DNA of 64,000 nt. Origin: Guyparkeria sp. SCN-R1 (GTDB lineage: Bacteria; Pseudomonadota; Gammaproteobacteria; Halothiobacillales; Halothiobacillaceae). The stretch lies in the NCBI RefSeq assembly GCF_003932495.1, contig NZ_QZMT01000001.1, positions 124,001-188,000 of the forward strand, in the 5' to 3' direction. Of the stretch, positions 1 through 64,000 are shown piece by piece (positions within the stretch are counted from its first letter, which is position 1; each line of letters begins with the position of its first letter). The translations under genes and the position numbers were made by a program. The notes under the pieces were generated by a model. It searched no databases. It worked only from the letters and a program-made list of their open reading frames with translations, and was not told the origin of the DNA.

Positions 1-16
1 GGCCCGAGCAGCGGGA

Positions 17-334
17 TCATCGCTGGCCAGCTTTCCCCGGCTTGGGCAGGTTGAAGTCCGAGTAGCTGGCGCGCGGGCGGAACAGCACGGCGATGTGACC
101 GACCGTCTGCACCAGGGTGGCCTTGGTGGCGTCGGTGATCGCGTCAATGATCTCGCGTTTCTCCTCGCGCTCGACTCCCGGGACCCGCACCTTGATCAGC
201 TCGTGGATCTCGAGTGCCTGTTCGATCTCGAGGAGTACCGCCTCGGTCAGGCCGTGCTGGCCGAGGAGTACCACGGGCTTCAAGTGGTGTGCTTCGGCGC
301 GAAGGTACTGTCGCTGTCGGGCGGTAAGGTTCAT
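17..334 (-). CDS. yhbY: YhbY-family RNA-binding protein (CRM domain)
   Basis: Small ribosome-associated RNA-binding protein of the CRS1-YhbY (CRM) family, thought to act in large-subunit assembly. The 105-residue product matches the family's usual size (about 97-105). Seen: the N-terminal LTARQRQYLRAEAHHLKPVV helix/strand and the loop GQHGLT, which corresponds to the GxxG RNA-contact motif, then the EIHELIKVRV core. The start at 334 has a GGAG about ten bases upstream. It is transcribed away from the SCO/PCu(A)C/rlmE genes. In E. coli yhbY also lies divergent next to rlmE-ftsH, so the order is ancestral with a copper-chaperone pair inserted. Identity is secure. Confidence 0.95.
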   Translation of the reverse strand: MNLTARQRQYLRAEAHHLKPVVLLGQHGLTEAVLLEIEQALEIHELIKVRVPGVEREEKREIIDAITDATKATLVQTVGHIAVLFRPRASYSDFNLPKPGKAGQR

Positions 335-437
335 GTCGTCGGGAATCTCCGGGAATCAGGTAGGCGGCTGTGTGAAATCACACATTGCAACACCGTGGAT
401 GACCCGGCAGTTTACCGCTCTGGACTCCCTCGGACCA

Positions 438-1100
438 ATGACCAACACCATGTTGCTGCGCGTTCTGCTCCTGCCCTTCGTCCTCGTCTTGTTGCTCGCC
501 GGCTGTCAGCCGGATGCCGAGAACGCCGGGGCCAATAATCCGCTGGCCGGCTACGAGAGCCCCGAGCCGCTGGTGCTGCGTGCCCCCGAGGCGCCCATGC
601 CCGTGCCCGACAGGATGCTCGAAGGCGTCGACGGCCCCGTGGGCACATCGGCGCTGTTCGATGGCCGGTGGACCCTGCTCTACGTCGGCTACAGCTACTG
701 CCCCGACATCTGCCCGACCGAGTTGGGCCAGCTGTCCCAGATCCTGCCGGCGCTGCAGGAGGGCTCGTCGCCGTTCGACTGGCAGGTGGTGTTCCTGTCG
801 GTCGACCCGGAGCGTGACACGCCCGCCCATCTTGAAAAGTACACCGCGTTCTTCTCCGAGGAGTTCGTGCCGGTGACCGGATCGCGCGAGGCGATCGACG
901 CGGTCACTGGCGCGGTGAAGGCCGGCTATCGCATCGGTAAGCACGCGCCGGGCGAACGGCGCTACAGTGTCGACCACGACACCGGTTTTCGCCTGATCGA
1001 CCCGCAAGGACGCATGCTGGCCCTGTTGCCCGGCCCGCATGATCCTGACCGGATCGTCACGATGATCCCGTCATTCCTATCTGAGGTAAGCCCCGAATGA
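438..1100 (+). CDS. SCO1/SenC/PrrC-type copper chaperone lipoprotein
   Basis: Thioredoxin-fold copper chaperone/thiol reductase that helps assemble the CuA centre of aa3-type cytochrome oxidase at the periplasmic face of the membrane. Seen: a hydrophobic N-terminus ending in the lipobox LLAGC (lipidated Cys23), the copper-binding CPDIC motif (Cys88, Cys92), and a downstream His in YSVDHDTG, the expected third ligand. The frame is open upstream to 117, but ATG 438 places the signal peptide correctly at the N-terminus; 220 residues is normal for SCO. It overlaps the PCu(A)C gene by ATGA (1097-1100), so the two are translationally coupled and probably work on the same oxidase. Confidence 0.93.
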   Translation: MTNTMLLRVLLLPFVLVLLLAGCQPDAENAGANNPLAGYESPEPLVLRAPEAPMPVPDRMLEGVDGPVGTSALFDGRWTLLYVGYSYCPDICPTELGQLSQILPALQEGSSPFDWQVVFLSVDPERDTPAHLEKYTAFFSEEFVPVTGSREAIDAVTGAVKAGYRIGKHAPGERRYSVDHDTGFRLIDPQGRMLALLPGPHDPDRIVTMIPSFLSEVSPE

Positions 1101-1573
1101 AACGTCTCTCAACCCTGATCGCCGCCACGTTTGCCGCCGTGATGACGTTGCCGGCCTCCGCCGCCGAACTGGAGGTCCATGAGCCGTGGGTGGTGCTGGC
1201 GCCGCCGGCCGCCTACGCCACGGCCGCGTTCATGGAACTGCACAACGCCGGTGAGACGCCCGTAAACGTGGTCGAGGCCGACGCGCCCGGCTTCGAGACG
1301 GTGGAGTTGCATCGATCGTTCAACGAGGATGGCATGCATCGGATGGTGCGCCAGGATCGTATCGAGGTGCCGGCGGGCGAGTCGGTCGCGCTGGCGCCCG
1401 GCGGGCTGCACATCATGCTGATCGGGCCCGAGCAGGCGCCCACCGAGGGTCAGCGCATCCCAATCGAGTTGCGCTTCGACGATGGCAGCACCCAGACGGT
1501 CGAGGCGGTAGTGCACCCGCGCGGGGAGCGTCCTGCCGGCCATAGCCATGGTGGCGATCACCACCATCATTGA
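1097..1573 (+). CDS. PCu(A)C periplasmic copper chaperone
   Basis: Periplasmic Cu(I) chaperone of the PCu(A)C (DUF461) family, which works with SCO proteins to load the CuA site of cytochrome oxidase. Seen: a signal peptide ending LPASAAE, and the complete metal motif H72-x10-M83-x21-H105-x-M107. The 158-residue protein ends in a His-rich tail ([10 protein letters not shown]), a feature found in some family members and likely to bind extra copper. It starts inside the stop codon of the SCO gene, so stoichiometric production with SCO is likely. Assignment is firm; the exact oxidase served is not visible here. Confidence 0.93.
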
Positions 1574-1671
1574 GGTCGGGCCGAGGCCGGTCTTTCCGGC
1601 GACCATGCGATCGACGTGTCCCCGCGGTATCGCGACCAGGGTTACCCGGTCGCGCGTTAGATCGCCGCGAT

Positions 1672-1700
1672 TTGGGTCGCCGGGGGCGATGGGGGATAAT
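1672..1700 (+). promoter_or_regulatory. Putative sigma70 promoter of rlmE-ftsH
   Basis: TTGGGT (1672-1677) and GATAAT (1695-1700) are separated by exactly 17 bases, and transcription would start about 28 bases before the rlmE ATG. The -10 element differs from consensus at one base. This would separate rlmE-ftsH-folP from the copper-chaperone genes. By eye only. Confidence 0.55.
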
Positions 1701-1734
1701 CCCGCTCCCTAGTAACGTCCTACCCGGAGGCCTC

Positions 1735-2358
1735 ATGGCGCGGTCGGTCAGCAGCAAACGATGGCTCACCGAGCATTTCCGTGATGAGTTCGTGCAGAAG
1801 GCCCAGCGCGAGGGCTGGCGTTCGCGCGCCGTCTACAAGCTGATCGAGCTCAACGAGCGTGACCGTTTCCTGCGCCCCGGCATGACGGTAGTCGACCTGG
1901 GTGCCGCGCCTGGCGGCTGGACTCAGTACGCCGCCCAGGTGGTCGGGAGCAAGGGGCACGTCTTCGCCCTCGATCTGCTTCCCATGGATCAATTCGCCGA
2001 CACCACCGTGCTGCAGGGCGACTTCACCGAGGATGCCGTGCTGCACGAATTGGAGGCGGCCCTGGGCGAGAGCGAGGTCGACCTTGTGCTTTCCGACATG
2101 GCCCCCAACATGAGTGGTGTGGATTCGGTCGACATTCCCCGTTCGATGTATCTCGCGGAACTTGCACTGGATTTCTGCGATCGGATGCTCAAGCCGAAAG
2201 GCGCTTTCGTCACCAAGCTGTTCCAGGGCGAGGGGTTCGACGAGTACGTCAAGGAGACGCGTCAGCGCTTCGATCGCGTGGTGGTTCGTAAGCCCAAGGC
2301 ATCTCGGCCACGCTCGCGAGAGGTCTATCTGGTGGCAACCGGCAAGCGCGTGAGATAA
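1735..2358 (+). CDS. rlmE: 23S rRNA (uridine-2'-O)-methyltransferase RlmE
   Basis: RlmE (FtsJ/RrmJ) methylates the 2'-O of U2552 in 23S rRNA during late 50S assembly, using SAM. Seen: [12 protein letters not shown], the SAM-binding loop of Rossmann methyltransferases; [10 protein letters not shown] with the catalytic Asp; and [10 protein letters not shown] with the catalytic Lys. This gives the K-D-K-E arrangement of the family. The frame is open back to 1570, but ATG 1735 has a strong GGAGG five bases upstream and gives 207 residues, the family norm (E. coli 209). It is followed by ftsH, the conserved gammaproteobacterial order. Confidence 0.96.
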
Positions 2359-2403
2359 GGTTAAGGTTGTCCGAACAATATTCGATTCATTGATTCGCCA
2401 GGG

Positions 2404-2430
2404 CAGGCGGGCATCGGGGATGTCCGCCTG
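2404..2430 (+). other. Stem-loop in rlmE-ftsH spacer
   Basis: CAGGCGG at 2404-2410 pairs with CCGCCTG at 2424-2430 around a 13-base loop, just ahead of ftsH. Only TTTG follows, so it is at most a weak terminator or attenuator; it may simply be an mRNA-processing or stability element. Confidence 0.35.
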
Positions 2431-2457
2431 TTTGCGGCTGTACGCAGAGGTGTTGCG

Positions 2458-4470
2458 TTGAACGATTTGACCAAGAACATCCTGATCTGGGTGGTAATCG
2501 CGATCGTGCTGATGACGGTGTTCAACAGCTTCGATCAGCGCGCGACCACCACGAGTGCGGTGCCGTACTCACAGTTCATTCAGGACGTGAAGAGCGGGCG
2601 CGTCGACTCGGTCACCATTGAAGGTCAGACCATCAAGGGCACCTCCGGCTCGGGCACTCGCTTCGAGACCTACAGCCCGGAGACGGACAACCGTGCCCTG
2701 GTCGGTGATCTCCTGAACAACAACGTGGCGATCAACGCCAAGCCGCCGGAAAAGCCGTCGCTCTTGATGACGATCTTCATCCAGTGGTTCCCGTTCATCC
2801 TGCTGATCGCGATCTGGATCTTCTTCATGCGCCAGATGCAGGGCGGTGGTGGCCGCGGCGCGATGAGCTTCGGCAAGTCCAAGGCGAAGCTGATGAGCGA
2901 GGACCAGGTCAAGGTCACGTTCAACGACGTCGCCGGTGCCGACGAGGCCAAGGAAGAGGTGGTCGAACTGGTCGACTTCCTCAAGGATCCGGGCAAATTC
3001 CAGCGCCTGGGCGGCAACATCCCGCGGGGTGTGCTGATGGTCGGCCCGCCGGGCACCGGCAAGACCTTGCTGGCCAAGGCCGTCGCCGGTGAGGCCAAGG
3101 TGCCGTTCTTCTCGATTTCCGGTTCGGACTTCGTCGAGATGTTCGTCGGCGTGGGCGCCTCGCGCGTTCGCGACATGTTCGAGCAGGCGAAGAAGCACGC
3201 GCCCTGCATCATCTTCATCGACGAGATCGACGCGGTCGGCCGTCATCGTGGCTCGGGCATGGGGGGCGGTCATGACGAGCGCGAGCAGACCCTCAACCAG
3301 CTGCTGGTCGAGATGGACGGCTTCGACGGCAACGAAGGCGTGATCGTGGTCGCGGCGACCAACCGTGCCGACGTGCTCGACAAGGCGCTGCTGCGCCCCG
3401 GCCGTTTCGATCGCCAGGTGGTGGTCGGCCTGCCGGACGTGCGCGGTCGTGAGCAGATTCTCAACGTTCACTTGCGCAAGGTGCCGGCGGCCAAGGACGT
3501 CGAACCCTCATTGATCGCCCGCGGTACGCCGGGCTTCTCGGGGGCGGATCTCGCCAACCTGGTCAACGAGGCGGCGCTGTTCGCCGCGCGGTCGAACAAG
3601 CCGGACGTGACCATGTCCGATCTCGAGCGCGCCAAGGACAAGATCATCATGGGTGCCGAAAGGAAGTCCATGGTGATGAGTGAGGACGAGAAGAAACTGA
3701 CCGCCTACCACGAGGCAGGTCACGCGATCGTCGGTCGCCTGGTGCCCGAGCATGACCCGGTCTACAAGGTCTCGATCATCCCGCGCGGCCGGGCGTTGGG
3801 CATCACGATGTTCCTGCCCGATCAGGATCGCTACAGCTATTCCAAGCGCAAGCTCGAGTCGAATATCTCCAGCCTGTTCGGAGGTCGGATCGCCGAGGAG
3901 TTGATCTTTGGTGACGAGGCGGTGACTACGGGTGCCTCGAACGACATCGAGCGGGCCACGGAGCTCGCGCGGAACATGGTCACCAAGTGGGGCATGTCCG
4001 AGAAGCTCGGCACGCTCTACTACTCAGAGGACGATGGCGACCCGTTTATGGGGCGTCAGGCCTCGGGTGGTCACTTCTCCGACGAGACCAAGGAAGTGAT
4101 CGACGTCGAGATCAAGGACGTCATCGACCGCAACTACCAGCGTTGCCGCCAGATCCTGGTCGAGAACATGGACATCCTGCACGCGATGTCCGAGGCGTTG
4201 ATGAAGTACGAGACCATCGATGCCGGCCAGATCGACGACCTGATGGAGCGTCGGCCGGTGCGCGAACCCGAGGACTGGGGCGAGCGTGGCTCCGGTACCG
4301 GTAGCGAGCCGCCGAGCTCGGGCGCCCACATCGACACCACCGATGACGAGGTGGAGGACGACGAGCCCACTCGTGACGAGGGTGGAGCGGACGATAACGG
4401 CCGATCCGAGTCCGATGACGGCAATCGTACGCCCAGCGGCGATCCGCTGGGAGGCCCGCGCGGCGGATGA
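2458..4470 (+). CDS. ftsH: ATP-dependent zinc metalloprotease FtsH
   Basis: Membrane-anchored AAA+ protease that degrades misfolded membrane proteins and regulatory targets such as LpxC. Seen in order: a first membrane segment directly after the start, a periplasmic domain, a second membrane segment (about residues 100-122), Walker A GPPGTGKT (196-203), Walker [12 protein letters not shown], the second region of homology ending RPGRFDRQ, and the zinc motif HEAGH (418-422). Length is 670 against about 644 in E. coli; the extra is a very acidic, low-complexity C-terminal tail. No ATG is possible; TTG 2458 follows AGAGG and aligns with the known N-terminus. folP overlaps its stop. Confidence 0.97.
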
Positions 4471-5300
4471 CAGCCGCCCCGCGCGCCTGTCCGGACTGGC
4501 GGCAGACGGGACGCCCATTGATCATGGGCATCCTCAACGCCACGCCAGACTCGTTTTCCGACGGGGGACGCTTCGATACCGTGGAGCGGGCGGTCGATGC
4601 GGCACAGGCAATGCTCGAGGCGGGCGCCGACCTGATTGATGTGGGCGGTGAGTCGACCCGTCCCGGCGCCACGCCGGTGGCCGAAGACGAGGAGTTGGCC
4701 CGCGTGATCCCCGTGATCGAGGCGCTGGCGTCGCGCTTTGATTGCCCTTTGTCGGTGGACACCAGTTCCCCGATGGTGATGAGTCGCGCGGTCGAGGCCG
4801 GAGCCTGCCTGATCAACGATGTGCGGGCGCTGACCCGACCGGGTGCCGTCGAGGCCGCCGCTGCGAGCGGGGCCTCGGTATGCGTGATGCACATGCGCGG
4901 CGAACCCGGTGACATGGCGACACGCACCAATTACGGCGACGTGGTGACTGACGTTACGGACTACCTCGCCGAACGATTTCGGTGTCTGCGTGCGGCAGGG
5001 ATTTCGTCCGAACGCATCCTGGTGGACCCGGGCTTCGGGTTTGCCAAGACCCACGAACAGAACTTCGCATTGCTGCGGCGTCTCGAGGAGCTCGCGGGCC
5101 TGGGCGCGCCGATTCTGGTCGGCATGTCGCGCAAGCGCATGATTGGCGAGGCCACCGGGCAGTCGGTCGAACGGCGTGCCGTGGGCAGTGCGGCGGCCGC
5201 CCTGTTGGCCGCGGAGCGTGGCGCCGCGGTGCTGCGCGTTCACGATGTCGAGGCCACGCGCGACGCGCTGGCGGTGTGGCGGGCCATGTGTGTGGCATGA
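4467..5300 (+). CDS. folP: Dihydropteroate synthase
   Basis: Condenses p-aminobenzoate with 6-hydroxymethyl-dihydropterin pyrophosphate in folate synthesis (the sulfonamide target). Seen: [17 protein letters not shown] near the N-terminus (first signature), the second signature [17 protein letters not shown], the INDVRAL segment, DPGFGFAKT and the [10 protein letters not shown] phosphate-binding region. The 277-residue length is typical. ATG 4467 overlaps the ftsH stop by four bases; ftsH-folP coupling is conserved in gammaproteobacteria, where glmM normally follows directly. Here a cytochrome gene intervenes. Confidence 0.96.
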
Positions 5301-5311
5301 GGTGGATCGCT

Positions 5312-5353
5312 GCAAACGCACAAACACGGCTTTCCCGCCATAAAAGCGTTTGC
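5312..5353 (+). other. Inverted repeat downstream of folP
   Basis: GCAAACGC (5312-5319) and GCGTTTGC (5346-5353) are a perfect 8-base inverted repeat with a 26-base loop, followed by CTTGTT. It could be a weak terminator for the rlmE-ftsH-folP transcript. Support is limited because the loop is long and the T-run poor. Confidence 0.35.
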
Positions 5354-5354
5354 C

Positions 5355-5382
5355 TTGTTACGAATTAGGATTTTCTGATATT
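5355..5382 (+). promoter_or_regulatory. Putative promoter of the diheme cytochrome gene
   Basis: TTGTTA (5355-5360) and GATATT (5377-5382) lie 16 bases apart in an unusually A+T-rich stretch. Transcription would start roughly 125 bases upstream of the cytochrome start. A small hairpin, CGATGTC-GGT-GACATCG, lies in the leader near 5446-5462. Confidence 0.4.
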
Positions 5383-5515
5383 TTGCCCGGCGGGGTTAAT
5401 TTGGTTGACTTGAAATCACCGCCAATCCGCCGGACCACCGTTTTTCGATGTCGGTGACATCGAGGTGTTTTCAGCCCGGCGGATGCCGCGGGGTGCAACA
5501 GTTGAGAGAAAAATC

Positions 5516-6253
5516 ATGAAACAGATGCGTCGTTCACTCATTGCTCTTGCCGCCAGTGGTGCCCTGGCGGCCCCGATGCTGGCTCACGCCGCCGGCGATG
5601 TCGCCGCGGGCAAGGAAAAGTACGCTTCCTGCGCGGCCTGCCACGGCGCCGACGGTGGTGGTCAGGGCGGGGCCTTCCCGAAGCTGACCGGCCTGGGCCA
5701 GGACGAGACAGCCAAAAAGCTGGCTGCCTACCGCGACGGTGATCAGGACTACCTCAAGGAGCAGGGTCTTGGTGATCGTTTCGGCACCATGGCGCCGAAT
5801 GCCTCGGGCCTGTCCGACGAGGACATCGATGACCTGGCCGCCTACATCGCCGACGAGTTCGGTGGAGACGCCGGCGGCAACGGTGACGAAGGTGGTGACC
5901 AGGCCGAAGCCGAGGAAGCTGCCGAGAGCGGCGAGATTGCCAAGGCCGACGTCGAGCGTGGCCAGGCGCTGTACTCCTCCTGCGCCATCTGCCATGGCGA
6001 GCAGGGCGAGGGTGGTCACCTGATGAATGCGCCCAAGCTCAAGGGTATGGCGGCTTCCCAGGTTGCCTCTCTGCTCAAGGTGTACCGCAAGGGCACCGAG
6101 ATGGGGCAATACTCCTACGCAATGATCCCGCAGGCGACCCACCTGTCCGACGCGGACATCAACAACCTCGCGGCGTACATCGCTGATATCGAGACGCTCC
6201 GTGAGGACGTTTCCGAAGGCTCCGAGGACGAGGGCGAGCAGCCGGCAATGTAA
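5516..6253 (+). CDS. Diheme c-type cytochrome (cytochrome c4/c553-like)
   Basis: Secreted two-domain cytochrome c, likely a periplasmic electron carrier between dehydrogenases and the terminal oxidase. Seen: a signal peptide ending AHAAG, heme motif CAACH (Cys39-His43) and a second motif CAICH (Cys156-His160), each followed by a class I cytochrome fold with candidate Met axial ligands (TMAPN and AMIPQ). The domains are joined by a very acidic Gly/Glu-rich linker (about residues 120-142). ATG 5516 is chosen over the upstream open frame at 5465 because it begins the signal peptide; GAGAG precedes it. Length is 245. It stands alone between folP and glmM with its own promoter and terminator. Partner unknown. 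Confidence 0.88.
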   Translation: MKQMRRSLIALAASGALAAPMLAHAAGDVAAGKEKYASCAACHGADGGGQGGAFPKLTGLGQDETAKKLAAYRDGDQDYLKEQGLGDRFGTMAPNASGLSDEDIDDLAAYIADEFGGDAGGNGDEGGDQAEAEEAAESGEIAKADVERGQALYSSCAICHGEQGEGGHLMNAPKLKGMAASQVASLLKVYRKGTEMGQYSYAMIPQATHLSDADINNLAAYIADIETLREDVSEGSEDEGEQPAM

Positions 6254-6274
6254 GAACCCTTCACATGGAGGGTC

Positions 6275-6297
6275 GCTGCCCGGGGATGTCGGGCAGC
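6275..6297 (+). other. Stem-loop 3' of the diheme cytochrome gene
   Basis: GCTGCCCG (6275-6282) pairs perfectly with CGGGCAGC (6290-6297) around a seven-base loop. No T-run follows. With the true terminator 18 bases downstream it would form a tandem 3' structure that could stabilise the cytochrome mRNA. Confidence 0.5.
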
Positions 6298-6314
6298 CCG
6301 AACGAATTGATTGG

Positions 6315-6339
6315 CGCCGGCTTTCCAGCCGGCGTTTTT
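6315..6339 (+). terminator. Rho-independent terminator after the diheme cytochrome gene
   Basis: CGCCGGCT (6315-6322) pairs perfectly with AGCCGGCG (6327-6334) around TTCC, followed by five Ts (6335-6339). This should separate the cytochrome transcript from glmM, whose start is 52 bases downstream. Confidence 0.85.
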
Positions 6340-6391
6340 GCTTGGGGCGAAGGCTCGCCCCGGCAGGGAAGTAAGGACGAGAGGCGCGATC

Positions 6392-7723
6392 GTGAGCAGA
6401 GTGTTTGGAACCGATGGTGTGCGGGGAGCGGTGGGGCGATACCCCATGACCCCGGAGTTCGTGCTCAAGCTGGGCTGGGCCGCCGGCAAGGTGCTGGGTA
6501 GTTACGGTCGGCGCCGGGTATTGATCGGCAAGGACACCCGCGTGTCGGGCTACATGTTCGAATCGGCCCTGGAGTCGGGCTTTTCTGCCGCCGGCGTGGA
6601 CGTGCGTCTGCTTGGGCCGATGCCGACACCGGCAATCGCCTACCTGACCCGCACCTTGCGTGCGTCCGCCGGCGTGGTGATCAGCGCCTCTCACAATCCG
6701 TTCGACGACAATGGCGTGAAGTTCTTCTCTGCACAGGGTGAAAAGCTGCCGGACTCGGTCGAAGACGAAATCCAGGCCATGCTCGACCAGGATCTCGAGG
6801 TAATCGACAACCGTCGGTTGGGCAAGGCCGACCGCATCGGTGATGCGGCCGGCCGTTACATCGAGTTCTGCAAGAGCACCGTGCCGATCGGCATGAGTCT
6901 CGCCGGCCTGCGCATCGTGGTCGATTGCGCGCACGGGGCAACCTATCAGGTCGCGCCGCGGGTGTTCTCCGAACTGGGCGCGGAGGTCGACGTGATCGGG
7001 GCGACGCCCGACGGGTTCAACATCAACGAAGGGGTCGGCTCGACCCACCCCGAGGCGCTGCAGGCCGCCGTGCGCGAATCGGGTGCCGATCTAGGCATCG
7101 CCTTTGACGGCGATGGCGACCGGGTGATGATGGTGGATGCCGATGGCGTGATCCGCGATGGCGACGAGCTGCTGTACGTAATCGCGGCTGGCCGGATCGA
7201 GCAGGGCTATGCCGGTGGGGTGGTCGGTACCCTGATGAGCAACCTGGGTCTCGAACAGGCGATAGAGGCGCTGGAGCGACCGTTCTTGCGTGCCAAGGTG
7301 GGCGATCGCTATGTCCACGAGACGCTCAGGCGCGAGCACTGGCTCTTGGGTGGTGAGTCGTCGGGGCACTTGCTGTGCCTGGATCGTCACACGACGGGCG
7401 ACGGCATCGTCGCCGCGTTGCAGGTGCTGGCGGAGATGGCGCGTCGCGAGCGCTCGTTGACCGAGCTGCTCGAGCCGATGACGGTACTGCCGCAGACCCT
7501 GGTCAACGTTCGCATCGAACGGCCCGTGTCGCTGGAAGATCCGGTTGTCGTCGAAGCCGTGGCGGCAGCTGAGCGGGAGCTGGCCGGCCGGGGGCGCGTG
7601 TTGTTGCGTCCGTCCGGCACCGAGCCCTTGATCCGTGTGATGGTGGAGGGAGAGTCCCGAGACCAGGTGCGCGAGGTCGCCGAGGGCCTGGCGGAGGTGG
7701 TGCGGCGGCACGCCGCGAGCTGA
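6392..7723 (+). CDS. glmM: Phosphoglucosamine mutase
   Basis: Converts glucosamine-6-phosphate to glucosamine-1-phosphate for UDP-GlcNAc, feeding peptidoglycan and lipid A synthesis. Seen: FGTDGVRG at the N-terminus, [10 protein letters not shown] carrying the phosphorylated serine (Ser100), the metal loop DGDGDR, the sugar-binding GGESSGH, and the phosphate-binding [12 protein letters not shown] near the C-terminus. GTG 6392 is chosen over the open frame from 6311 because it starts right before the family N-terminus and gives 443 residues (E. coli 445); GAGG precedes it. Its usual partner folP lies upstream beyond the cytochrome gene. Confidence 0.96.
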
Positions 7724-7958
7724 TCGCCTGCCCGCGGTGGGGCCTCCGGTTCGCGAGCCGGTTGCCAGTGGCGATTTCGGCGGTTCCGTCTCGCGGCGTT
7801 CTCCCGTATACTCCGCGCGCCGGGCCGTGACTTGATCGCGCTGTCCCGGAAATTCCACACGCCCATCAAGATGGCAGCGCGGGGTGCCCAACGGTTCGGC
7901 CGGGGTTGCGCTGTCAGATGTGGCGGAGGCCTAACCCAACATAATCAGGTAGTTACCA
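7724..7958 (+). promoter_or_regulatory. rpsB leader with putative promoter
   Basis: This 235-base gap should hold the rpsB promoter. A good -10 (TATACT, 7807-7812) is present but its -35 region is poor. The remaining 145-base leader is G+C-rich and can fold. In E. coli and relatives, ribosomal protein S2 represses its own mRNA through a leader structure, so this segment is a candidate for the same control. I could not match specific conserved leader bases. Confidence 0.35.
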
Positions 7959-8699
7959 ATGGCTAAAATCACGATGCGTCAGATGATCGAGGCCGGTGTC
8001 CACTTCGGTCACCAGACTCGATACTGGAACCCGGGCATGGCGCCCTACATCTTCGGTCAGCGCAACCGGATCCACATCGTCAACCTGGAAAAGACGCTGC
8101 CGATGTTCGAGGATGCCTTGAACTACGTCGGTAAGCTGGCAGGTAACGGCGGCAAGATCATGTTCGTCGGCACCAAGCGTTCGGCCCGTGACCTGGTCGA
8201 GCAGGAAGCCAAGCGCTGCGGCATGCCGTACGTCAACCACCGCTGGCTCGGCGGCATGATGACCAACTTCCGCACCGTTCGTGCTTCCATTCGCCGCCTC
8301 AAGGCGCTCAAGCAGATGGAAGAAGACGGTAGCCTGGCGAAGCTGGTCAAGAAGGAAGCCCTCGAGACCACTCGCGAGCGCGCCAAGCTCGAGCGTTCCA
8401 TCGGCGGTATCCAGGACATGGAGCGTCTCCCGGACGCCCTGTTCGTCATCGACGTTGGTCACGAAGACATCGCCATCAAGGAAGCCAAGAAGCTGGGTAT
8501 CCCGGTTGTAGCCGTGGTCGATACCAACAACAGCGCTCAGGGTGTCGACTACGTCATCCCGGGTAACGACGACGCCATCCGCGCCATCCAGCTGTACACC
8601 GCCGCCGTGGCCGATGCCGTGCTGGACGCCAAGGGCGCGACCAGCGTCAGCGAGTCGGACTTCGTCGAGGTGGCCGACGAGGAAGAAGCGGCCAAGTAA
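7959..8699 (+). CDS. rpsB: 30S ribosomal protein S2
   Basis: Late-assembling small-subunit protein that docks S1. Seen: [17 protein letters not shown] at the N-terminus, [23 protein letters not shown], the [11 protein letters not shown] segment and [10 protein letters not shown], all S2 signatures. Length is 246 (E. coli 241). ATG 7959 follows an AGGT. It heads the conserved rpsB-tsf-pyrH-frr cluster, with an intergenic terminator before tsf that would let S2 be made in excess of EF-Ts. Confidence 0.98.
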
Positions 8700-8752
8700 T
8701 CGCCGCTCGGAGTGGGGCGGTCGTTTCGATCGCTCCGCCGCAGATTTCTGAA

Positions 8753-8779
8753 CAACGGGTCGCCTGACCCGTTGTTTTT
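8753..8779 (+). terminator. Rho-independent terminator/attenuator between rpsB and tsf
   Basis: CAACGGGTC (8753-8761) pairs perfectly with GACCCGTTG (8766-8774) around GCCT, followed by five Ts (8775-8779). It lies only 30 bases before tsf, so tsf must be expressed by readthrough or from a promoter overlapping this spot. Partial termination here would match the known excess of S2 transcript over EF-Ts in E. coli. Confidence 0.8.
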
Positions 8780-8809
8780 GTACAAGACAGATTCGGGAGA
8801 AGACAGCTC

Positions 8810-9685
<876 letters not shown>

Positions 9686-9696
9686 TCCCCTTGCCG

Positions 9697-9725
9697 AAAA
9701 GCCGGGCATGCCCCGGCTTTTTTTT
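9697..9725 (+). terminator. Rho-independent terminator after tsf
   Basis: AAAAGCCGGG (9697-9706) pairs with CCCGGCTTTT (9712-9721) around CATGC, ending in an uninterrupted run of eight Ts (9718-9725). It closes the rpsB-tsf unit eleven bases after the tsf stop. Confidence 0.9.
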
Positions 9726-9873
9726 GAATCGCGGAATTTCCGCCTAAGCCCCGCCGCCCGGTTCCACGCCAGCCGGCGCCACCCGACGGGGTTTACGCAG
9801 GAATGTCCGACGCCGCCGCGCCCCGGCGCGAGTGGTCCGTCCCACGCAAGCTCACAGCCCACAGGTGAACGAT

Positions 9874-10617
9874 ATGCAAGCTGCCGGCTCTCCCCGTTAT
9901 CGACGTGTTCTGCTCAAACTCAGCGGTGAGGCGCTGATGGGTGATCAGTCATTCGGGATCGACCCGGCCGTGATCAGTCGCCTCGGCGAGGACATCCAGG
10001 CGCTCAAGGACCAGGGCGTCGAGGTGGCCGTGGTCGTCGGTGGCGGCAACATCTTCCGTGGCGAAGGCCTGGCGGGTGGGGGCATGGACCGGGTGACCGG
10101 TGATCAGATGGGGATGCTGGCGACCGTGATGAACGGGCTGGCCATGCAGGACGTGCTCGAGAAACTCGGACTTAAGGTGCGGGTCATGTCGGCGGTATCC
10201 ATCCACGCGGTGTGCGAGGACTACATCCGTCGTCGTGCGATCCGCCACCTGGAAAAGGGGCGGGTGGTCGTGCTGGTCGGCGGGACGGGCAATCCGTTTT
10301 TCACCACCGACTCCGGCGCGAGCCTGCGGGCGGCGGAAATCAATGCCGATCTGATGATCAAGGCGACCAAGGTGGACGGGGTCTACAGTGCCGACCCGAC
10401 CCTGGATGCCAGTGCAGAACGCTACGATCATTTGACGTACAATGCCGTGCTCGACCAGCGGCTGGGCGTCATGGACGCTACCGCGATCGTGATGTGTCGC
10501 GATCAGCAGATGCCGCTGATGGTGGTTGACATCAATGAGCCGGGGAACCTGGTACGCGCCGTCGCCGGCGAAGCCGTGGGAACCCTGGTGACAGCGGAGA
10601 ACGAGAAGAATGATTGA
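9874..10617 (+). CDS. pyrH: UMP kinase
   Basis: Phosphorylates UMP to UDP; hexameric bacterial type of the amino-acid kinase fold, unrelated to eukaryotic UMP kinases. Seen: [25 protein letters not shown], the [17 protein letters not shown] stretch and [13 protein letters not shown], all PyrH signatures. The frame is open to 9832, but ATG 9874 has AGGTGA seven bases upstream and yields 247 residues, near the family norm of 241. Its 3' end overlaps frr by eight bases, suggesting coupled translation. Confidence 0.96.
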
Positions 10618-11167
10618 CGATATCGTCAAAGACGCCCGCTCGCGCATGAACAAGAGTATCGAGGCGCTGAAGAGCGAGCTTTCCAAGATCCGCACCGGCC
10701 GGGCGCATGTCAGCGTGCTCGACCATATCCACGTGGAGTACTACGGCAGCGACGTGCCGCTCTCCCAGGTCGCCAAGTTGTCGGCCGAGGACGCGCGCAC
10801 CTTGTCGGTCACCCCGTGGGAGAAGGACATGGTGGGCAAGATCGAGAAGGCGATCATGACCTCCGATCTGGGTCTCAACCCGTCGACTGCCGGGACCGTG
10901 ATCCGTATTCCGATGCCGCCGCTCACCGAGGAGCGTCGCCGCGATCTCGGCAAGGTGGTGCGTAACGAGGGCGAGAACGCCAAGATCGCCATCCGCAATA
11001 TCCGTCGGGATGCCAACAACGACCTCAAGGGCTTTCTCAAGGAGAAGGAAATCTCCGAGGACGAGGAGCGTCGTGGCCAGGACACCATCCAGAAGCTGAC
11101 CGACGAACGGGTTGCCGAGGTGGACCAGCTCGTGGCGGATAAAGAAAAAGAGCTGATGGAAGTCTGA
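10610..11167 (+). CDS. frr: Ribosome recycling factor
   Basis: Splits post-termination ribosomes together with EF-G. Seen: the N-terminal helix with [20 protein letters not shown], the hinge before the alpha/beta domain, [10 protein letters not shown], the [16 protein letters not shown] segment and the long charged C-terminal helices. The length of 185 equals the family norm. ATG 10610 lies within the 3' end of pyrH, so the ribosome-binding site is inside pyrH coding sequence. Confidence 0.97.
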
Positions 11168-11173
11168 GGCGAC

Positions 11174-11947
11174 GTGGGGGCGCGTAGCCACGACCACGAA
11201 CAGGTGTCCGAGATCGACCCGGCGCGCCTGCCGCGCCATGTGGCCATCGTCATGGATGGCAATGGCCGCTGGGCGCGTGCGCGTCACCTCCCTCGTACCG
11301 TCGGCCACCAGCGCGGGCGCCGTGCGGTGCGCGCGACCATCCGCGCGGCCATGCGTCGCGGCGTTGCCCTCCTGACGCTGTTCGCTTTCTCCTCCGAGAA
11401 CTGGAAACGCCCGGCCGACGAGGTCGATGCGCTGATGAAACTGTTCATCAACGCCCTCGAGAAGGAGCTCGACGAACTCGACGAGAATGGCGTGCGCCTG
11501 AGCTTCATCGGCGAACGTGCGCGGCTCGATTCCACTGTCCGTGAGCTGATGGCGTCTGCCGAGCGACGCACCGCGGGCAACGACCGCCTCCAGTTACAGA
11601 TTGCCGTCAGTTACGGTGGGCAGTGGGACATCCTCCAGGCCGCCCGTCGTCTGGCCGAGCGGCATGCCGACTCCCCGCTGGCGCTCGATGACCTCGACAC
11701 CCTCCAGTCCGCCTTCGAGAGCGGGTTGGCCACGGCCGGCCAGCCGCCGGTGGACCTCTTCATCCGCACCGGTGGTGAACATCGGTTGAGCAATTTCCTG
11801 CTCTGGCAGGCGGCCTACGCCGAGCTGTATTTCACCGACGTGCTCTGGCCGTTGTTCGACGAGACCGAATTCGATCGGGCGCTGACCTGGTTCGCCGCGC
11901 GCGACCGACGGTTCGGCAGTGTCGATTCCAGCGAGGCGGGCACGTGA
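11174..11947 (+). CDS. uppS: Undecaprenyl diphosphate synthase
   Basis: Cis-prenyltransferase making the C55 lipid carrier for peptidoglycan and O-antigen. Seen: HVAIVMDGNGRWA with the catalytic Asp, LTLFAFSSENW, and near the end DLFIRTGGEHRLSNF followed by YAELYFTDVLWP, the isopentenyl-PP-binding end of the site. The start is GTG 11174 with GAGG five bases upstream; a shorter start at the internal GTG before SEIDPARL is possible. Length is 257. It overlaps cdsA by GTGA. Confidence 0.95.
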   Translation: MGARSHDHEQVSEIDPARLPRHVAIVMDGNGRWARARHLPRTVGHQRGRRAVRATIRAAMRRGVALLTLFAFSSENWKRPADEVDALMKLFINALEKELDELDENGVRLSFIGERARLDSTVRELMASAERRTAGNDRLQLQIAVSYGGQWDILQAARRLAERHADSPLALDDLDTLQSAFESGLATAGQPPVDLFIRTGGEHRLSNFLLWQAAYAELYFTDVLWPLFDETEFDRALTWFAARDRRFGSVDSSEAGT

Positions 11948-12768
11948 CCGGCACGCCGCTTCGTCTGCTGACCGGCACCATTGCCGGGCTGGTCTCGCTC
12001 GCCGTCATCCTCCTTGCCCCCGAACGCGTCTTTGCCGGCCTCACGCTGGTCCTGGTCGGCTGGGCCGCGGTGGAATGGTTCCGTCTCTGCGGGCTGGCCC
12101 CGTGCCAGATCTGGCCCTGGGTGGTCGGCACCGTCGCCCTGGCCGTTGGCTGGCAGGTGCTCTGGCCTGCCGGTCAGGTCGCCTGGCTCATGGGCGCGGT
12201 GGCGGCAACCTGGTTGCTGCTGTTCGCCGCGCAGTTGCGCCATCGCCGCGAACGCCCGGCCAACCGGCCGTTCTGGCTGCGCCGTCTGATCGGGCTCACC
12301 ATCCTGCCCTTGTTCTGGCTTGCCCTTGTCGAGGTGCACTCCGCGCCCGATGGCGAGTGGTTGCTGGTATTCGGCATTCTCGTCGTGGTCGTCGCTGACT
12401 CGCTGGCCTATTTTGCCGGCCGCGCATTCGGGCGCCACAAGCTGGCCCCGATGATTAGTCCGGGCAAGTCCATCGAAGGCGTGGTCGGGGGATTGGCCGG
12501 TGTGGCGGTGCTCGCGGCGATCGGGGCGATTCTGCCGTTGTTCGCGGCCACGCCGAGCTGGCTGCTGGCCCTGTGGTGCGCGCTGGTGGCGCTCGCATCG
12601 GTCGGCGGGGATCTCGAGGAGTCGCGGCTCAAGCGCGAGGCGGGGGCCAAGGACAGCGGTCGTATCCTGCCGGGGCACGGCGGGGTGCTCGATCGTCTCG
12701 ACGGCCAGTTCGCCGCCATGCCGCTGTGGTGGCTGGGGCTGTGGCAGATGCAGCTGCTGGGAGGCTGA
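11944..12768 (+). CDS. cdsA: Phosphatidate cytidylyltransferase
   Basis: Integral membrane enzyme converting phosphatidic acid plus CTP to CDP-diacylglycerol, the branch point to all phospholipids. Seen: about eight hydrophobic segments and, near the C-terminus, the family signature ending KDSGRILPGHGGVLDRLD. Length is 274 (E. coli 285). The start is GTG 11944, overlapping the uppS stop by four bases. It sits in the canonical uppS-cdsA-dxr-rseP order. Confidence 0.95.
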   Translation: MTGTPLRLLTGTIAGLVSLAVILLAPERVFAGLTLVLVGWAAVEWFRLCGLAPCQIWPWVVGTVALAVGWQVLWPAGQVAWLMGAVAATWLLLFAAQLRHRRERPANRPFWLRRLIGLTILPLFWLALVEVHSAPDGEWLLVFGILVVVVADSLAYFAGRAFGRHKLAPMISPGKSIEGVVGGLAGVAVLAAIGAILPLFAATPSWLLALWCALVALASVGGDLEESRLKREAGAKDSGRILPGHGGVLDRLDGQFAAMPLWWLGLWQMQLLGG

Positions 12769-12769
12769 G

Positions 12770-14017
12770 GTGGCACAGACCCGCATCGGTATCTTCGGCT
12801 CGACCGGCAGCATCGGCACGAGCACGCTGGACGTGCTCGCCCGTCACCCGGAGCGATTTTCCGTCGACGTGCTCGTGGCCCACTCGCGAGTCGACCCCCT
12901 GTTCGAACAGATCAAGCGATTCCGTCCGACGACGGTCGGCCTGGTCGATGCCGACCGGCGCGCCGCACTCGAGGAACGGCTGGCCAGCCTGCCGGCTGCC
13001 CAGCGGCCGACCATGGTGGTGGGTCAGGCAGCGGTGGACGAGTTGGCCGGCGATCCGGCGCTCGACACCGTGGTTGCGGCGGTCGTGGGTACCGCGGGTC
13101 TGGGGTCGACGTGGAATGCGTTGGCCGCCGGCAAGCGGGTGCTGCTGGCCAACAAGGAATCCCTGGTGGCGGCCGGCGAGCTGATGCTCGACGTGGCGCG
13201 TCGCGCCGGGGCGACGCTGTTGCCGATCGACAGCGAGCACAATGCGATCTTCCAGTGCCTGCCCGCCGATCAGGCCGCCGTGGTCGGCCGTGCCGGATTG
13301 GTGGGCGACAGCAACAAGATCGAACGGCTGGTGCTGACCGCCTCGGGCGGGCCGTTCCGCGAGCGGCCGCTGGCCGAATTCGCCGGCATCACCCCCGAGC
13401 AGGCCTGCGCCCACCCGAACTGGTCGATGGGGCGCAAGATCTCGGTCGATTCGGCCACCATGATGAACAAGGGTCTCGAAGTGATCGAGGCGGCCCGCCT
13501 CTTCGGTGTCTCGGCCGAGCGTATCGAGGTGCTGGTTCACCCCGAGTCGGTGATCCATTCGATGGTGCGATTCGTCGACGGCTCGGTCATCGCCGAGCTG
13601 GGTGAGCCCGACATGCGGACCCCGATCGCCCACGCCCTGGCCTGGCCGGAGCGGATCGAATCGGGCGTCGCGCCACTGGATTTCGGTGCGCTCGCCGGGC
13701 TGCATTTCGAATCGCCGGATCCCGAGCGCTTTCCCGCCCTGCGTCTGGCCTTTGAGGCACTCGCCGCCGGTGGGATCATGCCCTTGGTGATGAATGCCGC
13801 CAACGAAGTGGCGGTCGCTGAATTCCTGGAGCGTCGAATCGGCTTCATGGACATTCCCGCCGCGCTCGAGGCCGCGATGACGCACTTCGCCGGCGATTCT
13901 GCCTCCGCTGCGCCGGAGACCATCGAGGCGGTGTTGGCCGCTGATCGGGAAGTGCGGGTGTGGGCCGCGTCGTGGTGTCATACGCGTGGGAGCCGCGCGG
14001 CAGTAGGGGCTGATTGA
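12770..14017 (+). CDS. dxr: 1-Deoxy-D-xylulose 5-phosphate reductoisomerase
   Basis: Second step of the MEP isoprenoid pathway (fosmidomycin target), supplying the prenyl units used by UppS. Seen: the NADPH-binding GSTGSIG (residues 10-16), LANKESLV, DSEHNAIFQC with metal/substrate ligands, the TASGGPFR loop, SMGRKISVDSATMMNKGLE and HPESVIHSMV. The frame is open to 12500 inside cdsA, but GTG 12770, with GAGG just upstream, gives the correct N-terminus. At 415 residues it is slightly longer than E. coli (398), with about 20 unaligned residues at the C-terminus. Confidence 0.96.
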   Translation: MAQTRIGIFGSTGSIGTSTLDVLARHPERFSVDVLVAHSRVDPLFEQIKRFRPTTVGLVDADRRAALEERLASLPAAQRPTMVVGQAAVDELAGDPALDTVVAAVVGTAGLGSTWNALAAGKRVLLANKESLVAAGELMLDVARRAGATLLPIDSEHNAIFQCLPADQAAVVGRAGLVGDSNKIERLVLTASGGPFRERPLAEFAGITPEQACAHPNWSMGRKISVDSATMMNKGLEVIEAARLFGVSAERIEVLVHPESVIHSMVRFVDGSVIAELGEPDMRTPIAHALAWPERIESGVAPLDFGALAGLHFESPDPERFPALRLAFEALAAGGIMPLVMNAANEVAVAEFLERRIGFMDIPAALEAAMTHFAGDSASAAPETIEAVLAADREVRVWAASWCHTRGSRAAVGAD

Positions 14018-14020
14018 TTG

Positions 14021-15403
14021 ATGGATATCCTTCTGAGCGTGGTCGGCTTTCTGCTGACCATCGGCATCCTGGTGGCCTTCCACGAGTACGGTCATTTCTG
14101 GGTGGCGCGCCGCCTGGGTGTGCGGGTACTGACCTACTCGCTGGGTTTCGGCCGGGCGATCTTCTCGACCCGGCGTGGCCGGGAGTCGATCGAGTACCGC
14201 GTCGGGCTGTTTCCGCTGGGTGGCTACGTGCGCATGCTCGACGAGCGCGAGGGGGCGGTCGATCCGGCCGAGCGCCACCGGGCATTCAATCGCCAGTCGC
14301 TGAAGGTGCGGGCCGCTGTGGTTGCCGCCGGACCGGCCGCCAACGTCGTGCTTGCGCTGGTGTTCTGGTGGCTGATGTTCATGGTGGGCACCCAGGGCGT
14401 TTTGCCCAAGGTCGGCGATCTGGATGCCGAATCGCGGCTCGCCGCGGCGGGGCTGGAGGAGGGCGATGTCATCCGTGCCGTGGACGGCGACCCGGTGATG
14501 ACCCTGTCGGATCTGCGTTTGTCGCTGCTCAACGGGGCGATCGAGCAACAAGCGTTGCCGATCACGATCGAGCGTGACGGCAGCAGCCGGGAGATGACGC
14601 TCGACCTGCGTGAACTCGATCCGCTGGGCGGGGAGATCGGCCGGCAGCCCACGGATATTCTCGAGCGTGTGGGTTTCGCCGTCTGGCGCGCGCCGGCGTA
14701 TGCCGAGATTGCCGAGGTGCAACCCGATTCGCCCGCCACGGCCGCCGGGCTCGAGGTCGGCTCGTGGATCGTCGCGATTGACGGGCGCGAATACCGGGAC
14801 CCCTGGGCGCTGATTGAGGCGATCGGATCACGAGCGGGCGAGGCGACTCGATTGACCATCGAGACGGACGCCGGGCGTGAGGACGTGGTCGTTACGCCAC
14901 GTGCCACCGAGGTGGATGGCGAGATCGTGGGGCGAATCGGGGTGGCCCTGGGCGCTCATCCGCTCGACACCGAGGCGGCCGAGTCGATGTTCCTGCTGGA
15001 GCGGGCCGGGCCGGTCGAGGCCATGGGTCTGGCCGTCGAGCGCAGCTGGGAGATGACCACGTTGACGTTTTCGGTCTTCCATCGTTTGCTCACGGGCGAG
15101 GCGAGCATCGCCAACCTCTCGGGGCCGGTCGCGATTGCCGAGTATGCCGGCAAGAGCCTGTTGCTGGGGTTGTCGACCTTCCTCGGTTTTCTCGCCCTGG
15201 TCAGCCTGTCGCTGGCCATCCTCAACTTGCTGCCGATCCCGATGCTCGACGGTGGGCACCTGCTCCTCTACGCCATCGAGGCGATCAAGGGCGGGCCGGT
15301 TGGTGCCGCATTCGAGGAAGTCTTTGCCCGGCTGGGTATCCTGCTGCTCGGGCTGCTGATGGTGGTGGTTTTCTACAACGACATCGCGCGGTTGATGCAC
15401 TAG
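14021..15403 (+). CDS. rseP: Site-2 membrane protease RseP
   Basis: Intramembrane zinc protease that cleaves anti-sigma factor RseA in the sigma-E envelope-stress cascade. Seen: HEYGH (residues 21-25) in the first membrane helix, two periplasmic PDZ-like domains (around EGDVIRAVDG and VGSWIVAIDG), and the second metal motif NLLPIPMLDGG in the third helix. ATG 14021 directly follows an in-frame TTG at 14018; either gives almost the same protein (460 residues). It normally runs straight into bamA; here 311 bases with an inverted-repeat element separate them. Confidence 0.95.
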   Translation: MDILLSVVGFLLTIGILVAFHEYGHFWVARRLGVRVLTYSLGFGRAIFSTRRGRESIEYRVGLFPLGGYVRMLDEREGAVDPAERHRAFNRQSLKVRAAVVAAGPAANVVLALVFWWLMFMVGTQGVLPKVGDLDAESRLAAAGLEEGDVIRAVDGDPVMTLSDLRLSLLNGAIEQQALPITIERDGSSREMTLDLRELDPLGGEIGRQPTDILERVGFAVWRAPAYAEIAEVQPDSPATAAGLEVGSWIVAIDGREYRDPWALIEAIGSRAGEATRLTIETDAGREDVVVTPRATEVDGEIVGRIGVALGAHPLDTEAAESMFLLERAGPVEAMGLAVERSWEMTTLTFSVFHRLLTGEASIANLSGPVAIAEYAGKSLLLGLSTFLGFLALVSLSLAILNLLPIPMLDGGHLLLYAIEAIKGGPVGAAFEEVFARLGILLLGLLMVVVFYNDIARLMH

Positions 15404-15436
15404 CCCCCCTTGGGCCACAATAGCCCGGATTTTCCT

Positions 15437-15633
15437 TAGGGAAACTCTGCACGATTCGATAGCATCTCTGGAGTGCGGGCAAACCCGCAAGCCCCTTCGG
15501 GCGGGCCGCCAAGGGGCCATCTGCGGCGTTGCAGTCCTTGTGAAGGACAAGGCCATTCACGGCGGACTGTGCCTTGCATCTGGCCCCTTGGCGGTCCCGC
15601 AGAGACGCTATCGAATCGCGCAACGTTTCCCTA
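15437..15633. repeat. MITE-like nested inverted repeat between rseP and bamA
   Basis: This accounts for most of the 311-base rseP-bamA gap. The ends are TAGGGAAAC (15437-15445) and GTTTCCCTA (15625-15633). The arms 15437-15470 and 15600-15633 match closely when one is inverted (including CGATTCGATAGC-like cores), as do 15505-15540 and 15560-15599 (including CCGCCAAGGGGCC). The tip is a perfect hairpin GTCCTT-GTG-AAGGAC (15534-15548). The left arm alone carries about 31 extra bases with two small hairpins of their own. No protein is encoded. The TA at each end resembles target duplications of the IS630/mariner type. It could be a non-autonomous mobile element or a structured processing signal before bamA. 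Confidence 0.7.
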
Positions 15634-15714
15634 GTGCCGGGTCGGCGAGTCGGCCGTGCCTCGGCCGTATTCCCGAATTCCAATCCATCCGCCTGACCAG
15701 GAAAGCCTTTCGGC

Positions 15715-18063
15715 ATGACCATCACCCAACGCTGCACCTCCCTGGCGCTTGCCGCGCTGCTTCTCTTGCCAACGCTGGCACAGGCATTCGAAATTACCGA
15801 TATCCGGGTCGAGGGCCTGCGGACCATTTCCCCGGGTACGGTATTCACCTACATCCCCTACGAGGTCGGCGACGATTTCCAGGCCGGTGACAGTACACGC
15901 GTGGTCGAGGCGTTGTACGACACCGGCTTTTTCAAGGATGTCGAGGTGGGCCGGGGGCCGGACGATGCGCTGCTGATCCGGCTGCAGGAGCGCCCGACCA
16001 TTACGGCGCTAGAGGTCAACGGCAACGAGAAGGTCGAGACCGAGAAGCTGCAGGAAGCCCTGAAGTCGATCGGCCTGGTCCAGGGGCGCGTGCTTGACCA
16101 GCGGGCACTGGACAAGATGCAGACCGAGCTGCAGCGCGTCTACTACAGCCTGGGTCAGTACGGTGTGCAGATCGAGACCGAGGTCGAAGAGCTCGAGGAC
16201 AACCGCGTTTTCGTCAATATCGAGATCTACGAGGGCAAGCCGGCTTCCATCCGCCGCGTGCGCATCATTGGCAACGAGGATTTCGACGAGGATGAACTGC
16301 TCGATCAGTTCGAGCTCGGCCCGGTTTCCTGGTGGCGCTTCTGGTCAAGTGCCGACCAGTATTCCAAGCAGAAGCTGTCGGCCGATCTCGAGCGCCTGCG
16401 TTCGTTCTACCTCGATCGCGGTTACCTCAAGTTCGCGGTGGACTCTACCCAGGTGACCATCACGCCGGACAAGAAGGACATCGAGGTGGTGGTCAACATC
16501 ACCGAGGGTGAGCGCTACAAGGTCGAGGACGTCACCTATAGCGGCAACATGCTGCTCAACGAAGAGACCCTCGAGGAGCTGACGCAGGTCGAGGTGGGCG
16601 AGTATTTCAGTCGCCGTCAGGTGGTCGACACCAGCGATGCGATTGGTCGGCGCATGGGCGATTACGGCTATGCCTTCGCACGGGTCGAGCCGCGCCCGGA
16701 TATCAATGAGGATGAGAAAACCGTTGTCGTCGACTTCAATCTCGAGCCGGGGCGTCGCGTCAGCGTGCGCGAGATCGAGTTCAAGGGTAACTACAACACC
16801 AACGAGGTCGTCTATCGTCGCGAAATGCGGCAGATGGAGGGTAGCTGGTACGCCGGCGACAAGCTCGATCGTTCCAAGCAGCGTCTTGAACGACTGCCCT
16901 CGGTGGAGCGGGTCGAACAGGAGGTCAGCCCGGTGCCTGACGCGCCGGATCAAGTGGATATCGAGTACGACATCACCGAGCAACTGTCCGGTTCGCTAAC
17001 CGCCGGTGTGGGCTTCTCCCAGGCCGAAGGCGTGCTGTTCAACGCCGGCCTGAACCAGCCGAACTTCCTCGGCACCGGCAAGGAAGTGGGGATCAACGTC
17101 GAACGTAGCTCGTACCGCGAGTACTACCAGTTCAACTACCGTGACCCCTACTTCACCGTCAACGGGGTCAGCCAGGGCTTCGGGCTGTTCTACCAGAAGC
17201 AGGACGGGACCGAGCTGTCGTTGTCCCGTTACCTGGTCGACTCCTACGGTGGCAACATCAACTTCGGTGTGCCGCTCTCGGAGCTGACCTACGGTTCGAT
17301 CGCCTTTGGCGTCGAGAGCCAGGAGATCAAGGCGACGACCCGTTCGCCAACTTGGGTTACAGGTCCGCAGGATGACGTGGACGACAATCCGGGCCCGGGC
17401 TTTGATGGTGAGCAGTACTACACCTACACCATCAAGCCCTCTTGGCGCTACGATTCGCGCAACCGGCACATGTTCCCGACCGCGGGTCAGTACCACCGCC
17501 TCACGGCGACGCTGGCCGTGCCGGGCAGTGACCTGACCTACGTCAAGGGCGAGTACGACGGCGAGTTCTACCTGCCGCTGACCGACATGTTCACTCTGCA
17601 GGCGCACGGCAACGTCGGTCAGATCAAGGCCTACGGCGATACCGAGAACGACTACTCCGGCGTGAGTGACTACTACGACGGCGTGCCGCCGTTCCTGAAC
17701 TACTTCACCGGTGGTATTCGTTCGGTACGGGGTTACGAGGACTACTCGCTCGGCCCGCGCGACAACAACAACGATCCGATGGGTGGCACCTTCAAGGTCA
17801 ACGGTGGCCTTGCTATCTATTCGCCGCTGCCCTTCCTGACCGAGCAGCGAGACTCGGTGCGCATGTCCCTGTTCTGGGATATCGGTAATGCCTATCGCGA
17901 CATCGAGAACTTCGAGGCAGATACGCTGCGCCAGTCGGTAGGCGTGGGCTTGAGCTGGATCTCGCCGGTCGGCCCGCTGATGTTCAGCTTTGCCCAGCCG
18001 CTCAACGACGAGCCGGAAGACCGGACCCAGAGCTTCCAGTTCTCGATCGGCGCGTCGTTCTGA
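15715..18063 (+). CDS. bamA: Outer membrane protein assembly factor BamA
   Basis: Central Omp85-family component of the BAM complex, inserting beta-barrel proteins into the outer membrane. Seen: a signal peptide ending LAQAF; five POTRA modules over about residues 22-420 (first one beginning ITDIRVEGLRTISPG); then the 16-strand barrel, with the loop-6 region containing VRGYEDYSLGP and a terminal strand ending in Phe (SIGASF). Length is 782 (E. coli 810). It is followed by skp and lpxD as in E. coli. Confidence 0.97.
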   Translation: MTITQRCTSLALAALLLLPTLAQAFEITDIRVEGLRTISPGTVFTYIPYEVGDDFQAGDSTRVVEALYDTGFFKDVEVGRGPDDALLIRLQERPTITALEVNGNEKVETEKLQEALKSIGLVQGRVLDQRALDKMQTELQRVYYSLGQYGVQIETEVEELEDNRVFVNIEIYEGKPASIRRVRIIGNEDFDEDELLDQFELGPVSWWRFWSSADQYSKQKLSADLERLRSFYLDRGYLKFAVDSTQVTITPDKKDIEVVVNITEGERYKVEDVTYSGNMLLNEETLEELTQVEVGEYFSRRQVVDTSDAIGRRMGDYGYAFARVEPRPDINEDEKTVVVDFNLEPGRRVSVREIEFKGNYNTNEVVYRREMRQMEGSWYAGDKLDRSKQRLERLPSVERVEQEVSPVPDAPDQVDIEYDITEQLSGSLTAGVGFSQAEGVLFNAGLNQPNFLGTGKEVGINVERSSYREYYQFNYRDPYFTVNGVSQGFGLFYQKQDGTELSLSRYLVDSYGGNINFGVPLSELTYGSIAFGVESQEIKATTRSPTWVTGPQDDVDDNPGPGFDGEQYYTYTIKPSWRYDSRNRHMFPTAGQYHRLTATLAVPGSDLTYVKGEYDGEFYLPLTDMFTLQAHGNVGQIKAYGDTENDYSGVSDYYDGVPPFLNYFTGGIRSVRGYEDYSLGPRDNNNDPMGGTFKVNGGLAIYSPLPFLTEQRDSVRMSLFWDIGNAYRDIENFEADTLRQSVGVGLSWISPVGPLMFSFAQPLNDEPEDRTQSFQFSIGASF

Positions 18064-18163
18064 CGGGCTGTGGCATAATGTGCCGCCATGCAGGAGTGGG
18101 GGCCGCCGTTCGGCGGTTTCCGTTCGGCCCACATCGGGCCTTGACGTTTCAGGAGATGACCGC

Positions 18164-18676
18164 GTGATTCGCTTGCTTCAACGATTCGCCTTACTCACGA
18201 TTGCGCTGATTGCACCGCTGACCGTGCAGGCGGCCGATATCAAGATCGGCTTCGTCAATTCCTCGGTGCTGCTCGAGCAGGCGCCCCAGGCCGAACAGGC
18301 CAAGCAGAAGCTCGAACAGGAGTTCTCCGCCCGCGAGGAAGAATTGCGCGGCCTTCGCCAGGAAGTCCAGGAGATGGAAAGCCGTCTCAATCGTGACGGT
18401 GTCACCATGAACGAGGGCGATCGCGGCAACCTCGAGCGCGAGCTCAATCGCAAACTGCGCGACCTGCAGCGTCAGCAGAGCAACTTCCGTGACGATCTCA
18501 ACCTGCGCAAGAACGAGGAGCTCGGCAAATTGCAGCGCCTCGTGCTCGACGCCATCCGTGAAGTGGCGCGAGAGCAGGGCTATGACCTCGTGCTTTCCGA
18601 AGGCGTGGTCTACTCGGCCGATCGGGTCGAGCTGACAAAGGATGTTCTCGAGCGTCTCGAGAAGATGGGCCGCTGA
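18164..18676 (+). CDS. skp: Periplasmic chaperone Skp/OmpH
   Basis: Trimeric jellyfish-shaped chaperone escorting unfolded outer-membrane proteins to BamA. Seen: a signal peptide ending TVQAAD, a small beta-strand body starting IKIGFVNSSVLLEQAP, and a long charged coiled coil (about residues 50-120) followed by returning strands YDLVLSEGVVYSA. Length is 170. The open frame extends to 17990 within bamA, but GTG 18164 has AGGAGA eight bases upstream and starts the signal peptide. Confidence 0.92.
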   Translation: MIRLLQRFALLTIALIAPLTVQAADIKIGFVNSSVLLEQAPQAEQAKQKLEQEFSAREEELRGLRQEVQEMESRLNRDGVTMNEGDRGNLERELNRKLRDLQRQQSNFRDDLNLRKNEELGKLQRLVLDAIREVAREQGYDLVLSEGVVYSADRVELTKDVLERLEKMGR

Positions 18677-18698
18677 TCCGGCCGGGGCCTGACACACG

Positions 18699-19790
18699 GT
18701 GAGTATTTCGGCCAGCACGAGCGCGAGCGTCGGCGAGATCGCCGACTGGCTTGGCGCCCAGGGCGTGGACGGGGCCATCGATGTGGCCCCCGACGAGGCC
18801 GCCACCCGCATCACGGGGGCGGCCTCGTTGGCCTGTGCGACTGCCGAGCAGGTCAGCTACTACGACGGCGACCGACGCAGCGCGGATCTGGCGGCCTCGA
18901 CGCAGGCCGGCTTGGTGCTGACCAACGAGGCCGGGCGCGAGCAATTGCCCGAGACCGTGTGTTGCCTGGTCGTCGACCAGCCGCGGCTGGCCTTCGCCCG
19001 GGTGCTCGAGCGCCTGTATGCCTTGCCGGCCAGGCCTGCAGGCGTGCATACCTCCGCCGTGGTGGACGAGAGCGCCACCATCGACCCTAGTGCTCGCATC
19101 GATGCCCAGGTCACCGTCGGCGCCGGTGCTCGTATCGGGCCCAAGGTCGTGATCGGGCCGGGCTGCGTGATTGGCTCAAACGTCGTTATCGGCGAGGCAA
19201 CCCGGCTGCTGGCGCGGGTGACCGTGCTCGACGATAGCCTGATCGGCGCGCGCTGCGTGATACAGCCCGGGGTGGTGATCGGTTCCGACGGCTTTGGTCT
19301 GGCGCAGGACAACGGGGTCTGGCGACGGGTGCCCCAGGTGGGGCGCGTCGTGATCGGCAACGACGTCGATATCGGTGCGAACACCACTATCGATCGGGGG
19401 GCGCTCGACGACACGGTAATTGCCGATGGGGTCAAGCTCGACAACCTGATTCAGATCGCGCACAACGTGCGTATCGGCGAGCATTCGGCCATCGCCGGCT
19501 GCGCCGGCCTGGCCGGCTCGAGCGAGGTCGGTCGGCATTGCACCCTGGGCGGGGGCGTCGGCCTGGCCGGGCACCTCACCCTGACCGACAACGTGCACGT
19601 CACCGGCATGTCGATGGTGACGCGCTCGATCCATCGGCCGGGCGTCTACTCGGCCGGTACGCCACTGGACACGAACGAACGCTGGCATCGCAATGCGGTG
19701 CGGTTCAAACAACTCGACCGGCTTGCACGCCGGGTGAAACAACTTGAAAAACGGCTCGGTGACTCGCCGACGCCTGAGGAAGACTCGTGA
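18699..19790 (+). CDS. lpxD: UDP-3-O-acylglucosamine N-acyltransferase
   Basis: Third step of lipid A synthesis. Seen: an N-terminal uridine-binding domain (about 1-105), then a long left-handed beta-helix of hexapeptide repeats ([16 protein letters not shown] and onward), the catalytic region [13 protein letters not shown] with the active-site His, and a C-terminal helix. Length is 363 (E. coli 341). GTG 18699 begins 22 bases after skp. It overlaps fabZ by GTGA. Confidence 0.95.
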
Positions 19791-20245
19791 GCGAAGACAA
19801 CACCATGATGGTGCAGGAGATCATGAACCTCCTGCCGCACCGATACCCGTTCCTGCTGATCGACCGGGTGGTTGACTGGAAGCCCAATGAGTACCTGGTC
19901 GCGATCAAGAACGTGACCTTCAATGAGCCGTTTTTCCAGGGACATTTTCCGGTCCGGCCGATCATGCCTGGCGTGCTGATCACCGAGGCGATGGCGCAGG
20001 CGACCGGTGTGCTCGCCTTCCGCTCCAACGGTGGCAAGCCGAAGGATAACGCGCTCTATATGCTGGTCGGACTGGACGACGTGACGTTCCGCCGCATGGT
20101 CGAGCCGGGTGATCAGCTCACCATCCGGGTGGAGATCAAGCGCATGGCTCGCGGGATGGGTATTTTCAACTGCACGGCGCACGTGGGCGACGAGCTGGCC
20201 TCACGTGCCACGGTCAAGTGTGTGGCCAAGGAAGTGATCGAGTGA
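19787..20245 (+). CDS. fabZ: 3-Hydroxyacyl-ACP dehydratase FabZ
   Basis: Hot-dog-fold dehydratase of fatty-acid elongation; it competes with LpxA for 3-hydroxyacyl-ACP, hence its conserved place among lpx genes. Seen: [14 protein letters not shown], the catalytic-His segment [16 protein letters not shown] and [10 protein letters not shown] with the catalytic Glu. Length is 152 (E. coli 151). GTG 19787 overlaps the lpxD stop and its own stop overlaps lpxA, so the three are translated as a coupled unit. Confidence 0.97.
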
Positions 20246-21009
20246 TTCATCCGAGCGCGATCATCAGTGACGAGGCCCGTCTGCACGAGAGCGTGCAGGT
20301 CGGCCCCTTTACGGTCATCGAAGGCGAGGTCGAGATTGGTGCCAACACGGTCATCGAGTCGCATGCGGTGATCAAGGGGCCATGCCGGATCGGTACGGAT
20401 AACCATATCTTCAGCCATGCCGTCGTGGGCGAGGTGCCCCAGGATCTCAAGTTCGCCGGCGAGCGCACCTTCCTCGAGATCGGCGATCGCAACCGCATTC
20501 GCGAATTCTCCACCATTCACCGGGGTACCGCCGGTGGGGGCGGCCTGACGCGGCTGGGTTCGGACATCCTGGTGATGGCCTACGCCCACGTTGCCCACGA
20601 TTGCCTGGTGGGTGATCACGTCATTCTCGCGAACGCCGCCTCGCTCGCCGGCCACGTCGAGGTGGGCGAGCACGCCATCTTCGGCGGGTTCGCCGTCGCG
20701 CACCAGTTCTGCCACATCGGCGCGCACGCCTTCATCGGCGGCTTTTCCAAGGTCTCCAAGGACGTGGTGCCGTTCGTGATGGCCGACGGGGCCCGCGCCC
20801 GCGCCATCGGCTTGAACAAGGAAGGCCTCAAGCGTCGCGGCTTCTCGCCGGAGACCATCACGCTGCTCAACCGCTGTTTCCGCCAACTGGTCAAGCGCCA
20901 GGGTGATGACCTGGTGTGGACCGAGTTCGAGCAGGCCGCCGAGTCCGAGCCGGCGCTGAGCGAGATGCTCGATTTCATCCGCGAAAGCGAGCGCGGCATT
21001 ACCCGCTGA
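20242..21009 (+). CDS. lpxA: UDP-N-acetylglucosamine acyltransferase
   Basis: First committed acyl transfer of lipid A synthesis. Seen: [20 protein letters not shown] beginning the hexapeptide beta-helix, HRGTAGGGG, YAHVAHDCLVGDH with the catalytic His, and the C-terminal helical bundle. GTG 20242 overlaps the fabZ stop (GTGA) and gives 255 residues (E. coli 262); the longer open frame from 20218 would add residues before the conserved N-terminus. lpxB, usually next, is displaced here to the opposite strand beyond fumC. Confidence 0.96.
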   Translation: MIHPSAIISDEARLHESVQVGPFTVIEGEVEIGANTVIESHAVIKGPCRIGTDNHIFSHAVVGEVPQDLKFAGERTFLEIGDRNRIREFSTIHRGTAGGGGLTRLGSDILVMAYAHVAHDCLVGDHVILANAASLAGHVEVGEHAIFGGFAVAHQFCHIGAHAFIGGFSKVSKDVVPFVMADGARARAIGLNKEGLKRRGFSPETITLLNRCFRQLVKRQGDDLVWTEFEQAAESEPALSEMLDFIRESERGITR

Positions 21010-21083
21010 TCCCGAACCCGGTGGCGCGGGCGCACGAGGCGTCCCGCTTCCTTGTCCCAACCCGATCCCTCCCCATCGACGCC

Positions 21084-22475
21084 ATGACTGCCACCAACTC
21101 CGCCGAACGCATCGAACACGACAGCCTGGGTGAGGTGCGCCTGCCGGCAGACGCCCTCTACGGTCCGCAAACCCAGCGGGCGGTCGACAACTTCCCCGTC
21201 AGCGGTCGGCCCATGCCGGTGGCCTTTATCGATGCCCTTTGCCGGCTCAAGGCGGCCTGTGCGCGAGGCAATCAGTCTCTTGGCACGCTGGATGCGGCTC
21301 GCGCCGAGGCGATCGTGGGCGTGGCCGATCGATTGATCGCCGGACTGGCCGACGGACAGTTCCGCGATGCCTTCCCGGTCGATGTCTACCAGACCGGGTC
21401 GGGCACCTCGAGCAACATGAACGTCAACGAGGTGATCGCCCATCTTGCCGGCAATGATGACGGCATACACCCCAACGACCATGTCAACATGAGCCAGAGC
21501 TCCAACGACGTGGTCCCCAGTGCGATCCGCGTGATGTCGGTACTGCGGGTCGAGCACGACCTGCTGCCCGCGCTGGCCCACCTGGAGACCGTGTTGCTCG
21601 GCCGGGCGCGCGAATTGGCCGGGGTGGTCAAAACGGGTCGAACGCACCTGATGGACGCGACCCCGATCCGCTTCGATCAGGTGCTCGAGGGTTTCGTCGA
21701 ACAGCTGCGTGGCTGGCGGGTCGCCGTGGAGCAGGCGCGCGATCGCAATCTCGCCCTACCTCTGGGCGGCACGGCCGTAGGGACTGGCCTGAATGCACCG
21801 GAAGGCTTTGCCGACGCCGCCATCGATGCCCTCAACCGTGATCTCGGGCGCGATCGGCCCTTCACTCGCCTGGCCCATCCGGCCGCCGGCATGAGCGTGC
21901 AGGATGACTCATTGGTGCTGAGTTCGGCGCTGCGCGGGCTGGCGGCCTTTCTGCACAAGCTTTCCAACGATTTGCGCTGGATGAACAGTGGTCCGCTGGC
22001 CGGCCTGGGCGAGATCAGCCTGCCGGCGCTGCAGCCGGGCAGCTCGATCATGCCGGGCAAGGTCAACCCGGTGGTGCCCGAATCCGTCGCGATGGTCGCG
22101 GTGCAGATCCAGGGGCTGGATCACGCGGTGGCCATGGCGGCGCAATCGGGCAACTTCGAGCTCAACGTGATGTTCCCCGTGGTGGCAGCCAACCTCGACG
22201 AGATGATGACGCTGGGTAGCAACGCCTCGCGTCTGCTGGCGGACAAGGCCATTGCCGGCTTTGCCGTCAACCGCGAACGCATCGAGCGTGATCTGGCGGC
22301 CAACCCGATCCTGGTGACGGCCTTGAATCCGGTGATCGGCTACGAGGCCGGTGCGGCGATCGCCAAGCGGGCCTACGCCGAGGGGCGGGCAGTGATCGAC
22401 GTGGCGCGGGAGATGACCGATCTCGACGAGGCCACGCTCGCCGAGCTGCTCGATCCGAACCGGCTGACCGGTTAG
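21084..22475 (+). CDS. fumC: Class II fumarate hydratase
   Basis: Oxygen-stable, iron-free fumarase interconverting fumarate and malate in the TCA cycle. Seen: QTGSGTSSNMNVNEV, HPNDHVNMSQSSNDV, KTGRTHLMDATP and the superfamily signature GSSIMPGKVNP with the catalytic serine. Length is 463 (E. coli FumC 467). The QTGSGT motif favours fumarase over aspartase (QGGAGT-like in memory). ATG 21084 is chosen over the upstream open frame to 20916, which lies in lpxA; no strong ribosome site is visible. Its position between lpxA and lpxB is unusual. It converges with lpxB, overlapping by four bases. Confidence 0.9.
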   Translation: MTATNSAERIEHDSLGEVRLPADALYGPQTQRAVDNFPVSGRPMPVAFIDALCRLKAACARGNQSLGTLDAARAEAIVGVADRLIAGLADGQFRDAFPVDVYQTGSGTSSNMNVNEVIAHLAGNDDGIHPNDHVNMSQSSNDVVPSAIRVMSVLRVEHDLLPALAHLETVLLGRARELAGVVKTGRTHLMDATPIRFDQVLEGFVEQLRGWRVAVEQARDRNLALPLGGTAVGTGLNAPEGFADAAIDALNRDLGRDRPFTRLAHPAAGMSVQDDSLVLSSALRGLAAFLHKLSNDLRWMNSGPLAGLGEISLPALQPGSSIMPGKVNPVVPESVAMVAVQIQGLDHAVAMAAQSGNFELNVMFPVVAANLDEMMTLGSNASRLLADKAIAGFAVNRERIERDLAANPILVTALNPVIGYEAGAAIAKRAYAEGRAVIDVAREMTDLDEATLAELLDPNRLTG

Positions 22476-23671
22476 CCCTTCCCGGCGATCATGCCGGCGG
22501 CCAAGTCGGCGAGGCGGTCGAATGCGCCCTGCTGGCCCAGCCGGGCCCTGATTTCCCGCAACGCCGTACGCTGAGGGGCCGCGCCGTCCGGCGAGAGCAA
22601 TTGCTCGATGTCCTCGGCGAGCCGCTCGGGCGTGACTGCCTCCTGCAGACGCTCCGGGACGGCCTCGCGATCGAGGATGATGTTGGGCAGGCCGATATGC
22701 TCGATGCGCACCAGGTGTCGTGCCAGGGCGTAGGTCAGGCGATTGCTGCGATAGGCGATGACCATCGGCGTGCCGATCAGTGCGGCCTCGAGCGTGGCGG
22801 TGCCGCTGGCGATCAGCATCGCGTCGCTGGCGGCCATGACGCGACGGGCACCGCCGGTGGTGACGGTCAGTCGATCGCGGAGTGCCGTCGAGGGCGCGCA
22901 GGCCGCGATTTGCGCCTTTAGCCAGTCGGCATCGATGGAGTCGGCCCGCGGCATCACGAAGCGTCGTGTCGGGTCGGCCTCGAGCAGGCGCTCGGCGGCG
23001 GCGAGGAAGGTCGGTAACAGGCGCTCGATCTCGCCGCGGCGACTGCCCGGCAGGAGACCCACCACCGGGGTATCGTCCGACAACGACAGGGCATGGCGGG
23101 CTCCGGCCCGGTCGGGTGCCTCGCGGTCGATCAGCTCGATCAAGGGGTGGCCGACGTGGGTGGTGGGCAGGCCGTGTTGGGCGAACAGTGCCACCTCGAA
23201 GTCGAACAGCACCGCCAGGTGATCGGCATAGCGATCGAAGTCTTTCGCGCGGCCCGCTCGCCAGGCCCAGACCTGCGGCGCGACGAAGAACAGTACCGGG
23301 ATGCCGCGCGCCTTGGCCGCCTTGGCCAGGCGCTGGTTGAATTCCTGGAAATCGATCACGATGACCAGATCGGGACGATCGCGATCGAGCGCCTCGATGA
23401 GGGTGTTCATCGCCGCGCGTAGCTGGCCGTAGTGGCGCAGCACCTCGACCAGGCCCATTACCGAGACCTGGTCCATGTCGACGATCGTCTCGATGCCGGC
23501 GGCGCGCGATTGCGCGCCGCCCAGACCGTAGGCGGTCAGGCCGGGCAGGCGCTCGACCAGGCGCGACATCAGCTCGGCGGCGTACATGTCGCCGGAGGCC
23601 TCGCCAGCGGCGATCAGGATGCGCGGGTGAGGATGGCCCGCTTGCGGATGGCGATGGGTCTCGGAATCCAA
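22472..23671 (-). CDS. lpxB: Lipid-A-disaccharide synthase
   Basis: GT19 glycosyltransferase joining UDP-diacylglucosamine and lipid X. Seen: ILIAAGEASGDMYAAELM at the N-terminus, DFQEFNQRLAKAA, FFVAPQVWAWRAGR, LLPGSRRGEIERLLP, ASGTATLEAALIGTPM and the C-terminal segment. Length is 399 (E. coli 382). In most gammaproteobacteria it follows lpxA in the same direction; here it is inverted, converging with fumC and diverging from rnhB, so it must have its own promoter in the 32-base gap or within rnhB. Confidence 0.96.
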   Translation of the reverse strand: MDSETHRHPQAGHPHPRILIAAGEASGDMYAAELMSRLVERLPGLTAYGLGGAQSRAAGIETIVDMDQVSVMGLVEVLRHYGQLRAAMNTLIEALDRDRPDLVIVIDFQEFNQRLAKAAKARGIPVLFFVAPQVWAWRAGRAKDFDRYADHLAVLFDFEVALFAQHGLPTTHVGHPLIELIDREAPDRAGARHALSLSDDTPVVGLLPGSRRGEIERLLPTFLAAAERLLEADPTRRFVMPRADSIDADWLKAQIAACAPSTALRDRLTVTTGGARRVMAASDAMLIASGTATLEAALIGTPMVIAYRSNRLTYALARHLVRIEHIGLPNIILDREAVPERLQEAVTPERLAEDIEQLLSPDGAAPQRTALREIRARLGQQGAFDRLADLAAGMIAGKG

Positions 23672-23703
23672 GCAGCCCCCGGAAACATAGGTGGTAACAA
23701 CGA

Positions 23704-24324
23704 ATGGGCGCGAGTATGCCGCAAGCCGACTTGTTTGACGATCTGGACCATGCGGGTTGCTACTGCGGCGTGGACGAGGCCGGGCGCGGGCCGCTGGCCG
23801 GCCCGGTAGTCGCCGCCGCCGTGATCCTCGATCCCGCCCGCCCGATCCGTCTGCTGGACGACTCCAAGAAACTGACCGAGCGTCGTCGTGAGGCCCTGTT
23901 CGACGAGATCCGTGAACGGGCGGCCGGCTGGGCGATCGCCGAGGCGAGTGTGGCCGAGATCGACGAGCTCAATATCCTGCATGCCTCGATGCTCGCCATG
24001 CGTCGCGCCGTGCTCGCGTTGCTCGACGACGGGCACGCGCTCGACCGGGCGCACATCGATGGCAATCGCTGCCCCGAGCTGCCCGTGCTGGGCCGCGCCC
24101 TGGTCGGCGGGGATGCCTCCGACCCGGCCATTGCCGCGGCCTCGATCCTTGCCAAGGTATCCCGGGATCGTCAGATCGTCGCCCTGGACGCCGAACACCC
24201 CGGTTACGGCCTGGCCCGCCACAAGGGCTATCCCACGCCGGCACACCTTGCCGCCCTGGTGGAACTCGGTCCCAGCCCGATCCACCGCCGCTCCTTTGCC
24301 CCGGTGCGTCGCCTGCTGGCCTGA
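23704..24324 (+). CDS. rnhB: Ribonuclease HII
   Basis: Removes ribonucleotides misincorporated in DNA and RNA from hybrids. Seen: [19 protein letters not shown] with the first two acidic ligands, [21 protein letters not shown] and [11 protein letters not shown], completing the D-E-D-D site. Length is 206; an alternative start at the Met four codons later (MPQADLF) is equally possible. lpxB-rnhB adjacency is conserved, but here the two are divergent. Confidence 0.95.
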
Positions 24325-24346
24325 CCGGGATCGTGGGCGTGCGGCG

Positions 24347-25567
24347 TCAGCCGGTGCGGTCACGCAGGGCAATGAAATCCGCGTAATGCCCCAGGAACAG
24401 GTCGGTCAGGTCGGGGTCGAACTGCCGGCCGCGCTCGTTGGCGAACAGGTCGCGGATGTTCTCGTCTGACCAGGCCGGCTTGTAGACGCGCTTGAACGAC
24501 AGCGCATCGAACACGTCGGCAATCGCCACCAGGCGGCCCTCGATCGAGATGCCGGTGCCTGACAGGCCACGCGGGTAGCCATTGCCATCCCAGCGTTCGT
24601 GGTGCTCGTGGGCGATGGTGGCCGCGGCCTGCAGCAGGGGGCGGCCCGAGGCCTTGAGGATGCCGTGGCCAAGATGCGTGTGCGACTGCATCTCGCGGAA
24701 TTCCTCGTCGGTCAGGCGACCGGGCTTGTTGAGAATCCGATCGGGGATCGCGATCTTGCCGACGTCATGCAGCGGGGCGGCCTGGTGGATCGAGGTGACG
24801 TGATGCTCGGGCAGGCCGGCCAGTGTCGCCAGATGCCGGGCATAGGCGGCCACGCGGGCGACGTGATTGCCTGTCTCCTCCGAGCGTGCCTCGCACAACT
24901 CGCCCAAGAGGCGCACCAGGTCGGTCTGAGTCGATTCCAGTTCCCGGTTCAGCCCGCGGATCTGCTGGAGGCCATCATCGACCTGACGCTCGAGTTGCTG
25001 ACGGAAGGCCCGCTGCACGTCGGCCAATTGCGCCTTGTAGCCCTGCATGAACCAGCTGATCACCGCCAGGAAGAATAGCGCGGTCAACTGCGCGCCGAGG
25101 GCGATGTCCGTGTACATCAGCGGGAAGAGCCGCGTCCAGTGCAGGGTGTACACGCCCGTCACGAGGGCGAGGAAGGTCGCATCCCACAGGATCAGGCTGC
25201 GCGGGCGTTCGACCAGGAACGCGGCGATCGGCGGAAAGAGCAGCATCCAGAGGATGTCGAAGCTCTCGATCTGGCCGATGAACGCAAAGCTGATCAGATA
25301 GGGCATCAATGCCGCCAGATACCAGCGTTTGGCCATGCGCCATCCCCAGCGGGCCGCCGCTCCCCAGCTGGCCCCCACCGCCGCCAGCATCAAGGCATGC
25401 ACCACCGAGAACACCGGCCGCTCCAGGACCAGGTTGGCCAGTAACGAGATCAGCAGCAGCACGGCATTGACCAACAGAAACCGGCGAAAGTGCCGGCTGG
25501 GATCGGGGCGTGCCGGTGACTGGATCGGGGTGGTGTCCGGCACCGGGGCGTGAGGGGGTTGCGACAT
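24347..25567 (-). CDS. Membrane-anchored HD-GYP phosphodiesterase
   Basis: Probable cyclic-di-GMP phosphodiesterase. Seen: about five to six hydrophobic membrane segments (residues 30-175), a coiled-coil linker (about 178-222), then an HD-GYP domain with HDVGKIAIP (HD at 267-268) and HHERWDGNGYPRGL (322-335), keeping the metal ligands and the GYP signature. So catalytic activity is expected; the membrane part may sense an unknown signal. It has no receiver domain. It follows the decarboxylase gene by 54 bases in the same direction and may be co-transcribed with the ligase/decarboxylase pair, which would link that product to c-di-GMP control (inference). Confidence 0.88.
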   Translation of the reverse strand: MSQPPHAPVPDTTPIQSPARPDPSRHFRRFLLVNAVLLLISLLANLVLERPVFSVVHALMLAAVGASWGAAARWGWRMAKRWYLAALMPYLISFAFIGQIESFDILWMLLFPPIAAFLVERPRSLILWDATFLALVTGVYTLHWTRLFPLMYTDIALGAQLTALFFLAVISWFMQGYKAQLADVQRAFRQQLERQVDDGLQQIRGLNRELESTQTDLVRLLGELCEARSEETGNHVARVAAYARHLATLAGLPEHHVTSIHQAAPLHDVGKIAIPDRILNKPGRLTDEEFREMQSHTHLGHGILKASGRPLLQAAATIAHEHHERWDGNGYPRGLSGTGISIEGRLVAIADVFDALSFKRVYKPAWSDENIRDLFANERGRQFDPDLTDLFLGHYADFIALRDRTG

Positions 25568-25621
25568 GGATGCGGGGTTCTGCAGCGTGGGAATTGGGGC
25601 GAGTGTTGGCCAGCCCGGTGG

Positions 25622-26908
25622 TCAGATCAAGTATTCGGTGACCGGGGCGCGCGAGAGAAACCCCGCCGGGGAGGCAGACGCCCCGTAGGCCCCCGACTGC
25701 AGCACGCCCAGCCAGTCACCGGGGGCAAGTGCCGGCAGGGGCTGGCCCTTGCCCAGGACGTCCAGCGGCGTGCACAACGGTCCGGCGACATCGACCGTCT
25801 CATTGGCCTCGTCGTCGAGATGGTCGACGGCGATCACGGGCCAGTTGCGTCGCAACACGGCACCGAGGTTGCCCGAGAGTGCCAGGTGGTGATGCATGCC
25901 GCCGTCGCAGACGAGATACGTGGTGCCGCGGGAGATCTTGCGGTCGACCACCCGTGTCAGGTAGATGCCGGCACCGGCAACCAAAAAGCGCCCCATTTCC
26001 AGTCGCGTGTCGATCGGTGTGCCGCCACGCTGACCCAGCGCGGCCAGTTGCTCGTCGAGGCGGGCGAAGGCCGGCGCCAGTCGGTCGAGATCCAGCGGTC
26101 GGTCGCCGGGATGATAGGCGACGCCCAGGCCGGGTCCGATGATCAGCTCCGCCGGGGTAAAGCCGGTGGTCTGGTGCCACTCGTGCAGGAGCTCGGTCCA
26201 GCCATCCAGCGTGGCGACGATCGCCTCGACATCCAGGCTCTGCGAGCCGGCGAACAGGTGCAGCCCGACCAGGTCGATGCCGCCCTCGGCCAGCGTGTCG
26301 CGTTGGTCGAGCAGGCTCGGGATTACCTCGCTGTCGATGCCGAAGGGGCGGGCGCCACCACCCATGTGCATGCCCGAGCCCTTGAGCGCGAAGGGCGGGT
26401 TGACCCGCAAGGCGACGCGGGCACGTCGCCCCGTGGTGCGGGCCGCCACCATGATGCGTTCCAGTTCACCGACCGACTCGGCGTTGATGGTGATGCCGGC
26501 CTCGATCGCGTAGCGGTGCTCGGCCCGCGACTTGGCCGGTCCGGCGATGGAGATCTTCTGTGTCGGTTCGCTTATCCCGGCGGCGAGCTTCATCTCGTCG
26601 AGCGAGGCGCAGTCGAAGCCATCGACCAGGCCGGCCAGGTGGCGCACCAGCGGTGGGAACGGGTTGGCCTTGATGGCGTAGTGGATGCCGATGGAATCGG
26701 GCAGTGCCGAACGCAGTGAGGCGACTGCCGTGTCGAGACAGCGGCGGCTGTACAGATAGGCCGGGGTTTGGGGTAGACGGGCCGAGAGCGGTTGGCCGTC
26801 GATCGACAGGTAACCGTTCTCCCGGCCCCAGCAATCAGCGAGCGGTCCGAGGGTGCGCTCCAGGATCGCCTCGCCGGTGGCCGGATCGAGTGTGTCGTGT
26901 TTGGCCAT
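25622..26908 (-). CDS. PLP-dependent decarboxylase, exosortase A-associated type
   Basis: Fold-III pyridoxal-phosphate decarboxylase of the LysA/ornithine-decarboxylase superfamily. Seen: the PLP lysine in YAIKANPFPPLV, the HLFAGSQ segment, the Gly-rich cofactor loop GPGLGVAY, a C-terminal barrel with CDGGMHHHLALSGN, and GPLCTPLDVLG followed by QSGAYGAS. These closely resemble the decarboxylase I know from exosortase A/PEP-CTERM loci (TIGR03099-like) rather than diaminopimelate decarboxylase. Substrate is unknown. It begins two bases after the stop of the acyl-CoA ligase, so the pair is one operon. No exosortase, PEP-CTERM protein or dedicated carrier protein is seen in the window. Length is 428. 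Confidence 0.82.
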   Translation of the reverse strand: MAKHDTLDPATGEAILERTLGPLADCWGRENGYLSIDGQPLSARLPQTPAYLYSRRCLDTAVASLRSALPDSIGIHYAIKANPFPPLVRHLAGLVDGFDCASLDEMKLAAGISEPTQKISIAGPAKSRAEHRYAIEAGITINAESVGELERIMVAARTTGRRARVALRVNPPFALKGSGMHMGGGARPFGIDSEVIPSLLDQRDTLAEGGIDLVGLHLFAGSQSLDVEAIVATLDGWTELLHEWHQTTGFTPAELIIGPGLGVAYHPGDRPLDLDRLAPAFARLDEQLAALGQRGGTPIDTRLEMGRFLVAGAGIYLTRVVDRKISRGTTYLVCDGGMHHHLALSGNLGAVLRRNWPVIAVDHLDDEANETVDVAGPLCTPLDVLGKGQPLPALAPGDWLGVLQSGAYGASASPAGFLSRAPVTEYLI

Positions 26909-26910
26909 GC

Positions 26911-28443
26911 TCAGGTTGCCTCCATCGTGGTCAGGGCCCGGCGGTCGAACTTGCCGTTGGTCGAGCGGGGCAGGGCGGTATGGGTCTCGATTGCCGCCGG
27001 CTGCTGATAGGGCGCCAGGTGGGCGCGCAGGTGGTGGCGAAGTGCCTCGAGATCCGCCTGGCGTGGCGCGACGTGCAGGATCAATCGCTGGCTGCCGCGC
27101 TCCGGATCGGGTTCGCCCACGGCGACCGCCTCCTCGATCCCGGGGGCGGCGTGGGCCACCGCCTCGATCTCCTCGGGGCTAATGCGAAAGCCGGCCACCT
27201 TGATCTGCTCGTCCAGCCGGCCGGCGAAATACAGTCGGCCCGCCTCGTCCAGGCGCACCCGGTCGCCGCTGAAAACCACGCGCTCGGCCGTCTCGTCCGG
27301 CCAGCCGGGCGGCGGGGGACGGAAGCGTTGGGCGGTGGCCTCGGGGTCGTTGATGTAGCCCTGCGCGACCAGCGGGCCACCCTGCACCAGCTCGCCGCTC
27401 TGGCCCGGGCCGAGCAGGCGGCCATCCGGATCGACCAGACCGACCGTCGTCTCGGGCAATGGGTAGCCGATGGCATCCGGGTGGGCGTCCACCTCCCCGG
27501 GCGGCAGGTAGGTGGCGCGGAAGGCCTCGGTCAGGCCGTACATCAGAAATAGTTTCGCGCCCGGGCGCGCCTCGCGCAGTCGGCGCACGGCCGCGACCGG
27601 CAGCGCGCCGCCGGAATTGGTCAGCACGCGCAGGGCCGGGGCCTCACGGAGCCAGGATTGCCCGGACAGCGGGACCAGCAGACCGGGCGTGCCGGCGAAC
27701 ACCGTCGCCGCCTCGCGCAGCAGCGGGCGCTTGAGATCGGCGGGCAGCAGGTAGTCGTCGAGGTAGACCGCCGCCCCCCGGGAAAGCCCGGTCGTGATCT
27801 GCGAGAAGCCATAGTCGAAGGCCAGCGGCAGCATGGCGGCAACCACGTCGCTTTCCCGCAGGTCGAGGTAGTCGGCCACCAGGCGGGTGCCGGTGTCGAG
27901 GTTGCCCTCGCTGATCATCACGCCCTTGGGCAGGCCGGTGCTGCCGGAGGTGAAGAACAGCATGGCCAGGCGGTCGGGCGATGGACGGTACTCGCCGGGT
28001 CTTAGGTCGACCGTGCCGTTGGCATCGTGGGAGACCAGATCCTGCGGGGTATCGCCCCCGGCTGCCCACCAGCCCCAGTCGGCGTCGAATGCGGGTTGGC
28101 CGTATTGCCTCAGCCGGGCGCGATCGGCGAGCAGGCCGCGGGCCTCGCAGCGGGCGAGCTGGTGGTCGACCTGCTCGGGCTTGAGTCCCGGATGGGCCGG
28201 GGCCGGCACGATGTCCTCGGCGAGCATGGCCAGCAGCCAGATGACCGTGTCGACCGACTTGCCCGCCCAGACCACTACGCGGTCGCCCGCCACGAGATCG
28301 AGCGCCCGCAGCGCGCCTCGCGCGGCCTGGAGTCGGCCGGCCAGTTCGGCATAATCCAGCCACTGTTGCCGGTCGCCCAGTGCGCGGGCGTGCGGGCGGG
28401 CGCGGGCCTGCCGGTCGATGGTGGATATGAGCTCGATGGGCAT
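26911..28443 (-). CDS. AMP-forming acyl-CoA ligase, exosortase A-associated type
   Basis: ANL-superfamily adenylating enzyme. Seen: the P-loop-like FFTSGSTGLPKGVM, the substrate-pocket region LTNSGGALP, MYGLTEAFRATYLPPGEVD, the hinge SGDRVRLDEAGRLYFAGRLD, and a late Lys in RSTNGKFDRRAL that would be the catalytic lysine. The MYGLTEAFR/YLPP stretch matches, from memory, the ligase found beside the decarboxylase in exosortase A gene clusters (TIGR03098-like). Length is 510. It probably activates a carboxylic acid for the adjacent decarboxylase's pathway; substrate unknown. The start at 28443 lies in a 222-base region divergent from aroC. Confidence 0.82.
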   Translation of the reverse strand: MPIELISTIDRQARARPHARALGDRQQWLDYAELAGRLQAARGALRALDLVAGDRVVVWAGKSVDTVIWLLAMLAEDIVPAPAHPGLKPEQVDHQLARCEARGLLADRARLRQYGQPAFDADWGWWAAGGDTPQDLVSHDANGTVDLRPGEYRPSPDRLAMLFFTSGSTGLPKGVMISEGNLDTGTRLVADYLDLRESDVVAAMLPLAFDYGFSQITTGLSRGAAVYLDDYLLPADLKRPLLREAATVFAGTPGLLVPLSGQSWLREAPALRVLTNSGGALPVAAVRRLREARPGAKLFLMYGLTEAFRATYLPPGEVDAHPDAIGYPLPETTVGLVDPDGRLLGPGQSGELVQGGPLVAQGYINDPEATAQRFRPPPPGWPDETAERVVFSGDRVRLDEAGRLYFAGRLDEQIKVAGFRISPEEIEAVAHAAPGIEEAVAVGEPDPERGSQRLILHVAPRQADLEALRHHLRAHLAPYQQPAAIETHTALPRSTNGKFDRRALTTMEAT

Positions 28444-28463
28444 GGACGGCTGGTCTTGGGAAG

Positions 28464-28478
28464 TGTCCGGATCGGACA
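28464..28478. promoter_or_regulatory. Operator-like palindrome in the ligase/aroC divergent region
   Basis: TGTCCG-GAT-CGGACA is a perfect inverted repeat with a three-base spacer. On the plus strand it sits between TTGGGA (28456-28461) and TATACT (28481-28486), which are 19 bases apart and could be a weak promoter toward aroC. It begins 21 bases before the start of the ligase gene on the other strand, so a bound dimer could affect either. The rest of this 222-base gap shows nothing further that I can name. Confidence 0.4.
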
Positions 28479-28665
28479 GGTATACTCTGCAGTCTTTCGG
28501 CTCAGGCGTCTGCGCCGGCTCAAGCTCGCCGAACCGGCATCTGCCGTCGGCGAGGGGCCGCGCATTTTAGCATGGCCCGCGACTCGCCCGCGCGAGACAC
28601 AATCGGTCGTCGTGATCGCGGCGAGCACCCATTTTTGGAACGGCCAGTTTTCGGGATAAATACGT

Positions 28666-29787
28666 ATGGCAGGCAACACCTTCGGCACCCTGTTTCGGGT
28701 CACGACCTTCGGCGAATCCCACGGAGCGGCGCTCGGCGCGATCGTCGATGGTTGCCCGCCGGGCCTGAAACTCTCCGAGGAGGACCTGCAGGCCGATCTC
28801 GATCGGCGCCGGCCGGGCACCTCCCGGCACACCACCCAGCGCCGCGAACCCGACCAGGTACGCATCCTCTCGGGGGTGTTCGAGGGCGAGACCACCGGTA
28901 CACCGATCGGGCTGCTGATCGAGAATGTCGACCAGCGTTCCAAGGACTATTCCAAGATCGCCGAGCAGTTCCGCCCGGGACACGCCGATTACAGCTACCG
29001 ACAGAAGTACGGTCACCGCGACTACCGTGGCGGCGGGCGTTCCTCGGCCCGCGAGACCGCCATGCGGGTCGCCGCGGGCGCGATCGCCAAGAAGTGGCTG
29101 GCCGAAATGCATGGCGTGACCGTGCGCGGGCACCTCTCCCAGCTCGGTCCCATCGTGCTCAAGGAGGACTGCTTCGACTGGGCGACGGTGGGCGAGAACC
29201 CGTTCTTCTGGCCCTGTACCGACCAGGTGGCCGAGCTCGAGACCTTCATGGACGATCTGCGCCGCTCGGGTGACTCGGTCGGTGCCAAGGTCACGGTACG
29301 GGCGGAAGGCTGCCCGCCGGGCTGGGGCGAGCCGGTGTTCGATCGTCTCGATGCCGACATCGCCCATGCCTTGATGGGCATCAACGCAGTCAAGGGCGTG
29401 GAGATCGGTGACGGCTTCGACTGCGTGGCTGCCCGCGGCACCGAATTCCGCGACGAAATCACGCCGGATGGCTTTCTCTCCAATCACGCCGGTGGCGTGC
29501 TCGGGGGCATTTCCAGCGGTCAGGACATCGTCGCGCACCTGGCATTGAAGCCCACCTCCAGCATCCGCCTGCCGGGTCGCAGCGTCGACATGAAGGGCGA
29601 GGCCACCGAGGTGATCACCACCGGTCGTCACGACCCCTGCGTGGGCATCCGCGCCACACCGATCGCCGAGGCGATGCTGGCGCTCACCCTGATGGATCAC
29701 GCCCTGCGCCAGCGCGGGCAATGCGGTGATCTCACCACCGACACGCCGGTGGTCCCGGCCGGGGACGGCTCGACACCCGGTCGATGA
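28666..29787 (+). CDS. aroC: Chorismate synthase
   Basis: Last step of the shikimate pathway, FMN-dependent elimination of phosphate from EPSP. Seen: [19 protein letters not shown] (first signature), [36 protein letters not shown] with [13 protein letters not shown] (second signature), and the C-terminal third signature containing [17 protein letters not shown]. Length is 373 (E. coli 361). ATG 28666 follows about 170 bases of leader. Its stop overlaps the start of the MFS gene by four bases. Confidence 0.97.
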
Positions 29788-30992
29788 GCACGACCCCGGC
29801 AGGACAGGGCGGGGTGGCGCGCCTCAACCCGATCCGGCTCGGATACTTTGCCTTCTTCCTCGGGCTGGGGATCTACCTGCCCTATTTCAGCCCCTACCTG
29901 ATCGAGCAGGGCTTTGCGCCCGACACGGTCGGGGCGATGCTCGCCATGGTGATGGCCGCCAAGCTCGTCGCCCCACCGCTGCTCGGCTGGATGGTCGACC
30001 ACAGCGGCCGGGTGATCGTCTGGCTGATCGCCACGGCCCTGATCAGCGCCGTGCTGGCCGTCGGGCTGGCGCTGCTGGCCGGCATCGATGCCGGGCTGGT
30101 CGGCTGGATGGTGCTGCTGGTGCTGTTCGGTTTCTTTTGGCAGCCGCTGCTCTCGCAGTTGGACGTGGCCGCCCTGCGCCTGACCGGCCCGGCACCGGAG
30201 CGCTACCCCGCGCTGCGCGCCTGGGGGTCGATCGGTTTCATCGTCGCCTCGGTGGGGCTAGGTGCACTGATCGATCGCATCGGTCTCGATGCCGTGCCCT
30301 GGCTGATGGCCGTGGCACTGGTCGCACTGGCGGTGGTGCTGTGGCGGGTTCCCGAACCGGGCGTGCCGCGCGAGACCGGCGCGCGTCCCGTGTCGATCCG
30401 CGACCGGCTCAAGGAACCCGCCATGCTGGCCTTCTTCGCCGGCTCGTTCCTGATCAATCTCTCCCACGGCGTCTACTACGCGTTTTTCTCCGTGCACCTG
30501 GCCGATCTGGGCTACTCGGCCACGGCCATCGGGTTGCTATGGGCGCTGGGCGTGGTGGCCGAGATCGTGCTGTTTTTCCTGCTGCCGGGGCTGCGCAACC
30601 GCTTCGCGCCGCTGTTTCTCATGCTGCTGGCCATCGCGCTGATGGCGCTCCGATGGTTGTTGATCGGCTACCAGGCCGACGTGCTCGGTTGGTTGCTGTT
30701 CGCCCAGTTGCTGCACGCGGCCAGTTTCGGCATGACCCACGCGGTGGGTATCTGGGTGATCGACCACCAGTTTCCGGGACGTGCCCATGCCCGGGGTCAG
30801 GCAATCCTGTCGGCGGCCAGCTACGGCGGTGGCGCGGCGCTCGGCCTGTACCTCGCCGGCCTGCTCTGGGGTAGAGTGGAGCCCGATATGGCCTTCGCCG
30901 CGATGACTCTCGCCAGCCTGCTGGCATTTGCGCTGATGCTCGCCGCCCGGCGGGTGGTGCGCTGGTCGCCGGGCGAGCGCGAGATGGCCTGA
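29784..30992 (+). CDS. MFS transporter of the HcaT/MFS_1-like family
   Basis: Twelve-helix major-facilitator protein similar to the 3-phenylpropionate/nucleoside permease-like group (HcaT). Seen: N-terminal [20 protein letters not shown], the loop 2-3 motif GWMVDHSGR, a second half beginning near residue 205 with [19 protein letters not shown], and twelve alternating hydrophobic stretches. Substrate cannot be told from sequence. It is coupled to aroC through ATGA at 29784-29787, an arrangement I recall in other gammaproteobacteria, which hints at aromatic or amino-acid-related transport (weak inference). Length is 402. Confidence 0.82.
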
Positions 30993-31036
30993 GGCAAGGC
31001 CTGATTGCAGAGATTCCTTACTTGCACGAGGACGCC

Positions 31037-31840
31037 GTGAGTCAGAACCCAGCCAAGGACAGTGCGCTCGCCGCCAGCGTGGCCGTGGCCGACTGGTACT
31101 GCGGTCCGGTCGGCCGACTGGTGGCCGCCGACCTGGTCGCCATGCTCGCCCGGCGGGCCCAAACCGCCTTCGGGTATCACGCGTTGGTGCTGGGTGAATC
31201 CGGCTTGGAGTTCGAGCGGCGTTTCGGTTGGGAGAAGCGGTTGCGCATCGATCATCGCGTGCTCGCCGGTCCGCCGGGTGGTCGGGTGGGTGCTCAGGCT
31301 GGGACTTTGCCGGTCGAGCTCGATGCCCTGCCGATCGAGAGCGAGGCCGCCGATCTGGTGATCGCGTTGCACGTGCTCGAGGATCGGCGCAACCCGCACG
31401 AGATCCTGCGCGAGATCGATCGAACCCTGCGGCCCGAGGGGCGGCTGCTGATTGTCGGTCTGAATCCCGCGAGCCTGCTGCACCTGCGCTCGCGTTTTTG
31501 GCCGGGCTGTCATGCGCCCCTGGCGTTGGGTCATCATCACCCGACCTGGCGGGTGGTCGACTGGCTGCGGGTGCTGGGCTATCGCATTGACGCCATCGAG
31601 CCGCTCGGCGGTGTGACGCCGTGGTGTCGGGAAAATGTCTATCGGCGCGGCGAGCGGTTCCGGCGGTTGAGCGCCGAATGGGCCTGGTTCCTCAATGGCC
31701 TGTATGTCATCGACGCCACCCGGCGGGTGGCGCGTCCCAGTCGGCCCAAGCCCGCCTTTCGGCTGGCATCCCTGGTCGGTCAACCCGTGCGTGGCGAGGT
31801 CGCCGGACTGCGCCGCCAGTCTTCCATCCTTCAGCGATAA
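31037..31840 (+). CDS. SAM-dependent methyltransferase (YafS-like)
   Basis: Class I methyltransferase-like protein. Seen: a degenerate N-terminal nucleotide-binding region, [19 protein letters not shown] at the motif II/III position, and [20 protein letters not shown], the typical post-SAM segment. The substrate is unknown. It lies immediately 5' of rnhA, as E. coli yafS does, which supports the family assignment. GTG 31037 is chosen because GAGGA lies six bases upstream; an in-frame TTG at 31022 is the alternative. Length is 267, rather longer than simple Methyltransf_11 proteins, with a basic C-terminus. Confidence 0.8.
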
Positions 31841-31850
31841 ATCATTCACC

Positions 31851-32324
31851 ATGGATCATGCCTCGAACGACACCCCGACAAGCCGCAAGGTGGTACACGC
31901 CTGGACCGACGGCGGTTGCCGCGGCAATCCCGGTCCCGGAGGCTGGGGGGCGGTGCTGCGCTTCGGCGAGCACGAGCGCGATCTCTGGGGTGCGGATACC
32001 GAGACCACCAACAACCGCATGGAACTGACCGCGGCGATCGAGGCACTCGAGGCCCTCAAGGAGCCCTGCGAGGTGCACCTGACCACCGATTCGCAATACG
32101 TGCGCCAGGGCATCACCGAGTGGATCCACAACTGGCGGCGGCGCAACTGGCGCACGGCTGCCGGCAAGCCGGTCAAGAACGCCGATCTCTGGAAGCGTCT
32201 CGAGCACGCGGCCGGTCGACACCATGTTCATTGGCATTGGACTCGCGGTCATGTCGGGCACCCGGAGAACGAGCGCGCCGACCAGCTCGCCAACCGGGCG
32301 ATGGACGAGGCGGCCGCCGGCTGA
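31851..32324 (+). CDS. rnhA: Ribonuclease HI
   Basis: Degrades RNA in RNA-DNA hybrids. Seen: [19 protein letters not shown] (first Asp), [12 protein letters not shown] (Glu), [10 protein letters not shown] (second Asp), the basic handle region [16 protein letters not shown] and [10 protein letters not shown] (last Asp), so the D-E-D-D site is complete. The open frame extends to 31695 inside the methyltransferase gene, but ATG 31851, ten bases after its stop, gives the family size (157; E. coli 155). dnaQ, usually adjacent, is about 7 kb away here. Confidence 0.96.
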
Positions 32325-32406
32325 AAACCGCGTCGCGCTCTTGAACGATCGCGGTAATACTCTCTAAGACGATTGGTGTTGTGCGCACCAGCGAAGGAGG
32401 GCCGAT

Positions 32407-35115
32407 ATGAGCGAGGAGTCCCCATCCAGCCGGCACTGGCATGCGGAGTCGGCCGACTCGGTATTGGCGGGTCTTGAGACTCGTCCCGACGGCTTGACGG
32501 CCGCCGAGGTGACCGAGCGCCGCGAGCGCTTCGGCGCCAATCGCCTGCCCGAGGCCCCTCGGCCGCCTGCCTGGCGGCGCCTGCTGCGCCAGTTCCACAA
32601 CATCCTCATCTACGTCCTGCTGGGCGCGGCGACCGTGACGGCCTTGCTGGGCCACGGTATCGATACTGCCGTCATCGTGGCGGTGGTGCTGGCCAATGCA
32701 CTGATCGGGTTCATCCAGGAAGGCCGTGCCGAGCAAGCGATGGACGCCATCCGTCACATGCTGGCCCTCAAGGCGGCCGTTGTGCGCGACGGTCAACGCC
32801 AGGCGATCCCGGGCGATGAACTGGTGCCGGGTGACATCGTCCTGTTGGAGGCCGGTGACCGGGTGCCGGCCGACCTGCGTCTGCTCGAGGTCCATGACCT
32901 GCAGGTCGACGAGGCGGTATTGACGGGCGAATCACTCGCCGAGGAAAAGGTGGTCGAGGCGGTCGAGACCGAGGTCCCACTTGGCGACCGTCGCTCGATG
33001 GCCTACAGCGGCACCCTGGTGACCCGTGGGGCGGCCCGCGGCGTAGTCACGGCCACCGGAATACACAGCGAACTGGGCCGGATCTCCGGGCTGATCGCGG
33101 GCGTCGAGATCCTGACCACGCCACTGCTCGAGCAGATGAACCGTTTCGGTCGTTGGCTGACGGCCGTGATTCTCCTGGGTGCCGGCGTGATCCTCGCGCT
33201 GGGCGTCTTCTGGCGGGGAATGGCCTTCGAGGAGACCTTCATGGTCGTGGTCTCGCTGTTCGTGGCGGCCATCCCCGAAGGCCTGCCGGCCGTACTGAGC
33301 ATTACCCTAGCCGTGGGCGTGCAGGCGATGGCCCGTCGGCAGGCGATCGTCCGGCGCCTGCCGGCCATCGAGACGATCGGCTCGGTCTCCGTGATCTGTA
33401 CCGACAAGACCGGCACGCTGACCCGCAACGAAATGGCGGTCTCCGAGGTCGCGCTCGCCGAGGCGACCTTGACGATCACCGGCGAGGGATATTCGACCAG
33501 CGGCGAGCTGTTTCTCGATGGCCAGCCGGCCGGCCCGTCGACACCGGTGTCATTCGGCCGACTCGCACGCACGGCGTTGCTGTGCAATGACGCCCACCTG
33601 CGCAGCGAGGAGGGCAGCTGGCGGGTCGAGGGCGACCCCATGGAAGGCGCCTTGCTGGCGATGGCCGGTCGGGCCGGGCTGGATCTCGCCGAGGAACGGG
33701 CGCGTTGGCGGCGCAATGACGCGATCCCCTTCGACGCGGCACATCGCTTCATGGCCACCCTCGACCACGATCACGAGGGCCATGCGGCCATCTCGGTCAA
33801 AGGCGCCCCCGAGGCCGTGCTGGCCATGTGCGATCGGCAGGATGCCGGCGGGGACGAGGCCGGTCCACTGGACCAAGCGTTCTGGGCCGAGCAGGCCGAG
33901 GCGCTGGCCGGCGAAGGTCAGCGGGTGCTCGCCCTGGCCTATCGTCCGGTCGAACCGGCCCAGACCGTGCTCGAGCGGTCCGAGGTGGGTGATGGGCTGA
34001 TACTACTGGGGCTGGTGGGGTTGTCCGACCCGCCCCGCCCCGAGGCGATCGAGGCGGTGGCCGAATGCCGGCGGGCCGGCATTCGCGTCAAGATGATCAC
34101 CGGCGATCACGCCGGCACGGCCCGCGCGATCGCTGCCCGGGTCGGGCTGGAGCGACCGGATCGCTCGCTGACCGGCGCGGAGATCGAGCACCTCTCGGAT
34201 GACGAACTGACTGAATGCGTAACCGACGTCGACGTGTTCGCGCGCACCAGCCCCGAGCACAAGCTGCGTCTGGTTAAGGCGCTGCAGGCACTCGGCCAGA
34301 GCGTGGCGATGACCGGCGACGGGGTGAACGATGCCCCGGCGCTCAAGCGTGCCGATGCCGGCATTGCCATGGGGCGCAAGGGCAGCGAGGCGGCCAAGGA
34401 GGCCGCCGACCTGGTGCTGGTCGACGACAATTTCGCCTCGATCGTGGCGGCGGTCCGCGAGGGACGGACCGTCTACGACAACATCAAGAAGGTGATCAGC
34501 TGGACCCTGCCGACCAATGCCGGCGAGGCCCTGACCATCATCGTGGCCCTGCTGGCAGGCCTCACCCTGCCGGTGACACCCATCCAGATCCTCTGGATCA
34601 ACCTGGTCACCGCGACCACGCTCGGGCTTGCGCTCGCGTTCGAGCCCAGCGAATCCAGCGTGATGAGTCGCCCGCCACGGCCGCGCGACGAGCCGGTTCT
34701 CACCGGCGGCTGGCTGATCTATATCGCGCTGGTGGCGCTGGTCTTTCTTGCGGCGGTCTTCGGCGTCTACAACTACGCAATCGCACAGGGGTATTCGCTG
34801 GAACTGGCCCGTACCATGGCAATGAACACCCTGGTGGTGCTCGAGATATTCCAGCTGTTCTTCATCCGCAACCTGCACGGCTCGTCGCTCAGCCTCGATC
34901 TGATCCGCGGCACCCGTCCGGTCTGGCTGGCGGTAATCGTCGTCACGCTCGCCCAGCTGCTGGTGACCTATCTGCCGGCCATGCAGGGGGTGTTCGCCAC
35001 CGAGGCCGTGCCGCTGGCCGATGGCCTGTTGATCCTCGCGGTCGGGGTCGGCTCGTTCGCGCTGATGGAGGTCTACAAGGCCATCGCACGTCGACTGGCA
35101 GGCGGGGTGGGTTGA
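32407..35115 (+). CDS. P2-type cation-transporting ATPase
   Basis: SERCA/PacL-like P-type ATPase. Seen: an N-terminal cation-ATPase domain, the dephosphorylation loop LTGES, the M4 motif AAIPEGLPAV, the phosphorylation site DKTGTLT (Asp333), the KGAPE nucleotide site, and TGDGVNDAPALK. Ion ligands by comparison with SERCA: M5 keeps Asn704 and Glu707 (TNAGE), and M6 keeps Asn732 and Thr735, but the position of SERCA Asp800 is Ala736 (NLVTA). Calcium transport with two ions therefore looks doubtful and the substrate is open (Ca, Na/K, Mg or H). Length is 902. AGGAGG at 32395-32400 fixes the start. It is a single gene. Confidence 0.88.
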   Translation: MSEESPSSRHWHAESADSVLAGLETRPDGLTAAEVTERRERFGANRLPEAPRPPAWRRLLRQFHNILIYVLLGAATVTALLGHGIDTAVIVAVVLANALIGFIQEGRAEQAMDAIRHMLALKAAVVRDGQRQAIPGDELVPGDIVLLEAGDRVPADLRLLEVHDLQVDEAVLTGESLAEEKVVEAVETEVPLGDRRSMAYSGTLVTRGAARGVVTATGIHSELGRISGLIAGVEILTTPLLEQMNRFGRWLTAVILLGAGVILALGVFWRGMAFEETFMVVVSLFVAAIPEGLPAVLSITLAVGVQAMARRQAIVRRLPAIETIGSVSVICTDKTGTLTRNEMAVSEVALAEATLTITGEGYSTSGELFLDGQPAGPSTPVSFGRLARTALLCNDAHLRSEEGSWRVEGDPMEGALLAMAGRAGLDLAEERARWRRNDAIPFDAAHRFMATLDHDHEGHAAISVKGAPEAVLAMCDRQDAGGDEAGPLDQAFWAEQAEALAGEGQRVLALAYRPVEPAQTVLERSEVGDGLILLGLVGLSDPPRPEAIEAVAECRRAGIRVKMITGDHAGTARAIAARVGLERPDRSLTGAEIEHLSDDELTECVTDVDVFARTSPEHKLRLVKALQALGQSVAMTGDGVNDAPALKRADAGIAMGRKGSEAAKEAADLVLVDDNFASIVAAVREGRTVYDNIKKVISWTLPTNAGEALTIIVALLAGLTLPVTPIQILWINLVTATTLGLALAFEPSESSVMSRPPRPRDEPVLTGGWLIYIALVALVFLAAVFGVYNYAIAQGYSLELARTMAMNTLVVLEIFQLFFIRNLHGSSLSLDLIRGTRPVWLAVIVVTLAQLLVTYLPAMQGVFATEAVPLADGLLILAVGVGSFALMEVYKAIARRLAGGVG

Positions 35116-35241
35116 GAGGCTGCCACACGCGCAGCCGACTGCCATGGCGTGAGGTCGTCACGGCCCCGTCCGTTCTTGCCTCGTCAGCGGGGACGCGCGA
35201 TATTGCGATTGCTTATCAATGATCGAAAGGAGTCGAGCGTC

Positions 35242-35547
35242 GTGACGGATCACACGTATCAATATTGTGCGGTGCAGTTGAACCTGTTTTCCCTGATCAA
35301 GCTGACCGGGCTGGTGGGGCTGGTTGGCGGCGTGTCCTGGGCGGGAATCCTGTTCGTGCTGGGCGTGACGGGACTGGTTCAGATGGAACGCTTCGACAAC
35401 TATCTGGGGAATTTCCTGTTCTTTCCCGTTTTTGCGGCGTTCTTCGGCGTCGTGTTTTCGGTGGTGGGCTACCCGCTCTATCGCTGGGTGTGCCAGAACC
35501 TGCGCGGCCAGAAACTGGCGGGCATCTTCCACCGCCCCCACAACTGA
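35242..35547 (+). CDS. Small two-helix membrane protein, function unknown
   Basis: I do not recognise this protein. Seen: 101 residues with two clear membrane segments (LTGLVGLVGGVSWAGILFVL and FFPVFAAFFGVVFSVVGYPL), short polar N-terminus, and a basic C-terminal tail (RGQKLAGIFHRPHN). GTG 35242 is preferred because GGAG lies nine bases upstream and the residues translated before it look non-coding; the frame is open to 35149. It sits alone between the P-type ATPase and a convergent MgtC-like gene, 126 bases after the former. Confidence 0.65.
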   Translation: MTDHTYQYCAVQLNLFSLIKLTGLVGLVGGVSWAGILFVLGVTGLVQMERFDNYLGNFLFFPVFAAFFGVVFSVVGYPLYRWVCQNLRGQKLAGIFHRPHN

Positions 35548-35608
35548 GACCGGCAGATAGCGGGCAATCGCTCCGCTGGTGCGCGGCGGGTCCCGCTCGA
35601 AGCGGTTA

Positions 35609-36889
35609 TCAGATCAGCCAGGCGGTCACGAGCCCGGCGGCCACGGAGAGGATCATCGGACCGGCGACGTGCAGGCCGAGCTGGCGGGTGCCAATGGCCC
35701 CGGCGATGCCCGTCTTGACCAGGTTGTTGACTGCCGAGGCGATGATGATGCCCATCACGGCGGTCTCGAGCGTGATCGATTCACGGGCCATGCGGGTCAG
35801 CGAGAGGTTGATCGCATCGACGTCGGCCACGCCCGACGAGGCGGCCAGCAGGTAGATGCCGGTGCTGCCCAGCCACTCGCGCAGCCATTCGCCGGCGAGC
35901 ATGATGGCCGTGAGCAGCGCGCCGAACAGCAGGGCCGAGGTCAGGTCGAGCGGATTCTGCTTCAGCTCCGGGCGCTTGACCGAATCGGCGTTGCGAGCCC
36001 GGCGCCACATCCAGATGGCGGGGCCGTAGAGCAGTACCGTCATGACGACCAGCGGCCAAAGCAGTTCGCGGAAGATCGGCGGGTGGACGGCGGTGGCGAC
36101 CAGCAGCACTCGCGGAAACATCGTGCCGCAGGCGATCAGGATGCCCACCGCCAACATCGGTCCCAGCCCCGGCGTCTGTTGCGATTGCCGGGCAAACTGC
36201 AGGGTCAGGGCGGTCGAGGAGCTCAACCCGGCGAACAGGCTGGTGAACAGGATGCCCTTCTCGGCGCCGCCGACGCGGATGGCGAAGTAACCGACGAACG
36301 AGATCGAGGCGATCAGCACCACCATCCACCAGATCTGGTAGGGATTGAGGGCGCCACCCGGGCCCAGCGGCTCGTTGGGCAGCAGCGGCAACATCACCAC
36401 GCTGATCAACAAAAGCTTCAAGGCGGCGTCCAGTTCGCGCGCCTCGAGCTTGTGCAACAGCCCGTGGATCTCGTCCTTGTTGTCGAGGATCATCGCCGTG
36501 ACCACCGCCGCGGCGGTGGCGATCACCACATCGACGCCCACGGCGATCGCCCCGAGGCAGAAGGTGATCAGCAGGCCGACGCTGCCCGTGATGCTGAAGT
36601 TGCGCACGCTCTGCGCGCGGGTGCGCCAGGCAACCAGCGCAATGGCGGCCACGGCGATCAGCAGGGTGGGAAAGGCCCAGCCGGTCAGCGTCTCGGAGAG
36701 CAGGGCGGCCAGCCCGCCCAACAGCCCCACCAGGCTGTGGGTACGGATGCCGGCGATGCGCTCGCCCGGTTCCTGCTGACGGGTCGACCAGCCGCGCTCC
36801 AGGCCAATCAGCGCGCCGAGCAGCAGGGCGACGGCCAGCAGCGCCAGCGTCTGGTTGTCCTGCAGGAACTGTGAGGTTAGACCGTCCAT
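35609..36889 (-). CDS. MgtC/SapB and DUF4010 membrane protein
   Basis: Polytopic membrane protein. Seen: an N-terminal MgtC-like module (ALLLGALIGLERGW, then ERIAGIRTHSLVGLLGGL) followed by a DUF4010 module of about eight hydrophobic segments, with SSGVADVDAINLS and the C-terminal MGIIIASAVNNLVKTGIAG. Length 426 is typical for this two-domain family. Function is unproven: MgtC relates to Mg2+ stress in some bacteria, and DUF4010 is uncharacterised. A link with the nearby P-type ATPase in ion homeostasis is possible but only inferred. Confidence 0.85.
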   Translation of the reverse strand: MDGLTSQFLQDNQTLALLAVALLLGALIGLERGWSTRQQEPGERIAGIRTHSLVGLLGGLAALLSETLTGWAFPTLLIAVAAIALVAWRTRAQSVRNFSITGSVGLLITFCLGAIAVGVDVVIATAAAVVTAMILDNKDEIHGLLHKLEARELDAALKLLLISVVMLPLLPNEPLGPGGALNPYQIWWMVVLIASISFVGYFAIRVGGAEKGILFTSLFAGLSSSTALTLQFARQSQQTPGLGPMLAVGILIACGTMFPRVLLVATAVHPPIFRELLWPLVVMTVLLYGPAIWMWRRARNADSVKRPELKQNPLDLTSALLFGALLTAIMLAGEWLREWLGSTGIYLLAASSGVADVDAINLSLTRMARESITLETAVMGIIIASAVNNLVKTGIAGAIGTRQLGLHVAGPMILSVAAGLVTAWLI

Positions 36890-36930
36890 GTCGGCTCCGG
36901 ATCAGGGGTGGGACGGGTCAAACCGCCGGA

Positions 36931-38106
36931 TCAGACTGCTTGGCCGGCGGCCACGCCCGAGGCCCAGGCCCACTGGAAATTGTGCCCACCGAGGTGGCCG
37001 GTCACGTCGACCACCTCGCCGATAAAGAATAGACCCGGTTGCCGCTGGGCTTCCATGGTCTGCGAGGACAATTCCCGCGTGTCGACGCCACCTAGGGTGA
37101 CCTCGGCCGTCCGGTAGCCCTCCGTGCCGGCCGGGTGGACGGTCCAGTGATGCAAGCGGTTCGCGACCGCTGTCAGGTCGCCGCGGGAATACTCCTGCAG
37201 CGGGCGAGACCAGTCGTGCCACTCACAGAGCACGCGTCCAAGGCGCCTTGGGAGGTGCTCGTCGAGGTACTGCAACACGGTGCCCTGCGGTCGATTCGCA
37301 CGGCGTTCGGCGAGATCCGTGGCCGCGTCGTGCCCGGGCAGCAGGTCGATGACCAGGGGCTCGCCGGGTTGCCAGAAGCTCGAGATCTGCAACATGGCCG
37401 GCCCGGACAGGCCGCGGTGGGTGAACAGCATCGGCTCCTCGAAGCGCATTCCGTTGGCCGTCGCCGCGACGGGAACGCTGATGCCGGCCAACGGGGCGAG
37501 GCGTTCCTTGAGGTCGGGGTGCAGGGTGAAGGGCACCAGCCCGGCGCGCGTGGGCAGAATCTCGATGCCGAACTGACGGGCGATCTCGTAGCCGAACGGG
37601 GTCGCGCCCATGGTCGGAATGGAGAGTCCGCCGGTCGCGATCACCAGCGATTCGGTCGTGATCGTGTCGCCTTCAGTAGCGACCCGGTAGCCACCGTCGA
37701 TTGCCTCGATCGCGTCGACGGGTGTCTTCATTTGCACATCGACGCCGGCCCATTCGCACTCGGTGAGCAGCATGTCGACGATCTCTTTCGCCTTGCCGGC
37801 GCAGAACAACTGCCCGGCGGCCTTTTCCACGTGCTCGATGCCATGGCGCTCGACCAGCTCGAGGAAGGCCTGCGGCGGGTAGCGCTTGAGCGCGGAAATG
37901 CAGAAGCGCGGGTTGGCGGAGAGGAACTGATTCGGGGTGCTGTTGAGATTGGTGAAATTGCAGCGTCCACCGCCGGACATCAGGATCTTCTGCCCTGCCT
38001 TGCGGGCGTGGTCGAGCACCAGCACCCGGCGGCCGCGATAGCCCGCCGCCGCCGCACACATCAGTCCGGCCGCGCCCGCGCCAATTATTACCACGTCCAC
38101 ATGCAT
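36931..38106 (-). CDS. HI0933/YhiN-family FAD-dependent oxidoreductase
   Basis: Flavoprotein of the HI0933 (BaiN/YhiN) family. Seen: the dinucleotide fold VVIIGAGAAGLMCAAAAGYR at the N-terminus, AGQKILMSGGGRCNFTN (family hallmark), ATGGLSIPTMGATPFGYEIA, and near the C-terminus EVTLGGVDTRELSSQTME with GLFFIGEVVDVTGHLGGHNF closing the FAD site. Physiological substrate is not settled for the family. The frame continues to 38151, but the ATG at 38106 directly precedes the flavin fold and has GAGG upstream. Length is 391. Confidence 0.9.
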   Translation of the reverse strand: MHVDVVIIGAGAAGLMCAAAAGYRGRRVLVLDHARKAGQKILMSGGGRCNFTNLNSTPNQFLSANPRFCISALKRYPPQAFLELVERHGIEHVEKAAGQLFCAGKAKEIVDMLLTECEWAGVDVQMKTPVDAIEAIDGGYRVATEGDTITTESLVIATGGLSIPTMGATPFGYEIARQFGIEILPTRAGLVPFTLHPDLKERLAPLAGISVPVAATANGMRFEEPMLFTHRGLSGPAMLQISSFWQPGEPLVIDLLPGHDAATDLAERRANRPQGTVLQYLDEHLPRRLGRVLCEWHDWSRPLQEYSRGDLTAVANRLHHWTVHPAGTEGYRTAEVTLGGVDTRELSSQTMEAQRQPGLFFIGEVVDVTGHLGGHNFQWAWASGVAAGQAV

Positions 38107-38136
38107 CGGGGGCCTCGGATAACGTCGTTTGCTCGA

Positions 38137-38301
38137 ATGACGCGGCATCATAGCAATGACCTCGCCGGCCTGGCGTCGGTTACCCTGCTGACCCTGTTTG
38201 CCGTTCTGGTTGCGTATGATCGGTTCGCGCGCCGGATCGGGTTGGCTGGGGATGTGGGGCAGTGGTTGAAACGGGAGATGAGGGACGAGTCGGCGTCCTG
38301 A
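38137..38301 (+). CDS. Possible small single-pass membrane protein
   Basis: A 54-residue frame starting at ATG 38137: a short polar N-terminus, one hydrophobic stretch (LASVTLLTLFAVLVAY), then a basic-amphipathic tail ending KREMRDESAS. It begins 30 bases from the divergent flavoprotein gene and ends before the repeat block. No ribosome-binding site is obvious and I know no homologue, so this may be chance. It is reported because composition changes abruptly after it. Confidence 0.3.
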   Translation: MTRHHSNDLAGLASVTLLTLFAVLVAYDRFARRIGLAGDVGQWLKREMRDESAS

Positions 38302-38326
38302 TCCTGTTGGTAGTCCAATCTGGATG

Positions 38327-38895
38327 TTTTTCGCACGCCTGTTTCATGGAGGTGGTTCTGACCGAGCCGCCTTGCTCGGGAGCGCGAGTTCCTTTTCTTG
38401 CTTGTCCAAGAAAAGGAACTAAAAGAAGGACACCCCGGCGTCCTGGCCCTGCGGGCCTTCGAGCCCGGACGGAGTCCGGCCTCGAAGCCACCCACCGGCC
38501 GTGAGGCAGGACGCAAGGGGGATCTGGCTCCCGGCTATCAGTTGGCGTGGCTCAAACCGCGAGGGAACCGCTGGTCTGAAGGTGTGTTCTTGGTTTGATC
38601 GAAGGGGCGAGTCCCCTTGTGCCTTGCCTCGCGAGCGAGGGGTTGCAGGGTCTGGCCGGCATGGACGCCGGCCAGAGGTTCGCCGCGACAGGACGTCGCG
38701 TCGAACCGACCCGTCCGCAATCACTCGCTCGCGAGGCTGATCGTCGCGGATCGCATCCGCGGCGATCAGGCCCGGAGGGCCAAGGCACCGGGGTGTCTTC
38801 TTTTCGTCGGTTTTCTTGGACAAGCAAGAAAATCGAATCGCGCGCCGTGCCCGGCGGCCAATCCGGGCTGCTCCGCGTGACCGGCGTGCGAAACA
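38327..38895. repeat. Block of inverted structured repeats and hairpins
   Basis: This fills most of the 679-base gap between 38302 and 38980. Two diverged copies of a roughly 130-base unit face each other: 38327-38488 and, inverted, 38737-38895. Shared boxes are TTTCGCACGCC, TTTTCTTGCTTGTCCAAGAA, AAAAGAAG-like spacers, ACACCCCGG and a GGCCCT-GGGCC box. Each copy then carries a two-tier hairpin (38457-38487 and 38737-38769) of the same geometry but different bases. Further perfect hairpins lie between: 38602-38618, 38627-38640, 38651-38676 and 38677-38707. A 14-base inverted pair joins 38626-38639 and 38724-38737. Frames in the block have no protein character. Confidence 0.75.
38387..38420. 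repeat. Perfect 14-bp hairpin, core of the left repeat copy
   Basis: AGTTCCTTTTCTTG (38387-38400) pairs perfectly with CAAGAAAAGGAACT (38407-38420) around CTTGTC. The inverted partner at 38811-38832 keeps TTTTCTTG/CAAGAAAA with the same loop, but has lost the outer pairs. As I recall, similar TTTCTT-GCTTGTCC-AAGAAA cores occur in intergenic repeats of other gammaproteobacteria; this could not be checked here. Confidence 0.7.
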
Positions 38896-38980
38896 CCTCT
38901 ACGCCGTTTGGTCGATTGCGGGTTCGGTACCACGCACCCGCATGCGAAACTTCCCACCTCATCACACCACGGAAAACCAC

Positions 38981-39451
38981 ATGACCATCTGGGTCGACGC
39001 CGACGCCTGCCCCGTCCCCATCAAGCAGATGCTGTTCCGCGCCGCCGATCGCGTCGGCGTGGACGTGGTGCTGGTGGCCAATCACGCCATCGCCGTGCCG
39101 CGCTCGAAACGCGTGCGCTTCATGCAGGTGGCACCGGGGTTCGATGTCGCGGACAATGCCATCGTCGAGGCGGCCGAGCCCGGGGATCTCGTGATCTCGG
39201 CGGATATCGAACTGGCCGCCGAGGCACTGGCCAAGGGCGCCGCGGTGATCGGGCCGCGTGGCGAGGTGTTTTCCAACGAGTCCATCCGCGGCCGTCAGGT
39301 CCAGCGCGAGTTCATGCAGACGCTGCGGGAAAGCGGAATCGCCACCGGCGGGCCGGCACCGTTGCACGCCCGGGACAAACAGGCCTTCGCCAGCGCGCTC
39401 GAGCGCTGGCTGAACCAGTACCAACGAGCACAACGCGAGAACAAGGCATGA
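38981..39451 (+). CDS. yaiI: YaiI/YqxD-family protein (DUF188)
   Basis: PIN-like-fold protein of unknown function. Seen: IWVDADACPVPIKQML at the N-terminus (conserved DADACP), DNAIVEAAEPGDLVISADIE and AAVIGPRGEVFSNESI. Length is 156 (E. coli YaiI 152). ATG 38981 starts the conserved N-terminus; the frame upstream to 38816 runs through the repeat block and is not credible. It overlaps dnaQ by ATGA (39448-39451), an association that may suggest a nucleic-acid role (inference). Confidence 0.92.
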   Translation: MTIWVDADACPVPIKQMLFRAADRVGVDVVLVANHAIAVPRSKRVRFMQVAPGFDVADNAIVEAAEPGDLVISADIELAAEALAKGAAVIGPRGEVFSNESIRGRQVQREFMQTLRESGIATGGPAPLHARDKQAFASALERWLNQYQRAQRENKA

Positions 39452-40161
39452 CCCTGCGACAGATCGTTCTGGATACCGAGACCACCGGCATGCCGGTTGA
39501 AGAGGGCCACCGGGTGATCGAGATCGGCGCGGTCGAGCTGGTCGAGCGGCGCCTGACGCACCGCAACTACCACCAGTACCTCAACCCCGAGCGCGTGGTG
39601 GATGCGGGTGCCTTCGCCGTGCACGGTCTGTCGAACGATTTCCTGGAGAACAAGCCGCGTTTCGCCGAGGTGGCCGAGGAATTCCTCGATTACGTCCGCG
39701 GCGCGGAGCTGATCATCCACAATGCGGCGTTCGACGTCGGTTTCCTCGATGCCGAGCTCAAGCGCGCCGGCTTCCCGCCGTTGTCCGAGCACGTCGATCT
39801 GGTCACCGACTCGCTGGCCATCGCCCGGCACAAGCACCCGGGGCAGCGCAACAGCCTCGATGCCCTGTGCCGTCGCTACCAGATCGACAATTCCGACCGC
39901 ACGCTCCACGGCGCCTTGCTCGACTCCGAGATCCTCGCCGACGTCTACCTGGCCCTCACCGGCGGGCAGTGGGATCTGTCTTTCGATAACCCGGCCGAGA
40001 CGGCGACCGGGGGACAGGCGGCGCTTGGCACGATCCGCCGCGATCGGCCGCGGCTGCGGGTGATTGCCCCCGAGGCCGAGGCAGCCAATGCACACGCCGA
40101 GTGGATCGAACGGCTCAGGAAGGCCGACGCGGCGTTCGAGTGGCCGGTCATCGATTCCTGA
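39448..40161 (+). CDS. dnaQ: DNA polymerase III epsilon subunit
   Basis: Proofreading 3'-5' exonuclease of the replicative polymerase. Seen: IVLDTETTGMPVEEGHRVIEIGAVE (Exo I, split here by the DTETTG metal ligands), HNAAFDVGFLDAEL (Exo II), and HKHPGQRNSLDALCRRY then HGALLDSEILADVYL with the Exo III-epsilon His and Asp. Length is 237 (E. coli 243); the C-terminal clamp/alpha-binding tail is present. It is coupled to yaiI, not to rnhA as in E. coli. Confidence 0.95.
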   Translation: MTLRQIVLDTETTGMPVEEGHRVIEIGAVELVERRLTHRNYHQYLNPERVVDAGAFAVHGLSNDFLENKPRFAEVAEEFLDYVRGAELIIHNAAFDVGFLDAELKRAGFPPLSEHVDLVTDSLAIARHKHPGQRNSLDALCRRYQIDNSDRTLHGALLDSEILADVYLALTGGQWDLSFDNPAETATGGQAALGTIRRDRPRLRVIAPEAEAANAHAEWIERLRKADAAFEWPVIDS

Positions 40162-40207
40162 TTGCGGTCACCACGTCGGCCGGCTGGCGCGTCCGGGGTT
40201 GAATGTG

Positions 40208-40268
40208 GCGAATGGTATGATTGAACATACCGGTTCGTCGGCGCCGGTACTTCCTTGCTACCATTCGC
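40208..40268 (+). promoter_or_regulatory. Structured leader upstream of the rsx operon
   Basis: GCGAATGGTA (40208-40217) and TACCATTCGC (40259-40268) form a perfect 10-base inverted repeat with a 41-base interior. The interior carries a competing repeat, GGTATG (40214-40219 region) with CATACC (40227-40232), sharing bases with the outer arm. The two folds are mutually exclusive. The structure ends 34 bases before the rsxA start, so it could be a leader switch or a binding site. Confidence 0.4.
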
Positions 40269-40302
40269 GCGCAGCGGTTTCGCATCACTCCGGTAGGTGG
40301 CC

Positions 40303-40884
40303 TTGACGGAATACATCCTCATCCTGATCAGCACCATCCTGGTCAACAACTTCGTGCTGGTTAAGTTCCTCGGCCTGTGCCCGTTTCTTGGGGTGTCGAA
40401 CAAGGTCGAGACCGCCATCGGCATGTCGTTGGCGACCACCTTCGTGCTCACGCTTTCGGCGATCGCCAGCTACGTCACGCATTCGTGGCTGCTCGAGCCG
40501 CTGGGGCTCGGTTACCTGCGCACGATCATGTTCATCGTGGTGATCGCGGTGGTGGTCAACTTCACCGAGATGATGGTGCGCAAGACCAGCCCGTTGCTGC
40601 ACAACGTGCTGGGCATCTACCTGCCGCTGATCACCACCAACTGCGCGGTGCTTGGCGTGGCGCTGCTCAACGTCCAGGAAGCCAACAGTTTCATCGAGTC
40701 GGCCCTGTACGGCTTCGGCGCCTCGGTGGGCTTCTCGATGGTGCTGATCCTGTTCTCCGCTCTGCGTGAGCGCCTGGCGGCCGCCGACGTGCCGGCGGCC
40801 TTCGAGGGTGTGCCGATCGCCCTGGTCACGGCCGGGCTGATGGCGCTGGGCTTCATGGGTTTTGCCGGCATGGTGAGCGTCTGA
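40303..40884 (+). CDS. rsxA: Ion-translocating oxidoreductase subunit RsxA/RnfA
   Basis: Six-helix inner-membrane subunit of the Rnf/Rsx complex, homologous to NqrE and paralogous to RsxE; it helps form the membrane iron-sulfur centre. Seen: [32 protein letters not shown] with the conserved Cys, and [15 protein letters not shown] with the second Cys. Start: TTG 40303 gives 193 residues, exactly the E. coli length and N-terminus, with AGGTGG close upstream; GTG 40297 is the alternative. It overlaps rsxB by one base and heads the rsxABCDGE operon. Confidence 0.95.
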
Positions 40885-41474
40885 TGTGGGTCGCAATCCT
40901 GGTGGCGGTCGGTATCGCGATCCTGTTCGGGATCCTGCTGGGACTGGCCGCGCAATTTTTCCGCGTCGAGGGCAACCCGCTCGCCGATCGTATCGACGAG
41001 TTGTTGCCGCAGACGCAATGCGGCCAGTGCGGTTATCCCGGCTGCAAGCCCTACGCCGAGGCGATGGCCAAGGGCGAGGCGGACATCAACCGCTGCCCGC
41101 CGGGCGGCGAGGCGACCATCCGCAACCTGGCCGACCTGCTGGAGGTGGATTTCAAGCCACTCGACGACGAACTCGAGGTCCAGGAGGTCAAGACGCTCGC
41201 CATCATCGACGAGGAGGTCTGCATCGGCTGCACCAAGTGCATCCAGGCCTGTCCGGTCGATGCCATCCTTGGCGCGGCAAAGCAGATGCACACCGTGATC
41301 GAGGACGAGTGCACCGGCTGCGAGCTCTGTGTCGAGCCCTGCCCGGTCGACTGCATCGACATGGTGCCGATCGAGGAGGGCGTCGAGGCCTACCGCTTCC
41401 CGATGCCGGAATCCGCCCACCCGGTGCCCACGCGTGGCCCGGCCGCCCGTAGCGAGGGCTTGGCCAATGCCTGA
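40884..41474 (+). CDS. rsxB: Rsx/Rnf complex ferredoxin subunit RsxB
   Basis: Cytoplasmic, membrane-anchored polyferredoxin of the Rsx complex. Seen: an N-terminal membrane helix (residues 1-25), the Fe4S4 domain with CGQCGYPGC, and two ferredoxin motifs [12 protein letters not shown] and [12 protein letters not shown]. Length is 196 (E. coli 192). It receives electrons within the complex that drives reduction of ferredoxin or SoxR at the expense of the ion gradient (or the reverse). It overlaps rsxC by eight bases. Confidence 0.96.
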
Positions 41475-43209
41475 GGCGCGCGCCACGATATCCCCGGGCC
41501 TGCACGGGTTTCACGGCGGGCTGGATCTCGAGTACCACAAGGCGCCGGCCTGCGATCGCCCGATCGGCGAGATGCCCTTGGTCGACGAGTATGTCCTGCC
41601 GCTGCACATGCATATCGGCGCGCCGGCGATTCCGGTCGTCTCGGTCGGCGACCACGTCCGGCGCGGCCAGTTGCTGGCCCGGCCGGACGACTTCATTTCC
41701 GCCGCCATCCATGCGCCCACCTCGGGCGTGATCCAGGCGATCGAGCCGCGTGGCCTGCCGCATCCCGGCGGGTTGTCGGCGCAGAGCATCGTGCTCGCCG
41801 CTGACGGCGAGGACCGCGAGGCCGAGCCGCTCGACCCGTGGCCCGATTACCAGGACAAGAGCCCGGTGGAGCTTCGGGCACGGCTGCGCGAGGCCGGTAT
41901 CGTCGGGCTGGGTGGAGCGGTGTTCCCCACGGCAGTGAAGCTGGCGACCGCCAACCCTGGCGGGGTCGAGACGCTCGTGCTCAACGGCGCGGAATGCGAA
42001 CCCTTCATTTCCTGCGATGACCGATTGATGCAGGAGTCGCCCGAGCCCATCCTGCGCGGCGCGCAGATGATGCTGCATGCCGTTGGTGCCTCGCGCTGCC
42101 TGATCGGTGTCGAGGACAACAAGCCACAAGCGATCGAGGCCCTGCAGGCGGTGATCGACCGGCTGGCGGACGAGGAAGACGAGCGACGCCTGGAGATCAA
42201 GGTGGTGCCGAGCATCTACCCGGCCGGCGGCGAGAAGCAGCTGATCCGCACGCTCACTGGCATCGAGGTGCCACGCAATCGGCACGTCACCGATTACCAA
42301 TTGCTGTGCCTCAACGTCGGCACCGTGGCCAACAGCTGGCATGCGGTGGTCGAAGGCCGCGCACTGACCGAGCGGGTCGTCACCGTCGCCGGCGGCGGTG
42401 TGGTCGAGCCTCGCAATTTGCGGGTGCGCGTCGGCACGCCGATGGCGGAGGTGATCGAGGCGGCCGGCGGCTACACCGAGGGTGTCGATCGATTGCTGAT
42501 GGGCGGGCCAATGATGGGCTTTGCCCTGCACGAGGACGCCGTGCCGGTGGTCAAGGCAACCAACTGCCTGCTCGCCATGCGCCCGGTCGATCGCGACCCG
42601 ACACCACCGCCGCAGCCCTGCATCCGCTGCTCGCGCTGTTCCGAAGCCTGTCCGGCGGATCTGCTGCCCCAACAACTCTACTGGTATGCGCGCGCCCGGC
42701 AGTTCGAGCGCAGCCACGATTACCACCTGTTCGATTGCATCGAATGCGGTGTCTGCTCGGCGGTCTGCCCGTCGCACATCCCGCTGGTGCAGTACTTCCG
42801 CCACGCCAAGACCGAGATCTGGTCGGCAGAGCGCGAGCGCGCCAAGGCCGAGCATGCCCGCCGGCGTTTCGAGTTCCACAACGAGCGCATCGAGCGCCAA
42901 AAGGCCGAACGGGAGGCCGCGCTGGCGAAAAAGCGGGCCGCGATCAAGGCCGCCCAGGAGAAGGCGGCGGCCAAACAGGATGCCGACGAGGGTGGTGTCC
43001 CGGCAAAGGCCAAGGGTAATAGCGGGGCGGCATCAACGGCCTCGACCGACGACGGCAAATCCGCGGCCTCGATGAGCATCGAGGCGGCCCGCGCCCGGGC
43101 CAAGGAGCGCAAGGCGCGGGTGCAGCAAGGCGAGCGTGCCACGGACGAGCCGGATGGAGCCGAATGTCCGTCGGATGAGTCCACCGAACGACCGGGAGGG
43201 TCGTCATGA
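41467..43209 (+). CDS. rsxC: Rsx/Rnf complex subunit RsxC
   Basis: Cytoplasmic NADH/FMN-binding subunit with two [4Fe-4S] clusters. Seen: an N-terminal barrel-sandwich domain, [13 protein letters not shown] (Rossmann-like NADH/FMN region), [15 protein letters not shown], a SLBB-like segment, and clusters [12 protein letters not shown] and [12 protein letters not shown]. The last about 110 residues are a charged Ala/Lys/Glu-rich extension, common in gammaproteobacterial RsxC and variable in length. Length is 580. ATG 41467 is chosen over the frame to 41329; it overlaps rsxB by eight bases, and rsxD overlaps its stop by four. Confidence 0.95.
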
Positions 43210-44249
43210 AGTTTCCGGTCCAGACCTCGCCGCACGTCGAGGCCCCCTCGAACGTGGCCGACATGATGACCGTGGTGCTCTGGGCCCTGGTGCCCGGCAC
43301 GGTCGCGGCGGTCTGGCTGCTGGGCTGGGGCGTGCTGTTCAACGTGGCCCTGGCGGTGGGAGCAGCCTGGCTGGCCGAGGCCCTGATGCTGTGGCTGCGC
43401 GCCCGCCCATTTCGCCCGGCGCTGACCGACCGCTCGGTGTTGATCACCGGCTGGATACTCGCGTTGTGCCTGCCCAACCTTGCCCCCTGGTGGTTGCCGG
43501 TGGTGGGCGCGGTCTTTGCCGTGGTGGTCGCCAAGCAGCTCTACGGCGGCATCGGCTACAACCTGTTCAACCCGGCGATGGTCGGTTACGTCGTGCTGCT
43601 GGTTTCCTTCCCCGAGGCGATGACGCGCTGGGGCGCGCCGGTCGAGGGCGGCGTGGCGAGTCTGACGCTGACCGAGGCGGCCCAGTGGACCTTCCTCGGC
43701 GTGCTGCCGGGCGCCACCGCGTTCGATGCGCTGAGTCAGGCGACCCCGCTGGACCAGTGGCGCATGGTGGTCACGCAGGGCGGCGACATCACCGGGGCGT
43801 CGATCTGGCAGGACGGTGCCTGGTCGCTGTGGCTGAATCTCGCCTTTCTCGCCGGCGGCGCCTGGATGCTCTACCGCGGCGCGATCCGCTGGCACATTCC
43901 GGTCGCGATGGCGGTCGGGGTGCTGCTGACCGCCTCGTTGCTGTGGGGGATCGATCCGGAGCGTTTTGCCGACCCGCTGTTCCACCTGGTCACCGGTGGG
44001 GTGATCTTCGGGGCGCTGTTCGTCGCCACCGACCCGGTCACCGCCTCGACCACCCCGCGCGGGCGGTTGGTGTTCGGTTTCGGTATCGGCGTGCTGGCCG
44101 TGCTGATTCGCAGTTTCGGCAACTACCCGGACGGGGTGGCCTTCGCCATTCTGCTGATGAATCTGGCTGTGCCCCTGATCGACTATTATACCCAGCCGCC
44201 GGTCTTCGGTCGCAAGGCCCGTCTCGACGTCGACACGGAGGGTCGCTGA
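43206..44249 (+). CDS. rsxD: Rsx/Rnf complex subunit RsxD
   Basis: Polytopic membrane subunit carrying covalent FMN and riboflavin, homologous to NqrB. Seen: SPHVEAPSNVADMM at the N-terminus, about nine hydrophobic segments, GGIGYNLFNPAMVGYV, and FVATDPVTASTTPRGR, where a Thr in the DPVTASTT stretch is the expected flavin attachment site. Length is 347 (E. coli 352). It is coupled to rsxC by ATGA and followed two bases later by rsxG. Confidence 0.95.
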   Translation: MKFPVQTSPHVEAPSNVADMMTVVLWALVPGTVAAVWLLGWGVLFNVALAVGAAWLAEALMLWLRARPFRPALTDRSVLITGWILALCLPNLAPWWLPVVGAVFAVVVAKQLYGGIGYNLFNPAMVGYVVLLVSFPEAMTRWGAPVEGGVASLTLTEAAQWTFLGVLPGATAFDALSQATPLDQWRMVVTQGGDITGASIWQDGAWSLWLNLAFLAGGAWMLYRGAIRWHIPVAMAVGVLLTASLLWGIDPERFADPLFHLVTGGVIFGALFVATDPVTASTTPRGRLVFGFGIGVLAVLIRSFGNYPDGVAFAILLMNLAVPLIDYYTQPPVFGRKARLDVDTEGR

Positions 44250-44250
44250 C

Positions 44251-44988
44251 GTGATCAACCTGGAACTGCGTCGCGTGGTGATCACCTCGGTGGTGCTGGC
44301 CGTGTTCTTCGGTCTGGGCGTGGGTTTTGTCGCTTATACCCAACAGAAGACCGCCGACCAGATCGAGCTCAATCGTCAGGCCGTGCTGCTGGGCCAGATC
44401 ATGGCGGTGTTGCAGGGGCAGGTGCACGACAACAACCCGGCCGAGGACGACTTTCTGTTGCCCGATCCCGAGGCTCTTGAGCTGGGAGCACCGGTAATCG
44501 ACGCGAACGCGGGGGAGGTGAGGTTGGAGACGCTCTCCGTCGAGGCGCGCGAGCGGGCCATGAACGCCGGCCAGCTGGGTTTTCGCGCCCGTCAGGACGA
44601 CGAGGTCGTGGCCGTGGCCATCCCGGTGGTTACCCATCGTGGTTACAGTGGTGACATCCGGCTGTTGGTGGGCGTCACGGCCGAAGGCGAGCTCACCGGC
44701 GTGCGCGTGCTCGAGCAGAGAGAGACCCCGGGGCTGGGTGACAAGATCAAGGCCGACAAGACCGACTGGATACAGGGCTTTTCCGGGCGTCGGCTGGGTG
44801 ATCCACCGGCCGACGACTGGGCGGTGAAGAAGGATGGCGGTATTTTCGACCAGTTCACCGGCGCGACGGTCTCGCCCCGCGCCGTGGTGGGGGCGGTCAA
44901 GGACGTGCTGGAGTACGTCGACCGCCATCACCATTTGCTGTTCGACCAGCCCCCGACGACAACGGCCGAGGAAGACGAGCATGAGTGA
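44251..44988 (+). CDS. rsxG: Rsx/Rnf complex subunit RsxG
   Basis: Single-pass subunit with a periplasmic FMN domain, FMN being phosphoester-linked to Thr. Seen: an N-terminal membrane helix [33 protein letters not shown], and [15 protein letters not shown] with the FMN threonine in TGAT. Length is 245, longer than E. coli (206), mostly through a polar C-terminal tail and a larger middle region. GTG 44251 starts right after rsxD. It overlaps rsxE by eight bases. Confidence 0.94.
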
Positions 44989-45682
44989 CCCGCGCCTGTC
45001 CGAACTGGCCCTCGACGGGCTGTGGAAGAATAACCCCGCGCTGGTGCAGGTGCTGGGCCTGTGCCCGTTGCTCGCGATTTCCAACACCACGGTCAACGCG
45101 CTGGGGCTAGCGATCGCCACGCTGGTGACCTTGTTGGTTTCGAATGGCGTGGTGTCCCTGATCCGCGACTGGGTCCGAGCCGAGGTGCGCCTGCCGGTCT
45201 ACGTGATGGTGATTGCCTCGGTGGTCACCATTATCGAGTTGACCATGAACGCCCATTTTCACGAGCTCTACAACACGCTCGGCATCTTCATCCCGCTGAT
45301 CGTGACCAACTGCATCATCATCGCTCGGGCCGAGGGCTTTGCCTCGCGCCACGGCTTCGGGGTGTCGCTGTTCGACGGCCTGATGATGGGGATGGGGTTC
45401 GGCCTGGTGCTGGTGGTGCTGGGTGCGATGCGCGAACTGATCGGTTTCGGCACCCTGCTTGATGGTGCCGATCAGCTGTTCGGTCCGATCGCCATCGACT
45501 GGGGCGTGCGGGTTCTCCCCGAGCAGATGACCTTCCTGCTGGCGCTGATGCCCCCGGGGGCGTTCATCGGCCTGGGGCTGCTGGTGGCCTTCAAGCAGGC
45601 CATCGACCAACGCTCGGCACGCCGCGCCCGTGCCGCCAAGGCAGCCCGGCCAGCCGAGCCGGCCGCCGAGGCAGTCGGCTGA
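44981..45682 (+). CDS. rsxE: Rsx/Rnf complex subunit RsxE
   Basis: Membrane subunit homologous to NqrD and RsxA, contributing half of the pseudo-symmetric pair around the membrane Fe-S site. Seen: [20 protein letters not shown] with the conserved Cys, [16 protein letters not shown] with the second, and six hydrophobic segments. Length is 233 (E. coli 231), ending in an Arg/Ala-rich tail. The longer frame to 44834 lies in rsxG and is rejected; ATG 44981 matches the family start. In E. coli nth follows; here a hairpin and an unrelated hydrolase do. Confidence 0.95.
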
Positions 45683-45726
45683 TCCTGCATTTGCTGCGGG
45701 CGGCTGCTAAGACTCTTTCCTGTTGT

Positions 45727-45768
45727 GCCGACGCCTTGCCCAGGCTCTCCCGGGGGCGAGGCGTCGGC
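45727..45768 (+). other. Long stem-loop after the rsx operon
   Basis: GCCGACGCCTTGCCC (45727-45741) pairs with GGGCGAGGCGTCGGC (45754-45768): 15 pairs with one G-T wobble, around a 12-base loop. There is no T-run, so it is not a canonical terminator. It may stabilise the rsx 3' end or cooperate with Rho. Confidence 0.55.
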
Positions 45769-45807
45769 TCGATCGTGCCGATACCAACGTTCCCAAGGAG
45801 ATGATTC

Positions 45808-46542
45808 ATGGCCGCAGAAATCAAGACCGAGGAGCTCGAGTACCGCTCGGATGAACTGACCATGAAGGGCCTGGTCGCCTACGATGCCAATGCCGCCGGC
45901 CCCCGGCCGGTCGTCTTGGTGGTGCCGGAGTTCTGGGGGCGGACCGCCTACATGGAAAAGCGGACCCGTGACATGGCCGAGGCCGGCTATGTCGGTTTCG
46001 CCATCGACCTCTACGGCGAGGGCCGCGTCACCGAAGACGCGGGCGAGGCCACCGAGCTGATGAATCAGGCCTTGGCGGATTTCGAGGGGTTGAAAACCCG
46101 TTATCGGCTCGCGATCGAGGCGATCAAGCGCCATGACGCCGTCGATGCCCAACGACTCGCGGCGATCGGCTATTGCTTCGGTGGCGCGGTCGGCCTGAGC
46201 ATGGCCCGCCAGGGAGTTCATCACGACGCGCTGGCGACGTTCCACGCCGGCATCAGCGGGCTGGCGCCGATCGCCGGGACGATCGACACGCCCATCTGGA
46301 TATTTACCGGTGAGGACGACCCGATGGCCGAGCCGCAGGAGGTCGAGCGTGTCGCCCAGGCGATGCGGGAAGCCGGTGCGGAGGTGCAGGTCACCCGCTA
46401 CCCCGGGGTCAGTCATGCCTTCACCAACCCAGGCGCCGACGAGAAGGCCGAGAAATTCGGTCTGCCGCTTTCCTACGACAAGGCCGCTGACCGCGATTCG
46501 CTGGCGAAGACGCTCGAGTTTTTCGCCAACAAGCTCGGCTAA
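45808..46542 (+). CDS. Dienelactone hydrolase family protein
   Basis: Alpha/beta hydrolase of the DLH family. Seen: the nucleophile elbow GYCFGGAVG with Cys123 in place of Ser, as usual for DLH; an Asp in the FTGEDDPM strand; and His in GVSHAFTNPG, completing a C-D-H triad. Length is 244. AAGGAG nine bases before ATG 45808 supports the start. The actual substrate is unknown; most relatives are annotated only as carboxymethylenebutenolidase-like. It is a single gene with its own 125-base upstream gap. Confidence 0.88.
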   Translation: MAAEIKTEELEYRSDELTMKGLVAYDANAAGPRPVVLVVPEFWGRTAYMEKRTRDMAEAGYVGFAIDLYGEGRVTEDAGEATELMNQALADFEGLKTRYRLAIEAIKRHDAVDAQRLAAIGYCFGGAVGLSMARQGVHHDALATFHAGISGLAPIAGTIDTPIWIFTGEDDPMAEPQEVERVAQAMREAGAEVQVTRYPGVSHAFTNPGADEKAEKFGLPLSYDKAADRDSLAKTLEFFANKLG

Positions 46543-46827
46543 GCAGCGATCCACGCTGGGGCGTCGCAATGGCCGTCGCACCACGAAGGGGCAATGGCTT
46601 GCCAGTAGGGCTGTTGGTATTGCGCCATGCTCTGACCGCCGGGTGGCCGAAAACCGCGTCACGATGCGGCTATCCCCCTGCCATCCGGGTGTCACAAACG
46701 GCTGGCATGCTTCTCGCTGTTAGTGGGTTGCCAACACGACACGCCGTCCTTCATCGGTTCCGGTGTGCCCCGTTTGGTGCTCTTAGACTCCTCCTTGCTG
46801 GGCGCCCCTCCCGGGCGCCTCTTTTTT
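46543..46827 (+). ncRNA. Possible small RNA or long 3' UTR ending in a terminator
   Basis: The gap from 46543 to 47007 (465 bases) has no credible protein. Its first 285 bases end in a strong rho-independent terminator 258 bases beyond the dienelactone hydrolase stop. Either the hydrolase mRNA has a long 3' UTR, or a small RNA is made here. No match to 6S, RNase P, tmRNA or SRP RNA signatures was seen. The remaining 180 bases (46828-47007) probably carry the promoter of the next gene; no clear -10/-35 pair was found. Confidence 0.25.
46800..46827 (+). terminator. Rho-independent terminator in the 46.5-47.0 kb gap
   Basis: GGGCGCCC (46800-46807) pairs with GGGCGCCT (46813-46820) around CTCCC, with one G-T closing wobble, followed by C and six Ts (46822-46827). 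It is a strong hairpin with a good T-run, far from any stop codon. Confidence 0.8.
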
Positions 46828-47007
46828 GCCGACGAAGGGCTGAACCCAGTCGATGCCACGCCGGCCCAAGGAGTCCGTGCGTGTTCAGAGCAGGCGGAGA
46901 GGCGCCGAATTCCTGACAGACCGTCCCTCACTTGGTCGGCCCGCTCGGGTTAAACTGCCCGCCTGGGTCGTCGCCCAACCCCATTCTCTTTGCCAGCCAA
47001 GGACATC

Positions 47008-47997
47008 ATGCATTCGGCCAACTACATCAGCACTATCGATCGCTACCATGAGCAATCGCGCTCGATTCGCGAACTGATCGAATCGATCATTACCGGCATC
47101 GGCGAGCCGCGTCTGCTCACCGACCAGGCGGCCCTGCATTCGGTAACCGAGAAGCTGATCGATCTCTATCCATTCGTCGACCTGGTCTACCTACTGGACG
47201 AGGAGGGGGTGCAGGTCGCCGAGTACGGTGCTGACGAGACCGGCTATATCAACCGGGCGATGGGGCGAGGCAAGGGTACCGACCGAAGCCAGCGGCCGTA
47301 CTTCAAGTTCTTCGAGGAAGGGGAGTATGTCCACCTGACCGAGCCCTATCTCTCCTCGGCCTCGCGGGATCTGTGCGTCTCGGCGACCCTGCAGATCGAA
47401 CACCAGGGCCGGGTGGGGTATCTGGTCATCGATGTCGACCTTGAGGCGATGATCAGCTTCCTGCTCGGCGACACCCTCCGCCGGCGCATCGAACCCGTCT
47501 TCCGGGCACTGTACGGTCTGTTCGCGGCCGCGATGATGCTGGTGGCCGGCGTGCTCTTCTACAGCAGCATGAGTGAACTCGTTAATGCGCTGATGGAGCC
47601 CGGCTGGGCCTCCGAATTGCAACTCAAGCCATTCGAGGTGATCGTTGTCCTGACACTGGCAATGGCGATCTTCGATCTGGCCAAGACGGTGTTCGAGGAA
47701 GAGGTGCTGATGGAGAAGGATGTCCATCGCCACAGTACCGTGAGACGAACGATGACGCGTTTTGTCGCCGCCATCTTGGTCGCGATCCTGATCGAAGGCC
47801 TGTTGACCATGTTCAAGGTCTCCATGGGCTATTCCGACGAGGGGGTGGTCGCCACCCTGATGGTCTTCGCCGCCGCGGCCTTGCTGGTCGCCCTGGGTCT
47901 GTACGTCTACCTCGGCGCGCTCGCCGAGAGGGCCTTACTGGGCAACAATGGTCGCAGCCGGCGCCTGCGCAAGGTCCGCGACCAGGACGAACACTGA
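47008..47997 (+). CDS. PDC-sensor membrane protein without an output domain
   Basis: Seen: an N-terminal PDC/CACHE-like sensor region (about residues 1-155) with LVYLLDEEGVQVAEYG, GTDRSQRPYFKFFEEG and GRVGYLVIDVDLEAMI, which are typical of ligand-binding PDC domains, followed by about four hydrophobic segments (residues 165-315) with an acidic cytoplasmic loop and a basic C-terminus. There is no kinase, methyl-accepting, GGDEF or EAL domain. ATG 47008 has AAGGA nine bases upstream; the in-frame TTG 46990 is less likely. Length is 329. Function is unknown; it could sense a small molecule and signal through a partner. It precedes nagZ by 24 bases. Confidence 0.7.
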   Translation: MHSANYISTIDRYHEQSRSIRELIESIITGIGEPRLLTDQAALHSVTEKLIDLYPFVDLVYLLDEEGVQVAEYGADETGYINRAMGRGKGTDRSQRPYFKFFEEGEYVHLTEPYLSSASRDLCVSATLQIEHQGRVGYLVIDVDLEAMISFLLGDTLRRRIEPVFRALYGLFAAAMMLVAGVLFYSSMSELVNALMEPGWASELQLKPFEVIVVLTLAMAIFDLAKTVFEEEVLMEKDVHRHSTVRRTMTRFVAAILVAILIEGLLTMFKVSMGYSDEGVVATLMVFAAAALLVALGLYVYLGALAERALLGNNGRSRRLRKVRDQDEH

Positions 47998-48021
47998 CCC
48001 GTTCAAGGGAAGGAAACCGGT

Positions 48022-49083
48022 ATGACGGCACTAGGCCCCCTGATGATCGATCTGGCCGGCCCGGAGATCACTCCGGCAGACCGGCGTCGTTTGCAACATC
48101 CATCCACGGGCGGGGTGATCCTGTTCGCCCGTCATTTCGAGGGATGGGCGCCGCTTGCCGAACTGATCGCCGAGATCCGCGCCCTGCGACGGCCGCACCT
48201 GCTGATTGCCGTCGACCAGGAAGGCGGGCGCGTACAGCGTTTCAAGGGTGATGGCTTTGTTGCCTTGCCGGCAATGGGGCGTCTGGGTGATCTGTTCGAC
48301 GAGGATCGTCAGGCCGGCCTCGAGGCGGCCCGGTCGCTGGGCTGGTTGATGGCGGTGCAGCTGCGCGAGGTCGGGGTGGACCTGAGCTTCGCCCCGGTCC
48401 TCGACCTGGACCGCGGCATCAGCGGGGTAATCGGTGACCGGGCCTTCGACGAACGCCCCGAGTCGGTGATCGCGCTAGCGATCGCCTGGACCGGCGGGAT
48501 GCAGGATGCCGGCATGGCGGCCGTAGGCAAGCACTACCCCGGGCATGGGGCGGTGGCGGCCGATTCGCACATCGCCCACCCGGTCGACCCGCGTTCTATG
48601 GCGAGCATCGAGAAGACCGATCTGCGTCCGTTCCGGGCGATGGCCGAGCGGCTGATTCCCGGCCTGATGGTCTCGCACGTGGTCTACCCGGAGGTGGATG
48701 CTCGGCCGGCCGGGTTCTCGCCGGTCTGGGTGCGCGAGATCCTGCGCGGGCAGTGGGGCTACGAGGGCGCGGTGTTCAGCGATGATCTGACCATGGCGGC
48801 CGCCTCGGCCGTGGGCGATATCGAGGAGCGCGTGGCCCAGTGCCTCGCCGCCGGGGTGGACATGGCGCTGGTCTGCAATCACCCCGAGCTGGTCGACCGG
48901 GTACAGAAATCACTCGACTTCGCGCCCAGCGCCCAGCGTGAGGCGCGTCTGGCCCGGATGTTCGGCCATGGCCCGGTGCCCAGCGAATCGAAGCTGACCC
49001 ACTCGCCGCGTTATGCCGAGGCACTGCGGTGGATCGAACGGCTTGGCGTGGACGAGCCCGACCTTTTTCCCGACCGTGCCTGA
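48022..49083 (+). CDS. nagZ: Beta-N-acetylhexosaminidase NagZ
   Basis: GH3 glycosidase that removes GlcNAc from anhydro-muropeptides in peptidoglycan recycling (cytoplasmic). Seen: GPLMIDLAGPEITPADRR, GVILFARHF, DQEGGRVQRFKGDGF, VDLSFAPVLDLD, the catalytic KHYPGHGAVAADSH loop with Asp/His dyad, and VFSDDLTMAAAS with the nucleophile Asp. Length is 353 (E. coli 341). GGAAG precedes ATG 48022. It is followed by hpt and mtiP, an order related to that in Pseudomonas. Confidence 0.95.
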   Translation: MTALGPLMIDLAGPEITPADRRRLQHPSTGGVILFARHFEGWAPLAELIAEIRALRRPHLLIAVDQEGGRVQRFKGDGFVALPAMGRLGDLFDEDRQAGLEAARSLGWLMAVQLREVGVDLSFAPVLDLDRGISGVIGDRAFDERPESVIALAIAWTGGMQDAGMAAVGKHYPGHGAVAADSHIAHPVDPRSMASIEKTDLRPFRAMAERLIPGLMVSHVVYPEVDARPAGFSPVWVREILRGQWGYEGAVFSDDLTMAAASAVGDIEERVAQCLAAGVDMALVCNHPELVDRVQKSLDFAPSAQREARLARMFGHGPVPSESKLTHSPRYAEALRWIERLGVDEPDLFPDRA

Positions 49084-49105
49084 ACCCCGCCCACCGGAGA
49101 ACGCC

Positions 49106-49681
49106 ATGCAAGTGAGCGCTAACCTTCGCCAGCAGTCCGACGCGCTTGATGCGCTGCTGGCGCGCTGTGAATGCCTGGTGAGCGCCGAGGCAATGCAGTC
49201 GGCTTACGCGCGCCTGGCCGGGGAGGTCAACCAGCAACTGGCCGGGCGAGTGCCGGTGGTGCTTGCGGTGATGAATGGCGGATTGATCAGTGCCGGGCAA
49301 CTTCTGCCGCGATTGGATTTCCCGCTCGAGCTTTCCTACCTGCACGCCACCCGCTACCGAGGGGCGACCACCGGCGGGGCGCTCAAGTGGCTCGCGCAGC
49401 CAGACATCGAGTTGGCCGGTCGCGAGGTGTTGCTAGTTGACGATATCCTCGACGAGGGGCATACCCTGGCGGCGGTGCGAGAATGGTGCCTCGATGCGGG
49501 TGCGGCCCGGGTATGGATCGCAGTGGCAACCGACAAGCAGCATGATCGCAAGGTGCCGGGGCTAGCCGCGGATTTCTGTGGCGTCCCGGTGCCCGATCGC
49601 TACATCTTCGGCGAGGGCATGGATTACCATGGCTACTTTCGCAACCTGCCGGGCATTCATGCCCTTCCCGAGGGGGAGTGA
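49106..49681 (+). CDS. hpt: Hypoxanthine-guanine phosphoribosyltransferase
   Basis: Purine salvage enzyme adding ribose-phosphate to hypoxanthine or guanine. Seen: VVLAVMNGGLISAG (early PRPP loop), HATRYRGATTGG (flexible loop), the PRPP-binding motif VLLVDDILDEGHT, and VPDRYIFGEGMDYHGYFRNL. Length is 191. ATG 49106 is chosen over the frame to 49013 within nagZ. With the next gene it makes a short route: methylthioinosine is phosphorolysed to hypoxanthine, which Hpt then salvages. Confidence 0.93.
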   Translation: MQVSANLRQQSDALDALLARCECLVSAEAMQSAYARLAGEVNQQLAGRVPVVLAVMNGGLISAGQLLPRLDFPLELSYLHATRYRGATTGGALKWLAQPDIELAGREVLLVDDILDEGHTLAAVREWCLDAGAARVWIAVATDKQHDRKVPGLAADFCGVPVPDRYIFGEGMDYHGYFRNLPGIHALPEGE

Positions 49682-49716
49682 GCCGGCGGGTGACTTGAAT
49701 CGACGGGAGGACGGAC

Positions 49717-50487
49717 GTGCATCTGGCAATCATCGGCGGGACAGGACTCTCCCAGATCGAGGGGATCGACGAGGTGCGCCACCAGGTGGTTCCCACACCA
49801 TTCGGTGAGCCTTCCGGGCCGGTGACCATTGGCCGGATGCAGGGCTGCCAGGTGGTCTTCCTGCCGCGTCATGGCTACAACCACCGTATCCCACCGCACC
49901 AGGTCAATTACCGCGCGAACATCTGGGCGCTACGAGAGCTCGAGGTTAGCCGCATTCTGGCGGTGGCCGCCGTCGGCGGGATTCACCCGGACATGGGGCC
50001 GGGTGCGCTGGTGGTGCCCGATCAGCTGATCGATTACACCTGGGGACGTCCGTCGACCTACTATGAAGGCGACCTCGACTCGGTGACTCACGTCGACTTT
50101 ACTTATCCCTACGATGCCTCCCTGCGCGAGGCGTTTCTCTCGGCCGGTCGAGCGCTGGACCTGCCGATGGTCGATGGCGGTACCTACGGCGCGACACAGG
50201 GACCGCGGCTGGAGACCGCCGCCGAGATCCGGCGGTTGGAGCGCGACGGCTGCGACGTGGTCGGCATGACCGGCATGCCCGAGGCGGTGCTGGCGCGCGA
50301 GGCCGGCATCGATTACGCCAGCCTGAATGTCGTCGCCAACTGGGCAGCCGGGGTGCACGACGGCGAGACCGTCTCGATGAAGGAAATCGAGAAGACGCTT
50401 TCCACCTCGATGCGTCAGGCGCGCCGGATCCTCAAGCAGATCCTCAGTGGCGAGGATCAGATGCTCTGCCGGACCAAGGCGGGCTAG
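49717..50487 (+). CDS. mtiP: S-methyl-5'-thioinosine phosphorylase
   Basis: Purine nucleoside phosphorylase of the MTAP/PNP family. Seen: IIGGTGLSQIEG, PRHGYNHRIPPHQVNYRANI, AVAAVGGIHPDMGPG, YGATQGPRLETAAEI and DVVGMTGMPEAVLARE. Its place beside nagZ and hpt matches Pseudomonas PA3004, shown to prefer methylthioinosine; sequence alone cannot exclude methylthioadenosine. GTG 49717 has GGGAGGA upstream. Length is 256. It clears a polyamine by-product and passes hypoxanthine to Hpt. Confidence 0.85.
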   Translation: MHLAIIGGTGLSQIEGIDEVRHQVVPTPFGEPSGPVTIGRMQGCQVVFLPRHGYNHRIPPHQVNYRANIWALRELEVSRILAVAAVGGIHPDMGPGALVVPDQLIDYTWGRPSTYYEGDLDSVTHVDFTYPYDASLREAFLSAGRALDLPMVDGGTYGATQGPRLETAAEIRRLERDGCDVVGMTGMPEAVLAREAGIDYASLNVVANWAAGVHDGETVSMKEIEKTLSTSMRQARRILKQILSGEDQMLCRTKAG

Positions 50488-50576
50488 GGGCAGGGCCCCG
50501 CTCGGCCCGGGGCCGGCCTCGGCTCGATCAAGGGCGACCTTCGCGTTACCAAGGCGCCTCATCGCCAACCCGCCCC

Positions 50577-50605
50577 CTGACAGTTGCGGGTTGGCAGGGT
50601 AAAAT
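50577..50605 (+). promoter_or_regulatory. Putative sigma70 promoter of thrC
   Basis: CTGACA (50577-50582) and TAAAAT (50600-50605) lie exactly 17 bases apart; each matches consensus at five of six positions, making this the best promoter seen in the window. The start would be near 50612, giving a leader of about 77 bases before thrC. Confidence 0.7.
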
Positions 50606-50688
50606 GCCAGCAAATCATCTGCTCGCCGCCAGGCCGTGGCCCGAATCAGGGGCCAGCCAGGCGGCGCGTCATTCCAAGTGAGATTCCC

Positions 50689-51855
50689 ATGACGCATCAA
50701 AGCCGCTACACCGGTCTGCTGGACCGGTACCGTGACCGTCTGCCGCTGTCCGACGACACCCGCCTGATCAGCCTGGGCGAGGGCGCCACCCCGCTGATCC
50801 GCCTGCACAACCTGCCGAAGGTTCTGGGGCGCTCTGTCGATATCTACGTCAAGTACGAGGGGCTCAACCCGACAGGCTCGTTCAAGGACCGCGGCATGAC
50901 CATGGCGGTCACCAAGGCGGTGGAAGAGGGCTCCAAGGCCATTATCTGCGCCTCGACCGGCAACACATCGGCGGCAGCTGCCGCCTACGCCGCGCGTGCC
51001 GGCATCACCGCCTTCGTCATCATCCCCGATGGCAAGATCGCCATGGGCAAGATGGCGCAGGCCATGATGTATGGCGCGACCATCCTGCAGATCCGCGGCA
51101 ACTTTGATGACGGCATGCGTCTGGTCAAGGAAGTCGCCGAAGAGGCGCCGGTGACCATAGTTAACTCGGTGAACCCGTACCGCCTGCAGGGCCAGAAAAC
51201 CGCCGCCTTCGAGATTATCGAGGAGCTGGGGCGCGCACCCGATTACCACTGCCTGCCGGTAGGCAACGCGGGTAATATTACCGCGCACTGGATCGGTTAC
51301 TGCGAGTTCTCGGCCACGTCGGGAGACCACGTGACCGAATCCTGTGCCTACTGCAACGGCAAATGCCCGTTTGCTGGCGGCGGCTCGGGTGGCAATCGGC
51401 CCAAGATGGTCGGCTACCAGGCCAGCGGTTCGGCACCCTTCATGCGTGGCGAGATGGTCGACGATCCGGACACGGTTGCCACGGCCATCCGCATCGGCCA
51501 CCCGCAGAGCTGGGATCGTGCCTGGAAGGTGATGGAGGAGTCCGGCGGTTGGTTCGCCGAGGTCTCCGACGCCGAAATTCTGGCCGCCCAGCGCATGCTG
51601 ACCCAGCACGAGGGCATCTTCTGCGAGCCGGCGTCGGCCGCCTCACTGGCTGGCCTGATCAATGACCTCGAGGCCGGCAAGATCCAGGACGGCTCGAGCA
51701 TCGTCCTGACCTTGACCGGTAACGGCCTGAAGGACCCGGATACGGCCATCGCGCAGTGCACCGGTGACATGCCGGGTGTCGAGAAGGCGACGATGGTGAC
51801 CATCGATGCCGACATCGACTCGGTGCGCAACGCGATTCTCGGCTTCATGAAGTAA
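50689..51855 (+). CDS. thrC: Threonine synthase with Cys-rich insertion
   Basis: PLP enzyme converting O-phosphohomoserine to threonine; the short class like Bacillus/plant-type enzymes, 388 residues. Seen: LGEGATPLIRLHNLPK, NPTGSFKDRGMTMAV with the PLP lysine (Lys66), ASTGNTSAAAAAYAARAG, the phosphate loop GNAGNITAHWIGY, and LTLTGNGLKDPD. After the phosphate loop there is an insertion (about residues 206-235) containing Cys219, Cys222 and Cys226 (CAYCNGKC) plus a Gly run; from memory family members run directly to the RPKMVGYQA-like strand. The frame is open to 50584, but that would start upstream of the promoter -10. Confidence 0.92.
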   Translation: MTHQSRYTGLLDRYRDRLPLSDDTRLISLGEGATPLIRLHNLPKVLGRSVDIYVKYEGLNPTGSFKDRGMTMAVTKAVEEGSKAIICASTGNTSAAAAAYAARAGITAFVIIPDGKIAMGKMAQAMMYGATILQIRGNFDDGMRLVKEVAEEAPVTIVNSVNPYRLQGQKTAAFEIIEELGRAPDYHCLPVGNAGNITAHWIGYCEFSATSGDHVTESCAYCNGKCPFAGGGSGGNRPKMVGYQASGSAPFMRGEMVDDPDTVATAIRIGHPQSWDRAWKVMEESGGWFAEVSDAEILAAQRMLTQHEGIFCEPASAASLAGLINDLEAGKIQDGSSIVLTLTGNGLKDPDTAIAQCTGDMPGVEKATMVTIDADIDSVRNAILGFMK

Positions 51856-51880
51856 GCTCCCGATTACGGAGCCCTCCCGA

Positions 51881-51906
51881 AGACCTCGCCTAGGCGAGGT
51901 CTTTTT
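51881..51906 (+). terminator. Rho-independent terminator after thrC
   Basis: AGACCTCGCC (51881-51890) and GGCGAGGTCT (51893-51902) form a perfect palindrome with TA between, followed by Ts to 51906. It lies 25 bases after the thrC stop. Confidence 0.88.
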
Positions 51907-52027
51907 CGTTGTGGATGGCCAAAGCATCCGGCAGTGAGCCGGTAGGTTTCGCGCATCACTGTGGTGCGTCGGGGATGTCGATAGCGCCTCCATGGAGACA
52001 AGAGCCACTGGATTATCCGTCAGCCAC

Positions 52028-52054
52028 AAAAAAGCCCCGCCGGATGGCGGGGCT
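52028..52054 (-). terminator. Rho-independent terminator of soxCD
   Basis: Read on the minus strand, AGCCCCGCC (52054-52046) pairs perfectly with GGCGGGGCT (52041-52033) around ATCC, followed by six Ts (52033-52028). It begins 37 bases after the soxD stop and faces the thrC terminator. The 120 bases between the two terminators hold nothing recognisable. Confidence 0.88.
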
Positions 52055-52090
52055 GGTCGTTTCTGCTTGGGCAGAAGGTCGGTGCGGTGT

Positions 52091-52756
52091 TTAGCCGCTC
52101 ACGCCCTCGACAGCAGAGTAGACGACTTCCGGCTCTTCGTCGGTGCAGTCGCTCATGCAGCGCTGATTGTTCGTGTCCGGACGGGTGTCGGTCACGAAGT
52201 ACTCAGCGGACGGCATTTCAACGTCGGCCAGCGTCTCGTCGCTGCAGGTGAAGTCCATGTCGACGATGCCGCCCAGGTTCAGCACGTAGCAGGTGACGGC
52301 GTAGGACTCGTCAACGCCCATGGTGCCCGGTGCGTAGAACGGCATGTGACGCTTGATCATGTCGAACAGCGTCGGGGCGTGGCCCCAAGCGTTGTTGACA
52401 CCACGGTTGCCGACGCCGTCCAGACCCTGCTTGAGGGAGTTGATGAACTGCGGCATCGGGTCGCCGGCCATCTTCGGGTAGCCCTCGGCACCTTCGCCGA
52501 AGTCACCGTGACACATGGCGCACTGGGCCTGGTACGGCTGCTCACCGTCGGCGACCGAACCGGAGCCTTTCGGCAGGTTGGTGCCGTCGTAGAACACACT
52601 GATGTCCCACGGCTCGATGGCCTTGTCTGTAATGTTCTTGCCGATGCCGTTAAAGCCACTGGCGTGCTCGGCTGCGATGCCGGCGGTGCTCAGGCCAAGG
52701 GCCATGGCACCGGCCGCGAGACCCAGCCCGAACTTAGAAGTTTTCAATTTGGACAT
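52091..52756 (-). CDS. soxD: SoxD-type cytochrome c subunit
   Basis: c-type cytochrome partner of SoxC in sulfane dehydrogenase, accepting electrons from the molybdenum centre in the periplasm. Seen: a signal peptide ending AGIAAE, one heme motif CAMCH (Cys79-His83), a Met near residue 145 (APGTM) as likely sixth ligand, then four further cysteines (about 155, 170, 199, 203) of unknown role, the last two as CMSDC. Only one heme site is present, unlike the two-heme SoxD of Paracoccus. Length is 221. Its start overlaps the soxC stop by 23 bases, so they are translationally coupled. Confidence 0.85.
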   Translation of the reverse strand: MSKLKTSKFGLGLAAGAMALGLSTAGIAAEHASGFNGIGKNITDKAIEPWDISVFYDGTNLPKGSGSVADGEQPYQAQCAMCHGDFGEGAEGYPKMAGDPMPQFINSLKQGLDGVGNRGVNNAWGHAPTLFDMIKRHMPFYAPGTMGVDESYAVTCYVLNLGGIVDMDFTCSDETLADVEMPSAEYFVTDTRPDTNNQRCMSDCTDEEPEVVYSAVEGVSG

Positions 52757-54104
52757 TCTTCACCTCGCCGGTCTTCTCGATTTTCCAGGCCTGAATGGAG
52801 TTCTTGTGGTAGATGCTGTTGAAGCCGCGAACCTTGCGCAGTTGCATCAGGGTCGGCTGAACGTAGCCAGTCTCGTCGGTGACACGGCTCATGATCAGAT
52901 GCTCGTCACCCTTCCACTCGAACGGGAGCTTGAACTTGGTCACGCACTTGCTCAGTACGGGCTCGACCAGTTCGGCCTCCTGCCAGTTCTTGCCGCCATC
53001 GACGGAGACGTCGACGTGAGCGACCTTGCCACGGCCCGACCAGGCAATGCCGCGGATCTCGTAGGCACCCTTGCCTTTCATCTGGTAATCCGGGCACGGG
53101 TAGTTGATGACCGAGTTGGCTTCGTTGACCAGGGTGAACTGGCGGATGGTGCCATCCGGCAGCGGCTCGATGTAGTGACGAGTCTCCTGGTAGGTAACCA
53201 GCGGCTTGTCGACGAACTTGATGCGGCGCAGCCACTTGATCGACATGTTCGCTTCGCAGCCCGGGAGCAGGAAGCGGATCGGGTAGCCGTTTTCCGGACG
53301 CAGCGCTTCGCCGTTCTGGGCGTAGGCGATCATGGCGTCCTTGTACATCTCGCAGCTGTCGGCCGGGAGCGGCTCGCCGAACTGGTCCTTGGCGCCTTCC
53401 ATCGGGATGGAGCGCTGCAGGGCCGAGCCGTCGGTGCCTTCGGCGTACAGCCAGGTCGACTTCGGATCGACGCCGACGTATTCCATCAGGTCAGTCAGCT
53501 TGACGCCGGTCCACTCCGAGCAGCTCATCATGCCGTGGGTGAATTGCATGGAGTCCATCTGGACGCCGCGCCATTCCATTGCACCGTTGGCCGGGCACTC
53601 GAGGAAGTGGATGGCGGTGTGCGACGGCATGCGCTTCAGATCATCCATCGAGAAGATCATCGGCTTGTCGACCATGCCGTGGATGACCAGCTGGTGGGTC
53701 TCCGGGTCGACGTCGACGGCACCGGCGTGATGACGCTCGAAGTGCAGACCGTTCGGCGTGATGATGCCGTTGAGATCCTGCCACGGGGTGAAGCTGATCG
53801 ACGCGACGGTGTCGGCGGTCAGCCAGCTGACGTTGCGGCGAACCACGTCCTTCTCGAACTTGGACGGCATGCCGTAAGGAACGGACACGACGCCACGGCC
53901 GAGAATGTTGCGAGTCGGACCGTCTTCCAGCGGCTCCTTCACGGTCTCCAGGTCGACGTCGCCGTAGGCATTGCCGGCGGCTGCAGCTGCAGCGCCGGTT
54001 GCCGCGAGCGCGACGCTCTTGCGGAGGAATTTGCGACGGTCGCTGGAAGCCACGCCCTCGCGGGCATCGCTCTGCGGCGTCTGATCAAGTGTGGTTTCTG
54101 ACAT
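52734..54104 (-). CDS. soxC: Sulfane dehydrogenase molybdenum subunit SoxC
   Basis: Molybdenum-cofactor subunit of SoxCD, oxidising protein-bound sulfane sulfur (or sulfite-like intermediates) in thiosulfate oxidation. Seen: a twin-arginine signal (SDRRKFLRK, about residues 21-30, then an Ala-rich stretch), the SoxC hallmark VPYGMPSKFEKDVVRR, NGLHFERHHAG, the cofactor cysteine in FLECPANG (Cys170), SCSEWTGV, and a C-terminal dimerisation domain. The hallmark separates it from SorA/YedY. Length is 456. GGAGTGAG precedes ATG 54104. The divergent moaE-moeA-moaC genes make its cofactor. No soxXYZAB is in the window. Confidence 0.9.
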   Translation of the reverse strand: MSETTLDQTPQSDAREGVASSDRRKFLRKSVALAATGAAAAAAGNAYGDVDLETVKEPLEDGPTRNILGRGVVSVPYGMPSKFEKDVVRRNVSWLTADTVASISFTPWQDLNGIITPNGLHFERHHAGAVDVDPETHQLVIHGMVDKPMIFSMDDLKRMPSHTAIHFLECPANGAMEWRGVQMDSMQFTHGMMSCSEWTGVKLTDLMEYVGVDPKSTWLYAEGTDGSALQRSIPMEGAKDQFGEPLPADSCEMYKDAMIAYAQNGEALRPENGYPIRFLLPGCEANMSIKWLRRIKFVDKPLVTYQETRHYIEPLPDGTIRQFTLVNEANSVINYPCPDYQMKGKGAYEIRGIAWSGRGKVAHVDVSVDGGKNWQEAELVEPVLSKCVTKFKLPFEWKGDEHLIMSRVTDETGYVQPTLMQLRKVRGFNSIYHKNSIQAWKIEKTGEVKNVQIENF

Positions 54105-54324
54105 TGCTCACTCCTGCATCGTAGGCAATTGGTCGGATCAACGTAAATTCGATCCATTCCGTGCCCCCCGGTTCTCCGACAACCGAAAGACGCGTGTTTT
54201 TGAGGACATGCCGGCGGCTCGCCGATGTCGACAATGACCCGCTATTGTTCATGGGTCTTCAAGCCGGGTCAATCCGAACAGGGTTCCCCGATCGATGGCC
54301 CGATCAAAAAATTGAACCGGCAGC

Positions 54325-54353
54325 AATCTACATCAGAGGGTTCTAATTAACAA
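54325..54353 (-). promoter_or_regulatory. Putative soxCD promoter
   Basis: On the minus strand, TTGTTA (54353-54348) and TAGATT (54330-54325) are 17 bases apart, in the A+T-richest part of the 417-base soxC-moaE gap. The leader to soxC would be about 215 bases. Matches are four of six at each box, so this is tentative. Nothing else recognisable was seen in this gap apart from the moaE promoter. Confidence 0.4.
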
Positions 54354-54456
54354 CCGCGTGCGGGTTCGAACATTTAATGGGGTATCAGCCCGATCGGTTC
54401 GCGTGTTGCCAAAGGGATTGGGGACCGCGCCCGCATGCGGCTGACGTGTTTCATCC

Positions 54457-54485
54457 TTGGCGCTAGGCATCTGGGTCGTTATAGT
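54457..54485 (+). promoter_or_regulatory. Putative promoter of moaE-moeA-moaC
   Basis: TTGGCG (54457-54462) and TATAGT (54480-54485) are exactly 17 bases apart. Transcription would begin near 54492, about 30 bases before GTG 54522. This supports the short moaE start and excludes the longer frame beginning at 54435. Confidence 0.65.
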
Positions 54486-54521
54486 TTGCTGGAAATATCC
54501 AATAGGGCAGCGACCTCCACC

Positions 54522-54992
54522 GTGTTCCGTTCCATCCGTGTCCAAGAAGCCGATTTCGACATTGGCGGTGTCCTAGGCGAATTGCGCTCGCAATGCGCCC
54601 ATGTCGGGGCGGTTGCCAGTTTTCTCGGCACCGTGCGCGATATAAACGATGACCTGGAGGTCAGCGATCTCGTCCTCGAGCATTACCCGGGCATGACCGA
54701 GCGCGCCCTTGAGCGCGTGGCCGATGAGGCGATTTCGCGTTGGCCATTAGCCGGCGTGAGCATCGTTCACCGCGTGGGTCATCTTCGGCCCACGGATCAG
54801 ATCGTGCTGGTCGCGGTCGCCAGTGCCCACCGAGCCGATGCGCTCGATGCCTGTACCTTCATCATGGACTACCTCAAGACCCACGCGCCGTTCTGGAAGA
54901 AGGAGGTCGACCCCGAGGGCAACACCCGCTGGGTGGATGCGCGCGAGAGCGACGAGGCTGCCCGCCGGCGCTGGTTTGCCGATTTCGACTGA
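54522..54992 (+). CDS. moaE: Molybdopterin synthase catalytic subunit MoaE
   Basis: Large subunit of molybdopterin synthase, which with MoaD inserts the dithiolene sulfurs into cPMP. Seen: VGAVASFLGTVRD, LEHYPGMTERALERVADEA, VSIVHRVGHLRPTDQIVLVAVASAHR (active-site Arg/His stretch, here split) and MDYLKTHAPFWKKE with the catalytic lysines. Length is 156 from GTG 54522 (E. coli 150). moaD, normally next door, is absent from the window. It begins a moaE-moeA-moaC unit divergent from soxCD. Confidence 0.93.
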   Translation: MFRSIRVQEADFDIGGVLGELRSQCAHVGAVASFLGTVRDINDDLEVSDLVLEHYPGMTERALERVADEAISRWPLAGVSIVHRVGHLRPTDQIVLVAVASAHRADALDACTFIMDYLKTHAPFWKKEVDPEGNTRWVDARESDEAARRRWFADFD

Positions 54993-55004
54993 GGAGAAGG
55001 TTGC

Positions 55005-56198
55005 GTGGAATCCGTCGAGGACGTCATTAAACGGCTGAGCGAGTGGATCGAGCCACTGGCAGAGGTTGAGCAGGTGCGCGTGCTCGAGTCGGTTGGCCGC
55101 GTCCTAGCCGAATCGTTGGCCGCCCCCCGTGACGTCCCGATTGCGCCGTTGAGCCTGTTTGACGGTTACGCGGTGGCCGGGCCGTTGGTGACCGGCGAGT
55201 CGTTGCCCGTGGAAGGCAAACAGTTCGCCGGCGACGCGCCGGCAACCCTCAAGTCCGGCACCGCCATGCGCATCTTCACCGGCGCCCTGTTGCCGAAGGG
55301 CGCGGACACCGTGATTGCGCAGGAGTCGGTCGAGATCAATGCGGGTCAGGCGCGTTGGCTCGAGGATCTGTCGATCGGTGCCGGCGTGCGTGCCACCGGG
55401 GCCGATACGCGCGAAGGGCAGGTGCTGCTCGAATCCGGCACGCGCATCAGCGTCCCGCAGATGGGGCTGATCGCCAGCACTGGCGAAGCCACGGTGTCGG
55501 TCCGCCGGCGGGTGCGGGTTGCGCTGCTGACCACCGGCGACGAGCTGTTGGCACCGGGTGACCCGTTTGCACCGGGCAAGATCTATGACGCCAACGGGCC
55601 GATGCTCGAGGCGCTGCTGCGTGCCGCCGGGGTCGAGATCGTCCAGCGTGCCTGCCTGCCGGACGACCGCGAGGTGATCGATACCCAATTGCGGGAGGCG
55701 GCACAGGCCGACCTGATCGTCACCTCCGGCGGCGTGTCGGTGGGCGAGGCCGACCTGGTGCGTGCCGGCGTCGAAGCGCTGGGGCGCATCGATCATTGGC
55801 GCATTTTCCTCAAGCCGGGCAAGCCACTGGCGATTGGCGAGGTGCGGGGCACGCCGTTTCTTGGTCTACCGGGTAACCCGGTCTCCACCTTCGTTACCTA
55901 CCTGCGATTCGTGCGCCTGGCGATTGACCGGTTGGCCGGCCAGGCCGATCCGGGTGCCTGGCCGACGCAGTGGTTGCCGCTGGTCGCTGCACGTCAGGGC
56001 GGTGATCGACCGGAGTACATCCGGGTGCGCCGCATCGAGGTCGAGGGCCGATTGATGCTCGAACCCTACCCGGACCAGAACTCGGGGTTGCTCAGTTCGC
56101 TTGCCTGGGCCGATGGCCTCGCGTTGATCCCGCCCGATGAGCGTCTAGCCGCCGGCGATCCGGTCGAATACACCGCCTTCAAGGAGATTGGCCTATGA
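55005..56198 (+). CDS. moeA: Molybdopterin molybdenumtransferase MoeA
   Basis: Inserts molybdate into adenylylated molybdopterin. Seen: [15 protein letters not shown] (family PxxxxSxxDGYAV motif), [54 protein letters not shown] and [13 protein letters not shown]. Length is 397 (E. coli 411). GTG 55005 has GAGGAGAAGG upstream, twelve bases after moaE. It overlaps moaC by ATGA. Confidence 0.95.
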
Positions 56199-56683
56199 GC
56201 CGCACACTGACGCACCTGGACGAGAAGGGCGAGGCCCGCATGGTCGACGTCGGCGACAAGGCGCACACCCAGCGAGTCGCCGTGGCCGAGTCGCGTATCG
56301 TCATGCAGCCGGAGACCCTGGAGCTAATCCTGTCGGGCGGTCACAAGAAGGGCGACGTGCTGGCCACGGCGCGGATCGCCGGGATCATGGCGGCCAAGCG
56401 CACCGGTGATCTGATCCCGATGTGCCACCCGCTGATGTTGACCAAGGTGAAGGTCGAGCTCACCCCCGAACCCGATCGGCACGCCGTTCACATCACGGCC
56501 GAATGCGCGGTGACCGGTCAGACCGGCGTGGAGATGGAGGCGCTGACGGCGGCATCGGTGGCCGCGCTGACCCTGTATGACATGTGCAAGGCGGTTGATC
56601 GCGGCATGGTGATCGAGCAGACGCGTCTGCTGGAAAAGCGCGGCGGCAAGAGCGGTCACTGGCAGGTGGGCGCCGCGTCCTGA
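56195..56683 (+). CDS. moaC: Cyclic pyranopterin monophosphate synthase MoaC
   Basis: Second enzyme of molybdenum-cofactor synthesis, acting on the product of MoaA. Seen: [20 protein letters not shown] at the N-terminus, [50 protein letters not shown] and CKAVDRGM with the conserved catalytic residues. Length is 162 (E. coli 161). It is coupled to moeA by ATGA and followed by 280 bases before moaA. Confidence 0.96.
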
Positions 56684-56874
56684 CGCCCGATGCCCGTGCT
56701 GGGTGCGATGGCGGTAGATGCGTTCGGTTTTTCCCGCCATAACGCTTGCATTTTCGAGCGCGGCTGATACCGTTATGTCCAAGTGAACATGACGCACGCT
56801 TCACTTGCTCCTGCAGAGCAGGCCCCGGTCGAGGGCGATTCCGACCCCTCGGTCCCGACCGGGCCCCATTTCCC

Positions 56875-56902
56875 GCGCGGCGGGCTGCCACGCCCGCCGC
56901 GC
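56875..56902 (+). promoter_or_regulatory. Hairpin-rich leader of moaA
   Basis: Within the 280-base moaC-moaA gap, GCGCGGCGGG (56875-56884) pairs perfectly with CCCGCCGCGC (56893-56902) around an eight-base loop. A second perfect stem, CCATGCC (56916-56922) with GGCATGG (56934-56940), covers an upstream in-frame ATG at 56937. Other complementary GC stretches precede them. This could be a terminator-free attenuator or a cofactor-sensing leader; I could not match the Moco riboswitch consensus. Confidence 0.4.
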
Positions 56903-56963
56903 ACGTTGAAGACACCCATGCCACTCGGATGTCGGCATGGTCCAGGCAAGGGCTGACGAGAAA

Positions 56964-57950
56964 ATGCAGCAGTTGACCGACCCGTTTGGCCGCTCCATCA
57001 ACTACCTGCGGCTGTCCGTAACGGACCGTTGCGACCTGCGCTGTTTCTATTGCATGCCCGAGGGCTTCAAGGACTTCGAGGTGCCAGAGCACTGGTTGAC
57101 GCCCGACGAGATCGAGCGCCTGCTGGGAGTGATGGCGGACATGGGTCTGTCCCACGTGCGCATTACCGGCGGCGAGCCACTGGTGCGCAAAGGCATCGAG
57201 GATATCGTCGGTCGGGTGGCGGCGTTGCCCGGCATCGAGGACGTCTCACTATCGACCAATGCCACGCGCATGAACAAGATGGCCGAGTCCCTCAAGGCCG
57301 CCGGCGCCGACCGCATCAACGTCAGTCTCGATACCCTCGACCCCGAGCGCTTCAAGTCGATCACCAAGGGGAAGGTGGACAAGGTCCTCGATGGACTGGC
57401 CGCCGCGAAGGCCGCCGGATTCTCGCCGATCAAGATCAACGCGGTCGTGATGAAGGGCATCAACGAGTACGACGTCGAGGACCTGCTCGATTACTGCATC
57501 GACAACGGCTTTACCCTGCGGATGATCGAGACCATGCCGATGGGCGAGACCGGCCGTGACGCGATTGATCACTACGTCAGCCTGCAGGACGTCAAAAAGC
57601 GTCTCAAGGCGAAGTACGACCTGATCCCGGCGGTCAACTCGGTCACCGGCGCCGGCCCGGCGCGCTACCTGCAGGTGGCCGGTACCGACACCATGGTCGG
57701 TTTCATTACCCCGATGTCCGAGCATTTCTGTGAGACATGCAACCGCGTGCGCCTGTCCTGCGACGGCACCATGTACATGTGCCTCGGCCAGGAAGAGAGC
57801 TTCTCCTTCCGCCCGCTTCTGCGAAAGGGCATTCCCGACGACGAGCTCAAGGAGGCGCTGATGCAGGCGATCGCCTTGAAGCCCGAACGTCACGAGTTCA
57901 CGGAAAAGCCGGAGAAGGTGATCCGCTTCATGTCGATGACCGGCGGCTGA
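56964..57950 (+). CDS. moaA: GTP 3',8-cyclase MoaA
   Basis: Radical-SAM enzyme for the first step of molybdenum-cofactor synthesis. Seen: SVTDRCDLRCFYCMPEG with the CxxxCxxC radical-SAM cluster, RITGGEPLVRKG, SLSTNATRM, RINVSLDTLDPERF, the C-terminal substrate-side cluster CETCNRVRLSCDGTMYMC, and the final GG. ATG 56964 gives 328 residues, matching E. coli (329); the ATG at 56937 is inside a hairpin and less likely. A weak terminator follows at 57995. Confidence 0.95.
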   Translation: MQQLTDPFGRSINYLRLSVTDRCDLRCFYCMPEGFKDFEVPEHWLTPDEIERLLGVMADMGLSHVRITGGEPLVRKGIEDIVGRVAALPGIEDVSLSTNATRMNKMAESLKAAGADRINVSLDTLDPERFKSITKGKVDKVLDGLAAAKAAGFSPIKINAVVMKGINEYDVEDLLDYCIDNGFTLRMIETMPMGETGRDAIDHYVSLQDVKKRLKAKYDLIPAVNSVTGAGPARYLQVAGTDTMVGFITPMSEHFCETCNRVRLSCDGTMYMCLGQEESFSFRPLLRKGIPDDELKEALMQAIALKPERHEFTEKPEKVIRFMSMTGG

Positions 57951-57994
57951 TCGCCGAGCCGAGCGACCGAGACCAGCCCGCCGTGACCTGCGAG

Positions 57995-58018
57995 GGCCGC
58001 CCATGGGGCGGCCTTTCT
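57995..58018 (+). terminator. Weak rho-independent terminator after moaA
   Basis: GGCCGCCC (57995-58002) pairs perfectly with GGGCGGCC (58006-58013) around ATG, followed by TTTCTC. The T-run is short, so termination may be partial. Confidence 0.55.
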
Positions 58019-58133
58019 CGTGGTGGGTGCCGACCCGGCTGCCCGGGCTGTTCGGGGCCGGCCAATGACCTATGCTGTTGGCATGCCCCGGCAGTAGACG
58101 CCGTCCATTGCCGGATGGGAAGGGGGAGTCCCC

Positions 58134-59558
58134 ATGCAGGTTGCGCTTCCAAAACGTCCATCTCGCGTTGCCTTGCGCCGGCTGGAATGGCCGCTGTTCA
58201 TCCTGGCCGGGTTGATCTGGCTGGCGGTGGCCGCGGCACAGCAAGGGGGACGCGAGGCCGTGCTACTGACGGTGCAGGACGCGATCACCCCGGCGACTGC
58301 CGACTACGTGATCCGCGGCATCGAGTCGGCCGAAGAGCGCCGTGCCGAGCTGGTCGTGCTGCAGCTCGACACCCCCGGCGGGCTCGATACCAGCATGCGT
58401 TCGATGATCCAGGCCATCCTGCAATCGGATGTGCCGGTGGTGAGCTATGTCCATCCGGCCGGCGCGCGCGCCGCCAGTGCCGGTACCTACATCCTCTACG
58501 GCTCGCATATTGCAGCGATGACCCCGTCGACTAATCTCGGTTCGGCCACACCGGTGCAGATGGGTGGTGGCGGATTGCCCGGCATGACACCGCCCGAGGA
58601 CGCGGGTGAGGGTGGCGACGAGAAGGCTGCCGAGTCGAGTGACGGTGGCGAGGATGCTGGCGATACCCCGCGTCGCGGTGGCGATGCCATGGAGCGCAAG
58701 GTGCTAGAGGATGCGGTGGCGTACATTCGCGGCTTGGCGGAACGTTTCGATCGCAATGCCGACTGGGCCGAGTCGGCAGTACGTGAAGGCTTCAACCTCG
58801 GGGCGCGCGAGGCGCTCGAGCGCAATGTCATCGACGTGGTGGCCGAGGACCTTTCCGACCTCCTGGTGCAGCTCGACGGCCGCGAGGTGATGGTCAACGG
58901 CACGAGCCGGACGCTGTCGACGCAGGACATCGAGGTGGTCCGCCAGGACCCGGACTGGCGCGCCAAGCTCCTGGCGTTGATCACCAACCCCAATATCGCC
59001 TATATCCTGCTTCTGATCGGGATCTACGGCATCATCTTCGAGCTGGCCAACCCCGGCGCGATCGTGCCGGGGACGATCGGTTCGATTGCCCTGATCTTGG
59101 CCTTCTTCGCCCTGCAGGTCATGCCGCTGAACTATGCCGGTCTGGCGCTGATCCTGCTCGGTATCATCTTCATGATCGCCGAGGCGTTCGTGCCCAGTTT
59201 CGGCGCGCTCGGCATCGGCGGTCTCGCCGCCTTCACCGCAGGATCCATCATGCTTTGGGACGACCCCAACCTGAATGTGGCATTGCCCTTGATCATCGGC
59301 GTCGCGATTGCGATCGCCGGTTTCTCGATCTGGGTGCTGGGACGTTTTCTCGACGTGCGACGCAGACGCCCGGCGACCGGTTACGAGGAGATGATCGGCA
59401 TGCAGGGGATCGCCAAGGAAGATTTCGAGAGCACGGGCCGGGTGTTCGTCCACAGCGAGTTGTGGACGGCGGACAGCCGCCGCCCGGTACGAGCCGGTCA
59501 GGCCGTGCGGGTGGTGGCGATTGACGGCCTGCGCCTGACCGTCGAACCAATCGAGTAG
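58134..59558 (+). CDS. NfeD-type membrane serine protease (ClpP class)
   Basis: Membrane-bound ClpP-class serine protease with NfeD domain, thought to cleave the C-terminus of its stomatin partner. Seen: an N-terminal anchor (residues 20-36), [36 protein letters not shown] with the probable catalytic Ser, a Gly/Asp/Glu-rich insertion (about 142-185), then four membrane helices (285-400) and a C-terminal OB-fold NfeD domain. The 474-residue length fits the long family form. The slipin gene follows after 40 bases, the classic pairing. Confidence 0.9.
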
Positions 59559-59598
59559 GCCATTATCACGGGCCGTCGGGCCCATGGAGGGAAGACAG

Positions 59599-60384
59599 AT
59601 GCTGGGCAATTTCGGATTTCTGATCGTACCGCTGATCGTGCTGGTCGCGCTCATCGCCATGTCGTTGCGCGTGCTGCGCGAGTACGAGCGTGGCGTGGTG
59701 TTCTTCCTGGGCCGGTTCCAGCGCGTGAAGGGGCCGGGCCTGATCATCGTCATTCCGGTGATCCAGCAGATGGTCAAGGTCGACCTGCGGATCATCACGC
59801 TGGACGTGCCGAGCCAGGACGTGATCTCGCAGGACAACGTCACCGTCCGGGTCAACGCGGTGCTCTACTTCCGCGTCGTCGACCCCGAGCGCGCCGTGAT
59901 CCAGGTGGAGAATTACAACCAGGCCACCAGCCAGCTGGCTCAGACCACGTTGCGGTCGGTGCTCGGCAAGCATGATCTCGACGAGATGCTCTCCGAGCGC
60001 GACAAGCTCAACAACGATATCCAGGGCATCCTCGATCAGCAGACCGATGCCTGGGGCATCAAGGTGGCCAACGTCGAGATCAAGCATGTCGACCTCGACG
60101 AGTCCATGATCCGCGCGATCGCCCGCCAGGCGGAGGCCGAGCGCGAGCGGCGGGCCAAGGTTATCCACGCCGAGGGCGAACTGCAGGCCGCCGAGAAGCT
60201 GGTGCAGGCCGCCGACATGATGAAGGACAGCCCGGCGGCGCTGCAGTTGCGCTACCTGCAGACCATGGCGGACATGTCCACCAACGGCAAGACCAGTTCG
60301 GTTTTCTTCCCCTTGCCGATCGAGCTGACCAACGCCTTCCAGGAGTTCACCGGCCATTTCGCGCAGAAACGACCCGAGGGCTGA
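59599..60384 (+). CDS. Slipin (SPFH/Band 7, stomatin-like)
   Basis: Membrane-scaffold protein of the SPFH family. Seen: an N-terminal membrane hairpin ([17 protein letters not shown]), [19 protein letters not shown], the SPFH core [20 protein letters not shown], and a coiled coil rich in Ala/Glu [22 protein letters not shown] 59599 is preferred over 59584 because GGAGG (59586-59590) is correctly placed for it. Length is 261. The partner is the adjacent NfeD protease; both are linked to membrane-quality and microdomain roles in the literature. Confidence 0.92.
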
Positions 60385-60433
60385 TCGGTAGGGACGTTGC
60401 GTCGATTCGCGGGCAATGCCGGATTCCCCACAG

Positions 60434-60464
60434 GCCCGACGACTTACCAGTCGTCGGGCTTTTT
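60434..60464 (+). terminator. Rho-independent terminator after the slipin gene
   Basis: GCCCGACGAC (60434-60443) pairs perfectly with GTCGTCGGGC (60450-60459) around TTACCA, followed by five Ts (60460-60464). It closes the nfeD-slipin unit before the convergent carrier gene. Confidence 0.9.
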
Positions 60465-60479
60465 ACTGGGGCGCCAATT

Positions 60480-61811
60480 TCAGCGGGTCTCCCCCAGTGC
60501 CTCGGCCCGGTCGAGGATGTTGCGATACCGGCTCCCCAACTGGGTGAGGGCGGCCATCCACAGCAGACAGATGGCGACGACCACCCAGGCGAGTTGCGTG
60601 GCCTCCAATGGCCATGGCAGCCACTGAGTCAGCAACAGGATCAGCAGCGAGCCGGCCACCTTGAACAGCCGGTAACCGAACATGTCGATCCAGGCCTTGG
60701 CCCGGAACATCAGCAATGGCTCGATGGGGACGTACAGGAGTTCCTTGGAGGCGCGGTTGATCGAATACGAGAGGCCGCGATCGGCGATCTTGAGAAACGC
60801 CCCGGCCTGCAGGGTGGCCTGCGACAGGTACACGAAACTGCCGACCACGACCGCGATCGGTTGGGCGAACAGGCCGCCGAGCACCCCCAGCCAGCGATGC
60901 ACCAGTGGCGTGATCAGCAGATTGATGCCGATCGCCACGGCGCTGAGTACGCCGAAGAACGCGCCCAGATATGCTGTGCGCGCGTCGCGATCGGTGACGG
61001 TCGCCTCGACCACCTTCATGAACTGGTATTCGATGATCGGCTCGGCGATCTGCGCCAGCAGCAGGATTCCCGCGATCAGCAACAGGTAGGGATGACGCAG
61101 GATCGCCCGCCAGTCGCCGGTTGTATGGGCGGCGTGATTGGTCACGCCGGGTTTCTCGCGGTAGAGGCCAGTGCGGCCCATCAGCAGGGTCAGGCCGGCG
61201 ATCAGGCCGATGATGGCCGCGGCGATCGGCAGCAGGTCCATCGTTTCCAGTCCGGCCTGGCGTATCCATGCACTGGAGGCCATGCCGCCCGCGACCCCGC
61301 CCACCAGCCCGCCGGTAGCGATGAACCCGTACCAGCGCTTGCCCTCGCGAGTGGAGAAGATCGTGTTGGTCAGGCTCCAGAACTGTTCCACCAGGATCAC
61401 GCTGACCATGTCGACGAACACGTAAAAGGCGAATGCCCCGGCGAAACCACTGCCGTTGAGAAACGGGTAGAACCCCAGCAGTATCGTGATCACCACCGCA
61501 CAGGTGCCCAGAACCACGTGGATGCGCGAATAGCGTGCGATCAGGCGGTGGTAAATGCCGATGGTCAGGGCCAGGGCCGTTGCCGTGGCAATCCAGACGT
61601 AGGGCAGGGCATCGGCACCCAGCGCGGTCAGGAACAGCGAACGGCTCGCCGGCTTGAGGTGGTAGACCGCGGCGATGATCAGGAAGAAGTTCGTGAACAG
61701 CAGAACGCGTCGCATCAGCCACGGGTGGCGTGAACCGCCACCCGTCGGCTCTGGGCTTTCGGCTCCGGGGCCACCGGGGTCAGGGTGTTTCGATCGTGTC
61801 AGCAGGTTCAC
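60480..61811 (-). CDS. ATP/ADP-translocase-like (NTT/Npt) carrier
   Basis: Twelve-helix carrier resembling the NTT nucleotide-transporter family (plastid/chlamydial type), in MFS-like form. Seen: RRVLLFTNFFLIIAAVYHLK, KPASRSLFLTALGADALPYVW, FWSLTNTIFSTREGKRWYGF and LSYSINRASKELLYVPIEP, which are family hallmarks. Length is 443. Free-living bacteria carry such homologues with unproven substrates, so energy parasitism is not implied. It ends 21 bases beyond the slipin terminator (convergent) and diverges from the serine hydrolase gene. Confidence 0.82.
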   Translation of the reverse strand: MNLLTRSKHPDPGGPGAESPEPTGGGSRHPWLMRRVLLFTNFFLIIAAVYHLKPASRSLFLTALGADALPYVWIATATALALTIGIYHRLIARYSRIHVVLGTCAVVITILLGFYPFLNGSGFAGAFAFYVFVDMVSVILVEQFWSLTNTIFSTREGKRWYGFIATGGLVGGVAGGMASSAWIRQAGLETMDLLPIAAAIIGLIAGLTLLMGRTGLYREKPGVTNHAAHTTGDWRAILRHPYLLLIAGILLLAQIAEPIIEYQFMKVVEATVTDRDARTAYLGAFFGVLSAVAIGINLLITPLVHRWLGVLGGLFAQPIAVVVGSFVYLSQATLQAGAFLKIADRGLSYSINRASKELLYVPIEPLLMFRAKAWIDMFGYRLFKVAGSLLILLLTQWLPWPLEATQLAWVVVAICLLWMAALTQLGSRYRNILDRAEALGETR

Positions 61812-61915
61812 GTGCTTCCTTTGACGGGACTATCTCCATGACTTTACGGCATTAATGCGTTATTGTTCCGAGCAATTTTGTTTTCCATCCGGATGTGCCG
61901 GATCAGGAGGTGGCC

Positions 61916-62827
61916 ATGTGGCGACAGTTGGCGTTGGTTTTTCTGTTCTGGTCGGTCGGGGCAGGCGTCGGGCAGGCCGCCCTGCCGGCGGATGCCGTCG
62001 CACTGCGTGAGGCCACCGATCCTGCCCTGCAGGCACAACTGGAAGAGCGGTTGGACGCCCTACACCTGGGCCAGTCGGTCGAGGCCGGCCAGTTGTCGGT
62101 TGCGTTGGTGGACGTCACTGACCCGGACCAGCCGCGACTGGCCGAGGTCAATGGCGATGCCATGCTCTACGCGGCGAGCCTGCCCAAGATCGCGATCCTG
62201 CTCGCCGCCTTCCAGCGGGTCGACGAGGGCGCGTTGACTCTCGATGACGAGACCCGCGACCTGATGACCCGCATGATCCGCAACTCGTCGAACACCGCAG
62301 CCACCGCCATGATCGGCAAGGTGGGTCGAGATTACATCAACGAGCTGTTGCGTTCGCCGCGCTATCGCCTCTACGACGAATCACTCAACGGCGGTCTATG
62401 GGTCGGCAAGGAATATGGTCGGGGTTCGGCCTATCAGCGCGACCCGCTGCATCATCTCTCCCACGGGGCGACGGCCTTCCAGGTCGCCCGGTTCTACTAC
62501 CTGCTCGAAAAGGGCGAGCTGGTCTCGCCGCAATCCTCCCGCGAGATGAAGCGCATCCTCGGCGAACCCGCCATCTCGCACAAGTTCGTCGGTGGCCTGC
62601 TCGCCGAGGCGCCGCAGGCGCAGATCTACCGCAAGTCTGGTTCCTGGCGCGACTGGCATGCCGACAGCGCCATCGTCGAGCACGACGGTCGCACCTACAT
62701 CGCCGTGGGCCTGGCGCAGAATCCCAGCGGTGGCGAGTGGCTCAAGCGGCTGATCGTCGAGCTTGATGGCTTGATCATGGACGCACCGCTCCGCACGGCC
62801 GGACTCGAATCGGTCTCGGCGCGCTGA
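61916..62827 (+). CDS. Serine hydrolase, class A beta-lactamase fold
   Basis: Exported serine hydrolase of the class A beta-lactamase/DD-peptidase fold. Seen: a signal peptide (residues 1-22), the nucleophile motif SLPK (Ser88-Lys91), SSN (124-126) as the SxN motif, and KSG in IYRKSGSW as the KTG box. The Glu166 of true class A enzymes could not be placed, so beta-lactamase activity is not assumed. AGGAGG (61905-61910) fixes ATG 61916 over GTG 61895. Length is 303. It is convergent with a related hydrolase 4 bases away. Confidence 0.8.
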   Translation: MWRQLALVFLFWSVGAGVGQAALPADAVALREATDPALQAQLEERLDALHLGQSVEAGQLSVALVDVTDPDQPRLAEVNGDAMLYAASLPKIAILLAAFQRVDEGALTLDDETRDLMTRMIRNSSNTAATAMIGKVGRDYINELLRSPRYRLYDESLNGGLWVGKEYGRGSAYQRDPLHHLSHGATAFQVARFYYLLEKGELVSPQSSREMKRILGEPAISHKFVGGLLAEAPQAQIYRKSGSWRDWHADSAIVEHDGRTYIAVGLAQNPSGGEWLKRLIVELDGLIMDAPLRTAGLESVSAR

Positions 62828-62831
62828 GCGA

Positions 62832-64000
62832 TCAGTCCTCCCTGGCCTCCATCACGCGATGCAGGCGGGTGGCGAAACTCTGGTGCGCCACCGCCGAGTT
62901 CTTGTTGAGCACGTTGGAGGTCATCGTCACCAGGTAGACCTGTTCCGGGTGGCCGGCCGGGTGCTCGACGATCGCGACCGAGTGCATGTAGTTGTACACA
63001 TTGCCGCGGTACTTGCCGCAGTCCGGATTCGCCTCCCGGTCACACTTGTAGAGTGATCCTGACTTGAAGAACACCGCCGCATCGCTCAGTGCCGGCGACG
63101 AGGCGTAGCGGATACGCCGCTGGGTCATGTACAGCAATCGCTTCAATTCCCGGCTCGACCATTCGTCGACCAGTTCCCCCTTCTCCATCTTGACCAGCAG
63201 ACGCATCAACTCCCGGGTGGTGCCCAGGCTGTTGGTGCCCGAGACCCGCGCCTTGCCACCGCTGGTAAAGAACGCCCCCTGGCGCAACTGCTCGGTATCC
63301 AGACCGTTGCGGGCGATGGGCTCGACCAGGGCTTCGAGCAGGATGTCGCGCCGCTCGGCGGGTGGCCGGTCGAACAGTTCGGCCTCTCGCTCCGGCGCCA
63401 CCGGATAGTCCTCGTCGAAGTGGTGCAGCAGCATCAGCTGTTTCATCACCGCGCTGGCCGCGGCGTTCGAACTGGCCGACATCGCCCAGTCGAGGTAGCT
63501 CCAGAGGTTCGCGGTGTCACCGACACGCAGCGGGCGGCGCTTGAAACGCCGATTCTCCCCATCCCAAAAGGGCACCGTGTGACTGTCCCACTGGATGAAT
63601 TCGTCCGCGGTGACCTGGGTATCACGCAGCAGTCGCTGTCGGGCCTCGATGTCGTCGGGGTAGCGGTCGGCAATCGCCTGCAGCAACGCGGTGGCCAGCA
63701 TGACCTTGCCGACGCTGCCGGGCGTGCGGCGGGTCAGGCCGTTGTGTTCGGCGTAGCGGGGACGATCCGGGTCGCTGATGTCGAGCACGCTGACGCTGTA
63801 GCGGGATGCCTCGGGGCCCAGCAGGCCAATCACGCGACGCGTCAGGGCGGCATCGGTGTCGGGCAATTCGAAGCCCGGACGGTCGGCCAGGCGCAGGCGG
63901 ATCTGCTCGCTATCAAGCAGGGCCCCCGGCGGCACCCGGTTGCCGGCGATCTCCCCCTGGTTGGCCAGGCGGTAGCCCTCCAGGCGTTCGATGCCGGTCT
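62832..64000 (-). CDS. Serine hydrolase, beta-lactamase fold (partial, N-terminus outside window)
   Basis: Second exported-type serine hydrolase, paralogous to its convergent neighbour but longer. Seen: SVGK as the SxxK nucleophile motif, SASSNAAAS containing SSN, and FFKSGSLYKC as the KTG box, in the same order and with similar flanks (YSVSVLDISDPDRPRYAEHN compares with VALVDVTDPDQPRLAEVNG). The frame runs open to the edge (64000), so the start lies outside; GTG 63935 is internal. Two Cys pairs near the KSG box could form a disulfide. Substrate unknown. Confidence 0.8.
   Translation of the reverse strand, partial: TGIERLEGYRLANQGEIAGNRVPPGALLDSEQIRLRLADRPGFELPDTDAALTRRVIGLLGPEASRYSVSVLDISDPDRPRYAEHNGLTRRTPGSVGKVMLATALLQAIADRYPDDIEARQRLLRDTQVTADEFIQWDSHTVPFWDGENRRFKRRPLRVGDTANLWSYLDWAMSASSNAAASAVMKQLMLLHHFDEDYPVAPEREAELFDRPPAERRDILLEALVEPIARNGLDTEQLRQGAFFTSGGKARVSGTNSLGTTRELMRLLVKMEKGELVDEWSSRELKRLLYMTQRRIRYASSPALSDAAVFFKSGSLYKCDREANPDCGKYRGNVYNYMHSVAIVEHPAGHPEQVYLVTMTSNVLNKNSAVAHQSFATRLHRVMEARED

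Follow-up and report, generated by a model that had tools for sequence, protein, structure and literature searches.

We find that the non-coding region at 38327-38895 of the window (the whole 64,000-nt stretch of Guyparkeria sp. SCN-R1 DNA that was analysed) is made of two inverted monomers of roughly 290 nt, A on the minus strand and B on the plus strand, set back to back, and that this unit recurs in its own genome and throughout the genus. On balance, we lean towards reading the array as a dimer of a dispersed, non-coding, CsrA-binding RNA unit whose 3' end is predicted to be protected by a triple helix.

Layout of the element

A preliminary description of this DNA reported two facing copies of one structured repeat, and all the hairpins it listed are present at the positions it gave within 38327-38895. 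The left two-tier hairpin (38456-38487) reads CTTCGAG-C-CCGGAC-GGA-GTCCGG-C-CTCGAAG, those at 38737-38769 and 38677-38707 match what was described, and 38387-38420 and 38807-38836 hold the core hairpins. As inverted repeats, the copies show 82% complementarity along 50 nt and 81% along 37 nt. Recurrence of the unit elsewhere in the host genome and in the genus puts the pattern far beyond chance. The minus-strand reading of the left copy, the closing stem P1 (38613-38626 with 38781-38793), the GGA hairpin at 38651-38676, and the pseudoknot and predicted linker triplex around the core hairpin are all additions to that description. The ACACCCCGG box is the 3' arm of P1, and the conserved "core" is explained by the pairing of the D loop with the box together with the register match between linker and D stem. 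The features are as follows.

38327-38895, no strand: whole dimeric element, A left (-) and B right (+), 3' ends outward; ends TTTCGCACGCC / GGCGTGCGAAA
38613-38893, +: monomer B, complete RNA unit from P1 to end hairpin E
38613-38626, +: B, P1 closing stem, 5' arm CCCCTTGTGCCTTG (consensus fold)
38627-38646, +: B, P2, 5' arm
38620-38738, +: B, match to Rfam RF01731 TwoAYGGAY (61 bits, gathering cut-off 43)
38651-38676, +: B, hairpin 1, loop ATGGAC, CsrA-type
38677-38707, +: B, hairpin 2, loop AGGAC in GACAGGACGTC, CsrA-type
38717-38736, +: B, P2, 3' arm
38737-38769, +: B, hairpin C (the two-tier hairpin described earlier)
38770-38780, +: B, small hairpin GCCCGGAGGGC
38781-38793, +: B, P1 closing stem, 3' arm CAAGGCACCGGGG (the ACACCCCGG box on the other strand)
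38794-38797, +: B, predicted pseudoknot stem S1, 5' strand TGTC, partner 38819-38822 (covariation)
38798-38804, +: B, linker L1, predicted third strand TTCTTTT, in register with AAGAAAA at 38826-38832 (covariation)
38807-38836, +: B, D hairpin (stem S2); loop GACAAG at 38819-38824, its GACA being the S1 3' strand
38838-38893, +: B, end hairpin E, TCGCGCGCC ... GGCGTGCGAAA
38327-38521, -: monomer A, shortened; P2 is a remnant, and the two central GGA hairpins kept by the orthologues in L121 and L123 are lost
38507-38521, -: A, P1 5' arm
38456-38487, -: A, hairpin C
38433-38445, -: A, P1 3' arm CAGGACGCCGGGG
38429-38432, -: A, predicted S1 5' strand TGTC, partner 38403-38406
38421-38428, -: A, linker L1 CTTCTTTT, in register with the D-stem purine strand
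38387-38420, -: A, D hairpin (stem S2), loop GACAAG
38327-38387, -: A, end hairpin E region, TCGCGCTCCC ... GGCGTGCGAAAAA
38522-38612, no strand: centre spacer between the two 5' ends, with a semi-conserved GATCGAAGGG ahead of B

The element is flanked on the left by a minus-strand gene (36931-38151) that we take to be FAD-dependent oxidoreductase-like, and on the right by a plus-strand gene starting near 38981, presumably YaiI/YqxD-like. Translations of the element gave no Pfam match, leaving a protein-coding reading unsupported, and no sigma-70-like promoter was seen in the window element.

Selection acts on the fold of one strand

The consensus fold of 60 genus monomers (280 columns) contains P1, P2, the two GGA hairpins, hairpin C, the small hairpin and the D hairpin. 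In this alignment 98% of stem cells pair and many pairs have changed on both sides, strong support for the selection on folding that had been suggested from the window alone. The substitutions are also one-sided: where Watson-Crick pairs are the majority, we count 129 G-U against 8 A-C cells, and for the 56 pairs that are predicted whichever strand is folded the counts are 74 and 7. Folding the alignment gives -106.7 for the sense and -83.5 for the antisense strand. The D stem, which can be followed across lineages, holds 69 G-U and 15 A-C cells, with double changes in six of its nine model pairs. A DNA cruciform has no strand preference, so these one-sided counts favour RNA; the earlier suggestion was of RNA or cruciform DNA, and of the two the first is favoured and the second disfavoured. 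Judged from these alignments, the unit almost certainly folds as an RNA of about 290 nt on the strand whose 3' end points outward.

The box and the D loop pair as a pseudoknot

In an alignment of 43 D modules, the box GGGTGYC and the loop TTGGRCAAGCAA each have one variable base, and the two vary together. The same dependence is seen at larger scale: with a retrieval pattern that permitted all four box-loop combinations, the D-hairpin loop GRCA complements the preceding box UGYC in 153 of 154 distinct sequences (T-A 87, C-G 66, C-A 1, T-G 0). Loci found by BLAST and by R1, a covariance model of the 3' module that cannot encode the box/loop pairing, bring further S1 pairs: TGGC/GCCA, CGTC/GACG, CGTG/CACG, TGTG/CACA and TCGC/GCGA. 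An automatic test recovers the S1 complement in 34 of 46 held-out matches, and at least five of its failures (L305, L318, the minus-strand match in L259 and both in L256) are, by eye, cases in which the first loop base was miscounted as stem. Because they covary, we assign box and loop to stem S1 of a predicted H-type pseudoknot in which the D stem is S2, a structure in which we place very high confidence.

A variant in four species (L042, two copies in L078 and, similarly, L265 and G010:C47) has the D 5' arm swapped for an insert of about 17 nt (...CATNACTTGGC), with the loop and 3' arm kept.

The linker matches the D stem in triple-helix register

In an H-type knot, the linker that joins the 5' strands of S1 and S2 follows the deep groove of S2. 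Here it is rich in U and C and is, position by position, the parallel Hoogsteen partner of the S2 purine strand rather than its complement. Out of 706 linker/stem positions in 143 sequences, 485 are U.A, 157 C.G and 12 G.U; T/G and C/A occur three times each, and most other exceptions are a G at the linker end. Random reassignment of stems to linkers lowers the fit from 0.733 to 0.399 on average, with a maximum of 0.508, and the MI from 0.671 to at most 0.130. The sole register that fits is parallel zero, with a fit of 0.83 and an MI of 0.74, against at most 0.28 for other parallel registers; antiparallel pairing of linker and D stem is rejected, its MI being low (at most 0.22) at every register. 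The most telling combinations of stem and linker are CAAAGGAGAAG / TTTCCTCTT, CAATAGAAAG / TTGTCTTT and CAAATAAAAG / TTTGTTTT. Where a pyrimidine-motif triplex meets a U-A inversion, G is the natural base preferred in the third strand. C.G triples require protonation. Held-out loci follow the same code, with 120 U.A, 37 C.G, 6 G.U, 2 C.C and 1 misfit in 166 positions. We thus have good confidence in the prediction that L1 lies along S2 as a major-groove triple helix of seven to nine layers, with the code U.A-U / C.G-C / G.U-A.

An Alteromonas/Shewanella-like minority with a GGGG linker departs from this code. In these copies (L091, L105, L110, L112 of G415, and L155 of Shewanella) the linker is CTTGGGGTT and the stem ...ACCCCTTGC; the pseudoknot is unchanged and the relation of linker to stem is different.

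The 5' half is TwoAYGGAY and carries CsrA-like loops

Monomer B is matched by the Rfam TwoAYGGAY model, as listed above, and the host genome holds 16 such matches, 15 of them above the cut-off. The loops characteristic of the family are present in B (ATGGAC and AGGAC), and monomer A is without both hairpins. Over the first 38 loci scanned, the model reports four places in three loci, most copies falling below its cut-off. By its match and its ANGGA loops, which resemble CsrA sites, the 5' half of the unit is TwoAYGGAY, an RNA for which CsrA binding was proposed by Gardner and colleagues (PMC4333381).

The position of GGA within the fold is consistent with that proposal. In 78 cross-lineage copies GGA occurs in 93 of 391 sense loops, compared with 23 of 419 antisense loops and 21-30 after shuffling, and in 25 held-out copies the counts are 24 of 90 sense and 4 of 100 antisense. 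The longer motif ACA(R)GGA(Y)GT is found 39 times in sense, 3 in antisense and 0.2 in shuffled sequence over 74 genus copies (18, 3 and 0.1 across lineages); it is close to the CsrA SELEX consensus RUACARGGAUGU with its ANGGAN loop (PMC7652899). The stems of the element's GGA hairpins are long, unlike those of most strong ligands in that selection, which are mostly short (PMC7652899), and MFE folding yields the GGA hairpins in only 51 of the 78 cross-lineage copies. The copies inspected from Burkholderia, Paraburkholderia and Pasteurella showed no apparent GGA hairpin, so CsrA binding is not a universal function of the element. CsrA is encoded by the host genome and by 28 of 31 element-bearing genomes as against 16 of 34 others, a contrast much of which is explained by clade. 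We saw no conserved promoter upstream of the monomers. Given the loop sequences, binding of CsrA by the GGA hairpins is predicted with slightly better than even confidence; the protein-binding array proposed earlier is thus plausible for these hairpins and not for the element as a whole.

Copy number and distribution

Searching for further copies had been recommended as a check, and the unit proves to be multi-copy in the host and in its genus relatives, where the copies number dozens. Copy number in the host genome was estimated by pattern and model searches: a strict 3'-module pattern has 19 matches there (about 19 copies), up to 23 in congeners and 59 in G011, while a control pattern has none in any of these. 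The full 569 bp used as a BLAST query returns about 50 pieces from the host genome. The unit is present in 10 of 11 genus genomes, the exception being a genome that is 64% complete.

Beyond the genus, R1 has matches in 71 of 321 sampled Gammaproteobacteria (58 of 242 genera), and the 3' module is sporadic in other phyla. In GTDB records the D hairpin is intact in at least 79 of 87 pattern matches among the matches listed, some of which could be chance matches since the pattern specifies about 18 bases plus a variable gap. These records include Pseudomonas, Stutzerimonas, Azomonas, Dyella, Rhodanobacter, Thioalkalivibrio, Methylomonas, Salinisphaera, Endozoicomonas and Desulfobulbus, among others, as well as a Zetaproteobacterium and a Selenomonadales record. 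Further matches come from BLAST, in Aeromonas, Pseudoalteromonas, Pasteurella, Burkholderia, Ilyobacter and Paraburkholderia, the last with one replicon that carries at least 40. Plasmid matches are mostly on chromid-like replicons. There are no matches in 50,697 phage records, leaving the idea of phage cargo unsupported; of seven matches in viral contigs, two have an intact D module and the rest look coding or like chance. E. coli has no match to the element. A gene-cassette array was considered and rejected, the element clusters holding ordinary genes. Across the whole element Rfam reports TwoAYGGAY only, with Bp1_684 in Burkholderia; literature searches by core words and concepts returned no description of the element, and the triple-helix knot is likewise without a description in Rfam or the literature searched.

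Orthologous sites

The site upstream of the YaiI-like gene carries the element in four species and is without it in five. In two of these species (G002 and G009) the element has the opposite orientation to that in the window, so that A and B change places, and it lies after an RND-pump gene. This pump gene is missing together with the element in five congeners, and in the window a C-terminal remnant of an RND efflux pump (38157-38301, +) adjoins the element. A dimer occupies the dapC-dapD site in eight species, two of which have it inverted; G007 has a decayed remnant there, and in G004 the site is empty. The ABC-tRNA site carries a pair of monomers in two species and a single monomer in three; one species has a remnant, and in three the site is empty. 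From these occupied, empty and inverted states it follows that gain, loss and inversion of the element all occur, at a slow pace.

The suggestion of a REP/MITE-like mobile repeat therefore stands as far as multiple copies, intergenic location and empty and occupied sites go, and a link to a REP-type transposase was not found. No transposase with ends matching the element was found. Measured against MITEs, dimers have inverted ends and solo monomers have one such end only, and the flanks of the empty sites are too diverged to show a clear target-site duplication.

Other repeats are seen beside some copies. A second palindromic, MITE-like insert (GAATCTCTGCACGAATCGATGGTGCC ... inverted) lies within or adjoins several element copies in four species (L031 at 1441-1707, and L050, L083 and L087), and classical GTAG-type REP palindromes (TGTAGGTCGGACTTCAGTCCGAC) directly adjoin the copies in L033 and L034.

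Possible functions

For copies that carry the GGA hairpins, a CsrA-binding RNA with a protected 3' end is the predicted and likely function. P1 and the inner P2 hold the two ANGGA-loop hairpins, with the H-type pseudoknot and then the end hairpin following; the paired GGA hairpins would bind CsrA/RsmA dimers, and the triple-helix pseudoknot would shield the RNA 3' end from exonucleases. Jointly, the copies may amount to a distributed, stable, sponge-like CsrA-binding RNA made mostly by read-through from neighbouring genes, although we regard this putative sponge-like effect as tentative, and the unit would persist and spread as an interspersed chromosomal repeat. Since the triple-helix pseudoknot is the universal part, its role, be it 3'-end protection or a step in spreading, would be the more general one. 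That the unit is a SINE-like bacterial RNA, spreading through an RNA intermediate, protected by its triplex and exploiting or titrating CsrA, seems to us quite unlikely.

Two other readings are less probable. In one, which is possible if doubtful, the element stabilizes and insulates at 3' UTRs and between genes: read-through transcripts would end at, or be trimmed to, the pseudoknot, the upstream message would be protected, and an inverted pair would serve the genes on both sides. The gene context, scored with a simple ORF heuristic, fits this, with 21 convergent and 5 divergent pairs; in 37 of 55 cases the element lies downstream of a gene read in its own direction, and in the Zetaproteobacteria loci it comes directly after such a gene. 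By the same heuristic, however, orientation within tandem gene pairs is balanced (16 versus 13), intrinsic terminators or attenuators at the GGGGTG box, scored as a GC hairpin ahead of a T run, are at chance level (0.26 observed; 0.24 and 0.32 shuffled), a result that also speaks against the transcription barrier proposed earlier, and the conserved GGA hairpins are left unexplained. The second and somewhat less probable reading is a selfish interspersed repeat whose fold serves its own spread alone, the triplex-protected RNA or a folded single strand being copied by an enzyme acting in trans, and whose GGA hairpins are incidental or borrow CsrA. High and variable copy numbers, a wide and patchy distribution, chromosomal rather than phage-borne copies, inverted pairs, and orthologous sites that range from empty or remnant-bearing to occupied by one or two copies all suit such a repeat, and in a plant retrotransposon an RNA triple helix is reported to aid mobilization (PMC12501189). 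No partner gene was found, and RAYT is absent from the copy-rich G011 and G705; no clean target-site duplication is seen, and occupation of dapC-dapD in 8 of 10 species suggests slow turnover.

The remaining readings fare worse. That the DNA itself is functional, the mirror repeat forming H-DNA or a cruciform as a site of recombination or replication, is improbable: linker and D stem do form a pyrimidine mirror repeat, and inversion of the element at two orthologous genus sites implies that its arms recombine or that it reinserts, but G-U exceeds A-C by about 10 to 1 on one strand in helices seen on both, the loop-box covariation of S1 requires a single-stranded pseudoknot, and GGA lies in the loops of one strand only. 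A REP/BIME element moved by a RAYT (TnpA-REP) transposase is very improbable. The element is palindromic, dispersed and found in inverted pairs, some of these genomes have RAYTs, and true GTAG-type REPs adjoin some copies; against this, the D core occurs at none of 30 RAYT loci, no PF01797 gene is present in G011 (59 pattern matches) or G705 (at least 17 model matches), and unit size and hairpin plan differ.

Comparison with known systems

Like the TwoAYGGAY RNA (RF01731), the unit has a three-way junction, two hairpins with ANGGAN loops and flanking CAG/AG/CGUC; Rfam models this 5' domain only, and the half with the predicted pseudoknot and triplex, the dimer and the copy number lie outside the description found. 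The sRNAs CsrB, CsrC, RsmX, RsmY and RsmZ likewise carry several GGA hairpins in a row that agree with the CsrA SELEX consensus. Those RNAs are few stand-alone genes per genome with their own promoters and terminators, whereas the element is interspersed in many copies, showed no promoter in its window copy and has a predicted 3' pseudoknot in place of a terminator. Its similarity to REP/BIME elements and MITEs, which are also short, intergenic, palindromic, multi-copy, found as inverted pairs and preferentially between convergent genes, ends at an RNA-selected unit of about 290 nt with no GTAG guide, no linked RAYT and no demonstrated target duplication.

In the telomerase RNA pseudoknot, the MALAT1/PAN ENE, the transposon dENE and the SAM-II and preQ1-II riboswitches, a pyrimidine strand lies in the major groove of an A-rich stem and forms U.A-U triples. 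The element is predicted to place a pyrimidine strand in the same way, but here the third strand would be the pseudoknot's own L1, with seven to nine consecutive predicted triples that include C.G-C and G.U-A, in a bacterial, repeated element and without the involvement of a poly(A) tail. To our knowledge, triple helices this long are rare and known mainly from eukaryotic and viral RNAs. In MALAT1 the triplex guards the 3' end (PMC11411715). Should the fold prove correct, a scattered repeat that is among the commonest in Gammaproteobacteria would be a structured RNA containing an extensive triple helix, offering thousands of natural variants from which to read the rules of RNA triples, G.U-A included; the unassigned TwoAYGGAY family would be accounted for as one portion of a larger element, and the idea that CsrA-binding repeats are distributed over genomes could be tested directly.

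The Burkholderia sRNA candidate Bp1_684 (RF02421) overlaps the 3' end of a Burkholderia relative of the element (L255, 1234-1345). It covers only the D 3' arm and sequence downstream, and the description found for it does not present it as belonging to a repeat. In that locus, from Burkholderia cepacia, the overlap sits between lpdA and aceF.
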